Origin: Aurantiacibacter marinus | GTDB taxonomy: Bacteria; Pseudomonadota; Alphaproteobacteria; Sphingomonadales; Sphingomonadaceae | Direction: 5' to 3' | DNA: 64,000 nt | Assembly (NCBI RefSeq): GCF_001021555.1 | Contig: NZ_LDCP01000001.1 | Span: 372,001-436,000 of the forward strand | Part shown: in pieces, positions 1 to 64,000 of the stretch | Numbering within the stretch: position 1 is the first letter of the stretch | How the letters are laid out: the number at the start of each line of letters is the position of its first letter | Notes under the pieces: generated by a model | Database searches by the model: none | What the model was told of the DNA's origin: nothing | Seen by the model: the letters and a program-made list of their open reading frames with translations, nothing else | Position numbers and translations under genes: made by a program

Positions 1-110
1 TGATCGTTGCGATCAACAAGGATGCCGACGCGCCGATCTTCCAGGTGGCGGATATTGGTCTGGTCGCAGACCTGTTCAATGCTGTTCCGGAATTGACCGA
101 AAAACTGTAA
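1..110 (+). CDS. etfA: Electron transfer flavoprotein subunit alpha, C-terminal end (partial)
   Basis: Only the last 36 codons are present; the gene begins before the window. The reading frame starts at base 3 and ends in TAA. It carries the typical C-terminal signature of ETF alpha: a VAINKD stretch, then [10 protein letters not shown] and DLF. This part of the family binds the AMP/FAD moiety and hands electrons from acyl-CoA and related dehydrogenases to ETF-ubiquinone oxidoreductase. etfB normally lies upstream, outside the window. A strong hairpin follows the stop, so this is probably the last gene of its transcript. Identification is confident despite the short length because the terminal motif is very conserved. 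Confidence 0.9.
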
Positions 111-121
111 TTTCGTAGTTT

Positions 122-162
122 CTTGCCTGCCGCGCGGCCGAGTCTGGTGCGCGGCAGGCAAG
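122..162 (+). terminator. Intrinsic terminator candidate after etfA
   Basis: A perfect 14-base inverted repeat (122-135 paired with 149-162) encloses a 13-base loop, 11 bases after the etfA stop. The stem is GC-rich, but only a weak T-rich stretch follows. It sits between etfA and the convergent methyltransferase gene, so it could stop transcription from either side. Confidence 0.7.
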
Positions 163-215
163 CAGACTTCTGGCAATTCCGTTCACCGGCAGCGGCTTTC
201 GTTTGCCGCGCCAAG

Positions 216-1064
216 TCATTCTGGGATGCGCTCGGCAAGCCAATCTGCATCATCAGTTGGCATGAAGGCATCACCCTGAATTTCGCCTTCGAAAACACGC
301 CTTTCTTCTCCGAATTCAAGCCCGAAACGAAGGCGGTTTCCCTTCAGAATTGACGTGACAGCTTGGCTTTGTCCGTCGATTAAAGCGGTGCCGCTTACGT
401 CCTGAAAGCTCTGCTCAAGGTCGAGCGCTATTGATTTCCCCTCGAATTCAAGCCGCCAGAGCCCGGCAACTTGCGCCGGCACGATCCACAAATATGCGCT
501 GTATCCGCGCACCTCGCGAACGGCATCTGCGCGCCATTCGCCCATGTCGAACCTATTGCTGACGATACGGGTCCCCGGCTCAAGATCGAGAAGGCGTGGC
601 CGAAGACGCAGGTTGACGCTGGGCAACAAGAACATGGTCACGACATCGGCATCTTGGAGCGATGTATCGAATAGGTCCTGTTCACGAAACGCAACGCGGT
701 CCGAGAGGCCGAGCCTGTCAGCCTCGGCCTTTGCGTCATCGATCAGGGAAGGGTCCAGGTCCACGCCAAGCCCGCCTGCCCCGCGGTCAAGCGCAGCAGC
801 GATCAGTATGCGCCCGTCACCCGTGCCAAGGTCAATGACGTAATCGGAAGGACCGACCTCCGCCATATCGAGCATCGCATCCACCATTGCCGACCTGGTG
901 CCCACATAGGGTACGTCCAAAGGCGGGGTAATGCCAAGGAATACGCGGACTGCGCTTGCGTCAAAGCCGAAGGCGATGAGAGAAAACAATGCAAGCGTGA
1001 CCGCTACTGCAGCAGCAGCCTTCAAACCGCTGCGCCAAATGCCGATAGTCGCGCCGTCTTCCAT
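216..1064 (-). CDS. Membrane-anchored SAM-dependent methyltransferase (FAM173/ATPSc-KMT-like)
   Basis: A 282-residue class I methyltransferase. A single hydrophobic segment (about residues 14-36) precedes a PYVGT stretch near 52, then a Rossmann-type SAM-binding motif DLGTGDGR at 78-85. The PYVxT segment before motif I and the N-terminal membrane anchor resemble the FAM173 family of lysine methyltransferases, which in mitochondria act on ATP synthase subunit c. The substrate here is unknown. The C-terminal ~80 residues are beta-rich and less recognisable. A TTG one codon upstream could also start the protein, but ATG at 1064 is preferred. It is convergent with etfA and runs in the same direction as the DUF445 gene behind it, 34 bases away. 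Confidence 0.75.
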   Translation of the reverse strand: MEDGATIGIWRSGLKAAAAVAVTLALFSLIAFGFDASAVRVFLGITPPLDVPYVGTRSAMVDAMLDMAEVGPSDYVIDLGTGDGRILIAAALDRGAGGLGVDLDPSLIDDAKAEADRLGLSDRVAFREQDLFDTSLQDADVVTMFLLPSVNLRLRPRLLDLEPGTRIVSNRFDMGEWRADAVREVRGYSAYLWIVPAQVAGLWRLEFEGKSIALDLEQSFQDVSGTALIDGQSQAVTSILKGNRLRFGLEFGEERRVFEGEIQGDAFMPTDDADWLAERIPE

Positions 1065-1098
1065 CAATTTCCCGTGTCCATAATGGCGAAGAGACGCC

Positions 1099-2352
1099 CT
1101 AAAAAGCGTGAGTGAAGAAATGGATTGTCACGCCGACAAGCCCACCCACCAGTGTGCCGTTCACACGGATAAATTGCAGATCGCGGCCTACCGCGCGTTC
1201 AATGCGCAGAGTAATCGTGCTGGCATCCCAGCCCTTCACCGTGGTCGAAACAAGGCTGACAATCTGATCGCCATAGCGCGTGACCACGCCGACCAGCGTT
1301 CGCCGTGCAAAGCGGTTGACCTGCAACTGCAAAGCCGGGTCTTCGCGCAGCCGATCACCCAATTCGGCAAGGCTCTGGCCCATCTGGCCTGACATGGCCC
1401 GGTCGGGATTGCGCAGCATATCAATTAGTGAATGGCGCAGCCGCTCCCAAACGCCCATCCACCAGTCACCCACTGCGGGATTGGACAGAAGATCGTTCTT
1501 CATCCGCTCCACCTTGGCGCGCATTTCAGGATCAGATTGCAAATCGCGGGCGAGAGTGGCGAGGCCTTCTTCGATCTTGGCGCGCACAGGATGGTCGGGA
1601 TCGACATGCATTTCTGCCAGCAGGCGATACAGCCCATCGAGCACCGAACTGGCGAGCCGGTCATCCAGTCCGGTCCAGCGGATGATGGCATTGGCGCGGC
1701 TCTGAACCATTTCGCGGACCATGTCCTCATTGTCTTCCAGCGCCAGACCGCCCCACCGGATGAAGCCGTCGATCAGCGGGCGATGGCGGTTATCCGCCAT
1801 CGCGGTTTCCAGAACGCGACCCAGAAGCGGGGACACGTCCAGCTTTTCAGCCTGCCTCGCCAATCCGGCTTTTACCTCCAGGCCAAGCCGGTCCGGGTCG
1901 AGCGATTCGAGCATTTCGACCAGCAATTGCCCCGCGCCGGCACGGATGCGACCTTCGGTGTTCCCGTCACGATTGGCGAGGAAGTCCCCGGCAGAGCGCG
2001 CGACATTCATTTCCCGCATACGGCGCGCGACCACAACCGGTGTGAGGAAGTTGGAGCGCAGGAAGCTCGCCATGGTATCGGCGATGCGATTCTTGTTTTC
2101 AGGAATGATAGCCGTGTGCGGGATGGGAATGCCCATGGGGTGGCGGAACAGGGCCGTCACCGCAAACCAGTCCGCCAATCCGCCAACCATCGCTGCTTCG
2201 GCAAAGGCGTTCACATATCCCCATGCCGGATGCTGGCCGAGCAATTGGTGCGTCGTGACGAAGATCGCCGCCATCGCCACCAGCAGCAAGGTAGCGGCGA
2301 TGCGCATCCGCCGTGCCTTGTCGGGCGGCAGAGCGTTGGCCGGTGCGGCCAT
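1099..2352 (-). CDS. DUF445 family membrane protein
   Basis: A 417-residue DUF445 (YjiN-like) protein. One membrane helix lies near residues 17-37. It is followed by the family's conserved ADWFAVTALFRHP...IPHTAIIP block at about 60-84, a long helical middle part, and a C-terminal hydrophobic segment (VNGTLVGGLVGVTIHF). The function of the family is not established. ATG at 2352 is chosen because the upstream in-frame extension would run into the end of the RND pump gene and contains no family sequence. With this start the gene lies 10 bases after the RND stop, so it is probably co-transcribed with the efflux genes. Whether it has anything to do with efflux cannot be told. Confidence 0.8.
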   Translation of the reverse strand: MAAPANALPPDKARRMRIAATLLLVAMAAIFVTTHQLLGQHPAWGYVNAFAEAAMVGGLADWFAVTALFRHPMGIPIPHTAIIPENKNRIADTMASFLRSNFLTPVVVARRMREMNVARSAGDFLANRDGNTEGRIRAGAGQLLVEMLESLDPDRLGLEVKAGLARQAEKLDVSPLLGRVLETAMADNRHRPLIDGFIRWGGLALEDNEDMVREMVQSRANAIIRWTGLDDRLASSVLDGLYRLLAEMHVDPDHPVRAKIEEGLATLARDLQSDPEMRAKVERMKNDLLSNPAVGDWWMGVWERLRHSLIDMLRNPDRAMSGQMGQSLAELGDRLREDPALQLQVNRFARRTLVGVVTRYGDQIVSLVSTTVKGWDASTITLRIERAVGRDLQFIRVNGTLVGGLVGVTIHFFTHAF

Positions 2353-2362
2353 TGGCGTCAGT

Positions 2363-5300
2363 TTATTCGGCAGGCTGCGGCTCCGGCACAGAGGACCCAT
2401 CATCGCCAGGCTTGTACGTCAGGAAACGCTCACGCAGCCACGGGCCAAGTTTCTTCTCCAGCCCGTCCGCCAGACTGAAGCCGGCGGGCACGATCACCAG
2501 CGTCAGTGCGGTCGACAGGATCAACCCGCCAATCACGACTGTACCCATGGGGGCACGCCATGCCGAATCGCCGGTTAGCGATAGCGCGGTTGGCACCATC
2601 CCTGCTGTCATGGCCACCGTGGTCATCACAATAGGCTGGGCGCGCTTGTGGCCCGCTTCAAGAATGGCTGAAAGCTTGTCTGCACCGGCGTCCATTTCCT
2701 CGATCGCAAAGTCGATCAGCAGGATGGAGTTCTTGGCGACAATACCGAGCAGCATCAGCATGCCGATGAAGACCGGCATCGAGATCGGCATGGGCCGGCC
2801 GTTTTCGATCATGCCTGCAATCACCAGCGCAAGGAACCCGCCCAGTGGCGCAAGCGCAAGCGAGCTCATGTTGACCAGCGGAGAGACCAGTCGGCGGTAC
2901 AGCAGCACCAGCACAGCAAAGACGAGGAACAGACCGGTTATCAAAGCAATGACGAAGTTTCTGGCAAGATCGGCCTGCCACTCATCGGCGCCCACCGGCA
3001 GATTCTGCACGCCAGTTGGCAGATTATCCATCACCGGCAGGGAATTGATATCGCTGAGTACAGTCCCGCGGGCGACACCGGGTGCAATATCAACACCCAC
3101 GAATACCCGCCGGTTCTGGTTGAACCGCTCAATCGAAGTCGGCCCCATACCCAGTGAAATATCGGCCACTTGGCTAAGCGGGACAGAACCGCCATTGGAC
3201 GTTGGAACAGGCAGGTTTTCGATAGTTGAAAGGTCGCGGCGCGCAGTTTCGGCCAATCGCACGCGGATCGGGATCTGCCGGTCCGAGAGAGAGAATTTGG
3301 CAGCATTCTGATCGATATCGCCAAGGGTCGCGATACGAATCGCCTGGCTTAGCGCTACTGTGGTCACGCCAAGACTAGCTGCCAGATCTTCACGCGGAGA
3401 AATAATCAATTCCGGGCGCTGAAGATCATAATCGATTCGCGGCGCAACGGCCCCTTCGACTGTTTCCATCTGTTCCACGAGGGTGTTTGCAGATTGAAAC
3501 AAAAGCTCTGGATCGGAACCCGCCAGCATGATCGAAATCGCCCGGCCGGTGCCGCCGCCTCCGCCCTGCGAATTGTTGAAATTGACCCGGGCATCAGGAA
3601 TATCTTGCAAGATCGGCGTCAATTCACGCTCGAAATCCATGCTGGACCGGGCCCGGTCATCCCGCAGCACAAGGCTGATGCGGCCAGAGCCTTCGTTGGC
3701 GACACCCAGTGCCAACGCAACTTCCTGTTCCTCGCTCAACCGGGCGGAAATGCGGTCAATCACGGCCTCTGTCTGTTCGAGCGTGGTACCCGGCACCATC
3801 GAAACGCTGACCCGGCTAAAGTCGCTGTCATTATCGGGAAAAAATTGCTGCGGAAGGCTGCCTGCGATGACAACGGTCAGTCCAAAGGCAACAAAACCAA
3901 GGATCACCATCCAGATGCGGTGGTCGAGGAAACGGGCGGAGAGATATCGCGCGCGCGACGTGAAGCGCGTCCTGTCATAGCCAATGAACAGGCCAACAAT
4001 CATCGCCAGGACAAAAAGCAGAACGCCTCCGGCCAGATATGCTAGGAAAATGACAAGCAACATCGAACCAAAGGCCGCGAAACCGAATTCTTGTTGCAGG
4101 CCCGCGAATCCGAAAAGCCCTGCCGGCCCCATGGCAACCGCGAAGATGGCCAGACCTGTCACAATGGCAGCAAGAATAATTTGCCAGCTTGTCCCTGTGA
4201 AGCCGATGCGCTGCCGCATTTCGCGGAACGCACGTGTGTCCAGGGACCAGGTCAGCACTTTCATGTAGCGGTCCATCATCGGACCTTCCCCATGGGTCGC
4301 GTGGCCCTTCGCTTTCAGGAAATAGGCCGCGGCCATTGGCGTGATCAGGCGCGCGACCGCAAGGCTCATCAGAACCGAAACCACGACTGTCAGGCCGAAA
4401 TTCTTGAAAAACTGGCCCGAAACCCCGGGCATCAGGCCCACGGGCAGGAAGACGGCAACGATGCAAAAAGTGGTCGCAACAACGGGCAGGCCGATCTCGT
4501 CAGCCGCATCAATACTGGCCTGATAAGCGCTTTTGCCCATGCGCATGTGGCGCACGATATTCTCGATCTCGACAATGGCATCATCGACAAGGACCCCGGC
4601 CACCAATCCGAGTGCGAGCAGGGAAAGTGTATTCAGCGAAAAGCCGAACACCGCTTCCATGAAGAAAAAGGTCGGAATGGCAGACAGCGGTATCGCCAGT
4701 GCGGCGATGATGGTGGCTCGCCAATCGCGAAGGAACAGGAACACCACCACAACAGCCAGCAATGCGCCTTCGACCAGCAGCGCCATGGAACTTTCGTACT
4801 GGTCCTTCGTGTAATCCACTTCCGTAAACAGGCGCGTAAAGGTGACGCCGGGATTGGCTTCCTGGACTTGCTGCAGCACTTCTACAGCATCATCATAGAC
4901 GCGCACATCGCTTTCGCCGCGCGCGCGGGTGATGGAGAAGGTCACAACCTGTTTGCCATCAACCTTTGCCACTGTGCGCACTTCGCCGAAAGAATCCTGC
5001 ACACGCGCAACATCGCTCAATTTTACAGAGCGGCCGCCACCAATGTTGATCAGCGTTTGCGACAGTTCAAAGGCGCTGTCGGCATTGCCAAGCACGCGTA
5101 CGGACTGCCGCGAACCTGCAATTTCGGCCTGCCCGCCTGCCGCATTGACGTTTAGCTGCCTCAAAGAGCTGTTGATCTGGCTGGCGGTCACGCCAAGCGA
5201 TTGCATCCGCGCCGGATCCAGAATCACCAGTATCTCGCGATCTACGCCGCCGCTCCGGCTAACCTCGGCGAGCCCGTCTACCGTCAGCAACCGCTTGGTG

Positions 5301-5791
5301 ACGGTATCATCAATGAACCAGCTCAGCTGTTCCAGCGTCATATCATCGGCGCTGACGCCAAAGGACACAATCGGCTGGGAACTGGTTTGCTGCTTGGTGA
5401 CGCGCGGTTCAAGAATGCCATCGGGCAATTCGCCGCGAATGTTGTCAATTTCGCCCTTCACCTCGTTCACCGCCTCGGCAATGTCGGTGCCGATGGCAAA
5501 TTCGATGCGGGTGAAAGAATTGCCTTCCGAAGCGGAGGAATAAAGGTTCTCTACCCCGTCCAGTGTTTGCACCGCCGCTTCGACGCGCTGCGTGATCTGG
5601 TTTTCAACTTCTGGCGGAGCGGCACCTGGCTGCGAAATGCTGACCGTGACAACCGGGAATTCGATATCCGGCTGATCCTGCACATCCATGTCCATGAATG
5701 ACATGATGCCCGCCAGCATCAGCGCGACGAAAGCCAGGATCGGGACGATCGGATTGCGGATCGCCCAGGCAGATGCATTGCGGAAGTCCAT
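2363..5791 (-). CDS. RND efflux transporter permease subunit (HAE1-type)
   Basis: A 1142-residue inner-membrane proton/drug antiporter of the AcrB class. The first helix (about 13-31) is followed by a large periplasmic domain, a helix bundle with the DD pair of TM4 (403-404, in a GVLVDDAIVEIEN block), and a second half with matching topology (second half starts near 625). It is longer than typical members (about 1020-1050) because the loop between the two halves carries about 70 extra hydrophobic residues (536-605) that could form two or three more membrane segments. It lies 12 bases downstream of its adaptor gene. No outer-membrane channel gene is adjacent, so the pump probably uses a TolC-like protein encoded elsewhere. 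The substrate is unknown. Confidence 0.92.
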   Translation of the reverse strand: MDFRNASAWAIRNPIVPILAFVALMLAGIMSFMDMDVQDQPDIEFPVVTVSISQPGAAPPEVENQITQRVEAAVQTLDGVENLYSSASEGNSFTRIEFAIGTDIAEAVNEVKGEIDNIRGELPDGILEPRVTKQQTSSQPIVSFGVSADDMTLEQLSWFIDDTVTKRLLTVDGLAEVSRSGGVDREILVILDPARMQSLGVTASQINSSLRQLNVNAAGGQAEIAGSRQSVRVLGNADSAFELSQTLINIGGGRSVKLSDVARVQDSFGEVRTVAKVDGKQVVTFSITRARGESDVRVYDDAVEVLQQVQEANPGVTFTRLFTEVDYTKDQYESSMALLVEGALLAVVVVFLFLRDWRATIIAALAIPLSAIPTFFFMEAVFGFSLNTLSLLALGLVAGVLVDDAIVEIENIVRHMRMGKSAYQASIDAADEIGLPVVATTFCIVAVFLPVGLMPGVSGQFFKNFGLTVVVSVLMSLAVARLITPMAAAYFLKAKGHATHGEGPMMDRYMKVLTWSLDTRAFREMRQRIGFTGTSWQIILAAIVTGLAIFAVAMGPAGLFGFAGLQQEFGFAAFGSMLLVIFLAYLAGGVLLFVLAMIVGLFIGYDRTRFTSRARYLSARFLDHRIWMVILGFVAFGLTVVIAGSLPQQFFPDNDSDFSRVSVSMVPGTTLEQTEAVIDRISARLSEEQEVALALGVANEGSGRISLVLRDDRARSSMDFERELTPILQDIPDARVNFNNSQGGGGGTGRAISIMLAGSDPELLFQSANTLVEQMETVEGAVAPRIDYDLQRPELIISPREDLAASLGVTTVALSQAIRIATLGDIDQNAAKFSLSDRQIPIRVRLAETARRDLSTIENLPVPTSNGGSVPLSQVADISLGMGPTSIERFNQNRRVFVGVDIAPGVARGTVLSDINSLPVMDNLPTGVQNLPVGADEWQADLARNFVIALITGLFLVFAVLVLLYRRLVSPLVNMSSLALAPLGGFLALVIAGMIENGRPMPISMPVFIGMLMLLGIVAKNSILLIDFAIEEMDAGADKLSAILEAGHKRAQPIVMTTVAMTAGMVPTALSLTGDSAWRAPMGTVVIGGLILSTALTLVIVPAGFSLADGLEKKLGPWLRERFLTYKPGDDGSSVPEPQPAE

Positions 5792-5803
5792 TGTGGCGGG
5801 CCT

Positions 5804-7066
5804 CTAGCTTTCCGCCTGGGGCGCGGGGGCCGCCGCACCAGCAGCAGCTTCCGTTGCCGGGCGAACGCGGTCACCTTCGGTCAGGAAGCCGCCTGCGCGC
5901 ATGACCACTCGTTCCGTGCCTGCAAGGCCGGAAGCAATGGTGATGCCGGCATCGCTGATAGCGCCAATCGTCACCGGGCGGCGGACGACCGTGTCTTCTG
6001 CATCGACAATGAAGACATAGCTGCCGGCTTCATCCGAAAGTATCGCGCTTTCAGGAAGCCGCGTCGCGACACTTGTATCGCTGATCAGCGAAATGGTCGC
6101 GAAGCCGCCAGGGCGCAGGGCCGAGTCATAAGGCAATGCGCAGCGGGCAGTGCCCTGCCGCGTTTGTTCATCGATGACCGGCGATTTCTGCCATACCTGG
6201 CACGTGAACGTCCGGTCAGTCCCCGCCGGGGTGAGCGTACCGGTCGCCCCTACATTGATCAGGCCAAGCTCGTTCTCGCCCACGCGGGCAAGCAATTCCA
6301 TTTCGCCTGCGCGAGCGATCGAAAACAATGTGCCTGTGCCGGGGCTGACAACCTGTCCAGGCTCGACATTGCGCGTCAGCACCAGTCCGGCCGAAGGCGC
6401 AACGATGTTAAGCTGGGCATTGCGTGCCCGCCGTTCCGCCAATTGCGCACGCGCCACATCCACCCGCGCCATCGCGGCATCTCGCGTCGCAGTTAACCGG
6501 TCGATATCAGCCTGGCTGATAAAACCGCGCTCCACCAACTGCATTGCACGGTTGAGATTCGCCTGCGCCAGATCGGCATCTGCCTGTGCCACGTCGATCT
6601 GCGCGTCCAATGCGCCCAATTGCTGGTTTTGTACGGAACGGTCGATCACCGCGAGAACCTGGCCCGCGTTCACCCAATCGCCCGCTTCAACGGAAACCGA
6701 AACAACGCGCCCGCCTTCGCCGACAACACCAACGGGCATTTCGCGCCGAGCCGCCAAGGTGCCGGTCGCGTTGATCATGCCTTGCAATGTGGCAGAGCCT
6801 GGAATGCTTACAGTGACTACAGGTAAATCCCTGTTGGCGGCTTCTGTCGGGGCAAAGGCCACCTCTTCTTCGCCGCCAGACAGCATGATGGCGGCGATGA
6901 ATGCCCCGACCACGATAACAGCCAGCGCGATCCAAAGGCGGCGTTTACGGTTGCCCTGTTCGCCTGGCGCATCATCCGATGTGCCGTCGATATCGCGCGC
7001 TGCGGCGTGATCACTCACGCCGTGGTCATGCACATCATCTGTGCCCACTTTGGTTTCATAATTCAT
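5804..7066 (-). CDS. RND efflux periplasmic adaptor (membrane fusion protein)
   Basis: A 420-residue HlyD/MexA-type adaptor linking the inner-membrane RND pump to an outer-membrane channel. An unusually acidic, His-containing cytoplasmic tail of about 40 residues precedes the membrane anchor (about 44-62). Then come the split lipoyl/barrel-sandwich domain (a VEAGDWVNAGQVLAVID segment near 120-139, returning at an NIVAPSAG segment), a coiled-coil hairpin rich in Ala, Gln and Asp (about 145-210), a beta-barrel, and the membrane-proximal domain. It is the first gene of the adaptor-pump unit. The C-terminal tail is Ala/Pro-rich. A 180-base region before the start should hold its promoter, but I see no convincing -35/-10 pair there. 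Confidence 0.92.
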   Translation of the reverse strand: MNYETKVGTDDVHDHGVSDHAAARDIDGTSDDAPGEQGNRKRRLWIALAVIVVGAFIAAIMLSGGEEEVAFAPTEAANRDLPVVTVSIPGSATLQGMINATGTLAARREMPVGVVGEGGRVVSVSVEAGDWVNAGQVLAVIDRSVQNQQLGALDAQIDVAQADADLAQANLNRAMQLVERGFISQADIDRLTATRDAAMARVDVARAQLAERRARNAQLNIVAPSAGLVLTRNVEPGQVVSPGTGTLFSIARAGEMELLARVGENELGLINVGATGTLTPAGTDRTFTCQVWQKSPVIDEQTRQGTARCALPYDSALRPGGFATISLISDTSVATRLPESAILSDEAGSYVFIVDAEDTVVRRPVTIGAISDAGITIASGLAGTERVVMRAGGFLTEGDRVRPATEAAAGAAAPAPQAES

Positions 7067-7249
7067 CGGCGCATTGCCTCTTGCAGGGCCTCGTCGGTAA
7101 AAATCGTACTTCAGCCTAGCACAATTGATTTAGCCGAGCGACAGGGACCATTCGCGGTTGCCCGTCCTTAGCGGTTTGCAGGCAGGTTGCGCAATGCAAC
7201 GGTCTACCAAATTGCGATGCAGCCCGATCAAAAACAACGGCAGGCACGA

Positions 7250-7284
7250 AAAAGGGGCGGAAAGCCATGCCTTCCGCCCCTTTT
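7250..7284 (-). terminator. Rho-independent terminator after the GlsB-like gene
   Basis: Thirteen-base arms 7250-7262 and 7272-7284 pair perfectly around a 9-base loop. Runs of A and T flank both sides, so it could work in either direction. On the reverse strand it lies 31 bases after the stop of the GlsB-type gene and ends in five U residues. Confidence 0.88.
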
Positions 7285-7315
7285 CGTATTCGATTATCCG
7301 AACAATCTTGTTTGT

Positions 7316-7582
7316 TTAGCGCACCCGGCCGCGCTGTACGAGATTGACGATGCCCAGCAGGACAACAGCGCCGACGATCGCAATGATCAGACCCGTAAGC
7401 GAAAATTCCTGAACGCTTCCGCCGATGCCCAACAGCGGGCCGGCAATCAGATTGCCGATGACAGAGCCGACACAGCCGACAACAATATTCCAGAAAATGC
7501 CCATGGAAGCATCGCGGTTCATCACCTTGCTAGCCAGCCAACCGGCGATACCGCCAACGATAAGTGCAATAATCCAACCCAT
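7316..7582 (-). CDS. GlsB/YeaQ/YmgE family small membrane protein
   Basis: An 88-residue hydrophobic protein with three predicted membrane segments, Gly-rich helices and the family pattern GWIIALIVGGIAGWLA at the N-terminus. The family, also called transglycosylase-associated protein, is widespread and often stress-induced; no biochemical function is established. ATG at 7582 is preceded by a good GAGGAG ribosome-binding site and removes an implausible 16-residue extension. It is transcribed alone and followed by a clear terminator. Confidence 0.88.
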   Translation of the reverse strand: MGWIIALIVGGIAGWLASKVMNRDASMGIFWNIVVGCVGSVIGNLIAGPLLGIGGSVQEFSLTGLIIAIVGAVVLLGIVNLVQRGRVR

Positions 7583-7636
7583 AACCCTGTTCTCCTCATT
7601 GATCCCCGAATCGGGGATTATGGAGCACAAACGTAG

Positions 7637-7664
7637 AGGGAGCTCCGGCGTTCCGGAACTCCCT
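7637..7664 (-). terminator. Hairpin between sciP and the GlsB-like gene
   Basis: Twelve-base arms (7637-7648 and 7653-7664) pair with one mismatch around a 4-base loop, 48 bases after the sciP stop. It probably terminates the sciP transcript. The U-run on that strand is poor; the better T/A-rich side faces the other way, so the direction is uncertain. Confidence 0.5.
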
Positions 7665-7712
7665 TAAAAACATTGTGCCTGCCGTCTGGCAGTTTCACAA
7701 TTTTCTGGCGGA

Positions 7713-8012
7713 TCAGTACTTCAACTGGCGTTCGTACAGATCGCGGTAATGCTGAATGCGGGTCACCCGGAGGCCTTGCATGCCTGACCGGTCGACCGCC
7801 CTTTGCCAACCGGCAAACTCTTCCAGCGTCAATCCGTAGCGCTCAAGCACTTCGTCAATCGACAGGAGCCCGCCATTTACGGCTGCCACAACTTCAGCCT
7901 TGCGTCGTACGACCCAGCGCTTCGTCTTGGGCGAAGGCAGATCGTCAATCGTCAGCGGCTCGCCGAGCGGGCCGATGACTTGCGCTGGACGGATTTTCTG
8001 GTTCTCGATCAT
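7713..8012 (-). CDS. sciP: SciP-type CtrA inhibitor (DUF1153)
   Basis: A 99-residue helix-turn-helix protein of the DUF1153 family. The segment VIGPLGEPLTIDDLPSP, then RWVVRRKAEVVAAV, then LERYGLTLEEF, is the family core. In Caulobacter SciP binds the response regulator CtrA and blocks its transcriptional activation in swarmer cells. In sphingomonads CtrA chiefly controls motility and late division genes, so a similar role is inferred. The start overlaps the stop of the upstream gene by four bases (ATGA), so translation is probably coupled. A CtrA-like box precedes the two-gene unit. Confidence 0.9.
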   Translation of the reverse strand: MIENQKIRPAQVIGPLGEPLTIDDLPSPKTKRWVVRRKAEVVAAVNGGLLSIDEVLERYGLTLEEFAGWQRAVDRSGMQGLRVTRIQHYRDLYERQLKY

Positions 8013-8377
8013 GTGTTTCCTCGGTTGGCCGGGTCGCCGTTCTCAGCGTGCCGGCCAACAATGGCGCATGCGCCTTTGCCATTGGCTAAATCATCAGGGT
8101 TAACGCCGCGTTTGTTGTTTTCTTCGCTGGCTTCGTCCGGGAACTTCCCGTGATGCGAAGCAAGGTGCAGGGCGCAGTGAGCGTCGAAGCTGGCCATTGT
8201 TCCATCATCTATTCCATCATCACCGGATGCGAGTTCACGGCGAAGATCGCGAGCTGCCGCGAGCTTGGCGGTGAGCTCTGCCCAATCGATCGCACACAGC
8301 TCTTCACTCGCAATTTCGTCATGCTGCGAGCAGTGTGCGCCAGAGGCAATGGGTGGTTTCCCTTCGAACATGGTCAT
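8009..8377 (-). CDS. Conserved hypothetical protein upstream of sciP
   Basis: A soluble protein of about 122 residues with no recognised domain. It has a Cys/His-containing N-terminus (SGAHCSQHDE near 12-21), an amphipathic helix (WAELTAKLAAARDLRREL near 36-53) and a C-terminal GVNPDDLANGKGACAIV segment. The four-base overlap with sciP, the helix with regular heptad-like spacing and codon use like its neighbours argue that it is real. I believe similar small proteins occur in other sphingomonads, but a search is needed to confirm this. The start is uncertain: ATG at 8377 or two codons later at 8371; neither has a strong ribosome-binding site. Confidence 0.6.
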   Translation of the reverse strand: MTMFEGKPPIASGAHCSQHDEIASEELCAIDWAELTAKLAAARDLRRELASGDDGIDDGTMASFDAHCALHLASHHGKFPDEASEENNKRGVNPDDLANGKGACAIVGRHAENGDPANRGNT

Positions 8378-8418
8378 GGTCTTTAGAGTCGAAGCGTCAA
8401 GAACCGGTAAAATCCGCT

Positions 8419-8433
8419 TTAACCTTGTGTTAC
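8419..8433 (-). promoter_or_regulatory. CtrA-like box upstream of the sciP operon
   Basis: On the reverse strand the sequence is GTAA-N7-TTAA, matching seven of eight positions of the CtrA consensus TTAA-N7-TTAA. It lies about 42 bases before the first ATG of the two-gene unit and overlaps a possible -35 element (TTGTAA, plus-strand 8431-8436) placed 17 bases from a weak -10. That position fits an activated CtrA promoter. The same region also holds a good TACAAT -10-like sequence on the plus strand that could serve mnmA. Confidence 0.45.
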
Positions 8434-8495
8434 AATTCAGCGGCCCGGATTGCCGGGGCTTTTGCACGCCTGCCTAAGGGTGTAGGTGCGCGGCC

Positions 8496-9671
8496 ATGTC
8501 TATTGATACGTCAACCAAACCGGCTGCGATTCCTGCGCTGCCGATCGAAATCGATGCCGAAGACCTGTTCGATTTGCCCCGCCCGGCAAGCGAATGCCGA
8601 ATCGTTGTGGCCATGTCTGGCGGAGTCGACAGCTCTGTGGTGGCGGCGCTGGCAGCGCAAACCGGTGCCGAAGTAATCGGCATTACGCTCCAGCTGTATG
8701 ATTACGGCGCGGCCACTGGCCGAAAGGGCGCCTGCTGTGCCGGGGATGACATTCGCGATGCGCAAATGGTCGCGGACCGGCTCGGCATTGCGCATTACGT
8801 ATTCGACCATGAGAGCAGCTTCCGCGAAGACGTGGTTGAAACCTTTGCCGACGAATATCTGGCAGGGCGCACACCGATCCCGTGCATCCGCTGCAACATG
8901 GGGCCAAAATTCACCGATTTGCTGCGCATGGCGCGCGAACTCGGCGCCGATTGTCTTGCCACCGGACATTACGTTCGCCGCGTGATGGGTGAAGGCGGCG
9001 CGGAATTGCACCGGGCGCTGGATCCGGCGCGCGACCAGTCCTATTTCCTTTACGCTACAACCGATGAGCAGCTGGATTATCTTCGCTTTCCCCTTGGCGG
9101 CCTGCCGAAAAGCGATGTGCGCGCGATCGCCGAGGGATTCGGACTGGTTGTGGCAAACAAACCGGACAGCCAGGACATCTGCTTCGTACCCGACGGCGAT
9201 TACGCCAAGATCGTGAAGAAGATGCGCCCCGAAGGCGGGCGTTCCGGTGACATTGTGCATGCCGAAACCGGCGATGTTCTGGGGCAGCACCCTGGCATTA
9301 TTCATTACACCGTCGGCCAGCGCCGCGGGCTCGATATCGGCGGGCAGCCAGAACCGCTTTATGTGGTCGGGCTGGATGCCGATGCCGCGCAGGTGCGCGT
9401 GGGGCCAAAGCGTTTGCTCGCCGTGGGACAAGCGCAGATCATCGAAACGAATCGCATAGGCCCGCTTCCGAATGTCCCGCTGACAGCCAAGGTCCGCTCT
9501 CTTTCCAAACCCGTGCCGGTCACGCTGGACGGAGCCGCTGGCGATGGCGCGACCATCGCAATCCGCTTTGCATCTCCGGAATTCGGGGTCGCACCCGGAC
9601 AAGCTGCGGTTATCTATGCGGGTGAGCGGGTGGTCGGCGGTGGCTGGATCGAATCGACGACATCTGCCTGA
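8496..9671 (+). CDS. mnmA: tRNA-specific 2-thiouridylase MnmA
   Basis: A 391-residue enzyme that uses ATP and a sulfur relay to convert U34 of tRNA-Lys, -Glu and -Gln to 2-thiouridine. The PP-loop motif SGGVDSS is at 41-47. The nucleophile Cys133 (in PCIRCN) and the catalytic persulfide Cys229 (in [12 protein letters not shown]) are both present. The N-terminus is about 30 residues longer than in E. coli, as is common in alphaproteobacteria. MnmE and MnmG, which modify carbon 5 of the same uridine, are also encoded in this window (54.7-57.9 kb). It is divergent from the sciP unit. Confidence 0.96.
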
Positions 9672-9677
9672 GGCAAT

Positions 9678-10025
9678 CTAGCTTTTCCAAGGCTCCAGCA
9701 CGCATCCCGGTCCATCGCTGTATGTAGCCTGTGTGCTGGCAATCAATGGAAGGGTAGCGGTCACGCTTTGCGCGTTTTCGTCCTCGGTTAGCCAGATCAT
9801 GCCCATGCCCGGCATCAGATCTTCATAGCAGCTGCCCAGCTCTCGTCCTGCTATGTGGCGGCATGAACAGGCCGATTTTGCAGCATAGCCAGTGCCTGTT
9901 TCGGCAAAGCCTGCAATCGCTTTGCCGAAAAAGAACGCCACCAACGCTGCTGCGAGCGCAGCCATCAGGGCGATTCGCAGAATGATTGTGAAGATGCTCG
10001 TTTTCGCTTGTTTTGCGGTTGCCAT
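9678..10025 (-). CDS. Small membrane-anchored protein with a Cys-containing domain, opposite a serine hydrolase
   Basis: A 115-residue protein. A cytoplasmic tail is followed by one membrane helix (about 12-32, ending in a FFFGKAIAGF segment) and a periplasmic part with Cys residues in SACSCRH, near GSCYEDL and in DGPGCVLEP. The pattern Cys...GR...DL...V-TA-LP...GC-L resembles the N-terminal extension that precedes the catalytic domain in some beta-lactamase-fold serine hydrolases. Here it is a separate gene, divergent from exactly such a hydrolase 32 bases away. It may work with that enzyme, perhaps as an inhibitor, chaperone or anchor; this is inference. The Cys residues may form disulfides. 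Confidence 0.65.
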   Translation of the reverse strand: MATAKQAKTSIFTIILRIALMAALAAALVAFFFGKAIAGFAETGTGYAAKSACSCRHIAGRELGSCYEDLMPGMGMIWLTEDENAQSVTATLPLIASTQATYSDGPGCVLEPWKS

Positions 10026-10057
10026 TCGCTTGCGCCTGCTGGAAAGAATGCGCGCCT

Positions 10058-11203
10058 ATGTCGCGTCGCCCCTCCTCTAGCCACCTAAGCCGCTCCGCGC
10101 CAATAGCTTGCTTGGCAGCATTCTTTTTGGCGTCGTGTGCGCAGGATGGCCCGCCGCCGCTTCCACCATTGCCAGAAGAGGCAATGTCTGCCGTAGTTGT
10201 AGATCCCGGTGTCTCACGTGTGGCGCTGGCCCGCGCTGTGGACGAGCTTTTCACTTCTGACGGTATGGGCGAAACCCGTGCCGTAATCGTCATGCGGAAC
10301 GGAGAAGTGGTCGCAGAACGTTATGCCGACGAGTTCGGGCCGGAAGTGCGTCATATCGGCTGGTCGATGTCGAAAACTGTGACAGGCGTACTTATCGGCA
10401 TGATGGTGGCTGACGGGCGGCTGCGTCTGGATGATCCCGCCCCCGTTCCAGCGTGGCAGCGCAGCGGCGATCCGCGCGGCGAAATCACCTTGCGATACCT
10501 CCTTCAGATGCGCTCCGGCCTGCGCCATGATGAAGGGGCCGATCCGGTTTACGATTCGGCGGAAGTGCGGATGATGTATCTCGACGGGCGCGACGATATG
10601 GCTGCATGGGCCGAGGCACAGCCATTGGAACATGAGCCGGGTAGCACCTTCGATTATTCCACCCCGACCAGCGTAATCCTGTCAGATATCGCCACCCAGC
10701 TGATCGCGCCAGATGCGCCGGCGGCGGAGCGCCAGCAGACCATGGCGGATTTCGTCGATGCGCGGCTGGCCGTGCCGCTAGGCATGGGTTCACTGGTTGG
10801 CGAGTATGATCCGGCAGGCACTTTGACAGGCGGCAGCAGCTTTTGGGCGACGGCGCGTGACTGGGCGGTGTTCGGTGAATTCCTGCGCAATGGCGGCTCC
10901 GTCTCGGGGGCACAGATCGTGCCGCGCGGGTGGATCGATTTCATGCGGACCTCCAGCCCCGCCTCACCTGACTATGGCGCGCAGCTATGGCTCAACCGGG
11001 ATAGCGGGGCACAGCGTGATTATATGTTCGCTGATCAAGGCCCCGATACTGCCTTCGCCATGATGGGGCATCTCGGCCAATATGTGATCGTCTCGCCAGA
11101 GCAGCGGCTTACCGTTGTGCGACTGGGCATCAGCAATGATGCAGAGCGTGCACTGCTGATGGACGAGCTGACAGATATTTTCGCGCTCTATCCGTCCGAA
11201 TAA
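10058..11203 (+). CDS. Serine hydrolase lipoprotein (class C beta-lactamase / 6-aminohexanoate-dimer hydrolase family)
   Basis: A 381-residue exported lipoprotein. The signal sequence ends in lipobox LASC with the modified Cys at 27. The catalytic SxxK motif is SMSK (Ser103, Lys106), with a FDYST segment providing the Tyr of the YxN-like motif near 205. The family includes esterases, D-aminopeptidases, nylon-oligomer hydrolases and class C beta-lactamases. The sequence looks closer to the aminohexanoate-dimer hydrolase branch than to true beta-lactamases, so the substrate is unknown. ATG at 10058 is chosen because it gives a clean lipoprotein signal. The 3' end overlaps the convergent phzF-like gene by 16 bases. 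Confidence 0.85.
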   Translation: MSRRPSSSHLSRSAPIACLAAFFLASCAQDGPPPLPPLPEEAMSAVVVDPGVSRVALARAVDELFTSDGMGETRAVIVMRNGEVVAERYADEFGPEVRHIGWSMSKTVTGVLIGMMVADGRLRLDDPAPVPAWQRSGDPRGEITLRYLLQMRSGLRHDEGADPVYDSAEVRMMYLDGRDDMAAWAEAQPLEHEPGSTFDYSTPTSVILSDIATQLIAPDAPAAERQQTMADFVDARLAVPLGMGSLVGEYDPAGTLTGGSSFWATARDWAVFGEFLRNGGSVSGAQIVPRGWIDFMRTSSPASPDYGAQLWLNRDSGAQRDYMFADQGPDTAFAMMGHLGQYVIVSPEQRLTVVRLGISNDAERALLMDELTDIFALYPSE

Positions 11204-12024
11204 AAGCGCCCCTCCAACACCGTTACGCAGCTTCCGCCAAGAATGGCACGGTCGCCCTTCAATGTGCAGGTTGCATGTCCGCCGCGCTGCGATGCCTGAA
11301 ATGCAGTGAAGCTGTCCCGGCCCAGCTTGGCCGCCCAGAACGGCGTGAGCACGGCATGGGCGCTACCGGTGAAGCTGTCTTCATCCACACCGCCGCCTGG
11401 CACGAACACCCGGCTGACCACATCGGTATCGGTCCCGCGCGCTGTGCAGATGAACTGGTCATCGCCTAAGGCCTCCAGCCCGCGCATGTCGGGGGCAAGC
11501 GCCATCACTTCTTCGACACTGTCAAAAAGATAAACGCCGTAGCGGTCGGGGTTCAGCCAGATTTCGGCAGGTTGCGCGCCCAGCAAGGCCACGGCCTCGG
11601 CCCATTCGCTGCGCTGCGTTGGAATTGCAGGTAGCGCCAGATCGTATCCCGCACCCGAGCGTGAGACTTCCAGAATACCAGCCCTGCGCGTGCGGAAGGT
11701 GATCCGCTCTCCGCCATCCCGGTCCAGCAGTGCGTGCCCACTGGCGAGCGTTGCATGGCCGCACAGGCGGATTTCCATCATCGGCGTAAACCAGCGCAGC
11801 TCCCAATCTGCGGCACCTGTTTGATCGCGCAGGAGGAAGGCTGTTTCAGCGAACTTGTTCTCTTCCGCCATGGCCACCATGATTGCATCATCCGGCCATT
11901 CTTCCACGACAACCACAGCCGCCTGATTACCCGCAAACCGGCGGGAGGCGAAGGCATCCACATGCCAATAGGGAAATGATTTGCGCCCTGATACTTTCGG
12001 ATCAGGCATCTTCGAACCAGCCAT
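11188..12024 (-). CDS. PhzF family isomerase/epimerase
   Basis: A 278-residue protein of the PhzF/diaminopimelate-epimerase fold. The N-terminal VDAFASRRFAGNQAAVV segment and the catalytic Glu in ENKFAETAFL (about residue 48) are typical. A second half-domain includes a GSAHAVLTPFWA motif. PhzF itself isomerises a phenazine precursor, but no phenazine genes are nearby, so the substrate is unknown. The start ATG shares one base with the stop of the upstream CDF transporter (TGATG), suggesting coupled translation in the order pdxH - CDF - phzF-like. Confidence 0.88.
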   Translation of the reverse strand: MAGSKMPDPKVSGRKSFPYWHVDAFASRRFAGNQAAVVVVEEWPDDAIMVAMAEENKFAETAFLLRDQTGAADWELRWFTPMMEIRLCGHATLASGHALLDRDGGERITFRTRRAGILEVSRSGAGYDLALPAIPTQRSEWAEAVALLGAQPAEIWLNPDRYGVYLFDSVEEVMALAPDMRGLEALGDDQFICTARGTDTDVVSRVFVPGGGVDEDSFTGSAHAVLTPFWAAKLGRDSFTAFQASQRGGHATCTLKGDRAILGGSCVTVLEGRFYSDG

Positions 12025-12956
12025 CAGCTTTCCTTCAGCTTTTTGAATTCATCGGCCTCGACCAGCGTGTTGCCGGGTTCGTCGACGTGACCCTCGGGAT
12101 CGATGTGGATCAGGATATCAGTGTTCGGAAAGGCCTCCAGCAAGTCCGCCTCCACCCGTTCGATAATATCGTGCGCTGCTTCTACTGTCATGTCAGCCGG
12201 CATATCGACATGGAACTGCGCGAAATCATGCGCGCCGCTGGTGCGCGTGCGCAGATCATGCATCTTGGCTAGCTCCGGATGGCGTGCGGCGCGTTCCACA
12301 AAGGCAGTCCGCTTATCCTCCGGCCATTCCTCGTCCATCAATTGCGACACCACTTCGGAAGAGGCCTGCCGCGCGCTCCACGCGAGCCATCCGGCAATGG
12401 CCAAACCGAACAGGGGATCGGCCAGTGCGAAGCCAACAAAAGCATCCAGCACCAGCGCCGCGATCACCGCAATATTCAGCATCAGGTCGGACTTGTAGTG
12501 CAGATGGTCCGTCGCAATCGCCACCGAACCCGTGCGCGAAAGCACATGCCGCTGCCACGCCAACAGCGCGAGAGTCAGCACAATTGCGGCAACCGAAACG
12601 CCGATACCCTCTTCCGGGGCAGAAACGCGCACTCCGTCAAGCAACTGTTGGATGGAGCGAATGGCTATGCCGAAGGCGGAGAGCACGATCAGCATGATTT
12701 GCACGAGCGCCGCCACGGCTTCCGCCTTACCATGCCCGAAGCGGTGGTTGCGGTCAGCAGGCTGCGCCGCAATCCAAACGCCGATCAGGGTCGCAATGCT
12801 GGCCACAAGATCAAGCGCGCTATCCGCCAGACTGCCGAGCATTGCGGTCGAGCCGGTCAGCCAGCTCGCCCAGCTTTTCAGCACCACCAGCACCACGGCC
12901 ACCGAGATGGACGCCAGCGCCGCGCTGCGGATCAGGGTAGAACGCTCCACGGTCAT
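12024..12956 (-). CDS. Cation diffusion facilitator (FieF/CzcD-type) transporter
   Basis: A 310-residue divalent metal/proton antiporter with six predicted membrane helices and a cytoplasmic C-terminal domain. Metal-site signatures are visible: DSALD in helix 2, HRFGHGKAE in the following loop and DHLHYKSD in helix 5. Family members export Zn2+, Fe2+ or Cd2+. ATG at 12956 overlaps the pdxH stop by four bases (ATGA), which fixes the start and implies coupling. The upstream in-frame extension would lie inside pdxH and is rejected. Confidence 0.9.
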
Positions 12957-13555
12957 GGATACAGCAATGTGCTTTCCCAGCCTTCGCCAATGCGCGTGAA
13001 ACGGCGGCGTTCGTGCAGGCGATTGGGCCGGTCGGACCAGAATTCTATAGCCGCGGGCGCGCAGCGGAAGCCTGTCCAATGCGGCGGGCGAGGGACTTCG
13101 CCAGCTTCGGCATACTCTGCTTCCAGCGCAGCCACGCGTTCCAGGTAGGTTTCCCGGCTATCGAGTGGGCGCGATTGGTCACTGGCGGCAGAGCCGACCT
13201 GGCTGACGAAGGCGCGTGAATGGAAATAGGCGTCGGCCTCGGCATCACTCACTTGCTCGAGCGGTCCTTCGATGCGGATCTGGCGACGCAGGCTCTTCCA
13301 GTGAAACAGAAGGGCGGCCTGCATATTGGCGCGAATTTCACCGCCCTTGCGGCTTTGCGCATTGGTATAAAACACAAAGCCGCGTTCATCATGACCCTTG
13401 AGCAGCACCATGCGCACAGACGGCACAGCGGCAGGCGTTGCAGTCGCCAAAGCCATGGCGTTGGGATCGTTTGGCTCGCTTTGCTGAGCTTGCGCAAACC
13501 ACGCATTGAAGATGCCGAGTGGATCGCTGCCGGGAATTGGGGCATTTTCAGGCAT
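12953..13555 (-). CDS. pdxH: Pyridoxamine 5'-phosphate oxidase PdxH
   Basis: A 200-residue FMN flavoprotein that oxidises pyridoxamine- or pyridoxine-5'-phosphate to pyridoxal phosphate, the last step of vitamin B6 synthesis and salvage. The FMN-binding segment [16 protein letters not shown] (about 69-84), the [12 protein letters not shown] strand and the C-terminal [15 protein letters not shown] motif are all conserved. Length is close to the family norm. It heads a reverse-strand unit with the CDF transporter and PhzF-like gene. Confidence 0.95.
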
Positions 13556-13629
13556 GGCGAAAGAAAGGCGAAAGGAATGTCATACTGGCCTCTTTAGAGA
13601 CGCCTGCAGCCATAGGGAAGCGTTACGCC

Positions 13630-13658
13630 TTGTCACGCGCGGCTGTTGTAACTAGCTA
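13630..13658 (+). promoter_or_regulatory. Promoter candidate for the J-domain gene
   Basis: TTGTCA (13630-13635) and TAGCTA (13653-13658) are separated by 17 bases. The predicted transcription start falls at about 13665, directly at the ATG (13666). With no ribosome-binding site visible in the preceding 20 bases, this suggests a leaderless transcript. The call rests on two hexamers only. Confidence 0.35.
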
Positions 13659-13665
13659 ACACGCT

Positions 13666-14640
13666 ATGGCAGATCCGTACTCCACCCTCGGCGTGAGCCG
13701 TTCCGCGACAGAGAAGGACATCAAGTCCGCTTATCGCAAACTCGCCAAGGAACTCCATCCCGACAAGAACAAGGACAAGCCCGACGCGACGGAGCGTTTT
13801 TCGAAGGTCACGCAAGCGTATGATCTGCTGTCCGACAAGGATATGCGTGCCAAGTTCGATCGCGGAGAGATTGATGCCGATGGCAATCCGGCCATGCCCT
13901 TTGGCATGGGCGGTGGCGGCTTTGGCGGTGCGAGACCCGGCGGCGGGCCGAACGGATATTCCTCGCGAGACTTCCAGGGGTTTGGCGCTGAAGATCTCGA
14001 TATAGGCGACCTTTTCGAAGGGCTTTTTGGTCGCGGCGGCGCAGGTGGTGCCGGGGCGGCGCGCGGTGGTGCTGGCGGGCCTGCCGGCGGTTTTCGCGGG
14101 CCTCCACCGCCGCCTCCGCGCAAAGGTGCCGATATCCGCTACAAACTCGCGGTACCTTTCATCGATGCCGCCAGCCGCGCAAAACAGCGGATCACTCTGG
14201 CAGATGGCAAAACAATCGACCTCTCCCTGCCCGCGGGCGTGGAGGACGGCACGCAAATGCGTCTGAAGGGCAAGGGCCAGCAGGGCGCCGGCGGCTTTGG
14301 CGACGGGATCGTAACGATCAACATCCAGCCACACGCCCATTTCTGGCGCGACGGTGACGATGTGAGGCTCGATTTGCCGATCACACTTGATGAAGCGGTG
14401 CACGGCGGCAAAGTGAAAGTGCCTACGGTAGATGGCGCTGTCATGCTTACCGTTGCCCCCGGATCAAGCTCGGGCAAGGTTCTGCGCCTCAAAGGCAAGG
14501 GCTTCAGCACCAAGGTCGGCGGACGCGGAGATCAGTTGGTCACGCTTGAGATTCACTTGCCGAAAGACCTGACAGAGCTGTCCACCAGGCTCGAAGGGTG
14601 GAGCGATGACGGCGATATTCGCAGCGATATGGGCGTTTAG
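13666..14640 (+). CDS. DnaJ C-terminal domain protein (CbpA-like J-protein)
   Basis: A 324-residue Hsp70 co-chaperone. It has an N-terminal J-domain with the HPD tripeptide at 31-33, then a Gly/Phe/Pro-rich linker (about 80-155), then the two beta-sandwich client-binding domains (IDLSLPAGVEDG and VMLTVAPGSSSGKVLRLKGKG segments). There are no CxxCxGxG zinc repeats, so it is a class B (CbpA/DjlA-unrelated) protein rather than canonical DnaJ. It should stimulate DnaK ATPase activity. It is the first of a rightward trio with the BrkB-type protein and fabI. Confidence 0.92.
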   Translation: MADPYSTLGVSRSATEKDIKSAYRKLAKELHPDKNKDKPDATERFSKVTQAYDLLSDKDMRAKFDRGEIDADGNPAMPFGMGGGGFGGARPGGGPNGYSSRDFQGFGAEDLDIGDLFEGLFGRGGAGGAGAARGGAGGPAGGFRGPPPPPPRKGADIRYKLAVPFIDAASRAKQRITLADGKTIDLSLPAGVEDGTQMRLKGKGQQGAGGFGDGIVTINIQPHAHFWRDGDDVRLDLPITLDEAVHGGKVKVPTVDGAVMLTVAPGSSSGKVLRLKGKGFSTKVGGRGDQLVTLEIHLPKDLTELSTRLEGWSDDGDIRSDMGV

Positions 14641-14692
14641 GTCTTTCCGGTAGGCTCGACACATTGCGCTTACCTGTTAGAACGGCGCCGCA

Positions 14693-15742
14693 ATGGTGAG
14701 CCCCGGACTATCCGATGAAAATCCCGAAAAGGGGCCGCCCCGGCCCGATTATTCGCCCGAAGCCCGGCGCAGACGCGCGCGGGAAGAGGCAGAGACACGC
14801 AACGGAATAGCACGCCATATCGGCAAGGGTACGCGGACCTTCGAAATCATCAAACGCGTGGTCGTGGGGACCGTGAATGATGGAACGATCCATGCGGGCA
14901 ACCTCGCCTACATGTCGATCCTGGCGATCTTTCCATTCTTCATCACTGGTGCGGCGATATTCTCCGTCATCGGGGAAGAGGCGGATCGCGCCGCCACTAT
15001 CAACGCATTGCTTTCCGCGCTGCCACCGGTCGTATCCGAAGTGATCGAACCGGTGGCCCGCAATGTGATTGCATCGCGTAGTGGATGGCTGCTGTGGATT
15101 GGCGGTGCCGTCGGATTATGGACTGTGGGCAGTCTGGTGGAAACGATCCGCGATATCCTTCGCCGCGCTTATGGCACGCGGCCTACGCAGGCATTTTGGA
15201 AGTACCGGATTTTCTCGACCGGGATCATTCTCGCCTCTGTGATGATGCTGATGCTCTCGTTGATAGCGCAAGTGATGATCGGTGCGGCACAGCAAGTGAT
15301 ACAGGCCTATTTCCCTGAACTTACCGAAGCGATGGGACAACTTGCATGGTCCCGGATTGTCCCGGCACTTGGCTTGTTCGGATCAATCTGGCTGCTGTTC
15401 ATGGCGCTGACGCCTATGGAATACCGCAAGAAACGCTATCCCAAATGGCCCGGCGCACTGCTGGTTACGGCATGGTGGATTGCCGTGACGCTGGCCCTGC
15501 CGCCCCTGCTTCGCAGCATGTTCTCCTATGATCTCACCTATGGTTCGCTCGCGGGCTTCATGATCGCGCTTTTCTTTTTCTGGCTGGTGGGACTAGGGAT
15601 GGTGGCAGGTGCCGAACTCAACGCCGCACTGGCCGAATCGCCAGAAGAACAGCGCAACCGGGTGGGGCAGACAGATGAGCGAAATCGCGAGCGGGCCAGT
15701 AACGGTAATGCTGGCAATGATAAGGAGGATCAGCAGGCATGA
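14693..15742 (+). CDS. YihY/BrkB family inner-membrane protein
   Basis: A 349-residue protein with a basic N-terminal cytoplasmic tail (RRRRARE near 23-29) and six predicted membrane helices. It shows family motifs: AGNLAYMSILAIFPFF near 64-79, a YGSLAGFMIALFFFWL segment near 280 and AELNAAL at the end. Members were once called ribonuclease BN by mistake; their function is unknown, perhaps transport. The stop overlaps the fabI start by four bases, so the two genes are probably translated together. Confidence 0.88.
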   Translation: MVSPGLSDENPEKGPPRPDYSPEARRRRAREEAETRNGIARHIGKGTRTFEIIKRVVVGTVNDGTIHAGNLAYMSILAIFPFFITGAAIFSVIGEEADRAATINALLSALPPVVSEVIEPVARNVIASRSGWLLWIGGAVGLWTVGSLVETIRDILRRAYGTRPTQAFWKYRIFSTGIILASVMMLMLSLIAQVMIGAAQQVIQAYFPELTEAMGQLAWSRIVPALGLFGSIWLLFMALTPMEYRKKRYPKWPGALLVTAWWIAVTLALPPLLRSMFSYDLTYGSLAGFMIALFFFWLVGLGMVAGAELNAALAESPEEQRNRVGQTDERNRERASNGNAGNDKEDQQA

Positions 15743-16542
15743 CGGGTTTGATGGCAGGCAAGAAGGGTCTCATCATGGGGCTGGCCAATGACAAGTCGCT
15801 CGCTTGGGGGATTGCAAAGAAACTGCATGAACACGGCGCACAGATGGCCTTTTCCTATCAGGGCGAAGCGCTGAAGAAGCGCGTCGGCCCGCTGGCAGAG
15901 CAAGTCGGCAGCGACTTTCTGATCGAATGCGACGTATCGGATATGGCGGCGATGGATACCGCCTTCGCCGAGATCGAAAGCCGTTGGGGCAAGATGGACT
16001 TTCTTGTCCACGCCATCGGCTTTTCCGACAAGAATGAGCTGCGCGGCAAATATGTCGATACCAGTCTCGACAACTTCCTGATGACGATGAACATCTCCGC
16101 CTATTCGCTGGTTGCTGCGGCAAAGCGCGCGGCGCCCATGATGACGGACGGAGGCAGCATCGTGACGCTGACCTATTACGGCGCAGAGAAAGTTGTGCCG
16201 CATTACAATGTGATGGGGGTCGCCAAGGCAGCGCTGGAGACCAGCGTGCAATATCTCGCCAATGATCTGGGTCCGGACAATATCCGCGTAAACGCTATCA
16301 GCGCGGGCCCCATCAAGACGCTGGCCGCCAGTGGCATCGGCGACTTCCGCTATATCCTCAAATGGAACGAACTGAATGCGCCGCTGCGCCGCAATGTCAC
16401 CATCGACGATGTGGGCGGGGCCGGGCTGTATCTTTGCTCCGACCTGTCTTCAGGCGTGACCGGTGAAACGCACCATGTCGATGCAGGCTATCACGTGGTC
16501 GGGATGAAACAGGAAGATGCGCCTGATATCGCGCTGACCTGA
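15739..16542 (+). CDS. fabI: Enoyl-[acyl-carrier-protein] reductase (NADH) FabI
   Basis: A 267-residue short-chain dehydrogenase that reduces the trans-2 double bond in each round of fatty-acid elongation and is the target of triclosan. The divergent nucleotide loop GLANDKSLAWGIA (14-26) and the active-site Tyr156-x6-Lys163 (YNVMGVAK) identify FabI rather than FabL or FabV. An AAGG-type ribosome-binding site lies about 10 bases before the ATG, inside the end of the BrkB-type gene. Length is normal. Confidence 0.95.
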   Translation: MTGLMAGKKGLIMGLANDKSLAWGIAKKLHEHGAQMAFSYQGEALKKRVGPLAEQVGSDFLIECDVSDMAAMDTAFAEIESRWGKMDFLVHAIGFSDKNELRGKYVDTSLDNFLMTMNISAYSLVAAAKRAAPMMTDGGSIVTLTYYGAEKVVPHYNVMGVAKAALETSVQYLANDLGPDNIRVNAISAGPIKTLAASGIGDFRYILKWNELNAPLRRNVTIDDVGGAGLYLCSDLSSGVTGETHHVDAGYHVVGMKQEDAPDIALT

Positions 16543-16564
16543 TCTGCGATCACCAGATCTGGGC

Positions 16565-17179
16565 TCAATCGCGGCCCTCGGGAGTGGCGGGCGGCGAATC
16601 GGGAATGGCGTCTGGATCCACCAGAACTGGCAGCGAACCTTCCTCGCCTTCGATGGGCACTTCCTGCGCCGCGCGGCGGCGTTCAAACTCGGCGCGCTCC
16701 AGTTCTTCGACGCGGGCTTGATACAGCTCCGCATCGCCATCGATTTCGGCCAGCCTCTCTTCACGGGCAAGCGCGATCAGTTCAGCCATACGGATATCGC
16801 TTCCTTGTGCGCGTTCTGCATAGGCAGCTTCGATCATTTGCATGGTGCAACCCAGATCTCCGCCAGCGCCGGCAGGCGTGCAGGACAGCGGGCCGAACGC
16901 TCCGACAGCTTCAAGGCTTTGTGCTCGCCGCGCCCAGGCTTCATTGTCGGGCGAACTGCTTTGGCGGAGGCGCGGAGGAATGCGGTACCGCTCGCTTTCA
17001 TCAAGACGGGCGCACACCGTGATGGTCGTTTCGTCCGATTGCGGACATTCGTCCTCGCCAAAAATAATGACCTGATTCACGCGGTCGCCGCCATCATCCT
17101 GCGCAGCTGCGGGGCTGGTAGCAAGAGCACCGAAAAAGGCGGTGGCAGTGGCAGCGGAAAGAACAAACAAGCGGGTCAT
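16565..17179 (-). CDS. Exported protein of unknown function with a Cys/Arg motif and coiled coil
   Basis: A 204-residue protein with a cleavable signal peptide (about 1-26, ending AAAQDD). The mature part carries an ETITVCARLDESERYRIP segment that I associate with small exported sphingomonad proteins, then Cys residues (LSCTPAGA, LGCTMQM) and a highly charged helical stretch (about 120-175) likely to be coiled coil. The function is unknown. ATG at 17179 starts the signal peptide; the upstream extension is rejected. It lies 90 bases downstream of coq7, on the same strand. Confidence 0.75.
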   Translation of the reverse strand: MTRLFVLSAATATAFFGALATSPAAAQDDGGDRVNQVIIFGEDECPQSDETTITVCARLDESERYRIPPRLRQSSSPDNEAWARRAQSLEAVGAFGPLSCTPAGAGGDLGCTMQMIEAAYAERAQGSDIRMAELIALAREERLAEIDGDAELYQARVEELERAEFERRRAAQEVPIEGEEGSLPVLVDPDAIPDSPPATPEGRD

Positions 17180-17268
17180 GACAATTCTCAATCTGGACTG
17201 GCCTTCGGAAGCGGCATGATACCATATCAGCGCCATGCCGCTTTAACGCGCGATGAAGCGTATCAGTT

Positions 17269-17787
17269 TCAGACCTTTTGCGACACCTTGATCGCTACTT
17301 TGCACCCCAGCCGGATCGCCGCAGACAGCAGGCCATAGGCAGGCGCGCGCTCCGCCCCGGCTTCAAAGGCTGCATCCCGGTGTTCACGTTCATCTTCGCG
17401 GAACCGGCGGATCATATCGGCCAGTTCCGGATCATCGTCAGCAGCTTCCAGTTCGTCCAGCTGGTCTGAATAATGCTTGTCGATTTCGGTTTCCACGGCG
17501 GCGGTGCAGGCCATGGCCGCTTCCGGTCCGATCAGGGCCGTCCCCGCGCCCAATGCATAACCGGCCATGTTCCAGAACGGCTGCAAGACAGTGGGCCGTA
17601 CGCCGCGCTTTGCCATCAGCGCATCGAATTCCGCCCGGTGCCCTGCCTCCTGTTCTGCCATGCCGCGAATTTCTGCCGAATGCGGTCCGCGGTCGCCCAT
17701 GACGGCAAGCTGCCCTGCATAAATTCGGGTTGCCCCGAATTCGCCAGCCTGATCAACGCGGATCATATCTTCGCGGGATGTGCTCAT
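17269..17787 (-). CDS. coq7: 3-demethoxyubiquinol 3-hydroxylase Coq7
   Basis: A 172-residue di-iron enzyme that hydroxylates demethoxyubiquinone in ubiquinone synthesis. Metal-binding Glu/His motifs are visible in order: DQAGEFGATRIYAG, EQEAGHRAEF, and the second-half VETEIDKHY and EDEREHRDAAF. ATG at 17787 overlaps the dsbB stop by four bases. The longer in-frame version would lie within dsbB and has no family similarity. Coupling with dsbB links quinone synthesis to an enzyme that passes electrons to ubiquinone. Confidence 0.94.
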   Translation of the reverse strand: MSTSREDMIRVDQAGEFGATRIYAGQLAVMGDRGPHSAEIRGMAEQEAGHRAEFDALMAKRGVRPTVLQPFWNMAGYALGAGTALIGPEAAMACTAAVETEIDKHYSDQLDELEAADDDPELADMIRRFREDEREHRDAAFEAGAERAPAYGLLSAAIRLGCKVAIKVSQKV

Positions 17788-18269
17788 GCCTTGCGCCCTC
17801 CAAAAGTTTTCTCTTTGGCGGCGAGAAGTGCCCATATGGCCACCGCGCCGCCGGTTGAAAGTAGCGCATTGAAGCCCGCCAGCGAAATGCCGAACAAGGT
17901 CCACGGTGCCACATCGCAGCGGATCAGATCGAAAGAGTTGTAATCATTGCCGGTGCAGCCGGTGATACCTTCCCACCAGCCATATTCGACCCCTGCATGA
18001 AACGCCCCGATCAAGCCGGACGTCAGCACGCCTCCGGCGGCCAGCGCGATCAATATCCGTTTTGGCCCCATACTTTTGGACGATGCGGCAGTGGAGAGAA
18101 GCGCAAGGGCAATCGCAGCGAAATGCGGCCAGCGCTGCCACCAGCACATCTCGCATGGAAACAGGCCGAAGCCATATTGCGAAATATATGCCCCGCCGAT
18201 CAAGAGCGCCGGAATTGCCAGCGCCAATTGCTGGGCCAGCCTGTCTGACTTTGAAAGAGATTTGGTCAT
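17784..18269 (-). CDS. dsbB: Disulfide bond formation protein DsbB
   Basis: A 161-residue membrane protein with four predicted helices that reoxidises DsbA and passes electrons to ubiquinone. The first Cys pair is CEMC (near residues 35-38) followed by WWQRWPH. The second periplasmic loop has Cys in a GCTGND segment and in an IRCDVAPW segment. It lies 21 bases after ctpA in the same direction. No dsbA gene is in the window. Confidence 0.92.
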   Translation of the reverse strand: MTKSLSKSDRLAQQLALAIPALLIGGAYISQYGFGLFPCEMCWWQRWPHFAAIALALLSTAASSKSMGPKRILIALAAGGVLTSGLIGAFHAGVEYGWWEGITGCTGNDYNSFDLIRCDVAPWTLFGISLAGFNALLSTGGAVAIWALLAAKEKTFGGRKA

Positions 18270-18290
18270 GCTGCCCCTTAGGCCACTAAC

Positions 18291-19625
18291 CTAATTCCGG
18301 GCAATGTTTGTCCCGCCAGTACGGCGCAGCGTGCGTACGGCGTAGTCCAGCTGGAAATCGTCAATGCCCATTTCTTCCAGTTCTGCGGCTGTCAGCTGGA
18401 ACCTGGGATCATCCAGACGGTCACGGATCAGCGATTCGTCTTCAATGCTTACTTCGTTGATAAGATGGCCGCGCAGGTCGCTTTCGCGCAAAGCGAGGCG
18501 CTGGCGGCGTTCAGCATCTGGATCAGACAGTTGCGGCACACGGATGTCGGGTGCAATTCCGCCTTCCTGCACGCTTCTGCCAGACGGTGTGTAGTACCGG
18601 GCAGTGGTCAACTTCAGCGCGGAATCGCGGGTGAGCGGTAGAAGCGTCTGGACGCTGCCCTTACCAAAGCTGCGCTCTCCCATCACGAGTGCACGGCGGT
18701 GATCCTGCAAGGCACCGGCCACGATTTCACTGGCAGAGGCAGAGCCTTCGTCGATCAACACGATAATCGGCAAACCATCGGCTACATCGCCGCGATAGAC
18801 CGATTCAGCGTCGAAGAAAATGTTATCGCGGCGGTTGCGCCCACGTTGGGCCACGATCTGTCCGCTCGAAAGGAACAGGTCAGACAAGGCAACTGCTTCG
18901 TCCAGAGAGCCGCCGGGATTGCGGCGGAGATCGAGCACCAGTCCTTCCAGGCGGCCGGTTGCCTGCGCTTGCAATTCGCTTAGGCCCTGGCGGACATCCG
19001 CGCCGACATCGGCGGAGAATTCGTTGACCTGGATATGGCCGATGTTGCCGCCGAGCAGCTCCCACGTCACCGGCTCAAGTTCGATCACGCCGCGCGTCAC
19101 GACGACTTCGAAACTGTCATCGCGGCCCGGGCGGAAAATCGTCACCTCGATATCGGTGCCTGCGGGCCCGCGCATCTGCGCCACCGCTTCATCGACTTCC
19201 ATTCCGAAAATCAGTTGGCCGTTGATGTGCGTGATGTAATCGCCGGCCTTAATGCCAGCCTGATCAGCCGGGCTTCCGCGGAACGGAGAGACGACCTTGA
19301 CCGCGCCATCTTCCATCTGGATGGAAATACCGAGGCCCTGATAATTGCCTTCGATCATGGTGTTCAGCCGTTCCAGCGCGACACCATCAAGATAGGCCGA
19401 ATGCGGATCGAGGGCGGCGAGCATTCCGTCAATCGCGCCGCGAATCAGAACCTCGTCTTCAACAGGTTCAACATAGCTCGCCTTGATTCGCTGATAGGTA
19501 GCGAAAAGGCGGGCAAATTCTGGCGAAGCGCGGCCCTCGACCTGCGCGAAACCTGCCGTGGTGGCGGGCAAAAGCGCAACGGCGGTACAAAGTGCAGCGG
19601 CGCGAAAGGCGGAAGCGAATTTCAT
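18291..19625 (-). CDS. ctpA: S41 family C-terminal processing peptidase CtpA
   Basis: A 444-residue periplasmic serine protease. A signal peptide (about 1-26) is followed by an N-terminal helical region, a PDZ domain (GLGISIQMEDG through HINGQLIFGM, near 85-150) and the catalytic domain. The Ser/Lys dyad is in a DEGSASASEIVAGAL segment and a GERSFGKGSVQTLLPL segment. Tail-specific proteases of this kind degrade or mature envelope proteins, including murein hydrolases. It lies directly downstream of the EnvC-like gene, an arrangement common in proteobacteria. ATG at 19625 starts the signal peptide. Confidence 0.94.
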   Translation of the reverse strand: MKFASAFRAAALCTAVALLPATTAGFAQVEGRASPEFARLFATYQRIKASYVEPVEDEVLIRGAIDGMLAALDPHSAYLDGVALERLNTMIEGNYQGLGISIQMEDGAVKVVSPFRGSPADQAGIKAGDYITHINGQLIFGMEVDEAVAQMRGPAGTDIEVTIFRPGRDDSFEVVVTRGVIELEPVTWELLGGNIGHIQVNEFSADVGADVRQGLSELQAQATGRLEGLVLDLRRNPGGSLDEAVALSDLFLSSGQIVAQRGRNRRDNIFFDAESVYRGDVADGLPIIVLIDEGSASASEIVAGALQDHRRALVMGERSFGKGSVQTLLPLTRDSALKLTTARYYTPSGRSVQEGGIAPDIRVPQLSDPDAERRQRLALRESDLRGHLINEVSIEDESLIRDRLDDPRFQLTAAELEEMGIDDFQLDYAVRTLRRTGGTNIARN

Positions 19626-19745
19626 GTTTCGTCGGTTCCTGTCGGAAAATGTCCCAGTCTCTTTGTATCGCACAGCACCGCTTAACGCCAGATGAGGCGA
19701 AAGCCGGTAATTTTCTTGCAGGCCTGTGCGCGGATTTCTGGCGAT

Positions 19746-20960
19746 CTAACCTGTGTAGAGCAATGGATTGACCGGTTCCCCGGAACGTCGCAGTTCCAGC
19801 GAAACCGTCGGGCGGCCCGGCCCGGCAATGCCGAGCGGCGCGCCGCCAACCACGTCTGTTCCAACTTGCACATCGCTGCGGGCAAGGCCGGTAATCAGGC
19901 TGGTCCAGCCGCCGACATGTTCGATAATCACGATCTGGCCATAACCACGATAGGGCCCGGAAAAAGCGATACGCCCGGCAGCAGGCGAAACGACCTGCGC
20001 GCCTGCGATTGGTGCAAGTGTAATGCCTTGGCTAAGGCCCGATTCCTGCGGAGCGCCGAACCCTGTCACAGTGCGGCCTGATACGGGCAGGATGTAAGGT
20101 GACGGCGCGGAACGCGCAGGTACGGCACTTGATACGGGAGAGGCATCAGCCACGGCAGCTTCGGGCGCAGCCGGGCGCATTTTGGGACCAGGCAGGGCGG
20201 CAAGGCGTTCCCGCAACCGGCCGGCACGGTCCAATTCGTCCACCAGTCCATCCAAATCGCGCACCTGTTCTGTTAACGCCAGTGCGCGCTCGGCTTCGCG
20301 GTTGGCCTCGCCCCCCGCGGCGCGGGCGGCAAGCCGGGCTTCGGTTTCCAGTTCTGCCAATTCCTCGCGCCGCGTGCCCAGCATCACTTCCTCGGCGCGC
20401 AAGGCTTCTGCGGCGTTCGCGGCTTCGCGGCGAAGAGAGGCGGCGCGGGCGATCTGGCCACGCAGGCCAGCCGTGCTCTCCTGTACTTGCGGCACGGCAT
20501 TATGCAGCATCGCGCGCAGATACACGACATCGCGCACCTCGCCAGGACGGAGCAACGAAAGTGCGACAGGGCGCCGCGAAAATTGCTGGAGCGCGGCAGT
20601 CAGGCGAATCAGCGGGTGCTGTTCCTGCCCCAAAACCTCCCGCAGATCGGTGCGTTCGCGGTCCACCATCGCCATACGGGCGCGTGCCGCCGCGATCCCC
20701 GCTTCGGCCTGCTGTATGCGCGCGGCGACGGCGGCGGCCTCGCGCGCTGCCCGATCAGCTGCGTCCTCTGCCTGCTCGGCCTCTGCCTCCAGCCGTTCGC
20801 TTCGGGCCTGCGCGGCGGAGCGTTCTTCCAAGGCCTGGGCCAAGGCGGCGCGAGTGTCACCGGCGCTGTCGAACACAGGTCCACGCTGCGCCGAAGCGGC
20901 AGCCGCGAACAATATGGCCGAACAAGCGAGAAGAATCAGGCGATGGTCGAATTTGGCCAT
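19746..20960 (-). CDS. envC: EnvC-like murein hydrolase activator (degenerate LytM domain)
   Basis: A 404-residue exported protein with a signal peptide, a long Ala/Glu/Arg-rich coiled coil (about 35-265) and a C-terminal LytM (M23) domain. The zinc ligands of active M23 enzymes are missing: the HxGxD position reads SQGIT and the final HxH position reads SLELR. It should therefore be an EnvC-type regulator that activates an amidase at the division septum rather than a peptidase itself. It sits between rlmH and ctpA, the usual order. ATG at 20960 is used; the upstream extension overlaps rlmH. Confidence 0.88.
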   Translation of the reverse strand: MAKFDHRLILLACSAILFAAAASAQRGPVFDSAGDTRAALAQALEERSAAQARSERLEAEAEQAEDAADRAAREAAAVAARIQQAEAGIAAARARMAMVDRERTDLREVLGQEQHPLIRLTAALQQFSRRPVALSLLRPGEVRDVVYLRAMLHNAVPQVQESTAGLRGQIARAASLRREAANAAEALRAEEVMLGTRREELAELETEARLAARAAGGEANREAERALALTEQVRDLDGLVDELDRAGRLRERLAALPGPKMRPAAPEAAVADASPVSSAVPARSAPSPYILPVSGRTVTGFGAPQESGLSQGITLAPIAGAQVVSPAAGRIAFSGPYRGYGQIVIIEHVGGWTSLITGLARSDVQVGTDVVGGAPLGIAGPGRPTVSLELRRSGEPVNPLLYTG

Positions 20961-20964
20961 GGCA

Positions 20965-21387
20965 CTATCCTGCCCGATGATAGGGATGGCCTGCAAGGAT
21001 GGCGGTGGCGCGGAACAATTGCTCCATCAGCATCGCGCGGGCAAGCAGATGTGGCCATGTTGGTTTGCCGAAGGATAGCAACAGATCCGCATCGGTTCGT
21101 TCGTCGGCAGAATGCCCGTCCGCTGCGCCGATTACAAAACGGCATTCGCGAAATCCGTCATCACGCCAGCGCCCGAGGGTGGAGGCGAATTCTTCCGAAC
21201 CGAAGTTCTTGCCCTTCTCATCCAGCAATACTGTTTTGAAGGGTGATTGTGGTTCGGGTGTCCTACCGCCGGTTTCGGGCAGTTCAGTCAGCTTGAGCGG
21301 CCATTGAATACGTTTTGCGTACCGTTCGACCAGCTCCGCCTCAGGCGTACGGGCGATTTTTCCGCGCGCGATAACGTGAAGAAGGAT
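20965..21387 (-). CDS. rlmH: 23S rRNA (pseudouridine1915-N3)-methyltransferase RlmH, possible ATC start
   Basis: A SPOUT methyltransferase that modifies pseudouridine 1915 of helix 69 in 23S rRNA. The conserved LLHVIARGKI N-terminus, a RFVIGAADG knot segment and the C-terminal HPYHR are present. The expected initiator position, just before LLHV, is an ATC codon (21385-21387) with a good GGGAGG ribosome-binding site five bases upstream. Starting there gives 140 residues, a normal size. The nearest conventional start is a GTG at 21459, inside rsfS, adding 24 residues of non-family sequence. I prefer ATC, with the GTG as the alternative. Confidence 0.88.
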   Translation of the reverse strand: MLLHVIARGKIARTPEAELVERYAKRIQWPLKLTELPETGGRTPEPQSPFKTVLLDEKGKNFGSEEFASTLGRWRDDGFRECRFVIGAADGHSADERTDADLLLSFGKPTWPHLLARAMLMEQLFRATAILAGHPYHRAG

Positions 21388-21410
21388 GACGGCCTCCCGG
21401 AGGGATACGG

Positions 21411-21794
21411 CTAGGTTGTGCCCATCTGGCGCGTTTCGCCATCTTCGCCAAAGCCCCACATCCTCTCAAGGTTGTAGAACCCCCGTACTTCGGGGCGAAA
21501 CAGGTGAACAACCACATCGCCCGCATCGATCAGAACCCAGTCTGCCGTTGGCAGGCCTTCGATGCGCGGCGAAGGTTCGCCAGCGTGTTTGAGCTTCATC
21601 GCGAGCTTCTGCGCCATCGCGGCAACCTGCCGCGTGGAACGGCCGGAGGCGATGATCATATGATCTGCAATAGAGCTTTTCCCGGCAAGCGGGATGGAGA
21701 CAAGCTCTTGCGCCTGATCATCATCGAGTTGCTGGAGAATCAGTTCGTGCAACGAACCGGGCTCGGCTTGGATAGGTGTGGCAGTTTCAGACAT
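21411..21794 (-). CDS. rsfS: Ribosomal silencing factor RsfS
   Basis: A 127-residue RsfS/Iojap protein that binds ribosomal protein L14 and blocks 30S-50S joining when nutrients are short. Conserved segments are ADHMIIASGRSTRQVAAMA (near 43-61), DWVLIDAGDVVVHLF (near 85-99) and the FYNLERMW C-terminus. ATG at 21794 is used; a TTG nine codons earlier is also possible. It lies between nadD and rlmH, the classical neighbourhood. Confidence 0.94.
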   Translation of the reverse strand: MSETATPIQAEPGSLHELILQQLDDDQAQELVSIPLAGKSSIADHMIIASGRSTRQVAAMAQKLAMKLKHAGEPSPRIEGLPTADWVLIDAGDVVVHLFRPEVRGFYNLERMWGFGEDGETRQMGTT

Positions 21795-21945
21795 GGACAG
21801 GTTTGGTGCTGAAGCGATCAAAATGCCGGGCCTGGCCGCGCCGGTTGGCGCTGGCGGGTTGGCCCCAAAACCGGCAATATTTATCGCGTTGCGTCATGCT
21901 CCAGAAAATAGGAATGGCAACAAGTTACCACAAGAGGGCACCGTT

Positions 21946-22665
21946 CTACGCAACGGACCCTCCGGACTTGTCGAGGATAAGGGAATGCGTCACTTCGTCC
22001 CGCGGCGGAAGACCGGAAAAGTCATCTGCCCAGTGTGGATTCGCTTGGCGTATTTCAGTCGCCGAACGCGAATCAGGGTCGAAACGTAGCTCTATCAGCG
22101 CAGGTGCGCTCCATTCGCCCCGGTTTTGCAATCCAGCAGCGGACAACCGGTAGTGCCGCAGCCAGGCCATTGCGGGGCTCGCAATAGCATCGTCGTCATA
22201 CCCCGGGCGCGCTATAACGGCAATGGGCATTTCCCGCGCGATCTGCCGCCAGTTCTTCCAGCGGTGGAATTGCGCGAGATTGTCTGCCCCCATCAGCCAC
22301 ACAAAACGCCGGTTGAGGTAGCGCCGTTTGAGTGCGCGTAGCGTGTCGGCAGTGTACCGTGTGCCCAGTTCGCGCTCGATCGCGGTAACGCGAATAGGCG
22401 CATTGCGGGCGGCAACCTTGGCAGAACGCACTCTTGCGGCGAGCGGGGCCATGCCCTTGGTGGGTTTGAGCGGATTGCCGGGAGAAACCATCCACCAGAC
22501 CTCATCCAGGCCCAGTGCCGCCATCGCAAACAGAGTAATGCGGCGGTGGCCCGCATGCGCCGGATTGAAGCTGCCGCCCAGAAGGCCCGTCACCGGCCCC
22601 AGTTTCTGCCGAGAATCGCCTTCCGGGATCAAGCCCGCGCCTGCCCGCTGCCCAGCACTTGCCAT
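21946..22665 (-). CDS. nadD: Nicotinate-nucleotide adenylyltransferase NadD
   Basis: A 239-residue enzyme that joins nicotinate mononucleotide to AMP in NAD synthesis. The nucleotidyltransferase signature GLLGGSFNPAHAGHRRI (27-43, with HxGH) and the C-terminal RSATEIR motif are present. Starting at ATG 22665 overlaps the end of proA by 37 bases. A GTG at 22593, just before the TGLLGGSFNP core, would avoid the overlap and may be the true start. The reaction identity is not in doubt. Confidence 0.93.
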   Translation of the reverse strand: MASAGQRAGAGLIPEGDSRQKLGPVTGLLGGSFNPAHAGHRRITLFAMAALGLDEVWWMVSPGNPLKPTKGMAPLAARVRSAKVAARNAPIRVTAIERELGTRYTADTLRALKRRYLNRRFVWLMGADNLAQFHRWKNWRQIAREMPIAVIARPGYDDDAIASPAMAWLRHYRLSAAGLQNRGEWSAPALIELRFDPDSRSATEIRQANPHWADDFSGLPPRDEVTHSLILDKSGGSVA

Positions 22666-23921
22666 TTGTAGGTTGTCAGCCCCTCCAGCGCGACAGGGCC
22701 GCGTGCATGAAGGCGTCCCGTAGCGATCCCGATTTCCGCGCCGAGTCCGAATTCCCCGCCATCGGCGAACTGGCTTGATGCGTTGTGCATCACGATGGCA
22801 CTGTCGACTTCAGCCAGAAACCGCCCGGCAACCTCTGCATCGGCAGTGACAATTGCATCGGTGTGGCCAGAGGAATGATTGGCAATATGGTCCATCGCCT
22901 GATCCAGCCCGTCAACTATCGCGATCGACAATACGGCATCGAGATACTCGGTATCCCAATCCTCTGCACTGGCGGCGGCAATACGCGGATCGATTGCGCA
23001 GGCCCTTGCATCGCCGCGCAGAACGCATCCGGAATCAAGCAGCGCACTGATCACCTCGCGCGCCGCGGGAAAAGCAGCATCAATGAGCAGGGTTTCCATC
23101 GCGCCGCAGATCCCGGTGCGGCGCATTTTCGCATTGACGGCGATATCACGCGCCATCTCGGGCTGCGCATCGGTGTGAATATAGGTATGACAAATCCCGT
23201 CGAGATGGGCGAGCACGGGCACGCGGGCGTCCGCCTGGACACGGGCAACCAGGCCTTTCCCGCCGCGCGGCACGATCATGTCGATCAGGCCGGCGGCCTT
23301 CAGCATCGCACCCACAGCAGCGCGGTCCTGGGTCGGCAAAAGCTGGATTGCATCAGCCGGCAGACCGGCGCTGGCAACGCCTTCAACAAAAGCTGCGTGA
23401 AGTGCGCGATTTGAATGAACAGCTTCACTGCCACCGCGCAGCAATGCGGCATTGCCCGATCGCAGGCACAGGGCCGCCGCGTCGGCGGTTACATTGGGAC
23501 GACTTTCATAAATGATGCCAATCAGGCCGATGGGAATGCGGCGGCGCACCAGCGTCATCCCGGCAGGCGCGATCGAGCGGTCAATCTCGTCGCCGACAGG
23601 ATCCGGGAGAGAGGCGACATTTTCGATAGCAGAGGCGATCGCCTCCAAGCGGACATCATCAAGCCTCAACCGGTCCAGCATTGCGCCGGACAGGCCACTT
23701 GCCTCGCCCGCAGCCACATCCTTGGCATTGGCTTCCAGAATACCGCCCTTTGCGCGCCGGATCGCTGTGGCAGCAGCGCGAAGCGCAGCTGACTTTTCAG
23801 CGTCGCTTGCGCGCGCGAGTATGCGCTGTGCGGCTCGCCCGTTCCGCGCCAGCTCCTTTACCAGTGACTCGGGCGATTCGGGCAATTCAGGGGTCCCAAC
23901 TTGGCTGCTCGTCTCGTTCAT
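22629..23921 (-). CDS. proA: Glutamate-5-semialdehyde dehydrogenase (gamma-glutamyl phosphate reductase) ProA
   Basis: A 430-residue aldehyde-dehydrogenase-fold enzyme that reduces gamma-glutamyl phosphate in proline synthesis. The catalytic Cys is in a RRTGICGAMETLL segment near residue 280. Other family landmarks are IYESRPNVTADAAALCLRSGNA near 138 and a HNASSQFADGGEFGLGAEIGI block near 385. It is the first gene of the reverse-strand run proA-nadD-rsfS-rlmH-envC-ctpA. proB is not in the window. Confidence 0.95.
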   Translation of the reverse strand: MNETSSQVGTPELPESPESLVKELARNGRAAQRILARASDAEKSAALRAAATAIRRAKGGILEANAKDVAAGEASGLSGAMLDRLRLDDVRLEAIASAIENVASLPDPVGDEIDRSIAPAGMTLVRRRIPIGLIGIIYESRPNVTADAAALCLRSGNAALLRGGSEAVHSNRALHAAFVEGVASAGLPADAIQLLPTQDRAAVGAMLKAAGLIDMIVPRGGKGLVARVQADARVPVLAHLDGICHTYIHTDAQPEMARDIAVNAKMRRTGICGAMETLLIDAAFPAAREVISALLDSGCVLRGDARACAIDPRIAAASAEDWDTEYLDAVLSIAIVDGLDQAMDHIANHSSGHTDAIVTADAEVAGRFLAEVDSAIVMHNASSQFADGGEFGLGAEIGIATGRLHARGPVALEGLTTYKWQVLGSGQARA

Positions 23922-24149
23922 GAGCGCGCCTTATCATCGGCAGAGAAGCCTGTCAGGGCAGAATATCCGTGCCGCGAATCGCCAAAACGCCATTTGGTTC
24001 CCGTGAAATTTCGCAAATTGGTGCGATACTCATCGTTTCATCGCATCGCGGTTTCGATTCGACCCGGTAAGCTGTGTGAGCGACTCGACCTTGGCGCTGC
24101 CTCGCGTAAGGACATTGCCATAAGTTTAGAAAACACGGACGGGGTCGTT

Positions 24150-25328
24150 TTGCAAAATTCAACCGATGGCGGTTTTTGGGATCGCCTGCGGACCTGGTTT
24201 CCGGAGCGTGAATTTTTCATGCGCTCGCAGGGTCAGGTCCGTTTCATCACAATCACCTCGCGTGTGCAGATGGTCGCAGCTGGCCTTGCGCTGATAGCGA
24301 TTCTCGGTTGGGCTGCCTCGGTCGGCGGCGCCGCCTTCAGTCAATATCGCGCCAGTGCAGAGCGCACGTCGCTGTTGGAACGTGAAGCGCATGTCGCTCA
24401 ATCCGAAGAACGCTTCGGCGCCTATGCGGACGATATTGCTGCCACCACCGCGCAGCTTGAGCAGCGGCAAGATTTTATTGAAGGCGTTGTGGGATCGCTG
24501 CCGGAAGAGTTCCTTTCCGGTGAAGAAGATACCGTAAGCGACTCCGCCAGCGAGAGCGAAGAACTGATCTCGATGATCCGCGAAGTATTTCCGCAGGCTG
24601 TCGGACTTGCCCAGATCGAAGCGCGGCAAATCGCATTTGTTGAAGGGTTGACCCGCTATGCAGACCGCCGCGCCGCTCGCGCAGAGCAGGCAATGCGCAC
24701 TTTGGGTGTCGATCCGCGCACGGTAGTGAACGCAAATCAGGACGCGATGGGTGGCCCGCTCGAATCACTCTTTTCCGAAGCCGACGGCTCTATCGATCCT
24801 CGTTTCGAGCGCCTTGGCCTCAGCCTTGCTAGGATGAGCGCGCTGGAACGCGGCCTCGACAGCATCCCTCAGGTCATGCCAGCCGATATCAATTCCATCT
24901 CATCAGGATTCGGCTTTCGCCGCGATCCTTTTACCGGCGGCGGTGCAATGCACAGCGGTCTGGATTTCCGCGCCCCGCATGGCGCGCCGATCCATGCTGC
25001 CGCAGCAGGTACCGTAACATTCTCCGGTTGGCGGTCAGGTTACGGCCAGACAGTAGAGATCACTCACGGATCGGGGATGGTTACACGCTATGCGCACATG
25101 TCACGGTTCAGCACGCGGGCGGGCGCCGAAGTTGCCGCCGGGGAAGTTATCGGCGCAATCGGCAGCACCGGGCGATCGACCGGACCGCATCTGCATTTCG
25201 AAGTGCGTATCAATGGCCGCGCGGTGAACCCCCGGCCGTTCCTGGAGACTGCACCACATGTTCTCGAAGAAGCCCGCGCAGAATTCGCGCCCAATGCCAA
25301 CACGAGCGGTAGTACGAACGATGGCTAA
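24150..25328 (+). CDS. M23 family metallopeptidase (LytM-type) beside bactofilin
   Basis: About 392 residues: a short cytoplasmic part, one membrane helix (about 47-70), a periplasmic coiled-coil region and a C-terminal M23 domain. All zinc ligands are present: HSGLDF (HxGxD), the RYAHMS segment and HLHFEV (HxH). It should be an active peptidoglycan endopeptidase. The start is uncertain: TTG at 24150 fits the usual short N-terminal tail, while ATG at 24219 gives a shorter protein with a distant GGAG. The 3' end overlaps the bactofilin start by 71 bases, so the two are co-expressed. M23-bactofilin pairs are known in several bacteria, where they shape the cell. Confidence 0.85.
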   Translation: MQNSTDGGFWDRLRTWFPEREFFMRSQGQVRFITITSRVQMVAAGLALIAILGWAASVGGAAFSQYRASAERTSLLEREAHVAQSEERFGAYADDIAATTAQLEQRQDFIEGVVGSLPEEFLSGEEDTVSDSASESEELISMIREVFPQAVGLAQIEARQIAFVEGLTRYADRRAARAEQAMRTLGVDPRTVVNANQDAMGGPLESLFSEADGSIDPRFERLGLSLARMSALERGLDSIPQVMPADINSISSGFGFRRDPFTGGGAMHSGLDFRAPHGAPIHAAAAGTVTFSGWRSGYGQTVEITHGSGMVTRYAHMSRFSTRAGAEVAAGEVIGAIGSTGRSTGPHLHFEVRINGRAVNPRPFLETAPHVLEEARAEFAPNANTSGSTNDG

Positions 25329-25722
25329 TGGCGGAAGCACATTCTCGGTGATTGGCCCCGATGTCACCATCCGTGGCAATATCGAGGCGACGGTTGACCT
25401 GCATGTCGATGGCAAGGTTATTGGCGATATTTCCTGCGCATCTTTGGTGCAGGGCGAATCCAGCCGCATCGAAGGCGAAATAAAAGCGGAAAGCGCACGC
25501 CTCTCCGGCGAAGTCAGCGGCACTATCGAAGCGCGCGATCTGGTGGTGTTGAAGAGTGCGCGAGTTGATGGCGATGTCAGCTATGAAACGCTGACCATCG
25601 AACAGGGCGCGAATGTCGAAGGGCGGTTTGGCCCCCTTGGTGCAAAGAAGACAAAGGCTGCAGGCCAGCAGGCCGCGCCCACGCCAAATGGCGAATCGGC
25701 CAAGCTTCCGCTCGCCAACTGA
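25258..25722 (+). CDS. Bactofilin family cytoskeletal protein
   Basis: A 154-residue polymer-forming protein. A basic, disordered N-terminus is followed by the right-handed beta-helix core (about 27-125) with repeated hydrophobic/Gly turns such as VTIRGNIEATVDLHVDGKVIGD. The C-terminal tail is Ala/Pro-rich. Bactofilins form membrane-associated filaments that recruit cell-wall enzymes, for example at the Caulobacter stalk. The large overlap with the M23 gene implies coupled production of scaffold and enzyme. A terminator hairpin follows. Confidence 0.93.
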   Translation: MFSKKPAQNSRPMPTRAVVRTMANGGSTFSVIGPDVTIRGNIEATVDLHVDGKVIGDISCASLVQGESSRIEGEIKAESARLSGEVSGTIEARDLVVLKSARVDGDVSYETLTIEQGANVEGRFGPLGAKKTKAAGQQAAPTPNGESAKLPLAN

Positions 25723-25752
25723 GGCGGATTATCAGCGTTTTTGGAGAGGAGA

Positions 25753-25777
25753 GGGGCGGTCCTATGTAGGCCGCCCC
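25753..25777 (+). terminator. Rho-independent terminator after bactofilin
   Basis: Seven-base GC arms (25753-25759 and 25771-25777), extended by two more pairs past a bulged T, are followed by TTTT. It lies 31 bases after the bactofilin stop. It also faces the convergent trcR gene. Confidence 0.75.
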
Positions 25778-25819
25778 CTTTTCCGTGCGCGTTCCCGGCA
25801 AATAATGCCGGTGTGCTGC

Positions 25820-26587
25820 TTACAAGTCGTCCGGACCGGGCTGCGGTGCGGGATTGGCTTCCGATTCGCGCTTGGCTTCAAGCCACGCTTCGGCTTCGGC
25901 TTCCTGCGCAGCTTCAACAGCGGCCTTGGCAGCCTCTGTCCGTTCGCGGCGAAGTTCCTCGATGAGCTTTTCCTTGTCACCGCGCGGATCAACCGGAGTA
26001 GCCGGTTCCGCTTCGGCTTCGAGCGCAGCATCTTCGGCAGAAACGGCCGGAGCGGCGGCGGCGACGCGCTTGGCCGCCTTGGCAACAGCTGTATCAAGCT
26101 CCCGCTGTGAACACAGGCCCAGCGTAACCGGATCTTTTGGCTGGATGTTCTGGATATTCCAGTGACTGCGGTCGCGGATTGCGTTGATCGTATTGCGTGT
26201 GGTGCCGATCAAGCGGCCGATCTGCGCATCGGAAATTTCCGGATGGCTGCGCAGGATCCACGCGATGCCGTCGGGCTTGTCCTGACGTTTGCTGACCGGC
26301 GTGTAACGCGGGCCCTTGGTGCGACTGACATCAACCGGAGCTTTCTGCATGACCAGCTTGTACTCGGAATCAGCCTGGCCACGCTCGATTTCGGCATGGG
26401 TCAGCTCGCCCGAATGCACCGGATCGCGTCCAGTGTATTTGGAACTGGCAAGATCATCGGCCATGGCCTGGACTTCAAGAATATGCAGTCCGCAAAACTC
26501 GGCGATCTGGGTGAAGCTCAATGCTGTGTTATCGACGAGCCAGCTGGCGGTCGCGTGCGGCATGAGGGGCTTTGGCTGGTCGGCCAC
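25820..26587 (-). CDS. trcR: Cell cycle transcriptional regulator TrcR (DUF1013)
   Basis: A 255-residue DUF1013 protein. The conserved core covers about 1-160: PHATASWLVDNTALSF, an FCGLH..EVQ segment, RYTPVSKRQDKPDGIAWILR, and a helix-turn-helix-like DAQIGRLIGTTRNTINAIRDRSHWN. The C-terminal ~80 residues are Ala/Glu-rich and low complexity. The family is found across alphaproteobacteria and is annotated as a cell-cycle regulator linked to the CtrA/GcrA network. GTG at 26587 is chosen because GGAG lies seven bases upstream and it gives the conserved N-terminus; ATG at 26563 is an alternative. The preceding leader holds a terminator-like hairpin. Confidence 0.9.
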   Translation of the reverse strand: MADQPKPLMPHATASWLVDNTALSFTQIAEFCGLHILEVQAMADDLASSKYTGRDPVHSGELTHAEIERGQADSEYKLVMQKAPVDVSRTKGPRYTPVSKRQDKPDGIAWILRSHPEISDAQIGRLIGTTRNTINAIRDRSHWNIQNIQPKDPVTLGLCSQRELDTAVAKAAKRVAAAAPAVSAEDAALEAEAEPATPVDPRGDKEKLIEELRRERTEAAKAAVEAAQEAEAEAWLEAKRESEANPAPQPGPDDL

Positions 26588-26902
26588 AGCGGTTCTCCAA
26601 AAATGGACGGGAATTCCCGTGGAAATAAAAGGGCCGCCCCTCTCGGGACGGCCATCGTGTGCGATGATGTAGAGCGTTTGCCGCCGTTGAGCAAGCATTT
26701 GCGCTGCGGTGATGGCTGGCATCTTCGGTGTACGGCCGTTATCGATAGCGGGATTGAAGCCAAGCCAATTGGCCTGCAACAGGATGCTGCGCGAATTTGG
26801 CGTACCAGCAGGTGGCCGCGTTTCCGACTTCGGCTGGTCCTGCCGATACGGCAGCTGGGTCCTGGCTGAAGACGGATTTTCGGGCGCGCTGGCCGAAGCC
26901 GT
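26588..26902 (-). other. 315-base leader/intergenic region between qor-like gene and trcR
   Basis: No convincing gene. The in-frame upstream extension of trcR passes through a terminator-like hairpin and is not family sequence. On the reverse strand there is a promoter-like pair, TTGCTC (26694-26689) and TACATC (26671-26666), with 17-base spacing, giving a start near 26659. Immediately after it comes the hairpin at 26632-26653, then the trcR ribosome-binding site. The remaining ~210 bases towards the oxidoreductase gene show nothing I can name. Confidence 0.55.
26632..26653 (-). terminator. Terminator-like hairpin in the trcR leader
   Basis: Nine-base arms (26645-26653 and 26632-26640, one G-U pair) close a four-base GAGA loop on the reverse strand and are followed by UUUUAUUU. 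It is a textbook intrinsic-terminator shape. It lies ~250 bases after the upstream oxidoreductase gene but only 45 bases before the trcR start, and about six bases after a predicted transcription start. It could end the upstream transcript or act as an attenuator of trcR. Confidence 0.7.
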
Positions 26903-27913
26903 TCAATCGCCGGAAACCTGCAACACGATCTTGCCGATATGCTCACCGGCTTCCATCCGCGCATGCGAAGCTGCCGCGTCGCGCAGTGCAAATATCCGAT
27001 CCATCTGGGGACGCAATTCTCCTTGTTCGACCAGCGGCCAGACTTCGCGGAACAATTCATCAGCCACCAGACCTTTGAAAACATTGCTGCGAGCGCGCAT
27101 GGTTGATCCGGTAATGCTCTGCCGCCTGACCATCAGCTTCATCATATTGATCTCTGACGACAGACCCCCAAGTGTGGCGATGACCACAACGCGCCCGTCC
27201 TCCGCCAGACAATCCAGATTGCGCTGGGTGTAACTGCCCGCGACCATATCGAGAATAAGATCGCAGCCGCGCCCATCGGTGATTTCCAGCGCCCGGGCAG
27301 AGAAATCTTCCGACTTGTAATTGATCGCATGGTCAGCGCCAATCTTCTGTGCGGCAGCGCATTTCTCGTCGGTTCCGCAGGTGACGATGACTGTCAGATC
27401 GAACAGCTTGGCCAGTTTGATTGCCGCCGTGCCGATCCCGGAAGTGCCGCCATGGATCAGCAGCACTTCGCCGTCCCGGGCATAACCCCGCTGGAAAACA
27501 TTGTGCCACACGGTGAATAGCGTTTCAGGCAGAGCTGCAGCCTCCGCCATCGACAGATTTTCCGGAACTGGCAGACAATGTTCGGGGCGGGCGAGGCAAT
27601 ATTGCGCATAACCTCCGCCGGAAACCAGGGCGCAAACCCGCTTGCCCAACTCGCTCCGGTCTACCCCGTCACCCAGCATGACAACCTCACCGGAAACCTC
27701 CAGTCCCGGCAAGTCAGAAGCACCTTCGGGTGCCGGGTAAAAGCCCCTTCTCTGGAGACAATCGGGCCGATTTACGCCTGCATGGCTCACCTTGATCAGC
27801 ACTTCACCGGGACGGGGGCGCGGCACGTCCCGCGTCGTCATCTGCAAAGCCTCCGGCCCGCCGGGCTGGCTTATTTCCACTGCAGACATACGTTGTGGCA
27901 CTTGATTGGCCAT
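26903..27913 (-). CDS. NAD(P)H-quinone oxidoreductase (MDR superfamily, PIG3-type)
   Basis: A 336-residue zinc-independent medium-chain dehydrogenase/reductase. The N-terminal GroES-like domain carries VKVSHAGVNRPDCLQRRG. The nucleotide-binding domain carries LLIHGGTSGIGTAAIKLA, an AxxGGxxxxGxxxxQ-type motif. Members reduce quinones or related enones with NADPH. PIG3-like sequences are the closest I recognise; the natural substrate is unknown. ATG at 27913 is preferred to an upstream start four codons earlier. It is divergent from the DUF1192 gene, with a 106-base gap. Confidence 0.9.
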   Translation of the reverse strand: MANQVPQRMSAVEISQPGGPEALQMTTRDVPRPRPGEVLIKVSHAGVNRPDCLQRRGFYPAPEGASDLPGLEVSGEVVMLGDGVDRSELGKRVCALVSGGGYAQYCLARPEHCLPVPENLSMAEAAALPETLFTVWHNVFQRGYARDGEVLLIHGGTSGIGTAAIKLAKLFDLTVIVTCGTDEKCAAAQKIGADHAINYKSEDFSARALEITDGRGCDLILDMVAGSYTQRNLDCLAEDGRVVVIATLGGLSSEINMMKLMVRRQSITGSTMRARSNVFKGLVADELFREVWPLVEQGELRPQMDRIFALRDAAASHARMEAGEHIGKIVLQVSGD

Positions 27914-28019
27914 GATCGCCCCCATCTAGGTCACGTCGATTATCCCGTCCCTAGTGATCGTCACCATTGACAGCAAGACGGTCCAAGGGAATGTTGCGCA
28001 AAGAAGAAAGCGTGGTGTG

Positions 28020-28226
28020 ATGGAAGACGACGACCTTCCCCGTATGCGGTCTGATGCCGCAAGCCTCCTGTCTGGCGAGGGGTTGGACACCTATTCGCAA
28101 GACGAACTGATGGCGCGCATTCAATTGCTGGAAGCGGAAATCGTCCGGGTAAAGGCACAGCATGCCATGGCCGCGCAGCATCGCAAGATTGCCGATGCGT
28201 TGTTCCAACCGCGAGAGACCGACTGA
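28020..28226 (+). CDS. DUF1192 family small protein
   Basis: A 68-residue acidic protein. Its middle part, LDTYSQDELMARIQLLEAEIVRVK, is the DUF1192 signature: a short amphipathic helix likely to form a coiled coil. The family is alphaproteobacterial and of unknown function. ATG at 28020 (with AAGAAG upstream) gives a protein of typical size; the longer version adds unrelated sequence. It lies 126 bases before clpA on the same strand, possibly with its own promoter. Confidence 0.82.
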   Translation: MEDDDLPRMRSDAASLLSGEGLDTYSQDELMARIQLLEAEIVRVKAQHAMAAQHRKIADALFQPRETD

Positions 28227-28352
28227 TGGGCCGCCCCGGCCCTTCGGACCTCTTAAAATCGGCGCAACAGCGCACCATATCACTAATTACAAAACCAAAA
28301 GCCCGACAAGTGGCGTAATCCCGGCTCAAAACAGCCAGAACCAAGGACACTG

Positions 28353-30743
28353 ATGCCAAGTTTCGCACAGAACCTCGAAAAAACTCTCCATAATGCGATC
28401 CAGCATGCGATCGACCGGAGCCACGAATATGCCACTCTGGAGCATCTGCTTCTGGCGCTGGTCGACGATACCGACGCAGCCGAAGTGATGGACGCGTGCG
28501 GTGTCGACACCGCAGAGTTGACCGGCGTGGTGCGGCAGTACCTCGATCAGGAATACCAGTCGCTCAAGACCGAGGAGGACGCCGATCCGCAGCCAACTGC
28601 CGGGTTCCAGCGCGTTATCCAGCGCGCGATTTTGCACGTGCAGTCCTCCGGCAAAGACGTTGTGACGGGCGCGAATGTGCTGGTCGCACTATTTTCCGAA
28701 CGGGACAGCTACGCAGTCTATTTCCTGCAGCAGCAGGATATGAGCCGGCTCGATGCAGTCAGTTTTATCAGCCACGGCATTGGCAAGGGCGGCAGGCAGA
28801 TCGAAAACCGGTCGGCTGAAGGCGCAGAAGAGGAAGGCCAGGTTCGCGGCGATGAAAAGCCGGAAAAGAAAAAGGATTCCGCACTCGACCAGTTCTGCGT
28901 CAATCTTAACCAGAAGGCGCTTGATGGCCGGATCGATCCCCTGATCGGCCGTGGCCCCGAAGTGGATCGCACGGTCCAGATCCTGTGCCGCCGTTCAAAA
29001 AACAATCCGCTTTATGTGGGTGATCCCGGCGTTGGCAAAACGGCCATTGCCGAAGGTTTGGCGCGCAAGATCGTCGAAGGCGATGTGCCCGAAGTGCTGG
29101 AGCCGGCGGTTATCTACTCGCTCGACATGGGCGCGCTGCTGGCTGGCACGCGCTATCGCGGTGATTTCGAGGAACGGCTGAAACAAGTTGTCAACGAACT
29201 TGAAAAATTGCCTGATGCCATTCTTTTCATTGACGAAATTCATACTGTCATCGGTGCTGGGGCGACCAGTGGTGGGGCAATGGATGCGTCCAATTTGCTG
29301 AAGCCCGCGCTTTCGGGCGGTACGATCCGCTGCATCGGTTCGACCACCTACAAGGAATTCCGCAATCACTTCGAAAAGGACCGCGCCCTGCTGCGCCGGT
29401 TCCAAAAGATCGACGTGAATGAGCCGACTGTCGAAGACACGATCAAGATCCTCAAGGGTCTGCGCAGTGCATTCGAGGAGCATCACAAGGTCAAATACAC
29501 GCCCGATGCCATCAAAACTGCGGTGGAGATGAGCGCTCGCTACATCAATGACCGCAAATTGCCGGACAAGGCGATCGACGTGATCGACGAAGTCGGCGCC
29601 ATGCAGATGCTCGTGCCGCCCAGCCGCCGCCGCAAGACGATCACCGCGAAGGAGATCGAAAAGGTCGTGGCGACAATGGCGCGCATCCCGCCCAAATCGG
29701 TCAGCAAGGATGACAAGAAGGCGCTTGGCACGCTCGACAAGGATCTGAAGCGCGTTGTGTTCGGGCAGGATGAGGCGATCAGCCGCCTGTCCACCGCCAT
29801 GAAGCTCAGCCGCGCAGGCCTGCGCGATCCGGACAAGCCTATCGGCTCCTTCCTGTTCAGCGGCCCCACCGGCGTCGGCAAAACCGAAGTCGCGCGGCAA
29901 CTCGCTTCCATCATGGGCATTGAGCTGAAACGCTTCGACATGTCCGAATATATGGAACGGCACAGCATTTCCCGCCTGATCGGCGCGCCTCCGGGCTATG
30001 TCGGTTATGATCAGGGCGGTCTGCTGACCGATGCCATCGATCAGCATCCGCACTGCGTGCTGCTGCTCGACGAGATCGAGAAGGCGCACCCGGACCTGTT
30101 CAACATTCTGCTGCAGGTGATGGATAACGGCAAGCTGACGGACCATCACGGCAAAACGGTCGATTTCCGCAACGTTGTCCTGATCATGACGACCAATGCC
30201 GGTGCATCCGATGCGGCCAAGCAAGGCATCGGTTTCGGCGCTGGCCAGAAGACTGAAGCCAGCGAAGAGGCCGTGAAAAAGATGTTCACGCCGGAATTCC
30301 GTAACCGTCTCGATGCGATCGTGCCGTTTGGCTACCTTGGCACGGAAACCATCAGCCGCGTGGTCGACAAGTTCATCCTTGAGCTGGAATTGCAGCTGGC
30401 CGACCAGAATGTGCACATCCAGTTCGATGGCGACGCGCGAGAATGGCTGGGCGAGCGCGGCTATGACAAGCTGATGGGGGCCCGCCCGATGTCGCGTTTG
30501 ATCCAGGAAAAGGTCAAACAACCGCTCGCTGAAGAACTGCTGTTCGGCAAACTCGCGAGCGGCGGCGAGGTGCATGTGAAGGTTAAGGACGACAAGCTCG
30601 ATTTCGAGCTTACTCCGGCGCCGCCCAAGGCCAAAGCCAAGCCAAAGCGCAAGGCGGCGGCAAAGAAGGTTGCACCGAAAAAGCCCGAAGCTCCGGCATC
30701 GGACAAGGGCGATGATGCCGGCAAGGACGAGAGCGAAAGCTAA
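28353..30743 (+). CDS. clpA: ATP-dependent Clp protease ATP-binding subunit ClpA
   Basis: A 796-residue AAA+ unfoldase that feeds substrates to ClpP. It has an N-terminal Clp-N repeat domain (about 1-145). The first AAA domain has Walker A GDPGVGKTAIAEG near 225, and the second has SGPTGVGKTEVAR near 507. A ClpP-docking loop KQGIGFGAG lies near 625. The C-terminus carries about 40 extra residues, rich in Lys, Ala and Pro and then acidic, absent from E. coli ClpA (758 residues). clpS, often just upstream in other bacteria, is not here. Starts at ATG with AAGGA nearby. Confidence 0.96.
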   Translation: MPSFAQNLEKTLHNAIQHAIDRSHEYATLEHLLLALVDDTDAAEVMDACGVDTAELTGVVRQYLDQEYQSLKTEEDADPQPTAGFQRVIQRAILHVQSSGKDVVTGANVLVALFSERDSYAVYFLQQQDMSRLDAVSFISHGIGKGGRQIENRSAEGAEEEGQVRGDEKPEKKKDSALDQFCVNLNQKALDGRIDPLIGRGPEVDRTVQILCRRSKNNPLYVGDPGVGKTAIAEGLARKIVEGDVPEVLEPAVIYSLDMGALLAGTRYRGDFEERLKQVVNELEKLPDAILFIDEIHTVIGAGATSGGAMDASNLLKPALSGGTIRCIGSTTYKEFRNHFEKDRALLRRFQKIDVNEPTVEDTIKILKGLRSAFEEHHKVKYTPDAIKTAVEMSARYINDRKLPDKAIDVIDEVGAMQMLVPPSRRRKTITAKEIEKVVATMARIPPKSVSKDDKKALGTLDKDLKRVVFGQDEAISRLSTAMKLSRAGLRDPDKPIGSFLFSGPTGVGKTEVARQLASIMGIELKRFDMSEYMERHSISRLIGAPPGYVGYDQGGLLTDAIDQHPHCVLLLDEIEKAHPDLFNILLQVMDNGKLTDHHGKTVDFRNVVLIMTTNAGASDAAKQGIGFGAGQKTEASEEAVKKMFTPEFRNRLDAIVPFGYLGTETISRVVDKFILELELQLADQNVHIQFDGDAREWLGERGYDKLMGARPMSRLIQEKVKQPLAEELLFGKLASGGEVHVKVKDDKLDFELTPAPPKAKAKPKRKAAAKKVAPKKPEAPASDKGDDAGKDESES

Positions 30744-30782
30744 GGACTAGGCGAAACGTGCATGGCGGGATAAGCTCCCGCC

Positions 30783-32477
30783 ATGACGTTCCGCTTTCTT
30801 GCGCTGTCGCTCTGCGCAGCCACGCTCGCCTTTCCCGTTACCGCTTTCGGTCAAGCCGCACCGCCACTGTCCGAACGGACCGCGCAAAGCGATCTTCCGC
30901 TCGACGGACCGCGTGCCGATATGCTGCTGGAGCATGTGACGCTTTCCATCGCGGTCGATCCCGCGAGCCAGAGCATTTCAGCCGAAGGCGTCTACGCAGT
31001 GATCATGCGCGGCGGCCAAAGCTCGCTCGCATTCGATCTCGATCCGCGTTTTGATATCGCTTCGATCCAAGTGGATGGTGCAGCGCTTCCCGAAATCGCG
31101 TGGAGCAATCCTGATGGCTTGCTGAGCATCGATTTGCCGGCGCCGCTATCGGCGGGCGACAACGTCACTGTCCAAATCGCCTACTCCGGCAGCCCTCACG
31201 TTGCCCTGAACGCGCCTTGGGAAGGCGGCTTTGTATGGGACCGCACACCCGCAGACGAGCCATGGATCGCTACCGCCGTGCAAGGCGAGGGTTGCGATAT
31301 GTTCTGGCCGTGTATCGATCATTCTTCCAGCCGCATCGGCACGATGGATACGCTCGTCACCGTTCCTGACGGCCTGATCGCGGCGGGCAATGGCCGCTTG
31401 GTCGAGACTGTCGAAAACGACGATGACACCACGACATTCCACTGGAGTGCGCGCGACCCGAGCAATTACGGCATTTCCCTCCAGATTGGCCCCTATGAGC
31501 TGACCGAACGGTTGTACGAAAGCCGCTTTGGCAACACCATCCCGATCCAGTTCTGGCACCTTCCTGGCAATAACAAGGATGCGCGCCGCCTGAATGCGGA
31601 AATGGCCAGCTATCTCGACTTTTTCGAGACAACGATCGGCCCTTATCCTTTCGGCGATGAAAAGGCAGGGATCGTAGAAACGCCGCATCTGGGCATGGAG
31701 CACCAGACGATCAACGCCTATGGCAACCGGTTCCGGCCCAGCGCCCTGGGCTATGATTGGCTGCTGGCGCATGAATTCGCGCATGAATGGTTCGCCAACC
31801 AGCTGACCCATGCAAGCATCAACCACATGTGGCTGCATGAAGGGATCGGCACATGGATGCAGCCACTGTATCTGGGCTGGGCGCGCGGAGAGATGTTTTA
31901 CGCATCGGAAATGTGGCGCCAGCGGCAGATGATTGGCAGCCGAGTGCCGCTGGTACCCTCTGAAGGCACCTTGCCCGATTACAACGACCGCGAAGCAGGC
32001 TGGGGCATCGATATCTACGCCAAGGGAGCGTGGATCATGCACAGCCTGCGTTATCTGGTGGGTGAGGATGTGATCTTCCCTGCGCTGACCCGCCTGACGT
32101 ATGGCACAGACAATCCGGTGCCCGGAGAAATCGCCCCGATCAACCGCACAACCGACGACTTTCGCGTGATTCTGGAGGAAATGAGCGGGCACGATCTGGA
32201 TTGGTTCTTCGATGCCTATTTCTACCAAGCCGAATTGCCGCGACTGGTAATTTCGCGCGGCGGCGATCAGTTGACTATGGAATGGCAAAGCCGTTCCGAA
32301 TTGGCCTTCGAAATGCCGGTCGAACTGCGTTACGGCGGCAGCACCATGCGCATTCCGATGCCGGGCGGGGCGGCCACGATCACATTGCCAGAGGGTACTG
32401 GTCATGTGCAGATCGACCCGCGAAACCAGATCCTGAGACATGATGAAGAGATCGTGCGTGCACGGGAAAGCGGTTGA
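30783..32477 (+). CDS. M1 family zinc metallopeptidase, exported
   Basis: A 564-residue aminopeptidase-like protein with a signal peptide (about 1-23). An N-terminal beta domain precedes the catalytic domain. The zinc motif HEFAH (near 329-333) is followed 18 residues later by the third ligand Glu in a WLHEG segment, and a GMEHQTI segment corresponds to the GxMEN exopeptidase motif. The large C-terminal helical domain of full M1 enzymes is missing, as in many periplasmic members. It should cleave N-terminal residues from peptides in the periplasm. It lies 39 bases after clpA. Confidence 0.9.
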   Translation: MTFRFLALSLCAATLAFPVTAFGQAAPPLSERTAQSDLPLDGPRADMLLEHVTLSIAVDPASQSISAEGVYAVIMRGGQSSLAFDLDPRFDIASIQVDGAALPEIAWSNPDGLLSIDLPAPLSAGDNVTVQIAYSGSPHVALNAPWEGGFVWDRTPADEPWIATAVQGEGCDMFWPCIDHSSSRIGTMDTLVTVPDGLIAAGNGRLVETVENDDDTTTFHWSARDPSNYGISLQIGPYELTERLYESRFGNTIPIQFWHLPGNNKDARRLNAEMASYLDFFETTIGPYPFGDEKAGIVETPHLGMEHQTINAYGNRFRPSALGYDWLLAHEFAHEWFANQLTHASINHMWLHEGIGTWMQPLYLGWARGEMFYASEMWRQRQMIGSRVPLVPSEGTLPDYNDREAGWGIDIYAKGAWIMHSLRYLVGEDVIFPALTRLTYGTDNPVPGEIAPINRTTDDFRVILEEMSGHDLDWFFDAYFYQAELPRLVISRGGDQLTMEWQSRSELAFEMPVELRYGGSTMRIPMPGGAATITLPEGTGHVQIDPRNQILRHDEEIVRARESG

Positions 32478-32515
32478 TCCCGGAACACCAGCGCGTTCGG
32501 CGGATTTCCTAACCG

Positions 32516-33520
32516 ATGTCCGCACCATTTTCCTGGATCAAGCCGCACCCGCACGGGGTCTATGTAGAGCCAGCTGATTGCTGGATTGATCCCTCACGCG
32601 CGGTAGACAAGGCTCTGGTCACGCACGGCCACGCCGATCATGCGCGCGGCGGACACGGTGCGACCGTCGCCACTCCTGCAACGCTGGCGATCATGGACCT
32701 GCGCTATAACATCCGCGAAAACATCACGCCGGTTGAATATGGCGAGACGGTGCGGCTCACAGGCGGTGTGGACGCGACCTATATTCCGGCAGGCCATGTG
32801 CTCGGCAGTGCGCAGATCCTTCTGGAACATGCAGGCGAGCGGGTTGTGATCACCGGCGATTATAAACGCCGTGCTGATCCGACATGCCCTCCCTTCGAAG
32901 TCACGCCCTGCGATATCTTCATTACAGAGGCCACGTTCGGACTGCCGCTGTTTGCGCATCCCCCGATCGAGGACGAAATGGCGAAGCTGCTGGACCGTCT
33001 GGCGGCTTATCCAGATCGCTGCGTTCTCGTGGGCGCATATGCACTCGGCAAGGCGCAGCGCGTTATCGCGGAGCTGCGTGCAGTCGGCCACACGCAGGCC
33101 ATCTACCTGCACGGCGCGATGGAAAAGATGTGCCGCCTGTACGAAGATTTCGGCGTCGATCTGGGTGAGCTTCGGATGGTGATGGACCACGACAAGGACG
33201 ATATGCGCGGCCACATCGTAATCTGCCCGCCATCTGCATTGAACGACCGGTGGAGCCGCCGCCTGCCCGATCCTATCACTGCCATGGCCAGCGGCTGGAT
33301 GCGGGTGCGAGGGCGCGCCCGGCAACGCAATGTGGAGCTACCGCTGGTCATATCGGACCATGCCGACTGGTTTGAACTCACCCGCACAATCGAAGAAGTG
33401 AACCCGCACGAAACCTGGATCACGCATGGCCGCGAGGAAGCTCTGCTGCGCTGGCACCAATTGCATCAGCGCCGCGCCCGCGCGCTGGCGATGGTTGGCC
33501 GAGAGGACGAGGACGACTAG
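32516..33520 (+). CDS. Ligase-associated DNA exonuclease (MBL fold)
   Basis: A 334-residue metallo-beta-lactamase/beta-CASP-type nuclease. The metal motif THGHADH (His37, His39, Asp41, His42) lies near the N-terminus. Other ligands are in a PAGHVLGSAQI segment, an ITGDYKRRADPT segment and a VISDHADW segment. This family is encoded with ATP-dependent DNA ligase and takes part in a DNA damage response. The stop codon TAG is directly followed by the GTG start of the ligase gene, so the two are co-translated. Confidence 0.93.
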   Translation: MSAPFSWIKPHPHGVYVEPADCWIDPSRAVDKALVTHGHADHARGGHGATVATPATLAIMDLRYNIRENITPVEYGETVRLTGGVDATYIPAGHVLGSAQILLEHAGERVVITGDYKRRADPTCPPFEVTPCDIFITEATFGLPLFAHPPIEDEMAKLLDRLAAYPDRCVLVGAYALGKAQRVIAELRAVGHTQAIYLHGAMEKMCRLYEDFGVDLGELRMVMDHDKDDMRGHIVICPPSALNDRWSRRLPDPITAMASGWMRVRGRARQRNVELPLVISDHADWFELTRTIEEVNPHETWITHGREEALLRWHQLHQRRARALAMVGREDEDD

Positions 33521-35116
33521 GTGGAAGCCTTCGCCGCCCTGCTCGATGCGCTGGTATACACCCGCAGCCGCAATGAGAAACTGCGCCTCATCGCGGAGTA
33601 TTTGCGCGCCACCCCTGACCCGGATCGCGGCTGGGCAATGGCTGCGCTGACTGACGGGCTGGACTTCAAAGCGGTCAAATCCTCCACCATCCGCAATCTG
33701 CTGAAAGAGCGGGTTGATCCGGTGCTGTGGACGCTCAGCCGTGATTTTGTTGGCGATACGGCAGAAACGGCCAGCTTCCTGTGGCCGGAGCCGCTGGGTG
33801 AGACGGGCCCGCCGCCGACTGTGAGCGAAGCGGTTGATGCGCTGTCGGCAATGACCCGCGCCAATGTGGCCTCTGAACTTCCGCAATTGCTCGACCGGCT
33901 CGACTCCGCTGGCCGCTATGCCTTGTTCAAGCTGGCGACCGGTGGGCTGCGCATTGGCGTGTCCAGTCGCCTTGCCAAAGTCGCCTTTGCGCAGGCCTTC
34001 GACGTGTCTGTCGATGCGGTGGAAGAATATTGGCACGCTTTCGGCCCACCCTATTTGGAACTGTTTGCTTGGGCTGCTGACGGAGATGATGCCCCCGACA
34101 CGGCCCATATCCCTCTGTTCAAGCCCTTCATGCTGGCCCACCCGCTGGAGGAACTGCACGTCGATCTGGCAGACTATGCAGCGGAGTGGAAATGGGACGG
34201 TATTCGCGTGCAGCTCGTCCACGTTGCAGGTGAGACGCGGCTTTATTCGCGTTCCGGCGACGATATCTCGGCCACCTTTCCGGAGCTTTTGGGCGCGCTG
34301 CAATTGCCAGCCGTACTGGACGGTGAATTGCTGGTGCGCGGCACGGCGCAAGGCGGCGAAACCGGCGGCGCGGCGAGCTTCAATGCCTTGCAGCAACGGC
34401 TTGGGCGCAAGACTGTCAGCAAGAAAATGCTGACCGAAAGCCCCGCCTTCGTGCGGTTGTATGACGTACTATCGGTGGATGGCGAGGACTTGCGCGGCCG
34501 CGAGTGGCAGCACCGCCGCACCCAACTTGAAGGCCTGATGCCGCGCCTGCCCGATAGCCATTTTGATCTTAGCCAGCTTGTCGAAGCGCGCGATTTCGAT
34601 CACCTTGCCGAAATACGCGAGGGCACGCGTGATGATGCCATCGAAGGGCTGATGCTGAAGCGGCGCGACAGCCTGTATGTGCCGGGCCGGAAGACCGGGT
34701 TGTGGTACAAATGGAAGCGCGATCCCCTGTTGGTGGATTGCGTGCTGATGTATGCGCAGCGCGGCAGCGGGAAACGCTCCAGCTTCTATTCGGACTATAC
34801 TTTCGGCTGCTGGAATGGCGATCCAGACGCGGGTGCGGACTTGCTGCCAGTGGGGAAGGCCTATTCAGGCTTCACCGATGCAGAGCTCAAGAAACTCGAT
34901 AAGGTCGTGCGCCAGACAACTCTCAATCGCTTCGGCCCGGTGCGCGAAGTGGAGCGGACGCTGGTGTTCGAAGTCGCGTTTGACAGCGTGCACGAAAGCA
35001 AGCGCCACAAATCGGGCCTCGCAATGCGCTTCCCCCGCATCCACCGCGTCCGCTGGGACAAGCCGGTGCACGAAGCGGACCGGATTGAAGCGCTGCGGAA
35101 GTTGATCCGGGATTAG
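33521..35116 (+). CDS. ATP-dependent DNA ligase (damage-response type)
   Basis: A 531-residue ligase of the family tied to a cisplatin/DNA-damage response operon. An N-terminal helical domain (about 1-190) is followed by the nucleotidyltransferase domain with the adenylated Lys in EWKWDGIRV (near 223), a LYSRSGDDIS motif and LDGELLVRG, and then an OB-fold domain with a GLWYKWKRDPLLVD segment. It starts at GTG with no gap after the exonuclease gene. The helicase (Lhr-like) and phosphoesterase (PdeM) that usually complete this cluster do not follow. The next gene is on the other strand and unrelated. Confidence 0.94.
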   Translation: MEAFAALLDALVYTRSRNEKLRLIAEYLRATPDPDRGWAMAALTDGLDFKAVKSSTIRNLLKERVDPVLWTLSRDFVGDTAETASFLWPEPLGETGPPPTVSEAVDALSAMTRANVASELPQLLDRLDSAGRYALFKLATGGLRIGVSSRLAKVAFAQAFDVSVDAVEEYWHAFGPPYLELFAWAADGDDAPDTAHIPLFKPFMLAHPLEELHVDLADYAAEWKWDGIRVQLVHVAGETRLYSRSGDDISATFPELLGALQLPAVLDGELLVRGTAQGGETGGAASFNALQQRLGRKTVSKKMLTESPAFVRLYDVLSVDGEDLRGREWQHRRTQLEGLMPRLPDSHFDLSQLVEARDFDHLAEIREGTRDDAIEGLMLKRRDSLYVPGRKTGLWYKWKRDPLLVDCVLMYAQRGSGKRSSFYSDYTFGCWNGDPDAGADLLPVGKAYSGFTDAELKKLDKVVRQTTLNRFGPVREVERTLVFEVAFDSVHESKRHKSGLAMRFPRIHRVRWDKPVHEADRIEALRKLIRD

Positions 35117-35143
35117 GAAGTTGCGCGGCGCTACTTTCTCAGC

Positions 35144-35704
35144 TCAGCCGTGAATTTGGGCAAGGTGCTTCTGCGCCAGCTTGCAGTACCGCTCGGTCTG
35201 GAACCTGATCTTGGCGATCTGCGCTTCATCCAGTGTGCGATAATATTTCGCCGGACGCCCAATCCATATCTCGCCTTCGCCAATATGCTTGTTTGGGCTG
35301 AGCAATGCGCCTGCGCCAAGCATCCCGCCTGCCGCAATGCGCGATCCGTCCATCGCCACGGCCCCCATGCCGACAAAAGCGCGGTCTGACAGCTGGCAGC
35401 CGTGCACCACCGCCATATGGCCGATTACACAATCTTCACCGATGATCGTGGGTTCGCCGTCAGTATCGGGGCGTGGGCCTTCGACGTGAAAAACGCTGCC
35501 GTCCTGTACATTGGACCGCGCGCCGACCTCGATCTTGTGAATATCGCCGCGCAGCACGCAATTGTACCAGACGCTAGCTTTTGGTCCGATGGTCACATCA
35601 CCAATAATCCGCGCACCGGGCGCAATAAAGGCAGTTTCATGGATTTGCGGCACTTTGCCTTCGAATTCCATGATGGTGGCGCCGGGGAAGCGGGAATCGA
35701 TCAC
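35144..35704 (-). CDS. Gamma-class carbonic anhydrase family protein
   Basis: A 186-residue left-handed beta-helix protein made of hexapeptide repeats, related to gamma-carbonic anhydrase/PaaY/YrdA. The three zinc-ligand His are in a SVFHVEG segment and in GHMAVVHG. Whether it hydrates CO2 is unproven for many such homologues. The start GTG at 35704 overlaps the upstream stop (GTGA), has GGGAG nine bases before it, and yields the conserved N-terminal PGATI segment. A later ATG at 35671 is less likely. It is the last gene of the hemB operon. Confidence 0.88.
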   Translation of the reverse strand: MIDSRFPGATIMEFEGKVPQIHETAFIAPGARIIGDVTIGPKASVWYNCVLRGDIHKIEVGARSNVQDGSVFHVEGPRPDTDGEPTIIGEDCVIGHMAVVHGCQLSDRAFVGMGAVAMDGSRIAAGGMLGAGALLSPNKHIGEGEIWIGRPAKYYRTLDEAQIAKIRFQTERYCKLAQKHLAQIHG

Positions 35705-37923
35705 AAGAAGTTCTCCCACACAAGATAAGGAAGGATTGAAGCGTAATCATCGGTCCATACGGGGCCTTCTGGTGGTTCCAGCTCTCGCCAGCCGCCTTCA
35801 GCTTCAAGCGCAGCGATGCGCGCCGGATCACGTGCAAGTGCCACCCAGGTCGAGGCGAACAGCCCGTCTTCCTGAAGTTCGGTGTCCGAGCGGACGACTG
35901 CCGCCAGCCCTCGAGATTGCGCCAGCTGCGCAATCACAGGCTCCAGGCGGATATAATTGTTCGAAATGTGCATCACCAGTAGGCCATCATCGCTGGTTGA
36001 GCGCAAATATATATCGAGCGCCTCCGCCGTCAGCAGGTGAAGCGGGATGGCATCAGAACTGAAGGCGTCAATCACAAGGATATCGAAGCGGTCCGCATCC
36101 ATCGCTTCCAGCTCCAGCCGGGCATCTCCGATGATAGTCGGGCTGTCGGGTGCGCAGCGCGAAAGATAGGTGAAATCGCCGCGTTCCGAATAGTGCAGCA
36201 CTTCCGGGTCGATTTCGAAGAAAGTCCAGTCCTGTCCCTCTTCACGGTAACAAGCCAACGTGCCGACACCCAGGCCAACAACTCCTACTCGGGCATCGGC
36301 GCCAAACAATTCGCCCGCCTGCAGCAACGCACGGCCAACTCCCGAGTTGCGGCCATAATAGGCAGTCGGCTCCTGTGCGGCTTCATCCCCTGAACGCTGC
36401 ACACCGTGAATGGTGGTGCCGTGCATCAGCAGCTTGTCGCCGTCTGGTTCATCCCGAAGTGAATAAATGCCGAAATAGCTGCGTTCGCGGTCGCCTTCAA
36501 AGCTGGTCAGCAAGTTGGAAATACCGCCAAGCGACAGCAGCAATACCGCTGTCCCCATCACAAATGACCAGCGCCGCGCCGCCAGCAAAACGGAAAGAAG
36601 CAGAATGCCAAGCAACGCCGCCCATTGCACCGCCGACAATTGCGATTGCGCCAATGAGGACTGGAACACGCCTAGTGCGCCATTGAACACAATGAGCAGC
36701 GTTGCCCCGAGGAGAATCAAGCCCATTCGTGGATTGCTGAAACGGTCTCCGATCAATTGCTTCCACGGCCCGAGCGGCAACAACGCGGCAGCGGCGAGGA
36801 TCAGCAACGGGTGCTCCCACGTCCAATCAAACACAACCGGCGCGATCAGCGCCGTGAACAAGCCGCCCAAAACGCCGCCAAGCGACATCACGAGATAGAA
36901 CCGAGTGAGCTCCGACGCTGGCGGCCTGTATTCATACATCCGCGAATGCAGCGCGACAGCAGTGACGAACAATAGCACGATGCTGGCCACGGCAGCCAGC
37001 AGGTCTGCCCGTCCGGCAGAGAACATAGACAGCGAACCATCAACCAGCAGCACAACAGGTGCGAGAAACACGAATATGCCGGCAATTGCGCGTTTTTCCG
37101 CAAATGCGATGCTGAAGCTGAGCAAATACAGGCCGAGCGGGATCACCCAGAGCAGCGGCATCGCCATGATATCTGTTGTTAGGAAAGTCGTGGTGGAAAG
37201 CATCAGGCCCGAAGGAACGGCCGACAGTGCCAGCCACAACAGAACAGTCTTCCAGGAGGTGCGGTGGGCGGTCACAGCATCTTTTGAAACCATTGCTGCC
37301 ACAACCGGTGTATCACTTCCGCGCCGCGCCAAGACCGCCGCAATCACAAATACGATCAGCAGGGCATACCCGAACGTCCAGTACAGGCTCTGCGCGCCGA
37401 TCGAAAGCAAAGGCTCTGCGATAAGTGGATAGGTCAGCAATCCGGCGAAACTTCCCAGATTCGATGCAGCATACAACGGATAAGGGTTGCCGGCATCGGG
37501 ATGCGCAGCAAACCAGCGCTGGATCAGCGGGGCTTGCGCAGAAATAGCAAAAAACGCCGGGCCAACTGTCAGCATGAACAGCCATGGCACCCATAAGGCC
37601 TCCCACCCTGGCGCAGGCGGTGCGATTTCAGCCAGCGCCAATGGCAAGGTCAAACCGCCCAGCAGCAAGATTGCGATATGGACCATCCCTTGTCGCACGA
37701 GCGAGAAGCGCCCGATGAAATGGGCATAGGCATATCCACCCAGCAGCAGCGCCTGATACACCAGCATCGCGCTGTTCCAGACGTTGGGCGCCCCACCGAG
37801 GCGCGGCAAAGCCATGCGCGCAACCATCGGCTGCACCAGAAACAGCAGAAAACTGCCTGCCAGAATAGTGAGCGTGAACAGCCAGCGGCGCGGGGCAGCG
37901 CCGGAAGCTATGGAGCTAGTCAT
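35701..37923 (-). CDS. Fused MFS-like membrane protein / spermidine synthase-like protein
   Basis: A 740-residue two-part protein. The first ~470 residues contain about twelve membrane helices, with motifs such as LLFLVQPMVARMALPRLGG near 30. The C-terminal ~250 residues form a spermidine-synthase-like Rossmann domain, with GVVGLGVGTLACY for nucleotide binding, a FEIDPEVLHYS segment and a DILVIDAFSSDAIPLHLL stretch. Such fusions are widespread; whether they make polyamines is unknown. The start overlaps the GNAT gene by eight bases and the stop overlaps the gamma-carbonic anhydrase start. Confidence 0.88.
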   Translation of the reverse strand: MTSSIASGAAPRRWLFTLTILAGSFLLFLVQPMVARMALPRLGGAPNVWNSAMLVYQALLLGGYAYAHFIGRFSLVRQGMVHIAILLLGGLTLPLALAEIAPPAPGWEALWVPWLFMLTVGPAFFAISAQAPLIQRWFAAHPDAGNPYPLYAASNLGSFAGLLTYPLIAEPLLSIGAQSLYWTFGYALLIVFVIAAVLARRGSDTPVVAAMVSKDAVTAHRTSWKTVLLWLALSAVPSGLMLSTTTFLTTDIMAMPLLWVIPLGLYLLSFSIAFAEKRAIAGIFVFLAPVVLLVDGSLSMFSAGRADLLAAVASIVLLFVTAVALHSRMYEYRPPASELTRFYLVMSLGGVLGGLFTALIAPVVFDWTWEHPLLILAAAALLPLGPWKQLIGDRFSNPRMGLILLGATLLIVFNGALGVFQSSLAQSQLSAVQWAALLGILLLSVLLAARRWSFVMGTAVLLLSLGGISNLLTSFEGDRERSYFGIYSLRDEPDGDKLLMHGTTIHGVQRSGDEAAQEPTAYYGRNSGVGRALLQAGELFGADARVGVVGLGVGTLACYREEGQDWTFFEIDPEVLHYSERGDFTYLSRCAPDSPTIIGDARLELEAMDADRFDILVIDAFSSDAIPLHLLTAEALDIYLRSTSDDGLLVMHISNNYIRLEPVIAQLAQSRGLAAVVRSDTELQEDGLFASTWVALARDPARIAALEAEGGWRELEPPEGPVWTDDYASILPYLVWENFL

Positions 37924-38494
37924 CGGAACGGCGTCCCCATTCCTCCGCAGTAATTGCATAGACAATGGTCGGGTTCAGATCCGCGCCATATCGCGTATCG
38001 GTGTAGTCAAGATCAGCGCGGCGTTGCATTCCAAGCTTTTTCATGAGACCCCAGCTCGGCGCATTGCCATCTACCGTAAGCGCCACGATCTCATCTGCGC
38101 CGAACCGCGTAAAACCCAAATCGAGCGCGGCAATGGCAGCTTCCTTGGCGTATCCATGGCCCCATGCGTCCTCGCGAAAGCGCCAACCCACTTCCATTGT
38201 GTCTGTAACCGAGCTTCCCGGGGCATTGGCGCGCTTGAGCCCGCACATACCCAGCATTTCGCCTGACAGGTGCCCGCCGTCGCCCTTGCGCTCGACCTCC
38301 CAGAAAGAAAATCCATGGGCCGCCCTGCATTGTTCGATCCGCGCGATCTGCTCGGCGCGGCCATGCTCGCCCATGATGCCGCCCAGCCAGCGCATAACCG
38401 CCGGCGTATCGGTAACACGCCATTGCTCTGCCCAATCCTCCTCGTGCCAATCGCGCAGGATCAGTCTTTCTGTTTCATGACGGAAATCAGCCAT
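37916..38494 (-). CDS. GNAT family N-acetyltransferase (RimJ/RimL-like)
   Basis: A 192-residue acetyltransferase of the type that acetylates protein N-termini or small molecules. The N-terminal TERLILRDWHEEDW and the coenzyme A-binding region WGHGYAKEAAIAALDLGF (near 112-129, a Gx(x)GxG/A-type pyrophosphate loop) are characteristic. The substrate is unknown. It overlaps hemB by eight bases and the MFS/spermidine-synthase fusion by eight, so it is translated within the hemB operon. Confidence 0.88.
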   Translation of the reverse strand: MADFRHETERLILRDWHEEDWAEQWRVTDTPAVMRWLGGIMGEHGRAEQIARIEQCRAAHGFSFWEVERKGDGGHLSGEMLGMCGLKRANAPGSSVTDTMEVGWRFREDAWGHGYAKEAAIAALDLGFTRFGADEIVALTVDGNAPSWGLMKKLGMQRRADLDYTDTRYGADLNPTIVYAITAEEWGRRSDD

Positions 38495-39482
38495 GCAGAA
38501 GCCGGGCAGCTATCGGTGCGTGATAAGTCAAAACGCCGGAACATCCCGCACGTTTGAATGAAATCAGCTTTTCCATCAGCAAGGCATCGCGGTCCCCGGC
38601 CCCTGCGGCAGCACCCGCCTCGATCAGAGCGTATTCGCCGCTTACCTGGTAGGCATACACCGGCACTTCAAAGCGCTGCTTCACGCGGTAAATGATATCG
38701 AGATAGGCAAGGCCCGGCTTCACCATCACGCTGTCCGCGCCCTCGGCAATATCCAGTGCGACTTCAGCCAGTGCTTCATCGCCATTGGCCGGGTCCATCT
38801 GATACGTTTTCTTGTCGCCCACCAGCCGGTCTCCGCTGCCCACGGCATCGCGGAACGGGCCATAAAAGGCAGAGGCAAATTTGGCCGCATAGGCCATGAT
38901 CTGGACATTGTGGTGTCCGCCCATTTCCAGCGCCATGCGAATGGCGCGCACACGGCCATCCATCATGTCCGACGGAGCGATAATGTCCGCGCCCGCCTCT
39001 GCCTGATTGATCGCCTGGTCGACCAGCATGGCAACGGTATCGTCATTCACGACATAGCCGGCATCGTTCACCAGCCCATCCTGCCCATGCGTGGTATAGG
39101 GATCGAGTGCGACATCGGTCAGAACGCCAATATCTTCCCCGCAGGCATCCTTCACCGCCCTGATCGCGCGGCACATCAGATTGTCAGGATTGTGCGCCTC
39201 TACCCCATCGTCGGTGCGTAAGGCCTCCTGCGTGTTGGGAAACAGCGCAATGCACGGGATGCCAAGCTCCACCGCTTCTTTGGCGCGCGCTGCAATGCCG
39301 TCGACCGACCAGCGCGATACGCCGGGGAGGCTGGAAACAGGATCCTCTACCCCTTTGCCGTCGGTAACGAAAAGCGGCCAGATCAGATCTAACGGGGTGA
39401 GCAAGTTTTCGCGCACCATGGCGCGGCTCCAGCCGTTGGCGCGGGTGCGCCGCAGCCGTGTGTTGGGGTAACTTCTGTTCAT
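38487..39482 (-). CDS. hemB: Delta-aminolevulinic acid dehydratase (porphobilinogen synthase) HemB
   Basis: A 331-residue enzyme that condenses two 5-aminolevulinate molecules to porphobilinogen in heme synthesis. Active-site lysines are Lys201 (MAYAAKFASA) and Lys255 (SVMVKPG). The three zinc Cys of the zinc-type enzymes are replaced by Ala125, Asp127 and Asp135 (DVALDPYTTHGQDG), which marks the magnesium-dependent class. ATG at 39482 is the start; the upstream extension is not family sequence. hemE and hemJ are also encoded in this window. Confidence 0.95.
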   Translation of the reverse strand: MNRSYPNTRLRRTRANGWSRAMVRENLLTPLDLIWPLFVTDGKGVEDPVSSLPGVSRWSVDGIAARAKEAVELGIPCIALFPNTQEALRTDDGVEAHNPDNLMCRAIRAVKDACGEDIGVLTDVALDPYTTHGQDGLVNDAGYVVNDDTVAMLVDQAINQAEAGADIIAPSDMMDGRVRAIRMALEMGGHHNVQIMAYAAKFASAFYGPFRDAVGSGDRLVGDKKTYQMDPANGDEALAEVALDIAEGADSVMVKPGLAYLDIIYRVKQRFEVPVYAYQVSGEYALIEAGAAAGAGDRDALLMEKLISFKRAGCSGVLTYHAPIAARLLHG

Positions 39483-39594
39483 GGGTCGATGTCCTGCCGG
39501 AAAACCGTGAATCGGGCAATGCACGAACACGGCACGTCCGCAGCCCGATCCTCAACCACACCCTCAGCGCAGCCCTCTATCACGCAAAAGCAGC

Positions 39595-41259
39595 CTAGTT
39601 CACGCGCTGGCGGTTCTCGATCCGGTCGATTTCGCGAACCGGCTCCGCAGTCATGCTCGGATCGGGTGCCAAATCGGTGAGCGCCGCGCCGGCTTCGACC
39701 AATTGCAGCCTGAGCAATTGCTGACGAAAATTCGCAAGCTGTTCCTGGGAAAGTTGTGCACGGGTCACAAATTCCACCGAGGCCGGATCAATTTTCTGCC
39801 CGTTCCGATACATTTCGTAGTGCAGGTGCGGTCCGGTGGAGAGGCCGGTTGAACCAACATAACCGATCACCTGTCCGCGCTCTACACTTTGGCCGTTGCG
39901 CACAGAAATACGGCTCATATGCGCATATCCGGTCGACAGGCCGCCGCCATGACGAATGCGCACGAAATTTCCGTAACCGCCATTTCGGCCGGAAAAATCG
40001 ACGGTTCCGTTGGTCGCAGCATAAATGGGCGTGCCACTGCGAGCGCGAAAATCGAGGCCGGAGTGCATCCGGCGATAACCAAGGATCGGATGGCGGCGCA
40101 TGCCAAAACGCGAACTGACAGCACCGGGCACGGGGCGGACCAATCCCTCACGCATAGTGCCTTCGCCAGCTGCATCGTAAAATCGTCCGTCGCGCCCGAA
40201 ACGCATCAGCTGCACTCGCGGCCGGTCCTGACGGATCACAGCAGCATACAGCAGGTCACCGACTTCAACTTCGCCCGTTGCAGCGCGGCGATAATCGATA
40301 ATCATGTCGAATTCATCGGTCCCGCTGATCTCGCTATCGAGGTTGAGTTCCTTGCCTATCGTTCGCAGGTATTCCTGCACAGCGCTCGGCGGTGCGCCCA
40401 CGGCGCGGGCAGAGCGGTACAGGCTGTCTCCCACAGTGCCGCGCACGCGCAGCGGAGTCGCATCGACCATGATCGGGCGCGGATCGAGAACCAACTGACC
40501 GTTACGGCGCTCAACCGCCAGTTGCAGGTCAAAGCGCGCGCGGAAAGACAGCGCATCGACGGGGCGCGGCTCATTCGCGTTGATGCGGCGACCCAGAGTA
40601 ATATCAATAGGGGTGCCAGGTTCGATATCGGCCAGCGGAATGGCTGCGGCAATCATGCGGGCGATCTTTGTCGCCTCTTCGGCGCCGACGCCTGCCCGGC
40701 GAAGCATCCGGTCAAACCCGTCGCCCTGCGTCAATGTAGCTACCAGATCGAGGCGCGGTCGTTCGGGCGCGCTATCCAGTTCAGCCACAGCAAAAGTCGC
40801 GCCCATCCGGCGGCCACTGTCACCGCCAAGGGCAAGCGGCATGATCATCTGGCTGCGGAATTCATCACGCACGCGATCATCGATCCGCATCGCAGGCGCA
40901 GCTTCTACGGAGGAAAAGCCCGGCCAGGCCGCAGCAGCCACCGCCGACAGGCACAGCAGCGTTGCCACACCCCGCAGCCACCGCCGCGAACCGATGTCTT
41001 CAGCAAGATCCGGTGCCCAATCAGCCGATGCCACCCGCGATGACAGGCGGATACGCCATTCGCGGTACCGGCTGGAAAATGACGTTACCCGGGCAATCCG
41101 GCGGCGCGAACTCGGCCTGTCTGTGGAATTGCCCTGATCACCATCATCCAGAACATTATGCACAAGCGCCCCGTCGTTCAAAACCTGCGCATGCGTCAGC
41201 TCGGCAGGCGGATAATCGCCTCCCGTTTGCTGCTGCTCGCCTTTGCGGTCTTTGAACAA
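39595..41259 (-). CDS. M23 family peptidase with N-terminal membrane anchor
   Basis: About 554 residues. A long cytoplasmic N-terminus with basic patches precedes one membrane helix (about 93-117). Then comes a LysM-like/OapA-like region and a C-terminal M23 domain with all zinc ligands: HSGLDF, the GYAHMS segment and HLHYEM. It should be an active murein endopeptidase. TTG at 41259 is selected because AAGGA lies seven to eight bases before it. The longer ORF back to 41490 has no ribosome-binding site and overlaps the divergent helicase start. It lies 112 bases upstream of hemB. Confidence 0.85.
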   Translation of the reverse strand: MFKDRKGEQQQTGGDYPPAELTHAQVLNDGALVHNVLDDGDQGNSTDRPSSRRRIARVTSFSSRYREWRIRLSSRVASADWAPDLAEDIGSRRWLRGVATLLCLSAVAAAAWPGFSSVEAAPAMRIDDRVRDEFRSQMIMPLALGGDSGRRMGATFAVAELDSAPERPRLDLVATLTQGDGFDRMLRRAGVGAEEATKIARMIAAAIPLADIEPGTPIDITLGRRINANEPRPVDALSFRARFDLQLAVERRNGQLVLDPRPIMVDATPLRVRGTVGDSLYRSARAVGAPPSAVQEYLRTIGKELNLDSEISGTDEFDMIIDYRRAATGEVEVGDLLYAAVIRQDRPRVQLMRFGRDGRFYDAAGEGTMREGLVRPVPGAVSSRFGMRRHPILGYRRMHSGLDFRARSGTPIYAATNGTVDFSGRNGGYGNFVRIRHGGGLSTGYAHMSRISVRNGQSVERGQVIGYVGSTGLSTGPHLHYEMYRNGQKIDPASVEFVTRAQLSQEQLANFRQQLLRLQLVEAGAALTDLAPDPSMTAEPVREIDRIENRQRVN

Positions 41260-41469
41260 AATGCGTTCCTTCGTGGTCGATGGGCAGCGATTGCAAATGA
41301 CTGTTGATGGTGCGACCCGGTCCCGGGCCCCGTGATTGCGCGTAAATCTGGCTGGATAAAGTAAATTTCGCCTTAACGACGACCAAGCGACTCCTGAGCG
41401 CGACAAACTGCGTGAAGTGATGCTTTGGTTGCGTATCCCGGCTTGTGCGGCCATGATTCGCAGATAGTG

Positions 41470-44172
41470 ATGCCTTCCCGTTCCGCCCATTCATCCGACA
41501 GCCGAATCCGTGCCGTGCTTGGCCCGACCAATACCGGCAAGACGCATCTCGCGATTGAGCGGTTGTGCGGCCATTCGTCGGGCGCCATCGGCTTCCCGCT
41601 GCGGCTGCTCGCACGCGAAGTTTATGACAAGGTCTGCGCTATCAAGGGGGAGGCGGCCTGCGCACTGATCACCGGCGAAGAGCGTATCGAACCGCCGAAC
41701 GCGCGATATTTTCTGTGCACCGCCGAAGCAATGCCGCGCAACGGGTGGAGCAACGAAGGCGGCAAGGCCTTCCTGGCGCTTGATGAAGCGCAGCTCGCCG
41801 CTGACCGGGAACGCGGGCATATATTCACCGATCGGCTGCTGAATGCGCGCGGGCGCGAAGAAACCATGCTGCTCGGCTCCGCCACTCTGGAGCCGATGGT
41901 GCGCGCCTTGGTGCCAGAAGCGCAGATCGAGGAAAGGCCGCGTTTCTCGACTTTGAGCCATGCCGGATCGACCAAGCTATCGCGGCTGCCCGCACGAAGC
42001 GCGATCGTCGCCTTTTCGGTCGAACAAGTTTATCAGGTTGCCGAATTGCTGCGGCGCTTTCGCGGCGGTGCTGCTGTTGTAATGGGCGCACTCAGCCCGC
42101 AAACCCGCAACCGCCAGGTCGAATTGTTTCAGTCTGGCGAAGTTGATTACATCGTCGCGACGGACGCGATTGGTATGGGTCTCAATCTGGATGTCCATCA
42201 TGTGGCATTTGCCGCCCTCTCCAAATTCGATGGTGTACGCAAAAGAAGGCTGACCCCTGCGGAAATGGCGCAAATCGCGGGGCGCGCAGGGCGACACCAG
42301 ACCGACGGCACGTTCGGCACAATGTCCGGAGGTGGGCGGGGGCGCACGGGATCACCGCTCGAATTCACGGAGGACGAAGTCTTTGCGATCGAGCAGCACC
42401 GCTTTGCCCCTGTCACCAAACTCTTTTGGCGCGAGGCGCAACCACGCTTCGACAGCATTGATCTGCTGATCGGAGACCTCGAGGCGCCTCCCCGGCAAGA
42501 AGGCTTGGCTCCGGCACCGGAAGCAATCGATCTCGCTGTTCTGAAGCGGCTATCCGAACAGCGCGATGTGGTGGATGGAATCGCGCAGCCAGACAGTGTG
42601 CGCCGCTTTTGGGAAGTATGCCAATTGCCTGATTTTCGCCAGCTCGGCCCGGAAGGCCATTCGCGTTTCGTGGCGCGGTTATGGGCCGATTTGCGCGAAG
42701 GCCACATCGGCGCGGACTTTGTTGCTGCAAGAATTGGCGAGCTGGGCAATATGGCGGGCGATATCGATACGCTACAAGGCCGCCTTTCCGCCATCCGCAG
42801 CTGGGCCTACATTTGTCAGCGACCCGATTGGGTACTCGCCCGCGATGAAATGGCCGCACGGGCAAGGGCTGCCGAGGCGAAATTGTCCGATGCGCTGCAC
42901 CAGAAATTGACCGAACGTTTCGTAAATCGAAGAACCGCTGTATTGATGCGTGGAATGGGAAAGGATGCAGGTCTCTTGCGCGTAGAATTGCAAAATGATG
43001 GTAAGGTGACGGTAGAGGGCCAGCCAATTGGCCATCTCGAGGGATTTCGCTTTGTGGTTGATGACACAGCCAGCACCGAGGACCGCAAGCTGATGCTGGC
43101 GGCGGCAGAAAAGCACATGCCCTCTTTGCTGGCGCAAAAGGCTGCCACGCTGATCGGTGAAGAACTGGGTGAACTGCGCATCGCAGGTGGGCAAGTGATG
43201 CGGGGTGATCAAACTGTCGCGGCGTTGGAAAAAGGCAAATACGCCGCTGCGCCGCGTCTGGTGATGGCGAAGGAGCTGGGTCAGATGGATCCGGCTCATC
43301 GCTCCCGCCTCGAAGAAGCGTTGCAGTTATGGCTGGTGCAGCAACTGGCACCGCTTGCTGCTCTGCGCGGTCTGGAGGAGGCCGCGAATGATCCCGATAC
43401 CGGAACCGAAGTGCGGGCGCTGCTGCTGACGCTGGCAGAACGCGGCGGCACCGTGCGGCGTGAAGATGCCGGATTGGCGCATGTCCCCAAGGAAAAGCGC
43501 CCGCTGCTGCGCCGCCTTGGCGTCATTATCGGTTCGCTCGATGTGTATATGCCCGCAATGCTCAAACCCGCTCCGCGCCAGCTCCTGCGCGAGCTTGGTG
43601 TCGACCGTCGCGATCTGCGCGAAGCGATGGAGGCCGTGATCGAAGGCGGCAAGCAATTGCCCGCAGGTTATCGCAATGCCGGGAACCAGGCGATTCGTAT
43701 CGATATGGCCGAAAAGCTGTTCCGCGCTGCGCACGAACAGCGGGCCAAGGCGCAAACTGCGCAGGACAAGAGCTCGCGCGGGTTCAGTGTTGATGTCGCC
43801 CTTGCCACCAGCATGGGCCTTGCGGCGGAAAACTTCCTCGCCCTGATGAAGGACGCTGGCTTTCGCAAGGGAGAGGCGGTTTTGCTTGCAGACAGCATGT
43901 TTGGCCCGCCGCGACCGGCGCCCTGGACATGGCGCGCACCGCGCAAGGATTCGTTGCAGAACGTCCGCCCGCGCCGCCGCGGAGGCAATCGCAAGCCCGC
44001 TGAAAAGGGTGGCAACAATCAGAGCGGAAAGAGGCCCGAAAAGGGTTCAACCTCTGCAAATCGCGCGCAAGGCGGGGAAAGTCGCCGCAAGCCACCCGCT
44101 CCCAGAAAGCCCGCAAGCGGGCCGGCCACCAGCAAGGCGCTCGCCGGATTGGCCGATCTGCTGAAAGGCTGA
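41470..44172 (+). CDS. Suv3-like DEAD/DEAH-type RNA helicase
   Basis: A 900-residue superfamily 2 helicase related to mitochondrial SUV3. Walker A is GPTNTGKTH (18-26) and motif II is DEAQ (in a FLALDEAQLAADRERGH segment). Motifs V and VI are in a TDAIGMGLNLDV segment and QIAGRAGRH. A long helical C-terminal region follows, ending in a strongly basic Lys/Arg/Gly-rich tail (about 835-900) suited to RNA binding. In mitochondria SUV3 unwinds RNA for degradation; the bacterial role is not well defined. ATG at 41470 is the likely start. The S4-domain pseudogene begins two bases after its stop. Confidence 0.9.
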   Translation: MPSRSAHSSDSRIRAVLGPTNTGKTHLAIERLCGHSSGAIGFPLRLLAREVYDKVCAIKGEAACALITGEERIEPPNARYFLCTAEAMPRNGWSNEGGKAFLALDEAQLAADRERGHIFTDRLLNARGREETMLLGSATLEPMVRALVPEAQIEERPRFSTLSHAGSTKLSRLPARSAIVAFSVEQVYQVAELLRRFRGGAAVVMGALSPQTRNRQVELFQSGEVDYIVATDAIGMGLNLDVHHVAFAALSKFDGVRKRRLTPAEMAQIAGRAGRHQTDGTFGTMSGGGRGRTGSPLEFTEDEVFAIEQHRFAPVTKLFWREAQPRFDSIDLLIGDLEAPPRQEGLAPAPEAIDLAVLKRLSEQRDVVDGIAQPDSVRRFWEVCQLPDFRQLGPEGHSRFVARLWADLREGHIGADFVAARIGELGNMAGDIDTLQGRLSAIRSWAYICQRPDWVLARDEMAARARAAEAKLSDALHQKLTERFVNRRTAVLMRGMGKDAGLLRVELQNDGKVTVEGQPIGHLEGFRFVVDDTASTEDRKLMLAAAEKHMPSLLAQKAATLIGEELGELRIAGGQVMRGDQTVAALEKGKYAAAPRLVMAKELGQMDPAHRSRLEEALQLWLVQQLAPLAALRGLEEAANDPDTGTEVRALLLTLAERGGTVRREDAGLAHVPKEKRPLLRRLGVIIGSLDVYMPAMLKPAPRQLLRELGVDRRDLREAMEAVIEGGKQLPAGYRNAGNQAIRIDMAEKLFRAAHEQRAKAQTAQDKSSRGFSVDVALATSMGLAAENFLALMKDAGFRKGEAVLLADSMFGPPRPAPWTWRAPRKDSLQNVRPRRRGGNRKPAEKGGNNQSGKRPEKGSTSANRAQGGESRRKPPAPRKPASGPATSKALAGLADLLKG

Positions 44173-44173
44173 C

Positions 44174-44422
44174 ATGCGGGTCGACCTGCTGTTGTGCCGC
44201 CTGCGTTTTTCAAAAAGTCGCGCGGTGGCGCAGCGCTGGATCGACTAAGGCCATATCCGCTGCAACGGGGTTCGCGTTTCGAGCAGTGATCATGGTGTTG
44301 GGCCCGTCGATATCCTTACCCTTCCCATCGGGCGCGTGGTGAAAGTCATTGCCATCGAAGCCCTGCCCGATCGCCGCGGTCCTGCGGCAGAGGCACAGTC
44401 GCATTACCGCACTCTCCCTTGA
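44174..44422 (+). pseudogene. RNA-binding S4-domain protein interrupted by an in-frame stop
   Basis: The frame from ATG 44174 to TGA 44420-44422 encodes an 82-codon S4-domain (Hsp15-like) protein, but codon 25 is TAA (44246-44248). Before it: MRVDLLLCRLRFSKSRAVAQ and a WID tripeptide. After it: GHIRCNGVRV, then DILTLPIGRVVKVIAIEALP and RRGPAAEA, an exact continuation of the S4 fold in the same frame. A single base change from CAA, GAA or AAA would explain it. Such S4 genes commonly lie between this helicase and fdxA in sphingomonads. Possible explanations are a recent pseudogene, an assembly error or readthrough; no frameshift is needed. Confidence 0.82.
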
Positions 44423-44479
44423 CGCTGGCGTTTCATTCGCCATAGCAAGTGGCAGCAACCAGGAAGGATTTAAGTACCC

Positions 44480-44818
44480 ATGACTTATGTCGTCACCGAC
44501 GCCTGTATCAAATGCAAATACACCGACTGCGTCGAGGTCTGCCCTGTGGACTGCTTCTACGAAGGCGAGAACATGCTCGTCATCAATCCGTCGGAATGTA
44601 TCGATTGCGGCGTATGTGAACCTGAATGCCCGGCCGAGGCGATCCTGCCGGATACCGAAGACGGCCAGGAAAAATGGCTTGAGCTGAATACGAAATTTTC
44701 CGCCGAATGGCCGAACATCACCGAAAAGAAAGATCCGCCCGAAGATGCGGACGAATTCAAGGGTGCTGAAGGCAAGTTCGAAAAGTTCTTCTCGGCAGAA
44801 CCGGGCGAAGGCGACTAG
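44480..44818 (+). CDS. fdxA: 7Fe-type ferredoxin FdxA
   Basis: A 112-residue ferredoxin carrying one [3Fe-4S] and one [4Fe-4S] cluster. The N-terminal cluster motif is in [17 protein letters not shown] and the second in [12 protein letters not shown]. The C-terminal ~50 residues are acidic, as usual for this group. It serves as a low-potential electron carrier; the partners are unknown. A strong AAGGA ribosome-binding site precedes the ATG. Confidence 0.95.
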
Positions 44819-45420
44819 TTTCCAGCTGAAGCGAGAATTGCTGCGACATTGCGGACGAATTCCGCCGCATGCTTTCGCATCAGTGGATCGGGAGCCATTT
44901 GGGCTACCGGTTCGGCCCATTGCACCGAACGGTGCAATGCAATTCTCCGAATCCATGGAAGCGCGCGCATGTGCCGATGCGGCAATTTCCGCCGAAGGCG
45001 TAGGCCTATCCGTGAAAATTGCTGAGCAGTTGGGAAAAGCCCTGCGCGGCTGGGAAAACTACAATCAGCGCGGCGAGTGCAAGTGTCGTACGCGCCTCCT
45101 TGCATCCTTCTAAAGGACAAAGCTGTTTTCTCACAAGATGTTACCAGCCAACCATGACTAGCAATCGGGTGCTTGAGTCCAAATACCGGTGATGTTCAGC
45201 GCGTAAAATGCCCCCCTGTTCGCGCCTGCAGCACCAGACTGGAATTTATGACCCGAATCTGCTATATACTTCGTGGACTGTACACCCTGCAGGGGTGACC
45301 AGCATCTAGGAAAGCAGGTCGTCGCTTCACGAACAGGCTTGAAAACAACCGACCGCGTCTGTTTGCGGAACGGTTCTTGTCACGCCAAAGCGAGCGATTT
45401 GCGAATGAAAGGAATACCGT
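44819..45420. other. 602-base region between fdxA and carD, gene-poor
   Basis: No clearly coding frame of normal length. A reverse-strand ORF touching the fdxA stop (from a TTG at 45120) lacks a ribosome-binding site and any recognisable pattern. A short 42-codon ORF (45006-45134, reverse) looks more protein-like and is listed separately. Near the right end, a TATATA sequence (45263-45268) could be a -10 element for carD, implying a ~145-base leader. That leader contains a small CACCC/GGGTG hairpin. Nothing else is identifiable. Confidence 0.5.
45006..45134 (-). CDS. Possible 42-residue small membrane protein
   Basis: A GTG-started ORF. Its middle part, TTLALAALIVVFPAAQGFSQLL, would make one membrane helix, preceded by a charged Cys-containing segment (PLEGCKEAR) and followed by a short polar tail. 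The hydrophobic, well-ordered composition is unlike a random frame. However, there is no clear ribosome-binding site, and no family is recognised. It may be a real small protein, a remnant of a longer gene, or chance. Confidence 0.3.
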   Translation of the reverse strand: MRKQLCPLEGCKEARTTLALAALIVVFPAAQGFSQLLSNFHG

Positions 45421-45954
45421 ATGGCCGCGAATGCGACCGCTTTTGAAGTTGGCGATTATGTTGTCTACCCCAAGCACGGTGTGGGACGCGTCATCGAACT
45501 GCAAAATGAAGAAATCGCCGGCATGCAGCTGGAACTTTATGTGCTGCGTTTCGAAAAAGAGCGCATGACGCTCCGCGTACCGACCAACAAGGTCGAAGCG
45601 ATCGGGATGCGCAAGCTTTCCAGCGACAAGACCCTGAAGGAAGCCATGGAAACCCTGAAGGGCAAGCCCAAGGTCAAGCGCACCATGTGGAGCCGCCGTG
45701 CCCAGGAATATGAAGCAAAGATCAATTCCGGCGAAATCGTCCTGATCGCAGAGGTAACGCGCGATCTTTTCCGCCCGGAAGACCAGCCCGAGCAGAGCTA
45801 TTCCGAACGGCAGATCTTCGAAGCCGCATCCAGCCGCCTTGCGCGGGAACTGGCTGCGATGGAGAAAACTGATGAGCCGACAGCGCTCACCAAGATTCTC
45901 GACGTGCTCAAAGAGCATGCGCCGCAATATTACGAAAATTCTGACGACGACTAA
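45421..45954 (+). CDS. carD: CarD/CdnL family RNA polymerase-binding regulator
   Basis: A 177-residue protein with an N-terminal Tudor-like RNA-polymerase-interaction domain (FEVGDYVVYPKHGVGRV near 7-21) and a helical C-terminal DNA-binding domain (WSRRAQEYEAKI near 90-101 and further helices). CdnL stabilises open promoter complexes, notably at rRNA promoters, and in Caulobacter adjusts growth and division to nutrients. AAGGAA precedes the ATG at a good distance. It has its own transcript, ended by a strong terminator. Confidence 0.93.
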   Translation: MAANATAFEVGDYVVYPKHGVGRVIELQNEEIAGMQLELYVLRFEKERMTLRVPTNKVEAIGMRKLSSDKTLKEAMETLKGKPKVKRTMWSRRAQEYEAKINSGEIVLIAEVTRDLFRPEDQPEQSYSERQIFEAASSRLARELAAMEKTDEPTALTKILDVLKEHAPQYYENSDDD

Positions 45955-45983
45955 GGTCGCCTGATCAAGTTTGAAGTCCAAAA

Positions 45984-46015
45984 GGGCCGTTCGCCATGTG
46001 CGAGCGGCCCTTTTT
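45984..46015 (+). terminator. Rho-independent terminator after carD
   Basis: Eleven-base arms (45984-45994 and 46000-46010, one G-T pair) around a five-base loop are followed by TTTTT. It lies 30 bases after the carD stop. Confidence 0.9.
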
Positions 46016-46125
46016 CATGCGCGGTCGCGGTTTCGGCAAAGCGATGCCATTCATCTACCAGCGACTTTGCCCGATTGCCAGGATGCGTGTATTGCCTGAG
46101 CAACACACAAAGCAGGAGGACTGGA

Positions 46126-46911
46126 ATGGGTATTGCAAAAATGGTTCGAAGGATTGGCCCCTTCATCGCACTGGCCGCAGCCGCCGGGCTCGCTGGCTGC
46201 GATGGGATGGACGTCACGATCAATGGCGAGGAAGGCGTGCCTCTTGCAGAATTGGATATGAGCGGTGATGCGCCGATCGGCGTGGCACTGGGCGGTTCGG
46301 ATACCGTGAATATTACGGCTGGCGATGAATTCACGATCGAAGTTGAAGGCAGCGATGCCGCCGCAGATCGTCTTCGCTTCATGCTGGAGGATGGCACATT
46401 GGCCATCGGCCGGGAGGAGGGAAGTTGGAGCGACAGTGACGTTGCCACAATCAATGTCACCATGCCTGCACCATCCATGATCGCCATAGGCGGTTCGGGC
46501 CAGATAACGGCAGACACGATGGACAGCAATGCAGAAATCGTAGTCGGCGGCTCCGGCTCCGCGACGGTCGGGACCTTGGAATCTGAATCGCTCGAAATCG
46601 TCATTGGCGGCAGCGGTAGCGTTTCCGCAGCGGGCAGCGCAGACAGGCTGGAAATCACCATCGGCGGCAATGGTTCTGCAATGATGCCCGACCTTCGCAC
46701 AGAGTGGGCTGAAATCAATATTGGCGGGTCAGGAAATGCAAGCTTCGCCTCAGACGGGACGGTCGAGGCGAACATAGGCGGATCGGGCAATATCCGTGTC
46801 TACGGAACGGCCAGTTGCGAACTCAACTCCATCGGTTCTGGCGAACTTGTCTGCGAACCGGCAGACGATGCGCCCGAAGCGAGCATTGACGAGGCAGCAA
46901 ACGAAAGCTGA
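46126..46911 (+). CDS. GIN-domain (DUF2807) lipoprotein
   Basis: A 261-residue exported protein. The lipoprotein signal ends in LAGC (Cys about 25). The mature part is a DUF2807/auto-transporter-adhesin-head domain built of short repeats, each with a GGSG- or GGNG-type turn (at least six copies between 120 and 235), consistent with a beta-helix. The family is cell-surface or periplasmic and of unknown function; binding or adhesion is inferred. A perfect AGGAGG precedes the ATG at 46126. Earlier in-frame starts are rejected. Confidence 0.85.
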   Translation: MGIAKMVRRIGPFIALAAAAGLAGCDGMDVTINGEEGVPLAELDMSGDAPIGVALGGSDTVNITAGDEFTIEVEGSDAAADRLRFMLEDGTLAIGREEGSWSDSDVATINVTMPAPSMIAIGGSGQITADTMDSNAEIVVGGSGSATVGTLESESLEIVIGGSGSVSAAGSADRLEITIGGNGSAMMPDLRTEWAEINIGGSGNASFASDGTVEANIGGSGNIRVYGTASCELNSIGSGELVCEPADDAPEASIDEAANES

Positions 46912-46962
46912 TCCGGAACGCTTCAGCGTAAATCCGTTGCGGCATAGACAGTTACAAGGCAA

Positions 46963-46997
46963 AAAACGGCTGGCGGAGAGAATCCGTCAGCCGTTTT
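46963..46997 (+). terminator. Rho-independent terminator after the GIN-domain gene
   Basis: Ten-base arms (46963-46972 and 46988-46997) begin with AAAA and end with TTTT, and the loop contains an extra GGA/TCC pairing. It lies 51 bases after the stop. The next gene's ribosome-binding site begins only about six bases after it, so expression of that gene must come from readthrough or a promoter inside this region. Confidence 0.88.
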
Positions 46998-47016
46998 GTA
47001 TTCCGGAGGCCTCGCA

Positions 47017-47352
47017 ATGCAGCGTGCGGTCCTGCTCTTTGCACCCTTTTCCGCGCTTGGCGTGGGTGGCTGCGTGGCGGGCACTCTGGTTGATGTCGCG
47101 GCCGCGCCTGTCCGCGCAGCGGGACAGGTCGCAGATTGGGCAACTACAAGTCAGGACGAGTCTGACCGAGCGCGCGGACGCGAAATTCGCCAGCGGGAGG
47201 AGCGTTTAGGCGAATTGCAGCGTGACTACGCCGAGCTGGAAGATCGATGCCTTGCGGGAGATGACCACGCGTGTCAGCAAGCTGTGATCATCCGGCGTGA
47301 AATGAACGAGATTATCCCGACAATCCCTGTTGAAAGAGAACGCGGCGATTAA
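47017..47352 (+). CDS. Small lipoprotein with coiled coil, unknown function
   Basis: A 111-residue protein. The signal peptide ends in a GVGGC lipobox-like sequence (Cys about 19). The mature part has an Ala-rich segment (DVAAAPVRAAGQVADW), then a strongly charged helix (about 45-75) likely to be coiled coil, and two Cys (RCLAGDDHACQQ) that may pair. GGAGG precedes ATG 47017. No known domain; similar short lipoproteins occur in sphingomonads, I believe. It is convergent with the sua5-type gene and overlaps it by four bases. Confidence 0.7.
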   Translation: MQRAVLLFAPFSALGVGGCVAGTLVDVAAAPVRAAGQVADWATTSQDESDRARGREIRQREERLGELQRDYAELEDRCLAGDDHACQQAVIIRREMNEIIPTIPVERERGD

Positions 47353-48293
47353 CCCGCAGCCGCGCGCCGCAGACGGTCATTAATAGCGCGGCCCATGCCA
47401 TATTCAGGAACGGGGGCGACGGAGATTTCATCATGCGGGGAGCGAGCAGCCAAGTGCAGGCACTCGTACAGACGCGCCGCTGCCTCTGCCAGATCGCCCT
47501 TTGCTGACAGGTTTGTATCACCTGCAATATCGCCAAAACCGATCATGAAATTTCCCTCAGCACATTCAGCCACGCCCAAATGAAGCGGCTTCCCCGGAGA
47601 ATAATGGCGTTCGAGCTGCCCAGGAGCCTCTACAAGCGCAGCGCCGCGCGCATCGTCTTCGGGGCCAAGCAATACGGTAAGCTCTTCTGCGCTCACCGGG
47701 CCGGGCCGCAGCAATTGCCAACCGCCATTCTGCCTGAGTGCAACAATCGTGGATTCAAGCCCGGCTTCGCACCGACCGCCATCCAGCACTGGCGGCGCAT
47801 CATTTCCGAGAGAAGCCAGCACATGGTCCGGCTGCGTCGGACTGATGCCGTAACTGCGATTCGCCGATGGCGCCGCCAGTGGCAGGCCAAGTGTATCAAG
47901 CACCTTGGCTGCCATGGGATGAGCTGGCTGACGCAGCGCGATGGTGGGCAATCCTGCCGTAACCGCTGGCGCGATGCCTGATCCGGTGCGGGCAGGAAGC
48001 ACCAGCGTCAGCGGACCGGGCCAAAACCGTTCCGCCAGCGATTGCGCGCGCGGGTCAAATTCCGCCAGTTTCCGCGCCATCGCGATCGAGGCAACATGCA
48101 CAATAAGCGGGTTGAATTCGGGCCGCCCCTTGGCGCGATAAATCCGCGCGACAGCCGCCGCACTGTCAGCCCTTGCCGCCAGACCATAAACCGTTTCCGT
48201 CGGCAGGGCGACAAGGCAGCCGGAACGCAGGATTTGCGCGGCCTCCGCGATGCCCGCTTCGCCGTGGAGGATGGTCTGCGTATTGCTGCTCAT
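47349..48293 (-). CDS. L-threonylcarbamoyladenylate synthase (Sua5/TsaC2 type)
   Basis: A 314-residue enzyme making threonylcarbamoyl-AMP from Thr, bicarbonate and ATP, the first step of t6A37 modification of ANN-decoding tRNAs. The N-terminal YrdC domain has PTETVYGLAARA and the KxR motif in YRAKGRPEFNPL. A linker and a C-terminal Sua5 domain make it longer than the E. coli TsaC (190). TsaB, D and E are elsewhere. It is divergent from the DUF815 gene. Confidence 0.93.
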   Translation of the reverse strand: MSSNTQTILHGEAGIAEAAQILRSGCLVALPTETVYGLAARADSAAAVARIYRAKGRPEFNPLIVHVASIAMARKLAEFDPRAQSLAERFWPGPLTLVLPARTGSGIAPAVTAGLPTIALRQPAHPMAAKVLDTLGLPLAAPSANRSYGISPTQPDHVLASLGNDAPPVLDGGRCEAGLESTIVALRQNGGWQLLRPGPVSAEELTVLLGPEDDARGAALVEAPGQLERHYSPGKPLHLGVAECAEGNFMIGFGDIAGDTNLSAKGDLAEAAARLYECLHLAARSPHDEISVAPVPEYGMGRAINDRLRRAAAG

Positions 48294-48319
48294 AGAATGC
48301 GCCTATAGGGAAAGCAGCC

Positions 48320-49144
48320 ATGGAAAACCAAGCCGAACTGCTGGGGCGCATCGCTGCGGCGCTGGAAAAGATGACAGCCACGGGCAGCGTAAACACCGAT
48401 TGGCTGGGCGCGCCGGCTTATATCTGGGATAGGTCCGCCGCGCGGTCGGTGTCCGGGATAGAAGCCCCCTCGCTCCGTCTCTTGCGCGGGATCGACCGGC
48501 AGAAGCGCACGCTGACCGAAAACATGATCCGTCTGGCAAACGGCGTGGCAGCGCATGACATGCTCTTGTGGGGTGCGCGCGGGATGGGAAAATCAGCCCT
48601 GCTGCGGTCAGCCGTGGCGCAGGCCCAATCCGATGGCGGAAATATCGCTCTGGTACAGGTCGCCCCCGAATCGGTGCCGAACTTGCCCCTCTTATTTGCG
48701 CAGCTTGCCGGGATCCCGCGAAACTTCCTCGTCTTCCTAGACGATTTAGGCTTTTCGGACGGCGATGACGCGACACCCCGCCATTTGCGCAGCTGGCTGG
48801 ATGGCGGGGTCGAAGCGCGGCCCTGCAATGTAAGGCTGGCAGTCACTTCGAACCGGCGCGCTATCCTTTCCCGGCATGCCAGCGAACAGGACGACCCGAT
48901 CAATCCACGCGACAGTGTGGACGATAATCTGGCACTCGCAGACCGCTTCGGGCTGGCACTTGGCTTTCACAATGCCAGTCAGAGCGATTATCTTGATATT
49001 GTGCACGGCTATGCCGACGAATACGGGCTGGAACTGAACGAGGCAGAGGCACTCGAATGGGCCAGGCGGCGCGGCGCGCGTTCGGGCCGAATCGCGTGGC
49101 ACTTCATCACTGAACTCGCTGGCCGGGCAGGCATACAGCTTTAA
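48320..49144 (+). CDS. DUF815 family AAA+ ATPase
   Basis: A 274-residue AAA-type ATPase. Walker A is GARGMGKSALL (near 88-98), Walker B is FLVFLDDLGF (near 136-145), and sensor 1 is LAVTSNRR. The DUF815 signature region with INPRDSVDDNLALADRFGLALGF follows. Members are found next to sua5 or uncharacterised genes in many alphaproteobacteria, and their function is unknown. It is convergent with the PQQ-type dehydrogenase gene (22 bases). Confidence 0.88.
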   Translation: MENQAELLGRIAAALEKMTATGSVNTDWLGAPAYIWDRSAARSVSGIEAPSLRLLRGIDRQKRTLTENMIRLANGVAAHDMLLWGARGMGKSALLRSAVAQAQSDGGNIALVQVAPESVPNLPLLFAQLAGIPRNFLVFLDDLGFSDGDDATPRHLRSWLDGGVEARPCNVRLAVTSNRRAILSRHASEQDDPINPRDSVDDNLALADRFGLALGFHNASQSDYLDIVHGYADEYGLELNEAEALEWARRRGARSGRIAWHFITELAGRAGIQL

Positions 49145-49166
49145 TCGGCCACGCGCAGGTTCCGGT

Positions 49167-50630
49167 TTACATGATGTCTTCGGGCGAGATCGCCCCTTCT
49201 TCGAAGGCACGTCTTGGATCGCCCCGCAATTCGCGGAGCGGCGGCAGCCTTTCGCCGCTGTTGCGCTGGATCGCTGCGGTCCCCTCGGCATTTGGTGCAG
49301 TAACGCGCCAGATGATGTTTCCGGTATCGTCGCTGACCAGCAGGGCTCCCGTCCGGTCCCATTCGACCCATGTCGGGCGGCCGTAGGTTTTATTGTCACT
49401 GGTCAGGAAAGTTTGCAGCACCTGCCGGGGCTCACCCACAGGATTGCCGCGCTCGTCAAATTCAACGAACACAACGTCATAACCTGCGGGCGGATAGCGA
49501 TTCCATGATCCGTGCCGGGCGATAAATGCGCCGTGCCCGAAACCGCTGCCCATTGTGCTGCCTTCTTCCGTGAAGACCAAGCCCAGCGCAGCGGCATGCG
49601 CCCCAAGGGCATATTGAGGGGTGCGTGTATATTCGGTGAGGAAGCGCGGCATCGGTGCCTCCACCCGCTCGTCGATCACATCGTTGAAATAGACCCACGG
49701 CCAGCCGTAATGGACGCCGATAGGCACGTTGGACATATAATCCGGCACCAGATCACTGCCGAGCATGTCGCGCTCGTTCACTGTGGTCCACAACTCTCCG
49801 GTCCACGGGTTGAAAGCCATGCCGTTGGGATTGCGCATGCCAGCGCCGAAAATACGCGTATTGCCGCTTGCCAGATTGATCTCGTGAATAGCAGCGCGCC
49901 CCTCCTCGATCTCCATTCCGCCTTCACCAATGTTCGACGCCGATCCAACAGCGACAAACAGTCGCGTACCGTCTGCGGACAGGATGATATTGCGCATCCA
50001 GTGATTCCCGGCGGCCGGAAGATCGGCAATAATCTCCGGAGTCCCAGTCACGGAGTTGCTGCCCAGTTCATAATCGAAGCGCAGCACCGCATCATGGTTG
50101 GCAATGTACAGATTGCCGTCGGTCCATGCGATACCCGAAGGCGAATCGAGATTGTCTTCGCGCAGGATATGGCGTTCTTCAGCCACACCATCTTCATTGG
50201 CATCGCGCAGCAAAATCAATTGGTTGGGAGATGCATCACCCGCACCCGCTTTGCTGAAAAGCAATCCGGCCACGAAATTGGTAAGCCAGCCGCCTGCCAG
50301 CTCCCGCTCCGGCGCATTGGTCTGGGTTACCAGCACATCGCCATTGGGGAGTGTGTAAATCACACGCGGATGGTCCAGCCCTTCTGCAAACCGGTTGACG
50401 ACCAGACCTTCACCGGGCGTTGGTGCGCCTTCATCACCCCAGCCAATTGGCTTCGCGATGGCAACAGTCGGGACAAGCTGCTTGTCCGGTTCTGCCAGAA
50501 CCGGATCTGTCCCGGTGGTATCTTCAAAGGCATATTGTGCTTCGTCGGGCCGGGTGAGAAACCAGATTGCGATCCCGGCAACAACGAGCAGGGCCAGCAG
50601 GGCGATAAGAATCTTCTTGAGAATGCGCAT
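49167..50630 (-). CDS. PQQ-dependent sugar dehydrogenase family protein (sorbosone dehydrogenase-like)
   Basis: A 487-residue exported or membrane-anchored six-bladed beta-propeller. The N-terminal helix (about 5-24) is a signal anchor. Motifs include VNRFAEGLDHPRVIYTLPNGDVLVTQ near 80-105, and blades with GMRNPNGMAFNPWTGELW and GSWNRYPPAGYDVVFV. Related enzymes oxidise sugars using PQQ, but many members are of unverified activity and no PQQ synthesis genes are in the window. The C-terminal ~50 residues are not family sequence. Confidence 0.85.
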   Translation of the reverse strand: MRILKKILIALLALLVVAGIAIWFLTRPDEAQYAFEDTTGTDPVLAEPDKQLVPTVAIAKPIGWGDEGAPTPGEGLVVNRFAEGLDHPRVIYTLPNGDVLVTQTNAPERELAGGWLTNFVAGLLFSKAGAGDASPNQLILLRDANEDGVAEERHILREDNLDSPSGIAWTDGNLYIANHDAVLRFDYELGSNSVTGTPEIIADLPAAGNHWMRNIILSADGTRLFVAVGSASNIGEGGMEIEEGRAAIHEINLASGNTRIFGAGMRNPNGMAFNPWTGELWTTVNERDMLGSDLVPDYMSNVPIGVHYGWPWVYFNDVIDERVEAPMPRFLTEYTRTPQYALGAHAAALGLVFTEEGSTMGSGFGHGAFIARHGSWNRYPPAGYDVVFVEFDERGNPVGEPRQVLQTFLTSDNKTYGRPTWVEWDRTGALLVSDDTGNIIWRVTAPNAEGTAAIQRNSGERLPPLRELRGDPRRAFEEGAISPEDIM

Positions 50631-50701
50631 GTCGTCTGGATAAGCGAGCCTGAAGGCCGCCGCAATGGATTTGCCTTTGCCCCTGCGTTAGAGACCCTGC
50701 C

Positions 50702-51181
50702 ATGTATGACTTCTCACCTGCTCCAGGGGCCAGCAAGCCCGAGATTTACGCCGCTTTGCTGGAGGCTGCGGATGCGTTGACCAATGGGGAGCCGGATGGG
50801 GTTGCCAACATGGCCAACGTCGCCGCTCTGCTGGGTGAATTTCTGCCGGACTGCAACTGGACCGGCTTTTATCGCATGGTCGAAGGCGAATTGGTGCTGG
50901 GGCCGTTTATCGGGCGGCCAGCCTGCATCCGTATACCTATAGGCGTTGGCGTTTGCGGCGCGGCAGCCAAGGGTGAAACACAGTTGGTTGAAGACGTGCA
51001 TGCGTTCCCGGGCCACATCGCCTGCGACGCGCTCAGCAGGTCTGAACTCGTGGTGCCTGTAATCCGTGATGGACAGGTTATCGCGGTAATCGACCTCGAC
51101 AGTCCCGAACTCGCGCGTTTCGACGAAGAAGATCGCGCCGGAATCGAAGCGCTCGCTGCGGTGCTCGGCGAGCGCATCTGA
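50702..51181 (+). CDS. msrC: Free methionine-(R)-sulfoxide reductase (GAF domain)
   Basis: A 159-residue GAF-domain enzyme that reduces free methionine-R-sulfoxide. The NWTGFYRMVEGELVLGPFIGRPACIRIPIGVGVCG stretch (about 54-88) contains two of the three redox Cys, and the third is in a HIACDALSRSE segment; the conserved SEL/VVP region follows. A role in oxidative-stress repair of the methionine pool is expected. Divergent from the PQQ-type dehydrogenase, 71 bases apart. Confidence 0.93.
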   Translation: MYDFSPAPGASKPEIYAALLEAADALTNGEPDGVANMANVAALLGEFLPDCNWTGFYRMVEGELVLGPFIGRPACIRIPIGVGVCGAAAKGETQLVEDVHAFPGHIACDALSRSELVVPVIRDGQVIAVIDLDSPELARFDEEDRAGIEALAAVLGERI

Positions 51182-51315
51182 GGCCTCACCCGTAGCCACG
51201 CATTGCCCCGTATCGGGACAGCAATGAGCGCCCTATTGGTTTTCCGCGACTTTCGAAGGTAAATATGGAGTTAATTGGGCTGTGCGCCCTTCTCCATGTG
51301 AGGGAAACTACCGCG

Positions 51316-52239
51316 ATGTCGAGCCGCTCTATCCTACTTCTTGCCAGTGCCGCCGCGCTCGGCACTTCCGTTCCCGCCCTTGCCCAGAATGATCACCATG
51401 ACGGGCATCACGGCGAAGCGCATCATGGCCAGATGGAACAGATCGATGGCCGCTATGATGGCGCTTGGGAGGGCGAATGGAGCGGTGAAGATACCTGGCG
51501 CGGAGAATGGACCGGCACCTATACTGATGCCCAAGGCCACACTATCGATGCCACGTATCACGGCGTCTTTACGGGCGACCATCACTTCGTAAGTGAAGAG
51601 GGCCACTCGCTATCGCATGACGGGCACGGATGGCGCGAGCATCACGGACGTCATGGTTTGCATGATGGGGCACATGGCCGCGGCAACGGCCCACGTTTCG
51701 CGTATACTGCTGCAGAGCGTGACCAGTGGCTTACCGATTGCCAATATCTGATGGCAGACGGTGGCGGCTATGAAGACCGCCGGGATCGCAATGGTCGCTT
51801 GATTGGTGGATTGCTGGGCGCAGTGGTTGGCGGCGTTGCGGGCAATCGGATTGCGGGCGGCGACCGCTTGCTCGGCACGGTGGCCGGTGCTGGCCTGGGG
51901 GGCCTTGCCGGCGCCGCAATCGGTTCTGTGCTGGATGGTGACGGTGATGGCGAATTGAGCCGCAATGAACTTTGGGCCACGCGTTACTGCGATGCATATC
52001 TGCGCCGCCATGAACTTGGCGGCGGTGAATTCGGCTATGGCCAGCAAATCAGGTTAGTGCCGGTGGCCACACATTCACAGGGACGCCATGGCCATCGTCA
52101 CAACGAAGATTGCCAGACTTGCCGCGAAGTCGTGACCGAGGAATGGATCGAAATCGAACGCCCTGCACCTCGCCCGCGTCCTCGCCCTACTCCGCGCCCT
52201 GCTCCGCGTCCTGAAGGCAAATTGACCCCGCTAAGCTGA
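51316..52239 (+). CDS. His-rich exported protein with glycine-zipper 2TM domain
   Basis: A 307-residue protein with a signal peptide (about 1-25, ending ALAQ). The first ~110 mature residues are rich in His, Gly, Asp and Trp (HHDGHHGEAHHG near 28-39; repeated GxWxGEW). A glycine-zipper membrane-type segment (LIGGLLGAVVGGVAGNRIAGG near 157-177, then a second) follows, and an acidic DGDGDGE stretch that could bind Ca2+. The C-terminus is a Pro/Arg repeat (PRPRPTPRP). The family is of unknown function, possibly envelope-associated and metal-binding. Confidence 0.78.
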   Translation: MSSRSILLLASAAALGTSVPALAQNDHHDGHHGEAHHGQMEQIDGRYDGAWEGEWSGEDTWRGEWTGTYTDAQGHTIDATYHGVFTGDHHFVSEEGHSLSHDGHGWREHHGRHGLHDGAHGRGNGPRFAYTAAERDQWLTDCQYLMADGGGYEDRRDRNGRLIGGLLGAVVGGVAGNRIAGGDRLLGTVAGAGLGGLAGAAIGSVLDGDGDGELSRNELWATRYCDAYLRRHELGGGEFGYGQQIRLVPVATHSQGRHGHRHNEDCQTCREVVTEEWIEIERPAPRPRPRPTPRPAPRPEGKLTPLS

Positions 52240-52314
52240 ATCAGCGCGCCGTGTGGCCAATAACGAAAACTTGCGCCGCGCAACTTCTTGCGCAGTGCAA
52301 CTCATTCGCGCAAA

Positions 52315-53301
52315 TCAGATACCGCCGCCTGTAAGGCGCTGACAAATAAGGTCTAATTGATCGAGAGTGCGGAAACGCACAGTGACCGCACCTGACCGCG
52401 GATCTTCGTCTGTAGCGATTTTCACGGGCAGGCCGAGAAACTCCTCCAGATGATTCTCTACTGCTGCAATATCGGCATCCTGGGCAGGGTCACGTGGAGG
52501 ACGTGCGGTTCGGCGTGCAGGTGTTTCGCCACCATTGCGACTCTTGCGGGCCAGTTTTTCGGTTTCACGCACCGACAGATTCTTGGCAAGGATCTGCTCG
52601 GCCAGTTGCTCGGCATCATCCAGCCCGATGAGCGCGCGCCCATGGCCCATGCTAAGGCGGCCCGCCTCCAGATGATCGAGCACACGGGTCGGAAGCGACA
52701 GGATACGCTGCAGGTTCGCGACATGGCTTCGTGACTTTTCAACCAGCGTTGCAATCTCAGCCTGGGTCATATCCTCGAACTCGGACAGACGTTGATAGGC
52801 CCGCGCTTCTTCAACTGGGCTGAGATCTTCGCGCTGGATATTCTCGATGAGCGCCAGCGCCATAACATCACGATCTTCAAGATCACGAATTACCGCTGGA
52901 ATTTCATGCAATTGCGCCTTCTGCGAGGCGCGCCAGCGGCGCTCTCCCGCCACCAACTGATACTTTCCGCGCGCCTGAGGGCGGACGATAACGGGCTGGA
53001 TCACACCCCTGCTCGCAATCGAAGCCGCCAGTTCCGCAAGCGCTTCTTCGTCGAAATGTTGGCGCGGCTGATCGGGATGCGGTTCGATGTCTGAAATGGC
53101 TAGCATCGCAAGACCATCGGTTCGGACAGTATCTTGCCCTTTGGCGCCACCAGAGCTTGAAAGAGGGCGCCGGGCGACCAGCGGTTCTTCACGCCGTGCC
53201 TCACCCATCAAAGCTCCCAGACCCTTGCCCAATTTACGTCGATTCGACGCAATCGGCGGCGTTGGCGCGCTTTCCGGCTTGGCGGAGCTCTTCTCGCTCA
53301 T
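52315..53301 (-). CDS. parB: Chromosome partitioning protein ParB
   Basis: A 328-residue CTP-dependent DNA clamp that loads at parS sites. It has an N-terminal tail containing the ParA-interacting region, the ParB/Srx CTPase domain (HPDQPRQHFDEEALAELA near 77-94 and box GERRWRAS near 118-125), a helix-turn-helix domain and a C-terminal dimerisation domain. Its start overlaps the parA stop by four bases. parS-like sites lie 0.8-3.3 kb upstream. It is the last gene of the mnmG-rsmG-parA-parB run. Confidence 0.96.
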   Translation of the reverse strand: MSEKSSAKPESAPTPPIASNRRKLGKGLGALMGEARREEPLVARRPLSSSGGAKGQDTVRTDGLAMLAISDIEPHPDQPRQHFDEEALAELAASIASRGVIQPVIVRPQARGKYQLVAGERRWRASQKAQLHEIPAVIRDLEDRDVMALALIENIQREDLSPVEEARAYQRLSEFEDMTQAEIATLVEKSRSHVANLQRILSLPTRVLDHLEAGRLSMGHGRALIGLDDAEQLAEQILAKNLSVRETEKLARKSRNGGETPARRTARPPRDPAQDADIAAVENHLEEFLGLPVKIATDEDPRSGAVTVRFRTLDQLDLICQRLTGGGI

Positions 53302-54074
53302 GCCGCCACCTGCTGTGCCGGCAGCCTGCCGATCAGCTCTCTTGCGAGCGCCATATAGGCTTTGCTGCCAGTGCAGGAGTGATCGTAAACCAGCGCGGGA
53401 AGACCATGGCTGGGTGCTTCGGATAGGCGCACATTGCGCGGAATCACGGCATCAAACACAAGGTCTCCCAAACATTCACGCACATCATCGGCTACCTGGT
53501 CCGTCAAGCGGTTACGGCGATCGAACATGGTCAGGGCAACCCCGACAATACCCAGATCGGGGTTGAAGCGCTGTTGCACCTGCTCAACTGTCTGCAAAAG
53601 CTGGCTGAGGCCCTCCAACGCAAAAAATTCGCATTGCAGCGGCACAAGCAAGGTGTCAGCGGCGCAAAGCGCATTGAGCGTCAGCAAGCCCAGAGAAGGC
53701 GGACAATCGATAAAGCAGACATCATGCCCCTTGTGATCGGCGAAGGCATCGCGCAACCGGTGCGAGCGATTTTCAACGCCGACCAATTCCACCTCGGCCC
53801 CGCTCAAATCCACCGTGGCAGGCAAAAGATCTAGCCCAGGGATTGTGGAGCGCATAATGCAATGATCAAGCGCAACCTGATCAACCAGCACATCGTAGCT
53901 TGAAAAATCGCGATTCGCTGCGGCAACGCCTATGCCGGTGGAAGCATTACCCTGCGGGTCGAGATCCACCAACAATGTACGCCAACCGCTCGCTGCCATG
54001 GCCGTTGCGGTGTTGATGGCAGTGGTGGTTTTGCCCACCCCGCCCTTCTGATTGGCTATCGCGATAACGATCAT
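53298..54074 (-). CDS. parA: Chromosome partitioning ATPase ParA
   Basis: A 258-residue deviant-Walker ATPase with KGGVGKTT at 10-17 and a VDLDPQGNAST segment near 39-49. It should form a nucleoid gradient along which ParB-parS complexes move. The start ATG at 54074 overlaps the rsmG stop (ATGA). The longer in-frame ORF extends into rsmG and is rejected. Confidence 0.96.
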   Translation of the reverse strand: MIVIAIANQKGGVGKTTTAINTATAMAASGWRTLLVDLDPQGNASTGIGVAAANRDFSSYDVLVDQVALDHCIMRSTIPGLDLLPATVDLSGAEVELVGVENRSHRLRDAFADHKGHDVCFIDCPPSLGLLTLNALCAADTLLVPLQCEFFALEGLSQLLQTVEQVQQRFNPDLGIVGVALTMFDRRNRLTDQVADDVRECLGDLVFDAVIPRNVRLSEAPSHGLPALVYDHSCTGSKAYMALARELIGRLPAQQVAA

Positions 54075-54697
54075 TTCAGTGCTGGCCTCCCTGTGCCGAC
54101 AAGTATACCCGCCTCGGAATCCGTAATAGATTGTTCCACGTGGAACATCGCGCGAATCCGTTCGGGCTGCTCTGCCAATTCTTGCGCCCCCGAACGCCCT
54201 TTCGGCAACAGCCAAACGGTAGAGCGTGTGGAAAACCGCGCGGATAACTGCAGCAATTTAGCGAGCGGTGCGAAAGCACGCGCTGTGATAACAGCTGTTT
54301 CCATCGTTTCCACAAGTTCGAGCCGACCGCCGTGAACCATGCAATTGTTCAAATTTAATTCGGCCTTGATGTGACTAAGCCATTCCACTCGCTTGCGCCG
54401 TGATTCGACGAGATCAATGTGTACGTCAGGCCGTGCGATGGCCAACACCAGCCCGGGAAGCCCTGCCCCTGAACCCAGATCAAGCCAAGGCGATGTTTCA
54501 CGTGGAACATGGTCAAGAAGCTGAAGGCTGTCAGCAAGGTGCCGCTGCCAGACCGATTGCAAGCTTCCCGAAGAAACGAGATTTTGCCGCTCATTCTCTT
54601 CTGCGAGGAGGGTGATAAAGCGATCCAGTCGCTCCATCGCAGGTGGATCACAGCGTTCGGCGCAAAAGGCTCTGGCTTGTTCTTCGGTTTCAATCAT
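54071..54697 (-). CDS. rsmG: 16S rRNA (guanine527-N7)-methyltransferase RsmG
   Basis: A 208-residue methyltransferase acting on G527 of 16S rRNA. SAM-binding motif [11 protein letters not shown] lies near 71-81 and a [11 protein letters not shown] segment near 97-107. It overlaps mnmG and parA by four bases on each side. Two parS-like sites are inside its coding region (54132-54147 and 54494-54509). Confidence 0.95.
54132..54147. promoter_or_regulatory. parS site (perfect palindrome)
   Basis: The 16-base palindrome TGTTCCACGTGGAACA matches the alphaproteobacterial parS consensus, with both halves symmetric. It lies inside rsmG, 60 bases from the parA start. ParB is expected to bind here and spread. 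Confidence 0.9.
54494..54509. promoter_or_regulatory. parS site
   Basis: TGTTTCACGTGGAACA, one base from perfect symmetry and matching the consensus core GTTTCACGTGGAAC. It lies within rsmG, about 360 bases from the first site. Confidence 0.88.
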
Positions 54698-56547
54698 GCT
54701 GCGCGATTACGGCGTTTCGCATGGACCAGCAATGCCGCAAGTGCAGTTGGAGTAATCCCCCGCACGCGGCCAGCCGCAGCCAAATTGCTTGGGCGCGCCG
54801 CGCTCAGGCGCTCCACCATCTCATTGGATAGCCCCGGCACCTCAGCGTAGGGAAAGCTTTCGCCGAGTGTTAGCCCTTCTCCGCTACGCAGATCTCGCAA
54901 TTCGGCATCCTGACGAGCGAGATAGGGCGCATAGGTCGCATCTTCAGTCAATTCGTCAGCCATCTCACTTCCGGGATCACACTCAAGCGGTAACCAGGGT
55001 TTTAGCGAGCCAAGATTTACATCGGGTAGCGTCAACCACTCACGCAAGCTCTTGCGGCCACCATCGCGCCTTACCTGCAGCCCGCCATCATGCAGTTCGG
55101 TCGCAGCAACCTGCCTTTCGAGCGCGGCGTTCCACGTGGAGCCCTCGTCAATGCGCTGACCAAACCATTGCGCGCGGTCAGGGGCAACGCAGCCCACTTC
55201 GATGGCAATCGGTGTCAGGCGGGTAGAAGCGTTGTTTGCGCGCAGGCGCAAACGGTATTCTGCCCTTGCCGTCAGCATCCTGTAGGGTTCACTCACACCG
55301 TGAAGGGTGAGATCATCGACCATAACGGCCATATAGGAATTCGCCCGGTCTAGAGCCGGAGGCGCTCGGTCCAGCGCGACGCATGCAGCATTCATGCCGG
55401 CAATCAGTCCCTGCGCAGCGGCTTCTTCATATCCCGTTGTGCCATTGATTTGGCCTGCACAATAAAGGCCCGGCATTGCCTTAAGCTGCAAATCGGCAGA
55501 GAGCGCACGCGGATCTATATGGTCATACTCGACCGCATAGCCCGGCACCTCCATCACAACATGCTCTAGCCCGTCCATCGTGCGCAGCATCGCAAGTTGG
55601 ACATCCACCGGTAATGATGTGCTGATGCCGTTGGGATAGACCAGATGTGTGTCGAGGCCCTCTGGCTCCAGGAATACCTGGTGCCCATCACGGTCCGCAA
55701 AGCGATGGATTTTGTCCTCAATCGAAGGGCAATAACGCGGTCCTGCCGCACCAATTGCCCCGCTGAACAATGGGGAGCGATCAAGATTATCAGCAATGAT
55801 AGCGTGAGAAGCCGGATTGGTGCGCGTGATCGCACAGAATATCTGCGGGTTCGCACGCCCTTTGGTCAGCGGTGACATTGTCCACGGATCGTCATCTGAT
55901 GGCTGTTCAGCCAGGGCCGCCCAATCAATCGTACGCCCATCGAGCCTGGGCGGTGTTCCGGTTTTCAGACGTGCCAGTGGCAGATCGGCATGGCGTAATT
56001 GCTCCGCCAACAGCTTGGCTGAATCTTCTCCGATCCTCCCACCCTCGAAGCGCTCCTCACCGCGGAATAGCGTCCCACCAAGGAATGTGCCGGTGCACAG
56101 TACCACTGACTTGCCGTGAACTTCACCCCCGTCACCCAGACGCACGCCAGTCACACGGTCGCCAGAGAAGATCAGTTCAGAAGCCTCGCCTTCTATCACG
56201 GTAAGACATGAAAGGTGGGAAAGCATCGCCTGCACGCTCGAGCGAAACAAATTTCTGTCTGCCTGGACACGCGGTCCATGGACAGCGCTGCCCTTGGATC
56301 TGTTGAGCATCCTGTAGTGGATGGCCGCGGCATCGGCAGCACGACCGAGCAAGCCATCAAAGGCATCCACTTCACGAACCAAATGGCCCTTGCCCAAGCC
56401 GCCGATTGCTGGATTGCAGCTCATCGCGCCCAGTTTGGCTGTATCAAAAGTTATGAGCGCTGTGCGCGCTCCCATGCGGGCGGCAACAGCTGCACCTTCA
56501 CAACCCGCGTGCCCTCCTCCCACAACAATGACATCGAATTGCGCCAT
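54694..56547 (-). CDS. mnmG: tRNA uridine 5-carboxymethylaminomethyl modification enzyme MnmG (GidA)
   Basis: A 617-residue FAD protein which, with MnmE, makes the cmnm5 or nm5 group on U34 of several tRNAs. The FAD motif [10 protein letters not shown] is at 11-20. Conserved [23 protein letters not shown] (near 43-65), [22 protein letters not shown] and a Cys-containing YCPSIEDK region follow. Its length is typical. It starts 76 bases downstream of mnmE, and a parS site lies in that gap. Confidence 0.97.
55128..55143. promoter_or_regulatory. Degenerate parS-like sequence inside mnmG
   Basis: The central 12 bases GTTCCACGTGGA match parS, but the outer bases on one side differ (GCC instead of ACA). 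It may be a weak ParB site. Confidence 0.4.
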
Positions 56548-56605
56548 GGTCCGCCCGATACTGCTCTAATGCGCCCCGGTCAAAGCCGTAACGGCGATTG
56601 GTGCA

Positions 56606-56621
56606 TGTTCCACGTGAAACA
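56606..56621. promoter_or_regulatory. parS site between mnmE and mnmG
   Basis: TGTTCCACGTGAAACA, one base from symmetry, lies in the 76-base gap between the mnmE stop and the mnmG start. The position might also affect mnmG expression when ParB is bound. Confidence 0.88.
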
Positions 56622-56623
56622 TT

Positions 56624-57898
56624 TTACTTACCGATGCAGAACCGGCCAAACAGCGCGTCCAGAACGTCCTCGGTCGAGGCACGCCCGGTAAGGGCATCAA
56701 ATGCAAGCCGGGCCTGGCGCAGCCTCTCTGCAACGAGAAGTGGATCGCCTTCATGTGCGGCACCTGCCAGCCCCGAGACGGCTTCAGCCAGCCGATCTCT
56801 CTGCCGCGCATTAAGTGCGGCAACACCCGGCATCGGCATCGCGTGGCGGGCATGGTCGATAAGAGCTTGGCGGAGCTCTGCCAGCCCTTCTCCCGTCAGA
56901 GCGGAAACACTGTGCTGCGAAAGCGGCTTTGCAGGCCGATCCTCACGATCACACTGGGCATCGATTTCCCAACAATCTGCAGGGCCTTCACCCGAGGCAC
57001 CAAGCCACAATACAAGGTCAGCGCGAGCGATTTCATCCCCTGCTCGCGCAATTCCGATTGCCTCAATCTGATCGACACCGGGCGTGCGCAGGCCCGCCAT
57101 ATCAACTAAGGTAAAAGGGATACCCCCAAGCGCAACGGATTGCGTAAGCACATCACGCGTAGTCCCGGCCAACTCCGCCGTAATGGCGGCCTCACTATCT
57201 GTAAGAGCGTTGAACAAGGTCGATTTGCCTGCATTGGGAGGGCCGGCGAGCGCAACACGGTACCCTTCGCGCAGCACTTCGGCATGGGGGGCCTCAAGGG
57301 CCGAAGTGACCTCCTCCAATAATGTGTTCACTCCGGCGGAGAAACTCTCCGGCAGTGAAGAAACATCATCCTCATCATCGAAATCAAGGACGGCCTCAAC
57401 TTGGGCGGAAAAGATCAGCAATTGCTCTCGCCAGGCCTCAACTTGACGTGACAGGGCACCACTTGCCATCTGAACCGCACTGCGCCGCTGAATCTCGGTC
57501 TCCGCGGATAGAAGATCAGCCAACCCCTCCGCCTCGGCAAGGTCGATTCGGCCGTTTGCAAAAGCCCGGCGGGTAAATTCCCCGGGCTCCGCGCGGCGGC
57601 ACTCCGGGACAGCGCCAAGCGCCTGTTCTACAGCGGCAATAACAGCGCGACCACCATGGCAATGAAACTCTGCCAAATCCTCGCCCGTTACCGAGTTCGG
57701 CCCAGCAAAAAACAGGGTCAAACCATCATCAAGCCGGTCGCCAGCATTATTTCTGAAGATCGCCCGCGTCGCTCTTCGCGTCTCCGGAACCCGGCCCGTC
57801 ACTGCCAGTAAGGCTGCACGAACTTGCGGCCCGGTAATCCTGATAACACCGATTCCCGCAGGCGGCATACCGCTGGAAAGTGCGAAAATCGTTTCCAT
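56624..57898 (-). CDS. mnmE: tRNA modification GTPase MnmE (TrmE)
   Basis: A 424-residue GTPase that works with MnmG on wobble uridines. It has an N-terminal formyl-THF-binding domain, a G domain with P-loop GPPNAGKS (near 217-224) and DMAGLR (near 263), and the C-terminal CIGK with the conserved Cys. The start METIFAL at 57898 is standard for the family. The ORF extension upstream overlaps the DUF6489 gene and is rejected. Confidence 0.96.
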   Translation of the reverse strand: METIFALSSGMPPAGIGVIRITGPQVRAALLAVTGRVPETRRATRAIFRNNAGDRLDDGLTLFFAGPNSVTGEDLAEFHCHGGRAVIAAVEQALGAVPECRRAEPGEFTRRAFANGRIDLAEAEGLADLLSAETEIQRRSAVQMASGALSRQVEAWREQLLIFSAQVEAVLDFDDEDDVSSLPESFSAGVNTLLEEVTSALEAPHAEVLREGYRVALAGPPNAGKSTLFNALTDSEAAITAELAGTTRDVLTQSVALGGIPFTLVDMAGLRTPGVDQIEAIGIARAGDEIARADLVLWLGASGEGPADCWEIDAQCDREDRPAKPLSQHSVSALTGEGLAELRQALIDHARHAMPMPGVAALNARQRDRLAEAVSGLAGAAHEGDPLLVAERLRQARLAFDALTGRASTEDVLDALFGRFCIGK

Positions 57899-57908
57899 AA
57901 TCAGTGCT

Positions 57909-58178
57909 TTAGTCGTCCGAGGACTTGTTTCGCGTTGGCCGGGAGCCGGACACGCCCTTGTTCGCACTTTCCATGAAATTCTGGAACATCTTCATGCCCA
58001 TCTGCCCCATTGGAGCAAGCTGGGCCGCATATTGTTCAAGCTGATCGGCGCTGGAAACACCTTTCATCGCCTTGGCGATTGCATCGACATAGATGGCGTT
58101 AGCCTGTTCTACATCCGGCAGACCCATGAATTGGCGCGCCTCGTCAGGAGTGCAGTCGATTTCGATATGAACCTTCAT
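57909..58178 (-). CDS. DUF6489 family protein
   Basis: An 89-residue protein. The N-terminal MKVHIEIDCTPDEARQFMGLPDV is characteristic of DUF6489, followed by amphipathic helices and a MGQMGMKMFQNFM segment. The family is alphaproteobacterial and of unknown function. It lies 10 bases upstream of mnmE on the same strand, suggesting co-transcription. ATG at 58178 avoids a 17-residue extension with no similarity. Confidence 0.85.
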   Translation of the reverse strand: MKVHIEIDCTPDEARQFMGLPDVEQANAIYVDAIAKAMKGVSSADQLEQYAAQLAPMGQMGMKMFQNFMESANKGVSGSRPTRNKSSDD

Positions 58179-58248
58179 CTTGCGGACACCTTTTCTGCTT
58201 TGCTGCGTAGGTAAACCACACAGTATCACATCTGCCTGAGAGACCTAT

Positions 58249-58947
58249 ATGACCGAGACAGTCCGCATTACCACCCTTTCCGGCGATGGCGCCTTCAATG
58301 CTTATATCGCGCGGCCAGTTGGGCAACCGAAGTCGGCTATCATCGTGATTCAGGAAATCTTCGGAGTGAACGCCGGGATCCGGCGCAAATGCGATAGACT
58401 GGCTGAAGCTGGCTATCTCGCGATCGCACCAGATTTGTTTTGGCGAATGCATGAGGGTGTTGAACTTGATCCCGATATCGAACCTGAATTTCAGAAGGCG
58501 CTCGATCTCATGGGGAAATTCAATCAGGATGCCGGTATTCGCGACATTGAGGCGACCATCAAATATGCCCGCGATCTTACGCAAACGGGCAAGGTTGGCG
58601 CTGTTGGCTACTGTTTGGGCGGAAGGCTCGCCTACATGACTGCCGCCCGGACCGACATAGATGCCAGCGTTGGCTATTACGCCGTGGGGTTGGACAGCCT
58701 GCTACGCGAGAAGGACGCGATCGCGCACCCCCTGATGCTCCATATCCCCACTAAGGACGGATTTGTTGGCCCGGAAGTTCAGAAGGCCATGCATGATGCG
58801 CTTGATCCTGACCCGAAGGTAACGCTGCATGACTACGCTGGCCTGGACCACGGATTTGCAACCGAATTCGGCAAACGGCGGAGCGAAGATGCGGCCAATC
58901 TGGCAGACAGCCGGACTGCCGAATTCTTTGCAGAGAATCTTGCCTAG
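58249..58947 (+). CDS. Dienelactone hydrolase family protein
   Basis: A 232-residue alpha/beta hydrolase. The nucleophile is Cys in GYCLGGR (near 123), and the other triad residues are expected near an IPTKDGFVGPE segment (Asp) and GLDHGFA (His near 205). The N-terminal IVIQEIFGVN segment is typical. Classical members hydrolyse dienelactone in chlorocatechol breakdown, but no such pathway is nearby, so the substrate is unknown. It is convergent with the BLUF gene; the two stops overlap by four bases. Confidence 0.9.
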   Translation: MTETVRITTLSGDGAFNAYIARPVGQPKSAIIVIQEIFGVNAGIRRKCDRLAEAGYLAIAPDLFWRMHEGVELDPDIEPEFQKALDLMGKFNQDAGIRDIEATIKYARDLTQTGKVGAVGYCLGGRLAYMTAARTDIDASVGYYAVGLDSLLREKDAIAHPLMLHIPTKDGFVGPEVQKAMHDALDPDPKVTLHDYAGLDHGFATEFGKRRSEDAANLADSRTAEFFAENLA

Positions 58948-59333
58948 TTAAGCGACGCGAAGTTCATCACCATTCGGTGCAAATCGTGGCTCAGGCTTGC
59001 TGGAAGACGCTGGGACAAGCGCACCTGACGCTCTTTTGGAGATTCAGCGAGCCGCAAATGCTCCATTGACCAGTCAGGGCAAATACGGCCGCGGACGTTT
59101 TCATGCGCTAGCCTTACGATGCCGGTATGGCGTACGTCGACTGAAAGCTTGCGTAACAAAGCGGTAAGATGTGCGTCTTCGCCTTCAAGCAATTGCATGA
59201 AATTACGCCCGTTATACAACAGGAACCCGGTGATTTCATGCTGCGGATTGTTGCGCTGCGACTGTTTCAAGATGGATTTGACAGCATCGTCTGACAGATT
59301 GGGCGCGGTGCTGATGTAGAGTACCTGATGCAT
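58944..59333 (-). CDS. Short BLUF-domain blue-light photoreceptor
   Basis: A 129-residue flavin photoreceptor of the short BLUF class. The photochemical residues are all present: Tyr6 (VLYIS), Asn28/29 (QRNNP) and Gln47 (NFMQLLEG), with GFLLYNG following and a Trp-containing DWSMEHL segment near 100. A C-terminal helical tail of about 30 residues replaces an output domain, so it should act by protein-protein contact. No obvious partner is adjacent. It presumably has its own promoter in the 194-base gap to rho, but none is clear. Confidence 0.88.
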   Translation of the reverse strand: MHQVLYISTAPNLSDDAVKSILKQSQRNNPQHEITGFLLYNGRNFMQLLEGEDAHLTALLRKLSVDVRHTGIVRLAHENVRGRICPDWSMEHLRLAESPKERQVRLSQRLPASLSHDLHRMVMNFASLN

Positions 59334-59485
59334 GGTCGGCGCCTCTCAACTTGCCGTTCATTTGTGAAGAATCGACCAGCCTCATATCGCGATTCCTGAT
59401 GCGCGCAAGAGGTACGCTGCAATCTTAGTTTCAAAATCAATCTATGTTAATCAGATGCTTAATGCGAAGATTTGCTGTCGAAAAG

Positions 59486-59519
59486 GCCATCCGCAAAGGC
59501 CAGCAGCCTCGCGGATGGC
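59486..59519 (-). terminator. Rho-independent terminator after rho
   Basis: Nine-base arms 59486-59494 and 59511-59519 pair perfectly. On the reverse strand the second arm is followed by CUUUU. It lies about nine bases after the rho stop codon. Confidence 0.75.
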
Positions 59520-59527
59520 ATTTCTCG

Positions 59528-60784
59528 TTACTGGTTCATCGTTGCAAAGAAATCTTCGTTCGTCTTGGAATCCTTCATCTTGTCGAGCAGGAATTCCATT
59601 GAATCGATAGTGCCCATTTGCATCAGGATGCGGCGCAGGACCCACATCTTGCTGAGCTGTTCCTTGTCGACCAGCAGCTCTTCCTTGCGGGTGCCGGATT
59701 TGCCGACATCCAGGGCCGGGAAGATCCGCTTGTCCGCGACCTTGCGGTCCAGAACGATCTCGCTGTTACCGGTGCCTTTGAACTCTTCGAAGATGACTTC
59801 ATCCATACGGCTGCCTGTATCGATTAGCGCGGTTGCGATGATGGACAGCGATCCGCCCTCTTCGATGTTACGTGCGGCACCGAAGAAACGCTTCGGGCGT
59901 TGCAGTGCGTTCGCATCGACACCGCCGGTCAGCACCTTACCAGAGCTTGGGACAACGGTGTTGTAAGCGCGGCCAAGGCGAGTGATAGAATCGAGCAAAA
60001 TCACGACATCGCGCTTGTGTTCGACCAGGCGTTTCGCCTTTTCAATCACCATTTCAGCGACTTGAACGTGGCGTGTCGCAGGTTCATCGAAGGTTGAGGA
60101 TATCACCTCCCCTTTCACGCTCCGCTGCATGTCGGTGACTTCTTCCGGCCGTTCGTCGACCAGAAGCACCAACAGAATCACTTCAGGGTGATTGTCCGTG
60201 ATGGCCTTGGCCATATTCTGCAGCAGCACTGTCTTACCCGTGCGCGGCGGCGCCACGATGAGCGCGCGCTGGCCCTTGCCCTGCGGGCTGATCAGATCGA
60301 TTACACGCGCCGACTTGTCGAGGACAGTCGGGTCCTTGGTGTCGAGATTCAGTCGTTCGTCCGGGTAAAGCGGCGTCAGATTGTCAAAATTGGTACGGTG
60401 GCGAACGGCATCGGGATCGTCGTAATTGACCTTGAGCAGCTTGGTCAGCGCAAAGTAACGCTCGCCGTCCTTGGGTGCGCGGATTTCACCTTCCACGGTA
60501 TCGCCTGTCCGCAGGCCCATCTTGCGGACCTGATTGGGTGAGACGTAAATATCGTCCGGCCCGGCGAGATAGTTCGCTTCCGGACTACGGAGGAAGCCAA
60601 AGCCGTCCTGCAGCACTTCGATCGTACCGATGCCGAGGATTTCCTCGCCATCGTCCGCAACCTCTTTCAGGATTGCGAACATCAGATCCTGTCGGCGCAT
60701 GGTCGAGGCGCCTTCGACGCCCAGCTCTTCAGCCATCGAGACCAGCTCTGCCGGAGTCCGCTCTTTCAATTCTTTCAAATGCAT
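59528..60784 (-). CDS. rho: Transcription termination factor Rho
   Basis: A 418-residue hexameric RNA helicase. It has the N-terminal helical and OB-fold RNA-binding domain ([22 protein letters not shown] near 63-84), Walker A APPRTGKT near 177-184, Walker [15 protein letters not shown] and the Q-loop/R-loop regions. The start MHLKEL at 60784 is the conserved one; the longer ORF includes the leader. A reasonable promoter lies 104-132 bases upstream. Confidence 0.97.
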
Positions 60785-60887
60785 TGTGTTTGTATTCCGT
60801 TTTAACTGGGATGCCGGCGGGCCATTTGGGCTTGGAGAAAGCAGACCCGTCGCTATTGATCGCGACCTTATGCCGGGTGTGTGAGCC

Positions 60888-60916
60888 GCAATATGGGCAA
60901 TGCCTGTTGCGGTCAA
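60888..60916 (-). promoter_or_regulatory. Promoter candidate for rho
   Basis: On the reverse strand, TTGACC (60916-60911) and TATTGC (60893-60888) are separated by 17 bases. The predicted start is near 60881, leaving a leader of about 97 bases. Long leaders that allow Rho autoregulation are known in other bacteria. Confidence 0.45.
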
Positions 60917-60974
60917 TTCTGGAAATATGGTGCGCGCCTAAAGTTTTTGCAAACCAGGATCAGCCGGGTCGGCG

Positions 60975-61418
60975 TCAGAAGGGCTTTACGACCACCAGTA
61001 TAACGATGATTGCCACGGCAATTCCAGGCACTTCATTGAACAGACGCAGCTGCTTGCCTGTCATTGGCCGTTCTCCGCGTGCCAGTTTCTTGGCGTAAAC
61101 GGAAAGATAGCCGTGATAGCCTGAAAGGATCAGTACAATCAGCAGTTTGAGATGGAACCAGCCGCCTAGCGGAACCATTCCCGTGCCTAACAGCGCCAGC
61201 CCGAGTGCCCACACGACAATAATCGATGGCAGCAGGATGATCTTGAGCAGCTTCTTTTCGCGATCGACGAATTTTTCTGCTTCTTCCGAGCCTTCGGGAG
61301 CTTCCTGATGATAAACAAACAGGCGCGGCAGCATGAACAACCCCGCCATCCAGAAGATCACGAAGATGATATGGCCAGCTTTGAGCCAGAAATAGATCAT
61401 TTGGAGAAATTCCTGCAT
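60975..61418 (-). CDS. hemJ: Protoporphyrinogen IX oxidase HemJ
   Basis: A 147-residue membrane protein with four predicted helices that oxidises protoporphyrinogen IX, probably using a heme cofactor and quinone. The first helix holds KAGHIIFVIFWMAGLFMLPR with the conserved His near 16, and a Lys in HLKLLIVL is conserved. It is also annotated as CopD-like/UPF0093. It lies between hemE and rho, a frequent alphaproteobacterial order. Confidence 0.92.
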   Translation of the reverse strand: MQEFLQMIYFWLKAGHIIFVIFWMAGLFMLPRLFVYHQEAPEGSEEAEKFVDREKKLLKIILLPSIIVVWALGLALLGTGMVPLGGWFHLKLLIVLILSGYHGYLSVYAKKLARGERPMTGKQLRLFNEVPGIAVAIIVILVVVKPF

Positions 61419-61470
61419 CGCCGGTGTTTAGGGCAGCAGCATGACCGCGTCACCCCCGAAGAATTGCGCA

Positions 61471-62487
<1,017 letters not shown>

Positions 62488-62788
62488 TAAGAGAGAGTCC
62501 AATCCAATATAATAATTATATTTATAGAAATGATGTTGTTTATGGGCCTGTGGATTACGGGGACACCGGTGGATCACCCGAGTTATGCCGCTCAAACCTG
62601 ATGATGCAAGGGCTTCGACTCGTTGGTTGCCCGCGTCAAGCGATCCTTCTCCACGCTACCCACAGCTTCGCAAAATAAACATGCATCGGGGTATTTCCCT
62701 GCTCACGAATCAGCTGTCAGCGGGGACAGAATTTCATCCCTGACTTGTCCGCCTTTCTCTCCCGTGGTTTATACGCCTATCTATCCAC
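62488..62788. other. oriC: Probable chromosomal replication origin (oriC)
   Basis: This 301-base gap between divergent hemE and ppsR has no gene. It contains an AT-rich stretch (62506-62534) suitable for unwinding. DnaA-box-like sequences are at 62549-62557 (TGTGGATTA, 8 of 9), 62781-62789 (CTATCCACA, 8 of 9, touching the ppsR ATG), 62568-62576 and 62656-62664 (7 of 9 each). There are also three GANTC sites (62495, 62617, 62707), targets of CcrM methylation. The hemE/RP001-homologue gap is the origin in Caulobacter and Rickettsia. hemE and ppsR promoters must also be here. Confidence 0.8.
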
Positions 62789-63634
62789 ATGGCGCGACTT
62801 CACCTTCATCTGCTGTCGGACTCGACCGGCGAAACTCTCGAAATGATCGCCAAGGCGGCGCTCGCACAGTTCGAGGATAGCGATGTCGTGCGCCATTTTT
62901 GGCCCATGGTCCGTTCCCGCCAGCATCTTGATCGCATCCTGAACGAGTTCAAGGCCAATCCAGGCCTTGTCCTCTATACACTGGTGAATGAAGATATTCG
63001 CGAGCGGCTGGAAGAACGGTGCCGTTCGCTCGGGCTCAAGCATGTTGATGCGCTTGATGCCATAACGGAAGCGTTGGAAGAGCGGCTGGGGCAGGAAGCC
63101 AAGGGTCGTCCAGGAAGACAGCACGCGATGGACGAGGCATATTTTGCGCGCGTCGATGCCATCCAGTTCACCATTGCCCATGACGACGGCATAGGATGGG
63201 ACAATTGGGAGGAGGCAGATATCGTACTGGCAGGCGTGTCTCGTACGTCCAAAACGCCGACCAGCATCTATCTCGCCAATCGCGGTTATAAGGTCGCCAA
63301 TATCCCGCTGGTGGTGGAAAGCCCGCCGCCAGATCACCTGTTCCGCCTTCAGCACCCCATGGTTGTCGGCCTGACCACTGCCCCAGCCCGGCTCGTGCAG
63401 ATCCGCCGCAACAGATTGCTGTCACTCAACGAAAAAACAGAGACGGACTATGTCGATGGAGAGCGGGTCAAGACTGAAGTCGGCTTTGCGCGGCGCATGT
63501 TTGCCGACAATGGCTGGCCAGTGATCGACGTAACACGCCGCTCAATCGAAGAAACGGCTGCCGCGGTGATCCGGCTGCACCAGGAACGCGAAGGCCGCGA
63601 TCGCTTGCCGCAAACCGGACCAAAACCAATATGA
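62789..63634 (+). CDS. ppsR: Pyruvate, phosphate dikinase regulatory protein (DUF299)
   Basis: A 281-residue bifunctional kinase/pyrophosphorylase. The N-terminal LHLHLLSDSTGETLE and the P-loop-like GVSRTSKTPTSIYLA (near 149-163) are family hallmarks. It uses ADP to phosphorylate, and Pi to dephosphorylate, a Thr of pyruvate phosphate dikinase or PEP synthetase. The gene (RP001 in Rickettsia) marks the right side of the alphaproteobacterial origin. It is followed 10 bases later by maf. Confidence 0.94.
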   Translation: MARLHLHLLSDSTGETLEMIAKAALAQFEDSDVVRHFWPMVRSRQHLDRILNEFKANPGLVLYTLVNEDIRERLEERCRSLGLKHVDALDAITEALEERLGQEAKGRPGRQHAMDEAYFARVDAIQFTIAHDDGIGWDNWEEADIVLAGVSRTSKTPTSIYLANRGYKVANIPLVVESPPPDHLFRLQHPMVVGLTTAPARLVQIRRNRLLSLNEKTETDYVDGERVKTEVGFARRMFADNGWPVIDVTRRSIEETAAAVIRLHQEREGRDRLPQTGPKPI

Positions 63635-63644
63635 CCGGCCCGCT

Positions 63645-64000
63645 ATGATCGTTTTGGCGTCCAAGTCCTCATCGCGCCAGGCCATGCTGCGCGATGCGGG
63701 CGTTGCGTTCGAGGCGCGGCCCGCAAATCTCGATGAACGGGCGATCGAAGCGGCGATGCAAAGTGCGCCTCCGGCAGAGATTGCGCTAGCGCTTGCAGAG
63801 GCCAAGGCTCTGGCAGTTGCGGAGCCGGTGAAGCCCGTGCTCGGAAGCGATTCATTGGTGGTGGTCGATGGCCGCCGCTTTGATAAACCATCCAGCCACG
63901 CCGACGCGGTGGCACATTTGCGCTTTTTCTCGGGTAAGATCATGGAACTGCATTCGGCAGCTGCGCTTGCAAGGAATGGGGCGGTGGTCTGGAGCCACAC
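63645..64000 (+). CDS. Maf family nucleotide pyrophosphatase (partial)
   Basis: The first 118 codons of a Maf/YhdE-type protein; the rest is beyond the window. It starts IVLASKSSSRQAMLRDAGV. The catalytic region reads LGSDSLVVVDGRRFDKP, followed by LRFFSGKIMELHSAAAL. Family members hydrolyse dTTP, UTP or modified nucleotides and act as house-cleaning enzymes. The order ppsR-maf is conserved next to the origin in alphaproteobacteria, often followed by aroE, coaE and dnaQ. Confidence 0.93.
   Translation, partial: MIVLASKSSSRQAMLRDAGVAFEARPANLDERAIEAAMQSAPPAEIALALAEAKALAVAEPVKPVLGSDSLVVVDGRRFDKPSSHADAVAHLRFFSGKIMELHSAAALARNGAVVWSH

Follow-up and report, generated by a model that had tools for sequence, protein, structure and literature searches.

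The gap between the divergent genes hemE and ppsR is very probably the chromosomal oriC of this Erythrobacteraceae-type genome. Judged by its sequence, it is a member of the known hemE-linked alphaproteobacterial origins and ordinary in kind. The sequence-only reading of this DNA had placed a probable oriC here, and the GC-skew switch, duplex instability, DnaA-box cluster, conservation, parABS and a dif-like site agree on that location. The sequence through which the origin would open appears to follow the textbook pattern less strictly and is treated separately below.

The hemE/ppsR gap as the putative chromosomal origin

The window, i.e., the whole stretch of 64,000 nucleotides analysed, covers contig 1 positions 372001-436000 of a 2.84 Mb genome assembled in five contigs. 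For comparisons within the genome we used forty further stretches, which together with the window amount to 850,693 bases (approximately 30% of the genome). The gap (62488-62788, 301 bases) is bounded exactly by the start of hemE (61471-62487, minus strand, uroporphyrinogen decarboxylase) at 62487 and the start of ppsR (62789-63634, plus strand, kinase/pyrophosphorylase) at 62789. Both gene starts and the Pfam matches PF01208 (URO-D) and PF03618 (Kinase-PPPase) agree with the gap edges first proposed. ppsR is presumably the homologue of RP001, as the sequence-only reading had it, and the divergent hemE/ppsR gap characteristic of this type of origin is present. An Rfam search of 61000-64000 gave no match, and a repeat search of 62400-62850 found no repeats.

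GC skew on contig 1 was negative in all 7 sampled stretches of 20 to 64 kb left of the gap and positive in all 15 to its right, so that the minus-to-plus change expected at an origin is found here. A skew minimum far from the gap had been named beforehand as evidence against an origin at this position; in the sampled stretches, skew cumulated over 244 contiguous kb (C1:312001-556000) was lowest at C1:446144, which is only 11.5 kb from the gap, on its right side. The skew is weak, with absolute values mostly below 0.04 on contig 1, and this places the switch only to approximately 12 kb. Some 10 kb pieces had the wrong sign, for example, those at C1:352001 (+0.004), 436001 (-0.013), 840001, 960001, and 1210001. 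On contig 2, the skew went from positive (1 and 60 kb) through approximately zero (120 kb) to negative (200 kb), and it was +0.005 in the last stretch. Near this opposite switch lies a dif-like site, ATTTAACATAATATATATTATC (C2:204245; L115:4234, C2:204234), at the locus that ranks second in instability among the sampled 40-mers. The dif pattern occurred at 7 places with 2 mismatches, and the contig 2 site was picked for its E. coli dif-like flanks and its position. Were contig 4 to belong to the right arm and contig 3 to the left one, the two arms would measure approximately 1416 and 1413 kb, a balance that serves as a consistency check, the contigs being unordered.

parS sites 6 to 8 kb away, as expected of an origin-proximal centromere, had also been noted. 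The motif scan returned 3 parS-like sites on the plus strand (0.12 expected), at 54132-54147 (2 mismatches), 54494-54509 and 56606-56621 (1 mismatch each), 5.9 to 8.4 kb from the gap. parB (52315-53301; ParB_N, HTH_ParB, ParB_C) and parA (53298-54215; AAA_31/ParA-type) are nearby too, both on the minus strand.

We scored DnaA boxes against TTATCCACA and report their conservation as counts in 80 aligned Erythrobacteraceae-type gaps, the window included. Closest to hemE is an R1-type box, TAATCCACA (62549-62557, minus strand, 8 of 9 positions), whose TGTGGA was kept in 79 gaps. It is followed by the weak box-like sequence TGATCCACC (62568-62576, minus strand, 7 of 9), which is private, its core being present in 2 of the 80. 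Two adjoining weak boxes on the plus strand, TTCTCCACG (62647-62655, 7 of 9, TCCNC kept in 65/80) and CTACCCACA (62656-62664, 7 of 9, YYCMCA kept in 68/80), occupy the middle of the gap. The last box, CTATCCACA (62781-62789, plus strand, 8 of 9, TCCAC kept in 71/80), ends on the A of the ppsR ATG. The overlap with the ppsR start codon that had been described is therefore real and amounts to one base; this exact overlap was common to 25 of the 80 aligned gaps, and a TCCACA core near the ppsR end was present in 65. DnaA bound there would be able to damp ppsR transcription. Two boxes of 8 of 9 had been counted before, as here, but the accompanying count of two 7-of-9 boxes was too low, since the gap holds three.

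The cluster is thus present, with every box imperfect, and its density is unusual. Only 3 of 1000 dinucleotide shuffles of the gap reached two boxes with at most 1 mismatch, and 2 of 1000 reached five with at most 2 mismatches. Among 22,087 overlapping windows of 304 bases from the same genome, the first count was reached by 10 and the second by 6. Just 2 windows reached both counts, and they lie over the gap, the place of the strongest cluster sampled. A strict TTWTNCACA scan of the window gave 2 sites, neither in the gap and in a number not above chance. The description of the box set as weak, with no perfect consensus box, was borne out by the scan against TTATCCACA. This weakness is partly a trait of the clade, given that a perfect TTATCCACA is rare in Erythrobacteraceae-type gaps (8/80, vs. 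8/17 in other gaps of the same family and 22/47 outside the family).

The AT-rich unwinding-type stretch described earlier is also extreme by measure: the 40-mer at 62505-62544 was the least stable of 849,094 sampled (-38.5), the next locus being that of the dif-like site. We regard it as the putative DNA unwinding element. Inside it lies a hemE promoter-like site on the minus strand (TAAACA, spacer of 16, TATAAT; -35 at 62542-62537, -10 at 62520-62515) that matched 10 of 12 positions in the promoter scan, where 2 sites were found in the region and 0.5 were expected. Transcription of hemE and opening of the origin may thus share DNA. This promoter-like site also fits an explanation in which the gap is just a divergent hemE/ppsR promoter region with DnaA as a regulator and oriC is elsewhere in the skew minimum, e.g., at gidB/parA (54.1 kb), where four boxes of at most 2 mismatches, including one of at most 1, fall in the windows at 54074-54226. 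The skew minimum itself, 11.5 kb right of the gap, leaves room for this. We nevertheless consider it very unlikely, because the unstable tract is extreme among the sampled 40-mers, the box cluster peaks at the gap, the core of the R1-type box is kept almost throughout the aligned gaps, and promoter and origin roles can coexist in one gap. An origin beside dnaA, as in many bacteria, is extremely unlikely: the single dnaA copy (C1:826.9 kb) is 392 kb from the gap, the skew is positive, though small, on both of its sides (L112 +0.002, L011 +0.008) with no sign change, and a single box with 1 mismatch occurs in the 3.5 kb of the dnaA locus, whose least stable 40-mer is at -45.1, vs. -38.5 in the gap.

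Conserved elements in the gaps of relatives

Alignment with the gaps of other Erythrobacteraceae had been proposed as a check and was carried out here. Among the best 80 named relatives by PpsR, a divergent hemE/ppsR gap of 291 to 386 bases was found in 79 of the 79 loci that include hemE; the remaining named locus was cut short before this gene and was left out. The closest named relatives by PpsR, among the matches listed, were Erythrobacter sp. UBA3075 (93%) and Aurantiacibacter sediminis (89%). A second set of 79 loci from the order and the class, which includes our own locus and duplicates and in which 2 loci had no hemE in the piece taken, showed the genes divergent in 77 of the 77 loci with both, 290 to 1067 bases apart. 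The ppsR family is present in 109/118 genomes of the order and 69/115 of the class, of which a part was fetched. Besides the R1-type box and the core of the ppsR-side box, the elements kept most in the 80 aligned gaps were one GANTC site, a CTTGTC motif and, above all, a 15-mer.

The three GANTC sites noticed before are present, at 62495, 62617, and 62707. Their number is not unusual, being reached in 145 of 1000 shuffles. The CcrM-type site at 62617-62621 was kept in 80 of the 80 aligned gaps, and the other two in 36 and 17; the conserved site would offer a place for CcrM-type methylation to mark the replication state. In the gap alignment, many Erythrobacteraceae (relatives L028-L103) have a GANTC (GATTC, GAGTC) inside the unwinding zone by the DnaA box, and the hemE side of the 80 related gaps holds 133 GANTC sites vs. 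39.4 in letter shuffles. The window has none in its unwinding zone, its 62495 site being at the hemE end. CtrA-type TTAA-N7-TTAA sites, as in a Caulobacter-type, CtrA-controlled origin, were absent from the gap even with 1 mismatch; the window has 6 at 1 mismatch, and the gap region contains a single TTAA, at 62487.

The most conserved 15-mer of the gap, TCCCGTGGTTTATAC (62760-62774, plus strand), has a mean major-base frequency of 0.971 and one exact copy in the genome; its counterparts in relatives mostly end in GC. Besides the gap, our genome holds two inexact copies at 2 mismatches, vs. four for a reversed control, numbers on which we base no claim that genomes avoid the 15-mer outside the gap. 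Of 396 genomes of the order, 125 contain the 14-base core of this sequence, and 124 of these contain it once; 121 of the 125 belong to the window's family. Because the reversed pattern was found in as many as approximately 51 of the 396 genomes (counted by hand), a lone exact match proves little, and the evidence lies in its place beside ppsR. In 12 of the 12 family genomes with both the core and a ppsR position, the copy precedes the PF03618 match by approximately 90 bases or less. The 4 core-bearing genomes from other families have it on a contig other than that of ppsR, and most other members of the window's family have no such core. Upstream, a CTTGTC (62744-62749, plus strand) kept in 79/80 gaps is a putative -35 element of ppsR: with TTGTCC located 17 bases before TTTATR, the 15-mer region could be the ppsR promoter. 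The consensus promoter scan did not report a ppsR promoter around CTTGTC, and the invariance of the spacer in this region is not accounted for by a promoter. The 15-mer may be new in this lineage.

Triplet arrays beside the DnaA box in other Alphaproteobacteria

Next to the R1-type box, the order of elements resembles that of the basal unwinding system (BUS) of B. subtilis, in which an AT tract, DnaA-trio triplets, a GC cluster, and a DnaA box follow each other (excerpts of PMC8287927, PMC10721633, and PMC8235120). Read from the sequence, the plus strand of the window has the AT tract, the period-3 triplets ATG ATG TTG TTT ATG (62530-62544), the GC cluster GGGCC (62544-62548), in the same place in the order as GGCC in B. 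subtilis (PMC8235120, in part), and then the box. In the published trios, 3'-GAT-5', the middle A is conserved (PMC8287927 and PMC10721633, in part), whereas no in-register triplet of the window has an A in that place. We rephrased the published rule as three or more 3'-NAN-5' triplets no further than 16 bases from a box with at most 2 mismatches; neither the plus nor the minus strand of the gap has such a set.

To place these triplets, we used the second set of gaps, reduced from 77 to 73 by removing our own locus (L159), a duplicate (L210), and two near-duplicates (L175 and L163). The family here comprises Sphingomonadaceae including Erythrobacteraceae, as assigned from named relatives. In the 47 gaps outside the family, we counted TNG triplets (3'-GNT-5') in runs of three or more, up to approximately 220 bases from hemE: 28 gaps have such a run on the box-facing strand and 0 on the opposite one, vs. 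2.8 in shuffles. For runs of four or more, the figures were 14, 0, and 0.1. These counts, like all array counts given here, treat the genomes as independent, and the genomes are kin. A box with at most 3 mismatches lies at most 25 bases past the array in 24 of the 28 (36% in shuffles). The arrays keep the G and mostly the T, and the middle base is T in 41, A in 38, G in 26, and C in 1 of the 106 triplets. The NAN rule as reworded by us, with a box of at most 2 mismatches, picked out the plus strand in 14 and the other strand in 15 of these 47 gaps and, with no strand preference, does not stand out there; the same rule with T or G in the middle did so on the plus strand in 31 and 29 of the 47.

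Within the family, TNG runs of at least three were present in 5 of 26 gaps, vs. 1.4 expected. A strong array in the window's own clade was considered and rejected, as such runs occurred in 2 of the 80 Erythrobacteraceae-type gaps (3.8 expected). The looser WNG pattern gave runs of three in 29 of these 80 (22.9 expected) and of four in 11 (3.5 expected). The triplets at 62530-62544 are perhaps a remnant of the DnaA-trio-like array of other Alphaproteobacteria. Since TNG runs show no excess in the clade, this reading is weak here, and the window's array is at most a remnant.

The arrays of the class might instead belong to the coding sequence of an extended hemE or be simple repeats. The hemE frame does stay open to 62595 in the window, and one of the 28 runs (L231) is at the hemE start itself. 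The phase of the arrays relative to the hemE codons, however, is spread over the three frames (12, 8, and 8 of 28), an in-frame stop precedes hemE in 23 of the 28, and a stop occurs within 70 bases in 62 of the 80 Erythrobacteraceae-type gaps. The complete strand bias and the nearness of a box also speak against codons or repeats, and we consider this explanation unlikely.

The DnaA residues that would read the triplets

In B. subtilis DnaA, Asn187 contacts the middle A of the trio, Arg202 and Glu228 the G, and Asn196 the third base, and a T in place of the middle A lowers opening and initiation (excerpts of PMC10721633). The published trio search likewise assumes a fixed middle adenine (PMC8287927, in part). 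We placed the corresponding residues by alignment through 8btg. At the positions of Asn187, Arg202, Glu228, and Asn196, the DnaA of our genome has Val (Val261), Lys, Glu, and Asn, so that the residue that reads the middle A in the BUS is missing. Across 74 genomes, Lys202 and Glu228 were present in all 74 and Asn187 in 2. Position 187 is Tyr in 30, Phe in 13, His in 3, and Asn in 1 outside the family, and Val in 12, Phe in 6, Leu in 4, Met in 2, and Ile, Asn, and Tyr in 1 each within it. In a relaxed trio, the contacts to the G would persist, whereas the exchange of the A-reading Asn187, mostly for Tyr or Phe, would free the middle base.

Loss of Asn187 is not special to Alphaproteobacteria, an idea that we rejected because other classes of the phylum have Asn in only 4 of 26 proteins (Ala 8, Thr 8, Gln 5, Leu 1). 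What looks special in Alphaproteobacteria, by this alignment, is an aromatic residue at position 187. The idea that Asn196 maintains the T of the arrays was not borne out either, as this position is Lys in 43 of the 47 genomes outside the family. The 26 proteins of other classes came from the best-scoring loci of 70 genomes, and the DnaA comparison leaves aside L197 (a weak match) and L175.

Other features of these proteins were observed along the way. The family's DnaA (L003:970-2535, minus strand) is divergent, with an unusual Walker A motif, AATGQGKT. Its scores against PF00308 are 162 to 197 bits in 25 genomes and 219 and 234 in the remaining two of the 27, vs. 215 to 242 in 47 others; similarly low scores (169 to 195) were seen in a few further genomes of the class. 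Several short DnaA-family matches per genome (L324-L331, mostly G110 and G080) are perhaps mobile-element ATPases.

Discussion

That the origin is adjacent to hemE in Sphingomonadaceae is already in print: the excerpts of PMC4741004 report that Ori-Finder placed oriC close to hemE in Sphingopyxis granuli TFA, that a hemE-side oriC is predicted for most Sphingomonadaceae in DoriC, and that the hemE-linked oriC of Sphingopyxis has conserved boxes and a DUE. Our gap resembles the hemE-linked origins of Caulobacter (Cori), Rickettsia, and Sphingopyxis in its divergent position, AT tract, weak boxes, GANTC sites, and nearby parABS. It differs from those elsewhere in having neither CtrA-type TTAA-N7-TTAA sites nor a perfect box, and in carrying a clade-specific 15-mer on the ppsR side. 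The Caulobacter and Rickettsia features used in this comparison come in part from excerpts of the review PMC4468827. At the place of 62647-62664, many relatives have TCCCC-type sequences like the weak ATP-DnaA boxes (W-boxes, KMRTCCCSM) of Caulobacter (PMC8235120, in part), but the window has TCCACG and CCCACA there, not TCCC.

In the working model, DnaA would bind the R1-type box at 62549-62557 and then, cooperatively, the weak boxes further right. The filament would grow to the left, across GGGCC and along the G-bearing strand of the AT tract at 62505-62544, and open this tract, and the helicase would load there, with forks leaving both ways. We tentatively propose, at rather less than even confidence, that a relaxed DnaA-trio opens the hemE-linked alphaproteobacterial origins and has decayed further in Sphingomonadaceae, whose DnaA is divergent and where opening may lean on the extreme AT tract and on the 15-mer TCCCGTGGTTTATGC as an origin element of this lineage. 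We found no report of relaxed trios in Alphaproteobacteria, Caulobacter included, in the open-licence papers searched; the relaxed array outside the family may be new.

Altogether, these results show where replication of this genome probably starts and give the Erythrobacteraceae-type origin an anatomy drawn from 80 aligned gaps. They also turn the reach of the Bacillus DnaA-trio rule into a question open to direct test, in a class where the arrays show no fixed middle A and DnaA is without its reader.
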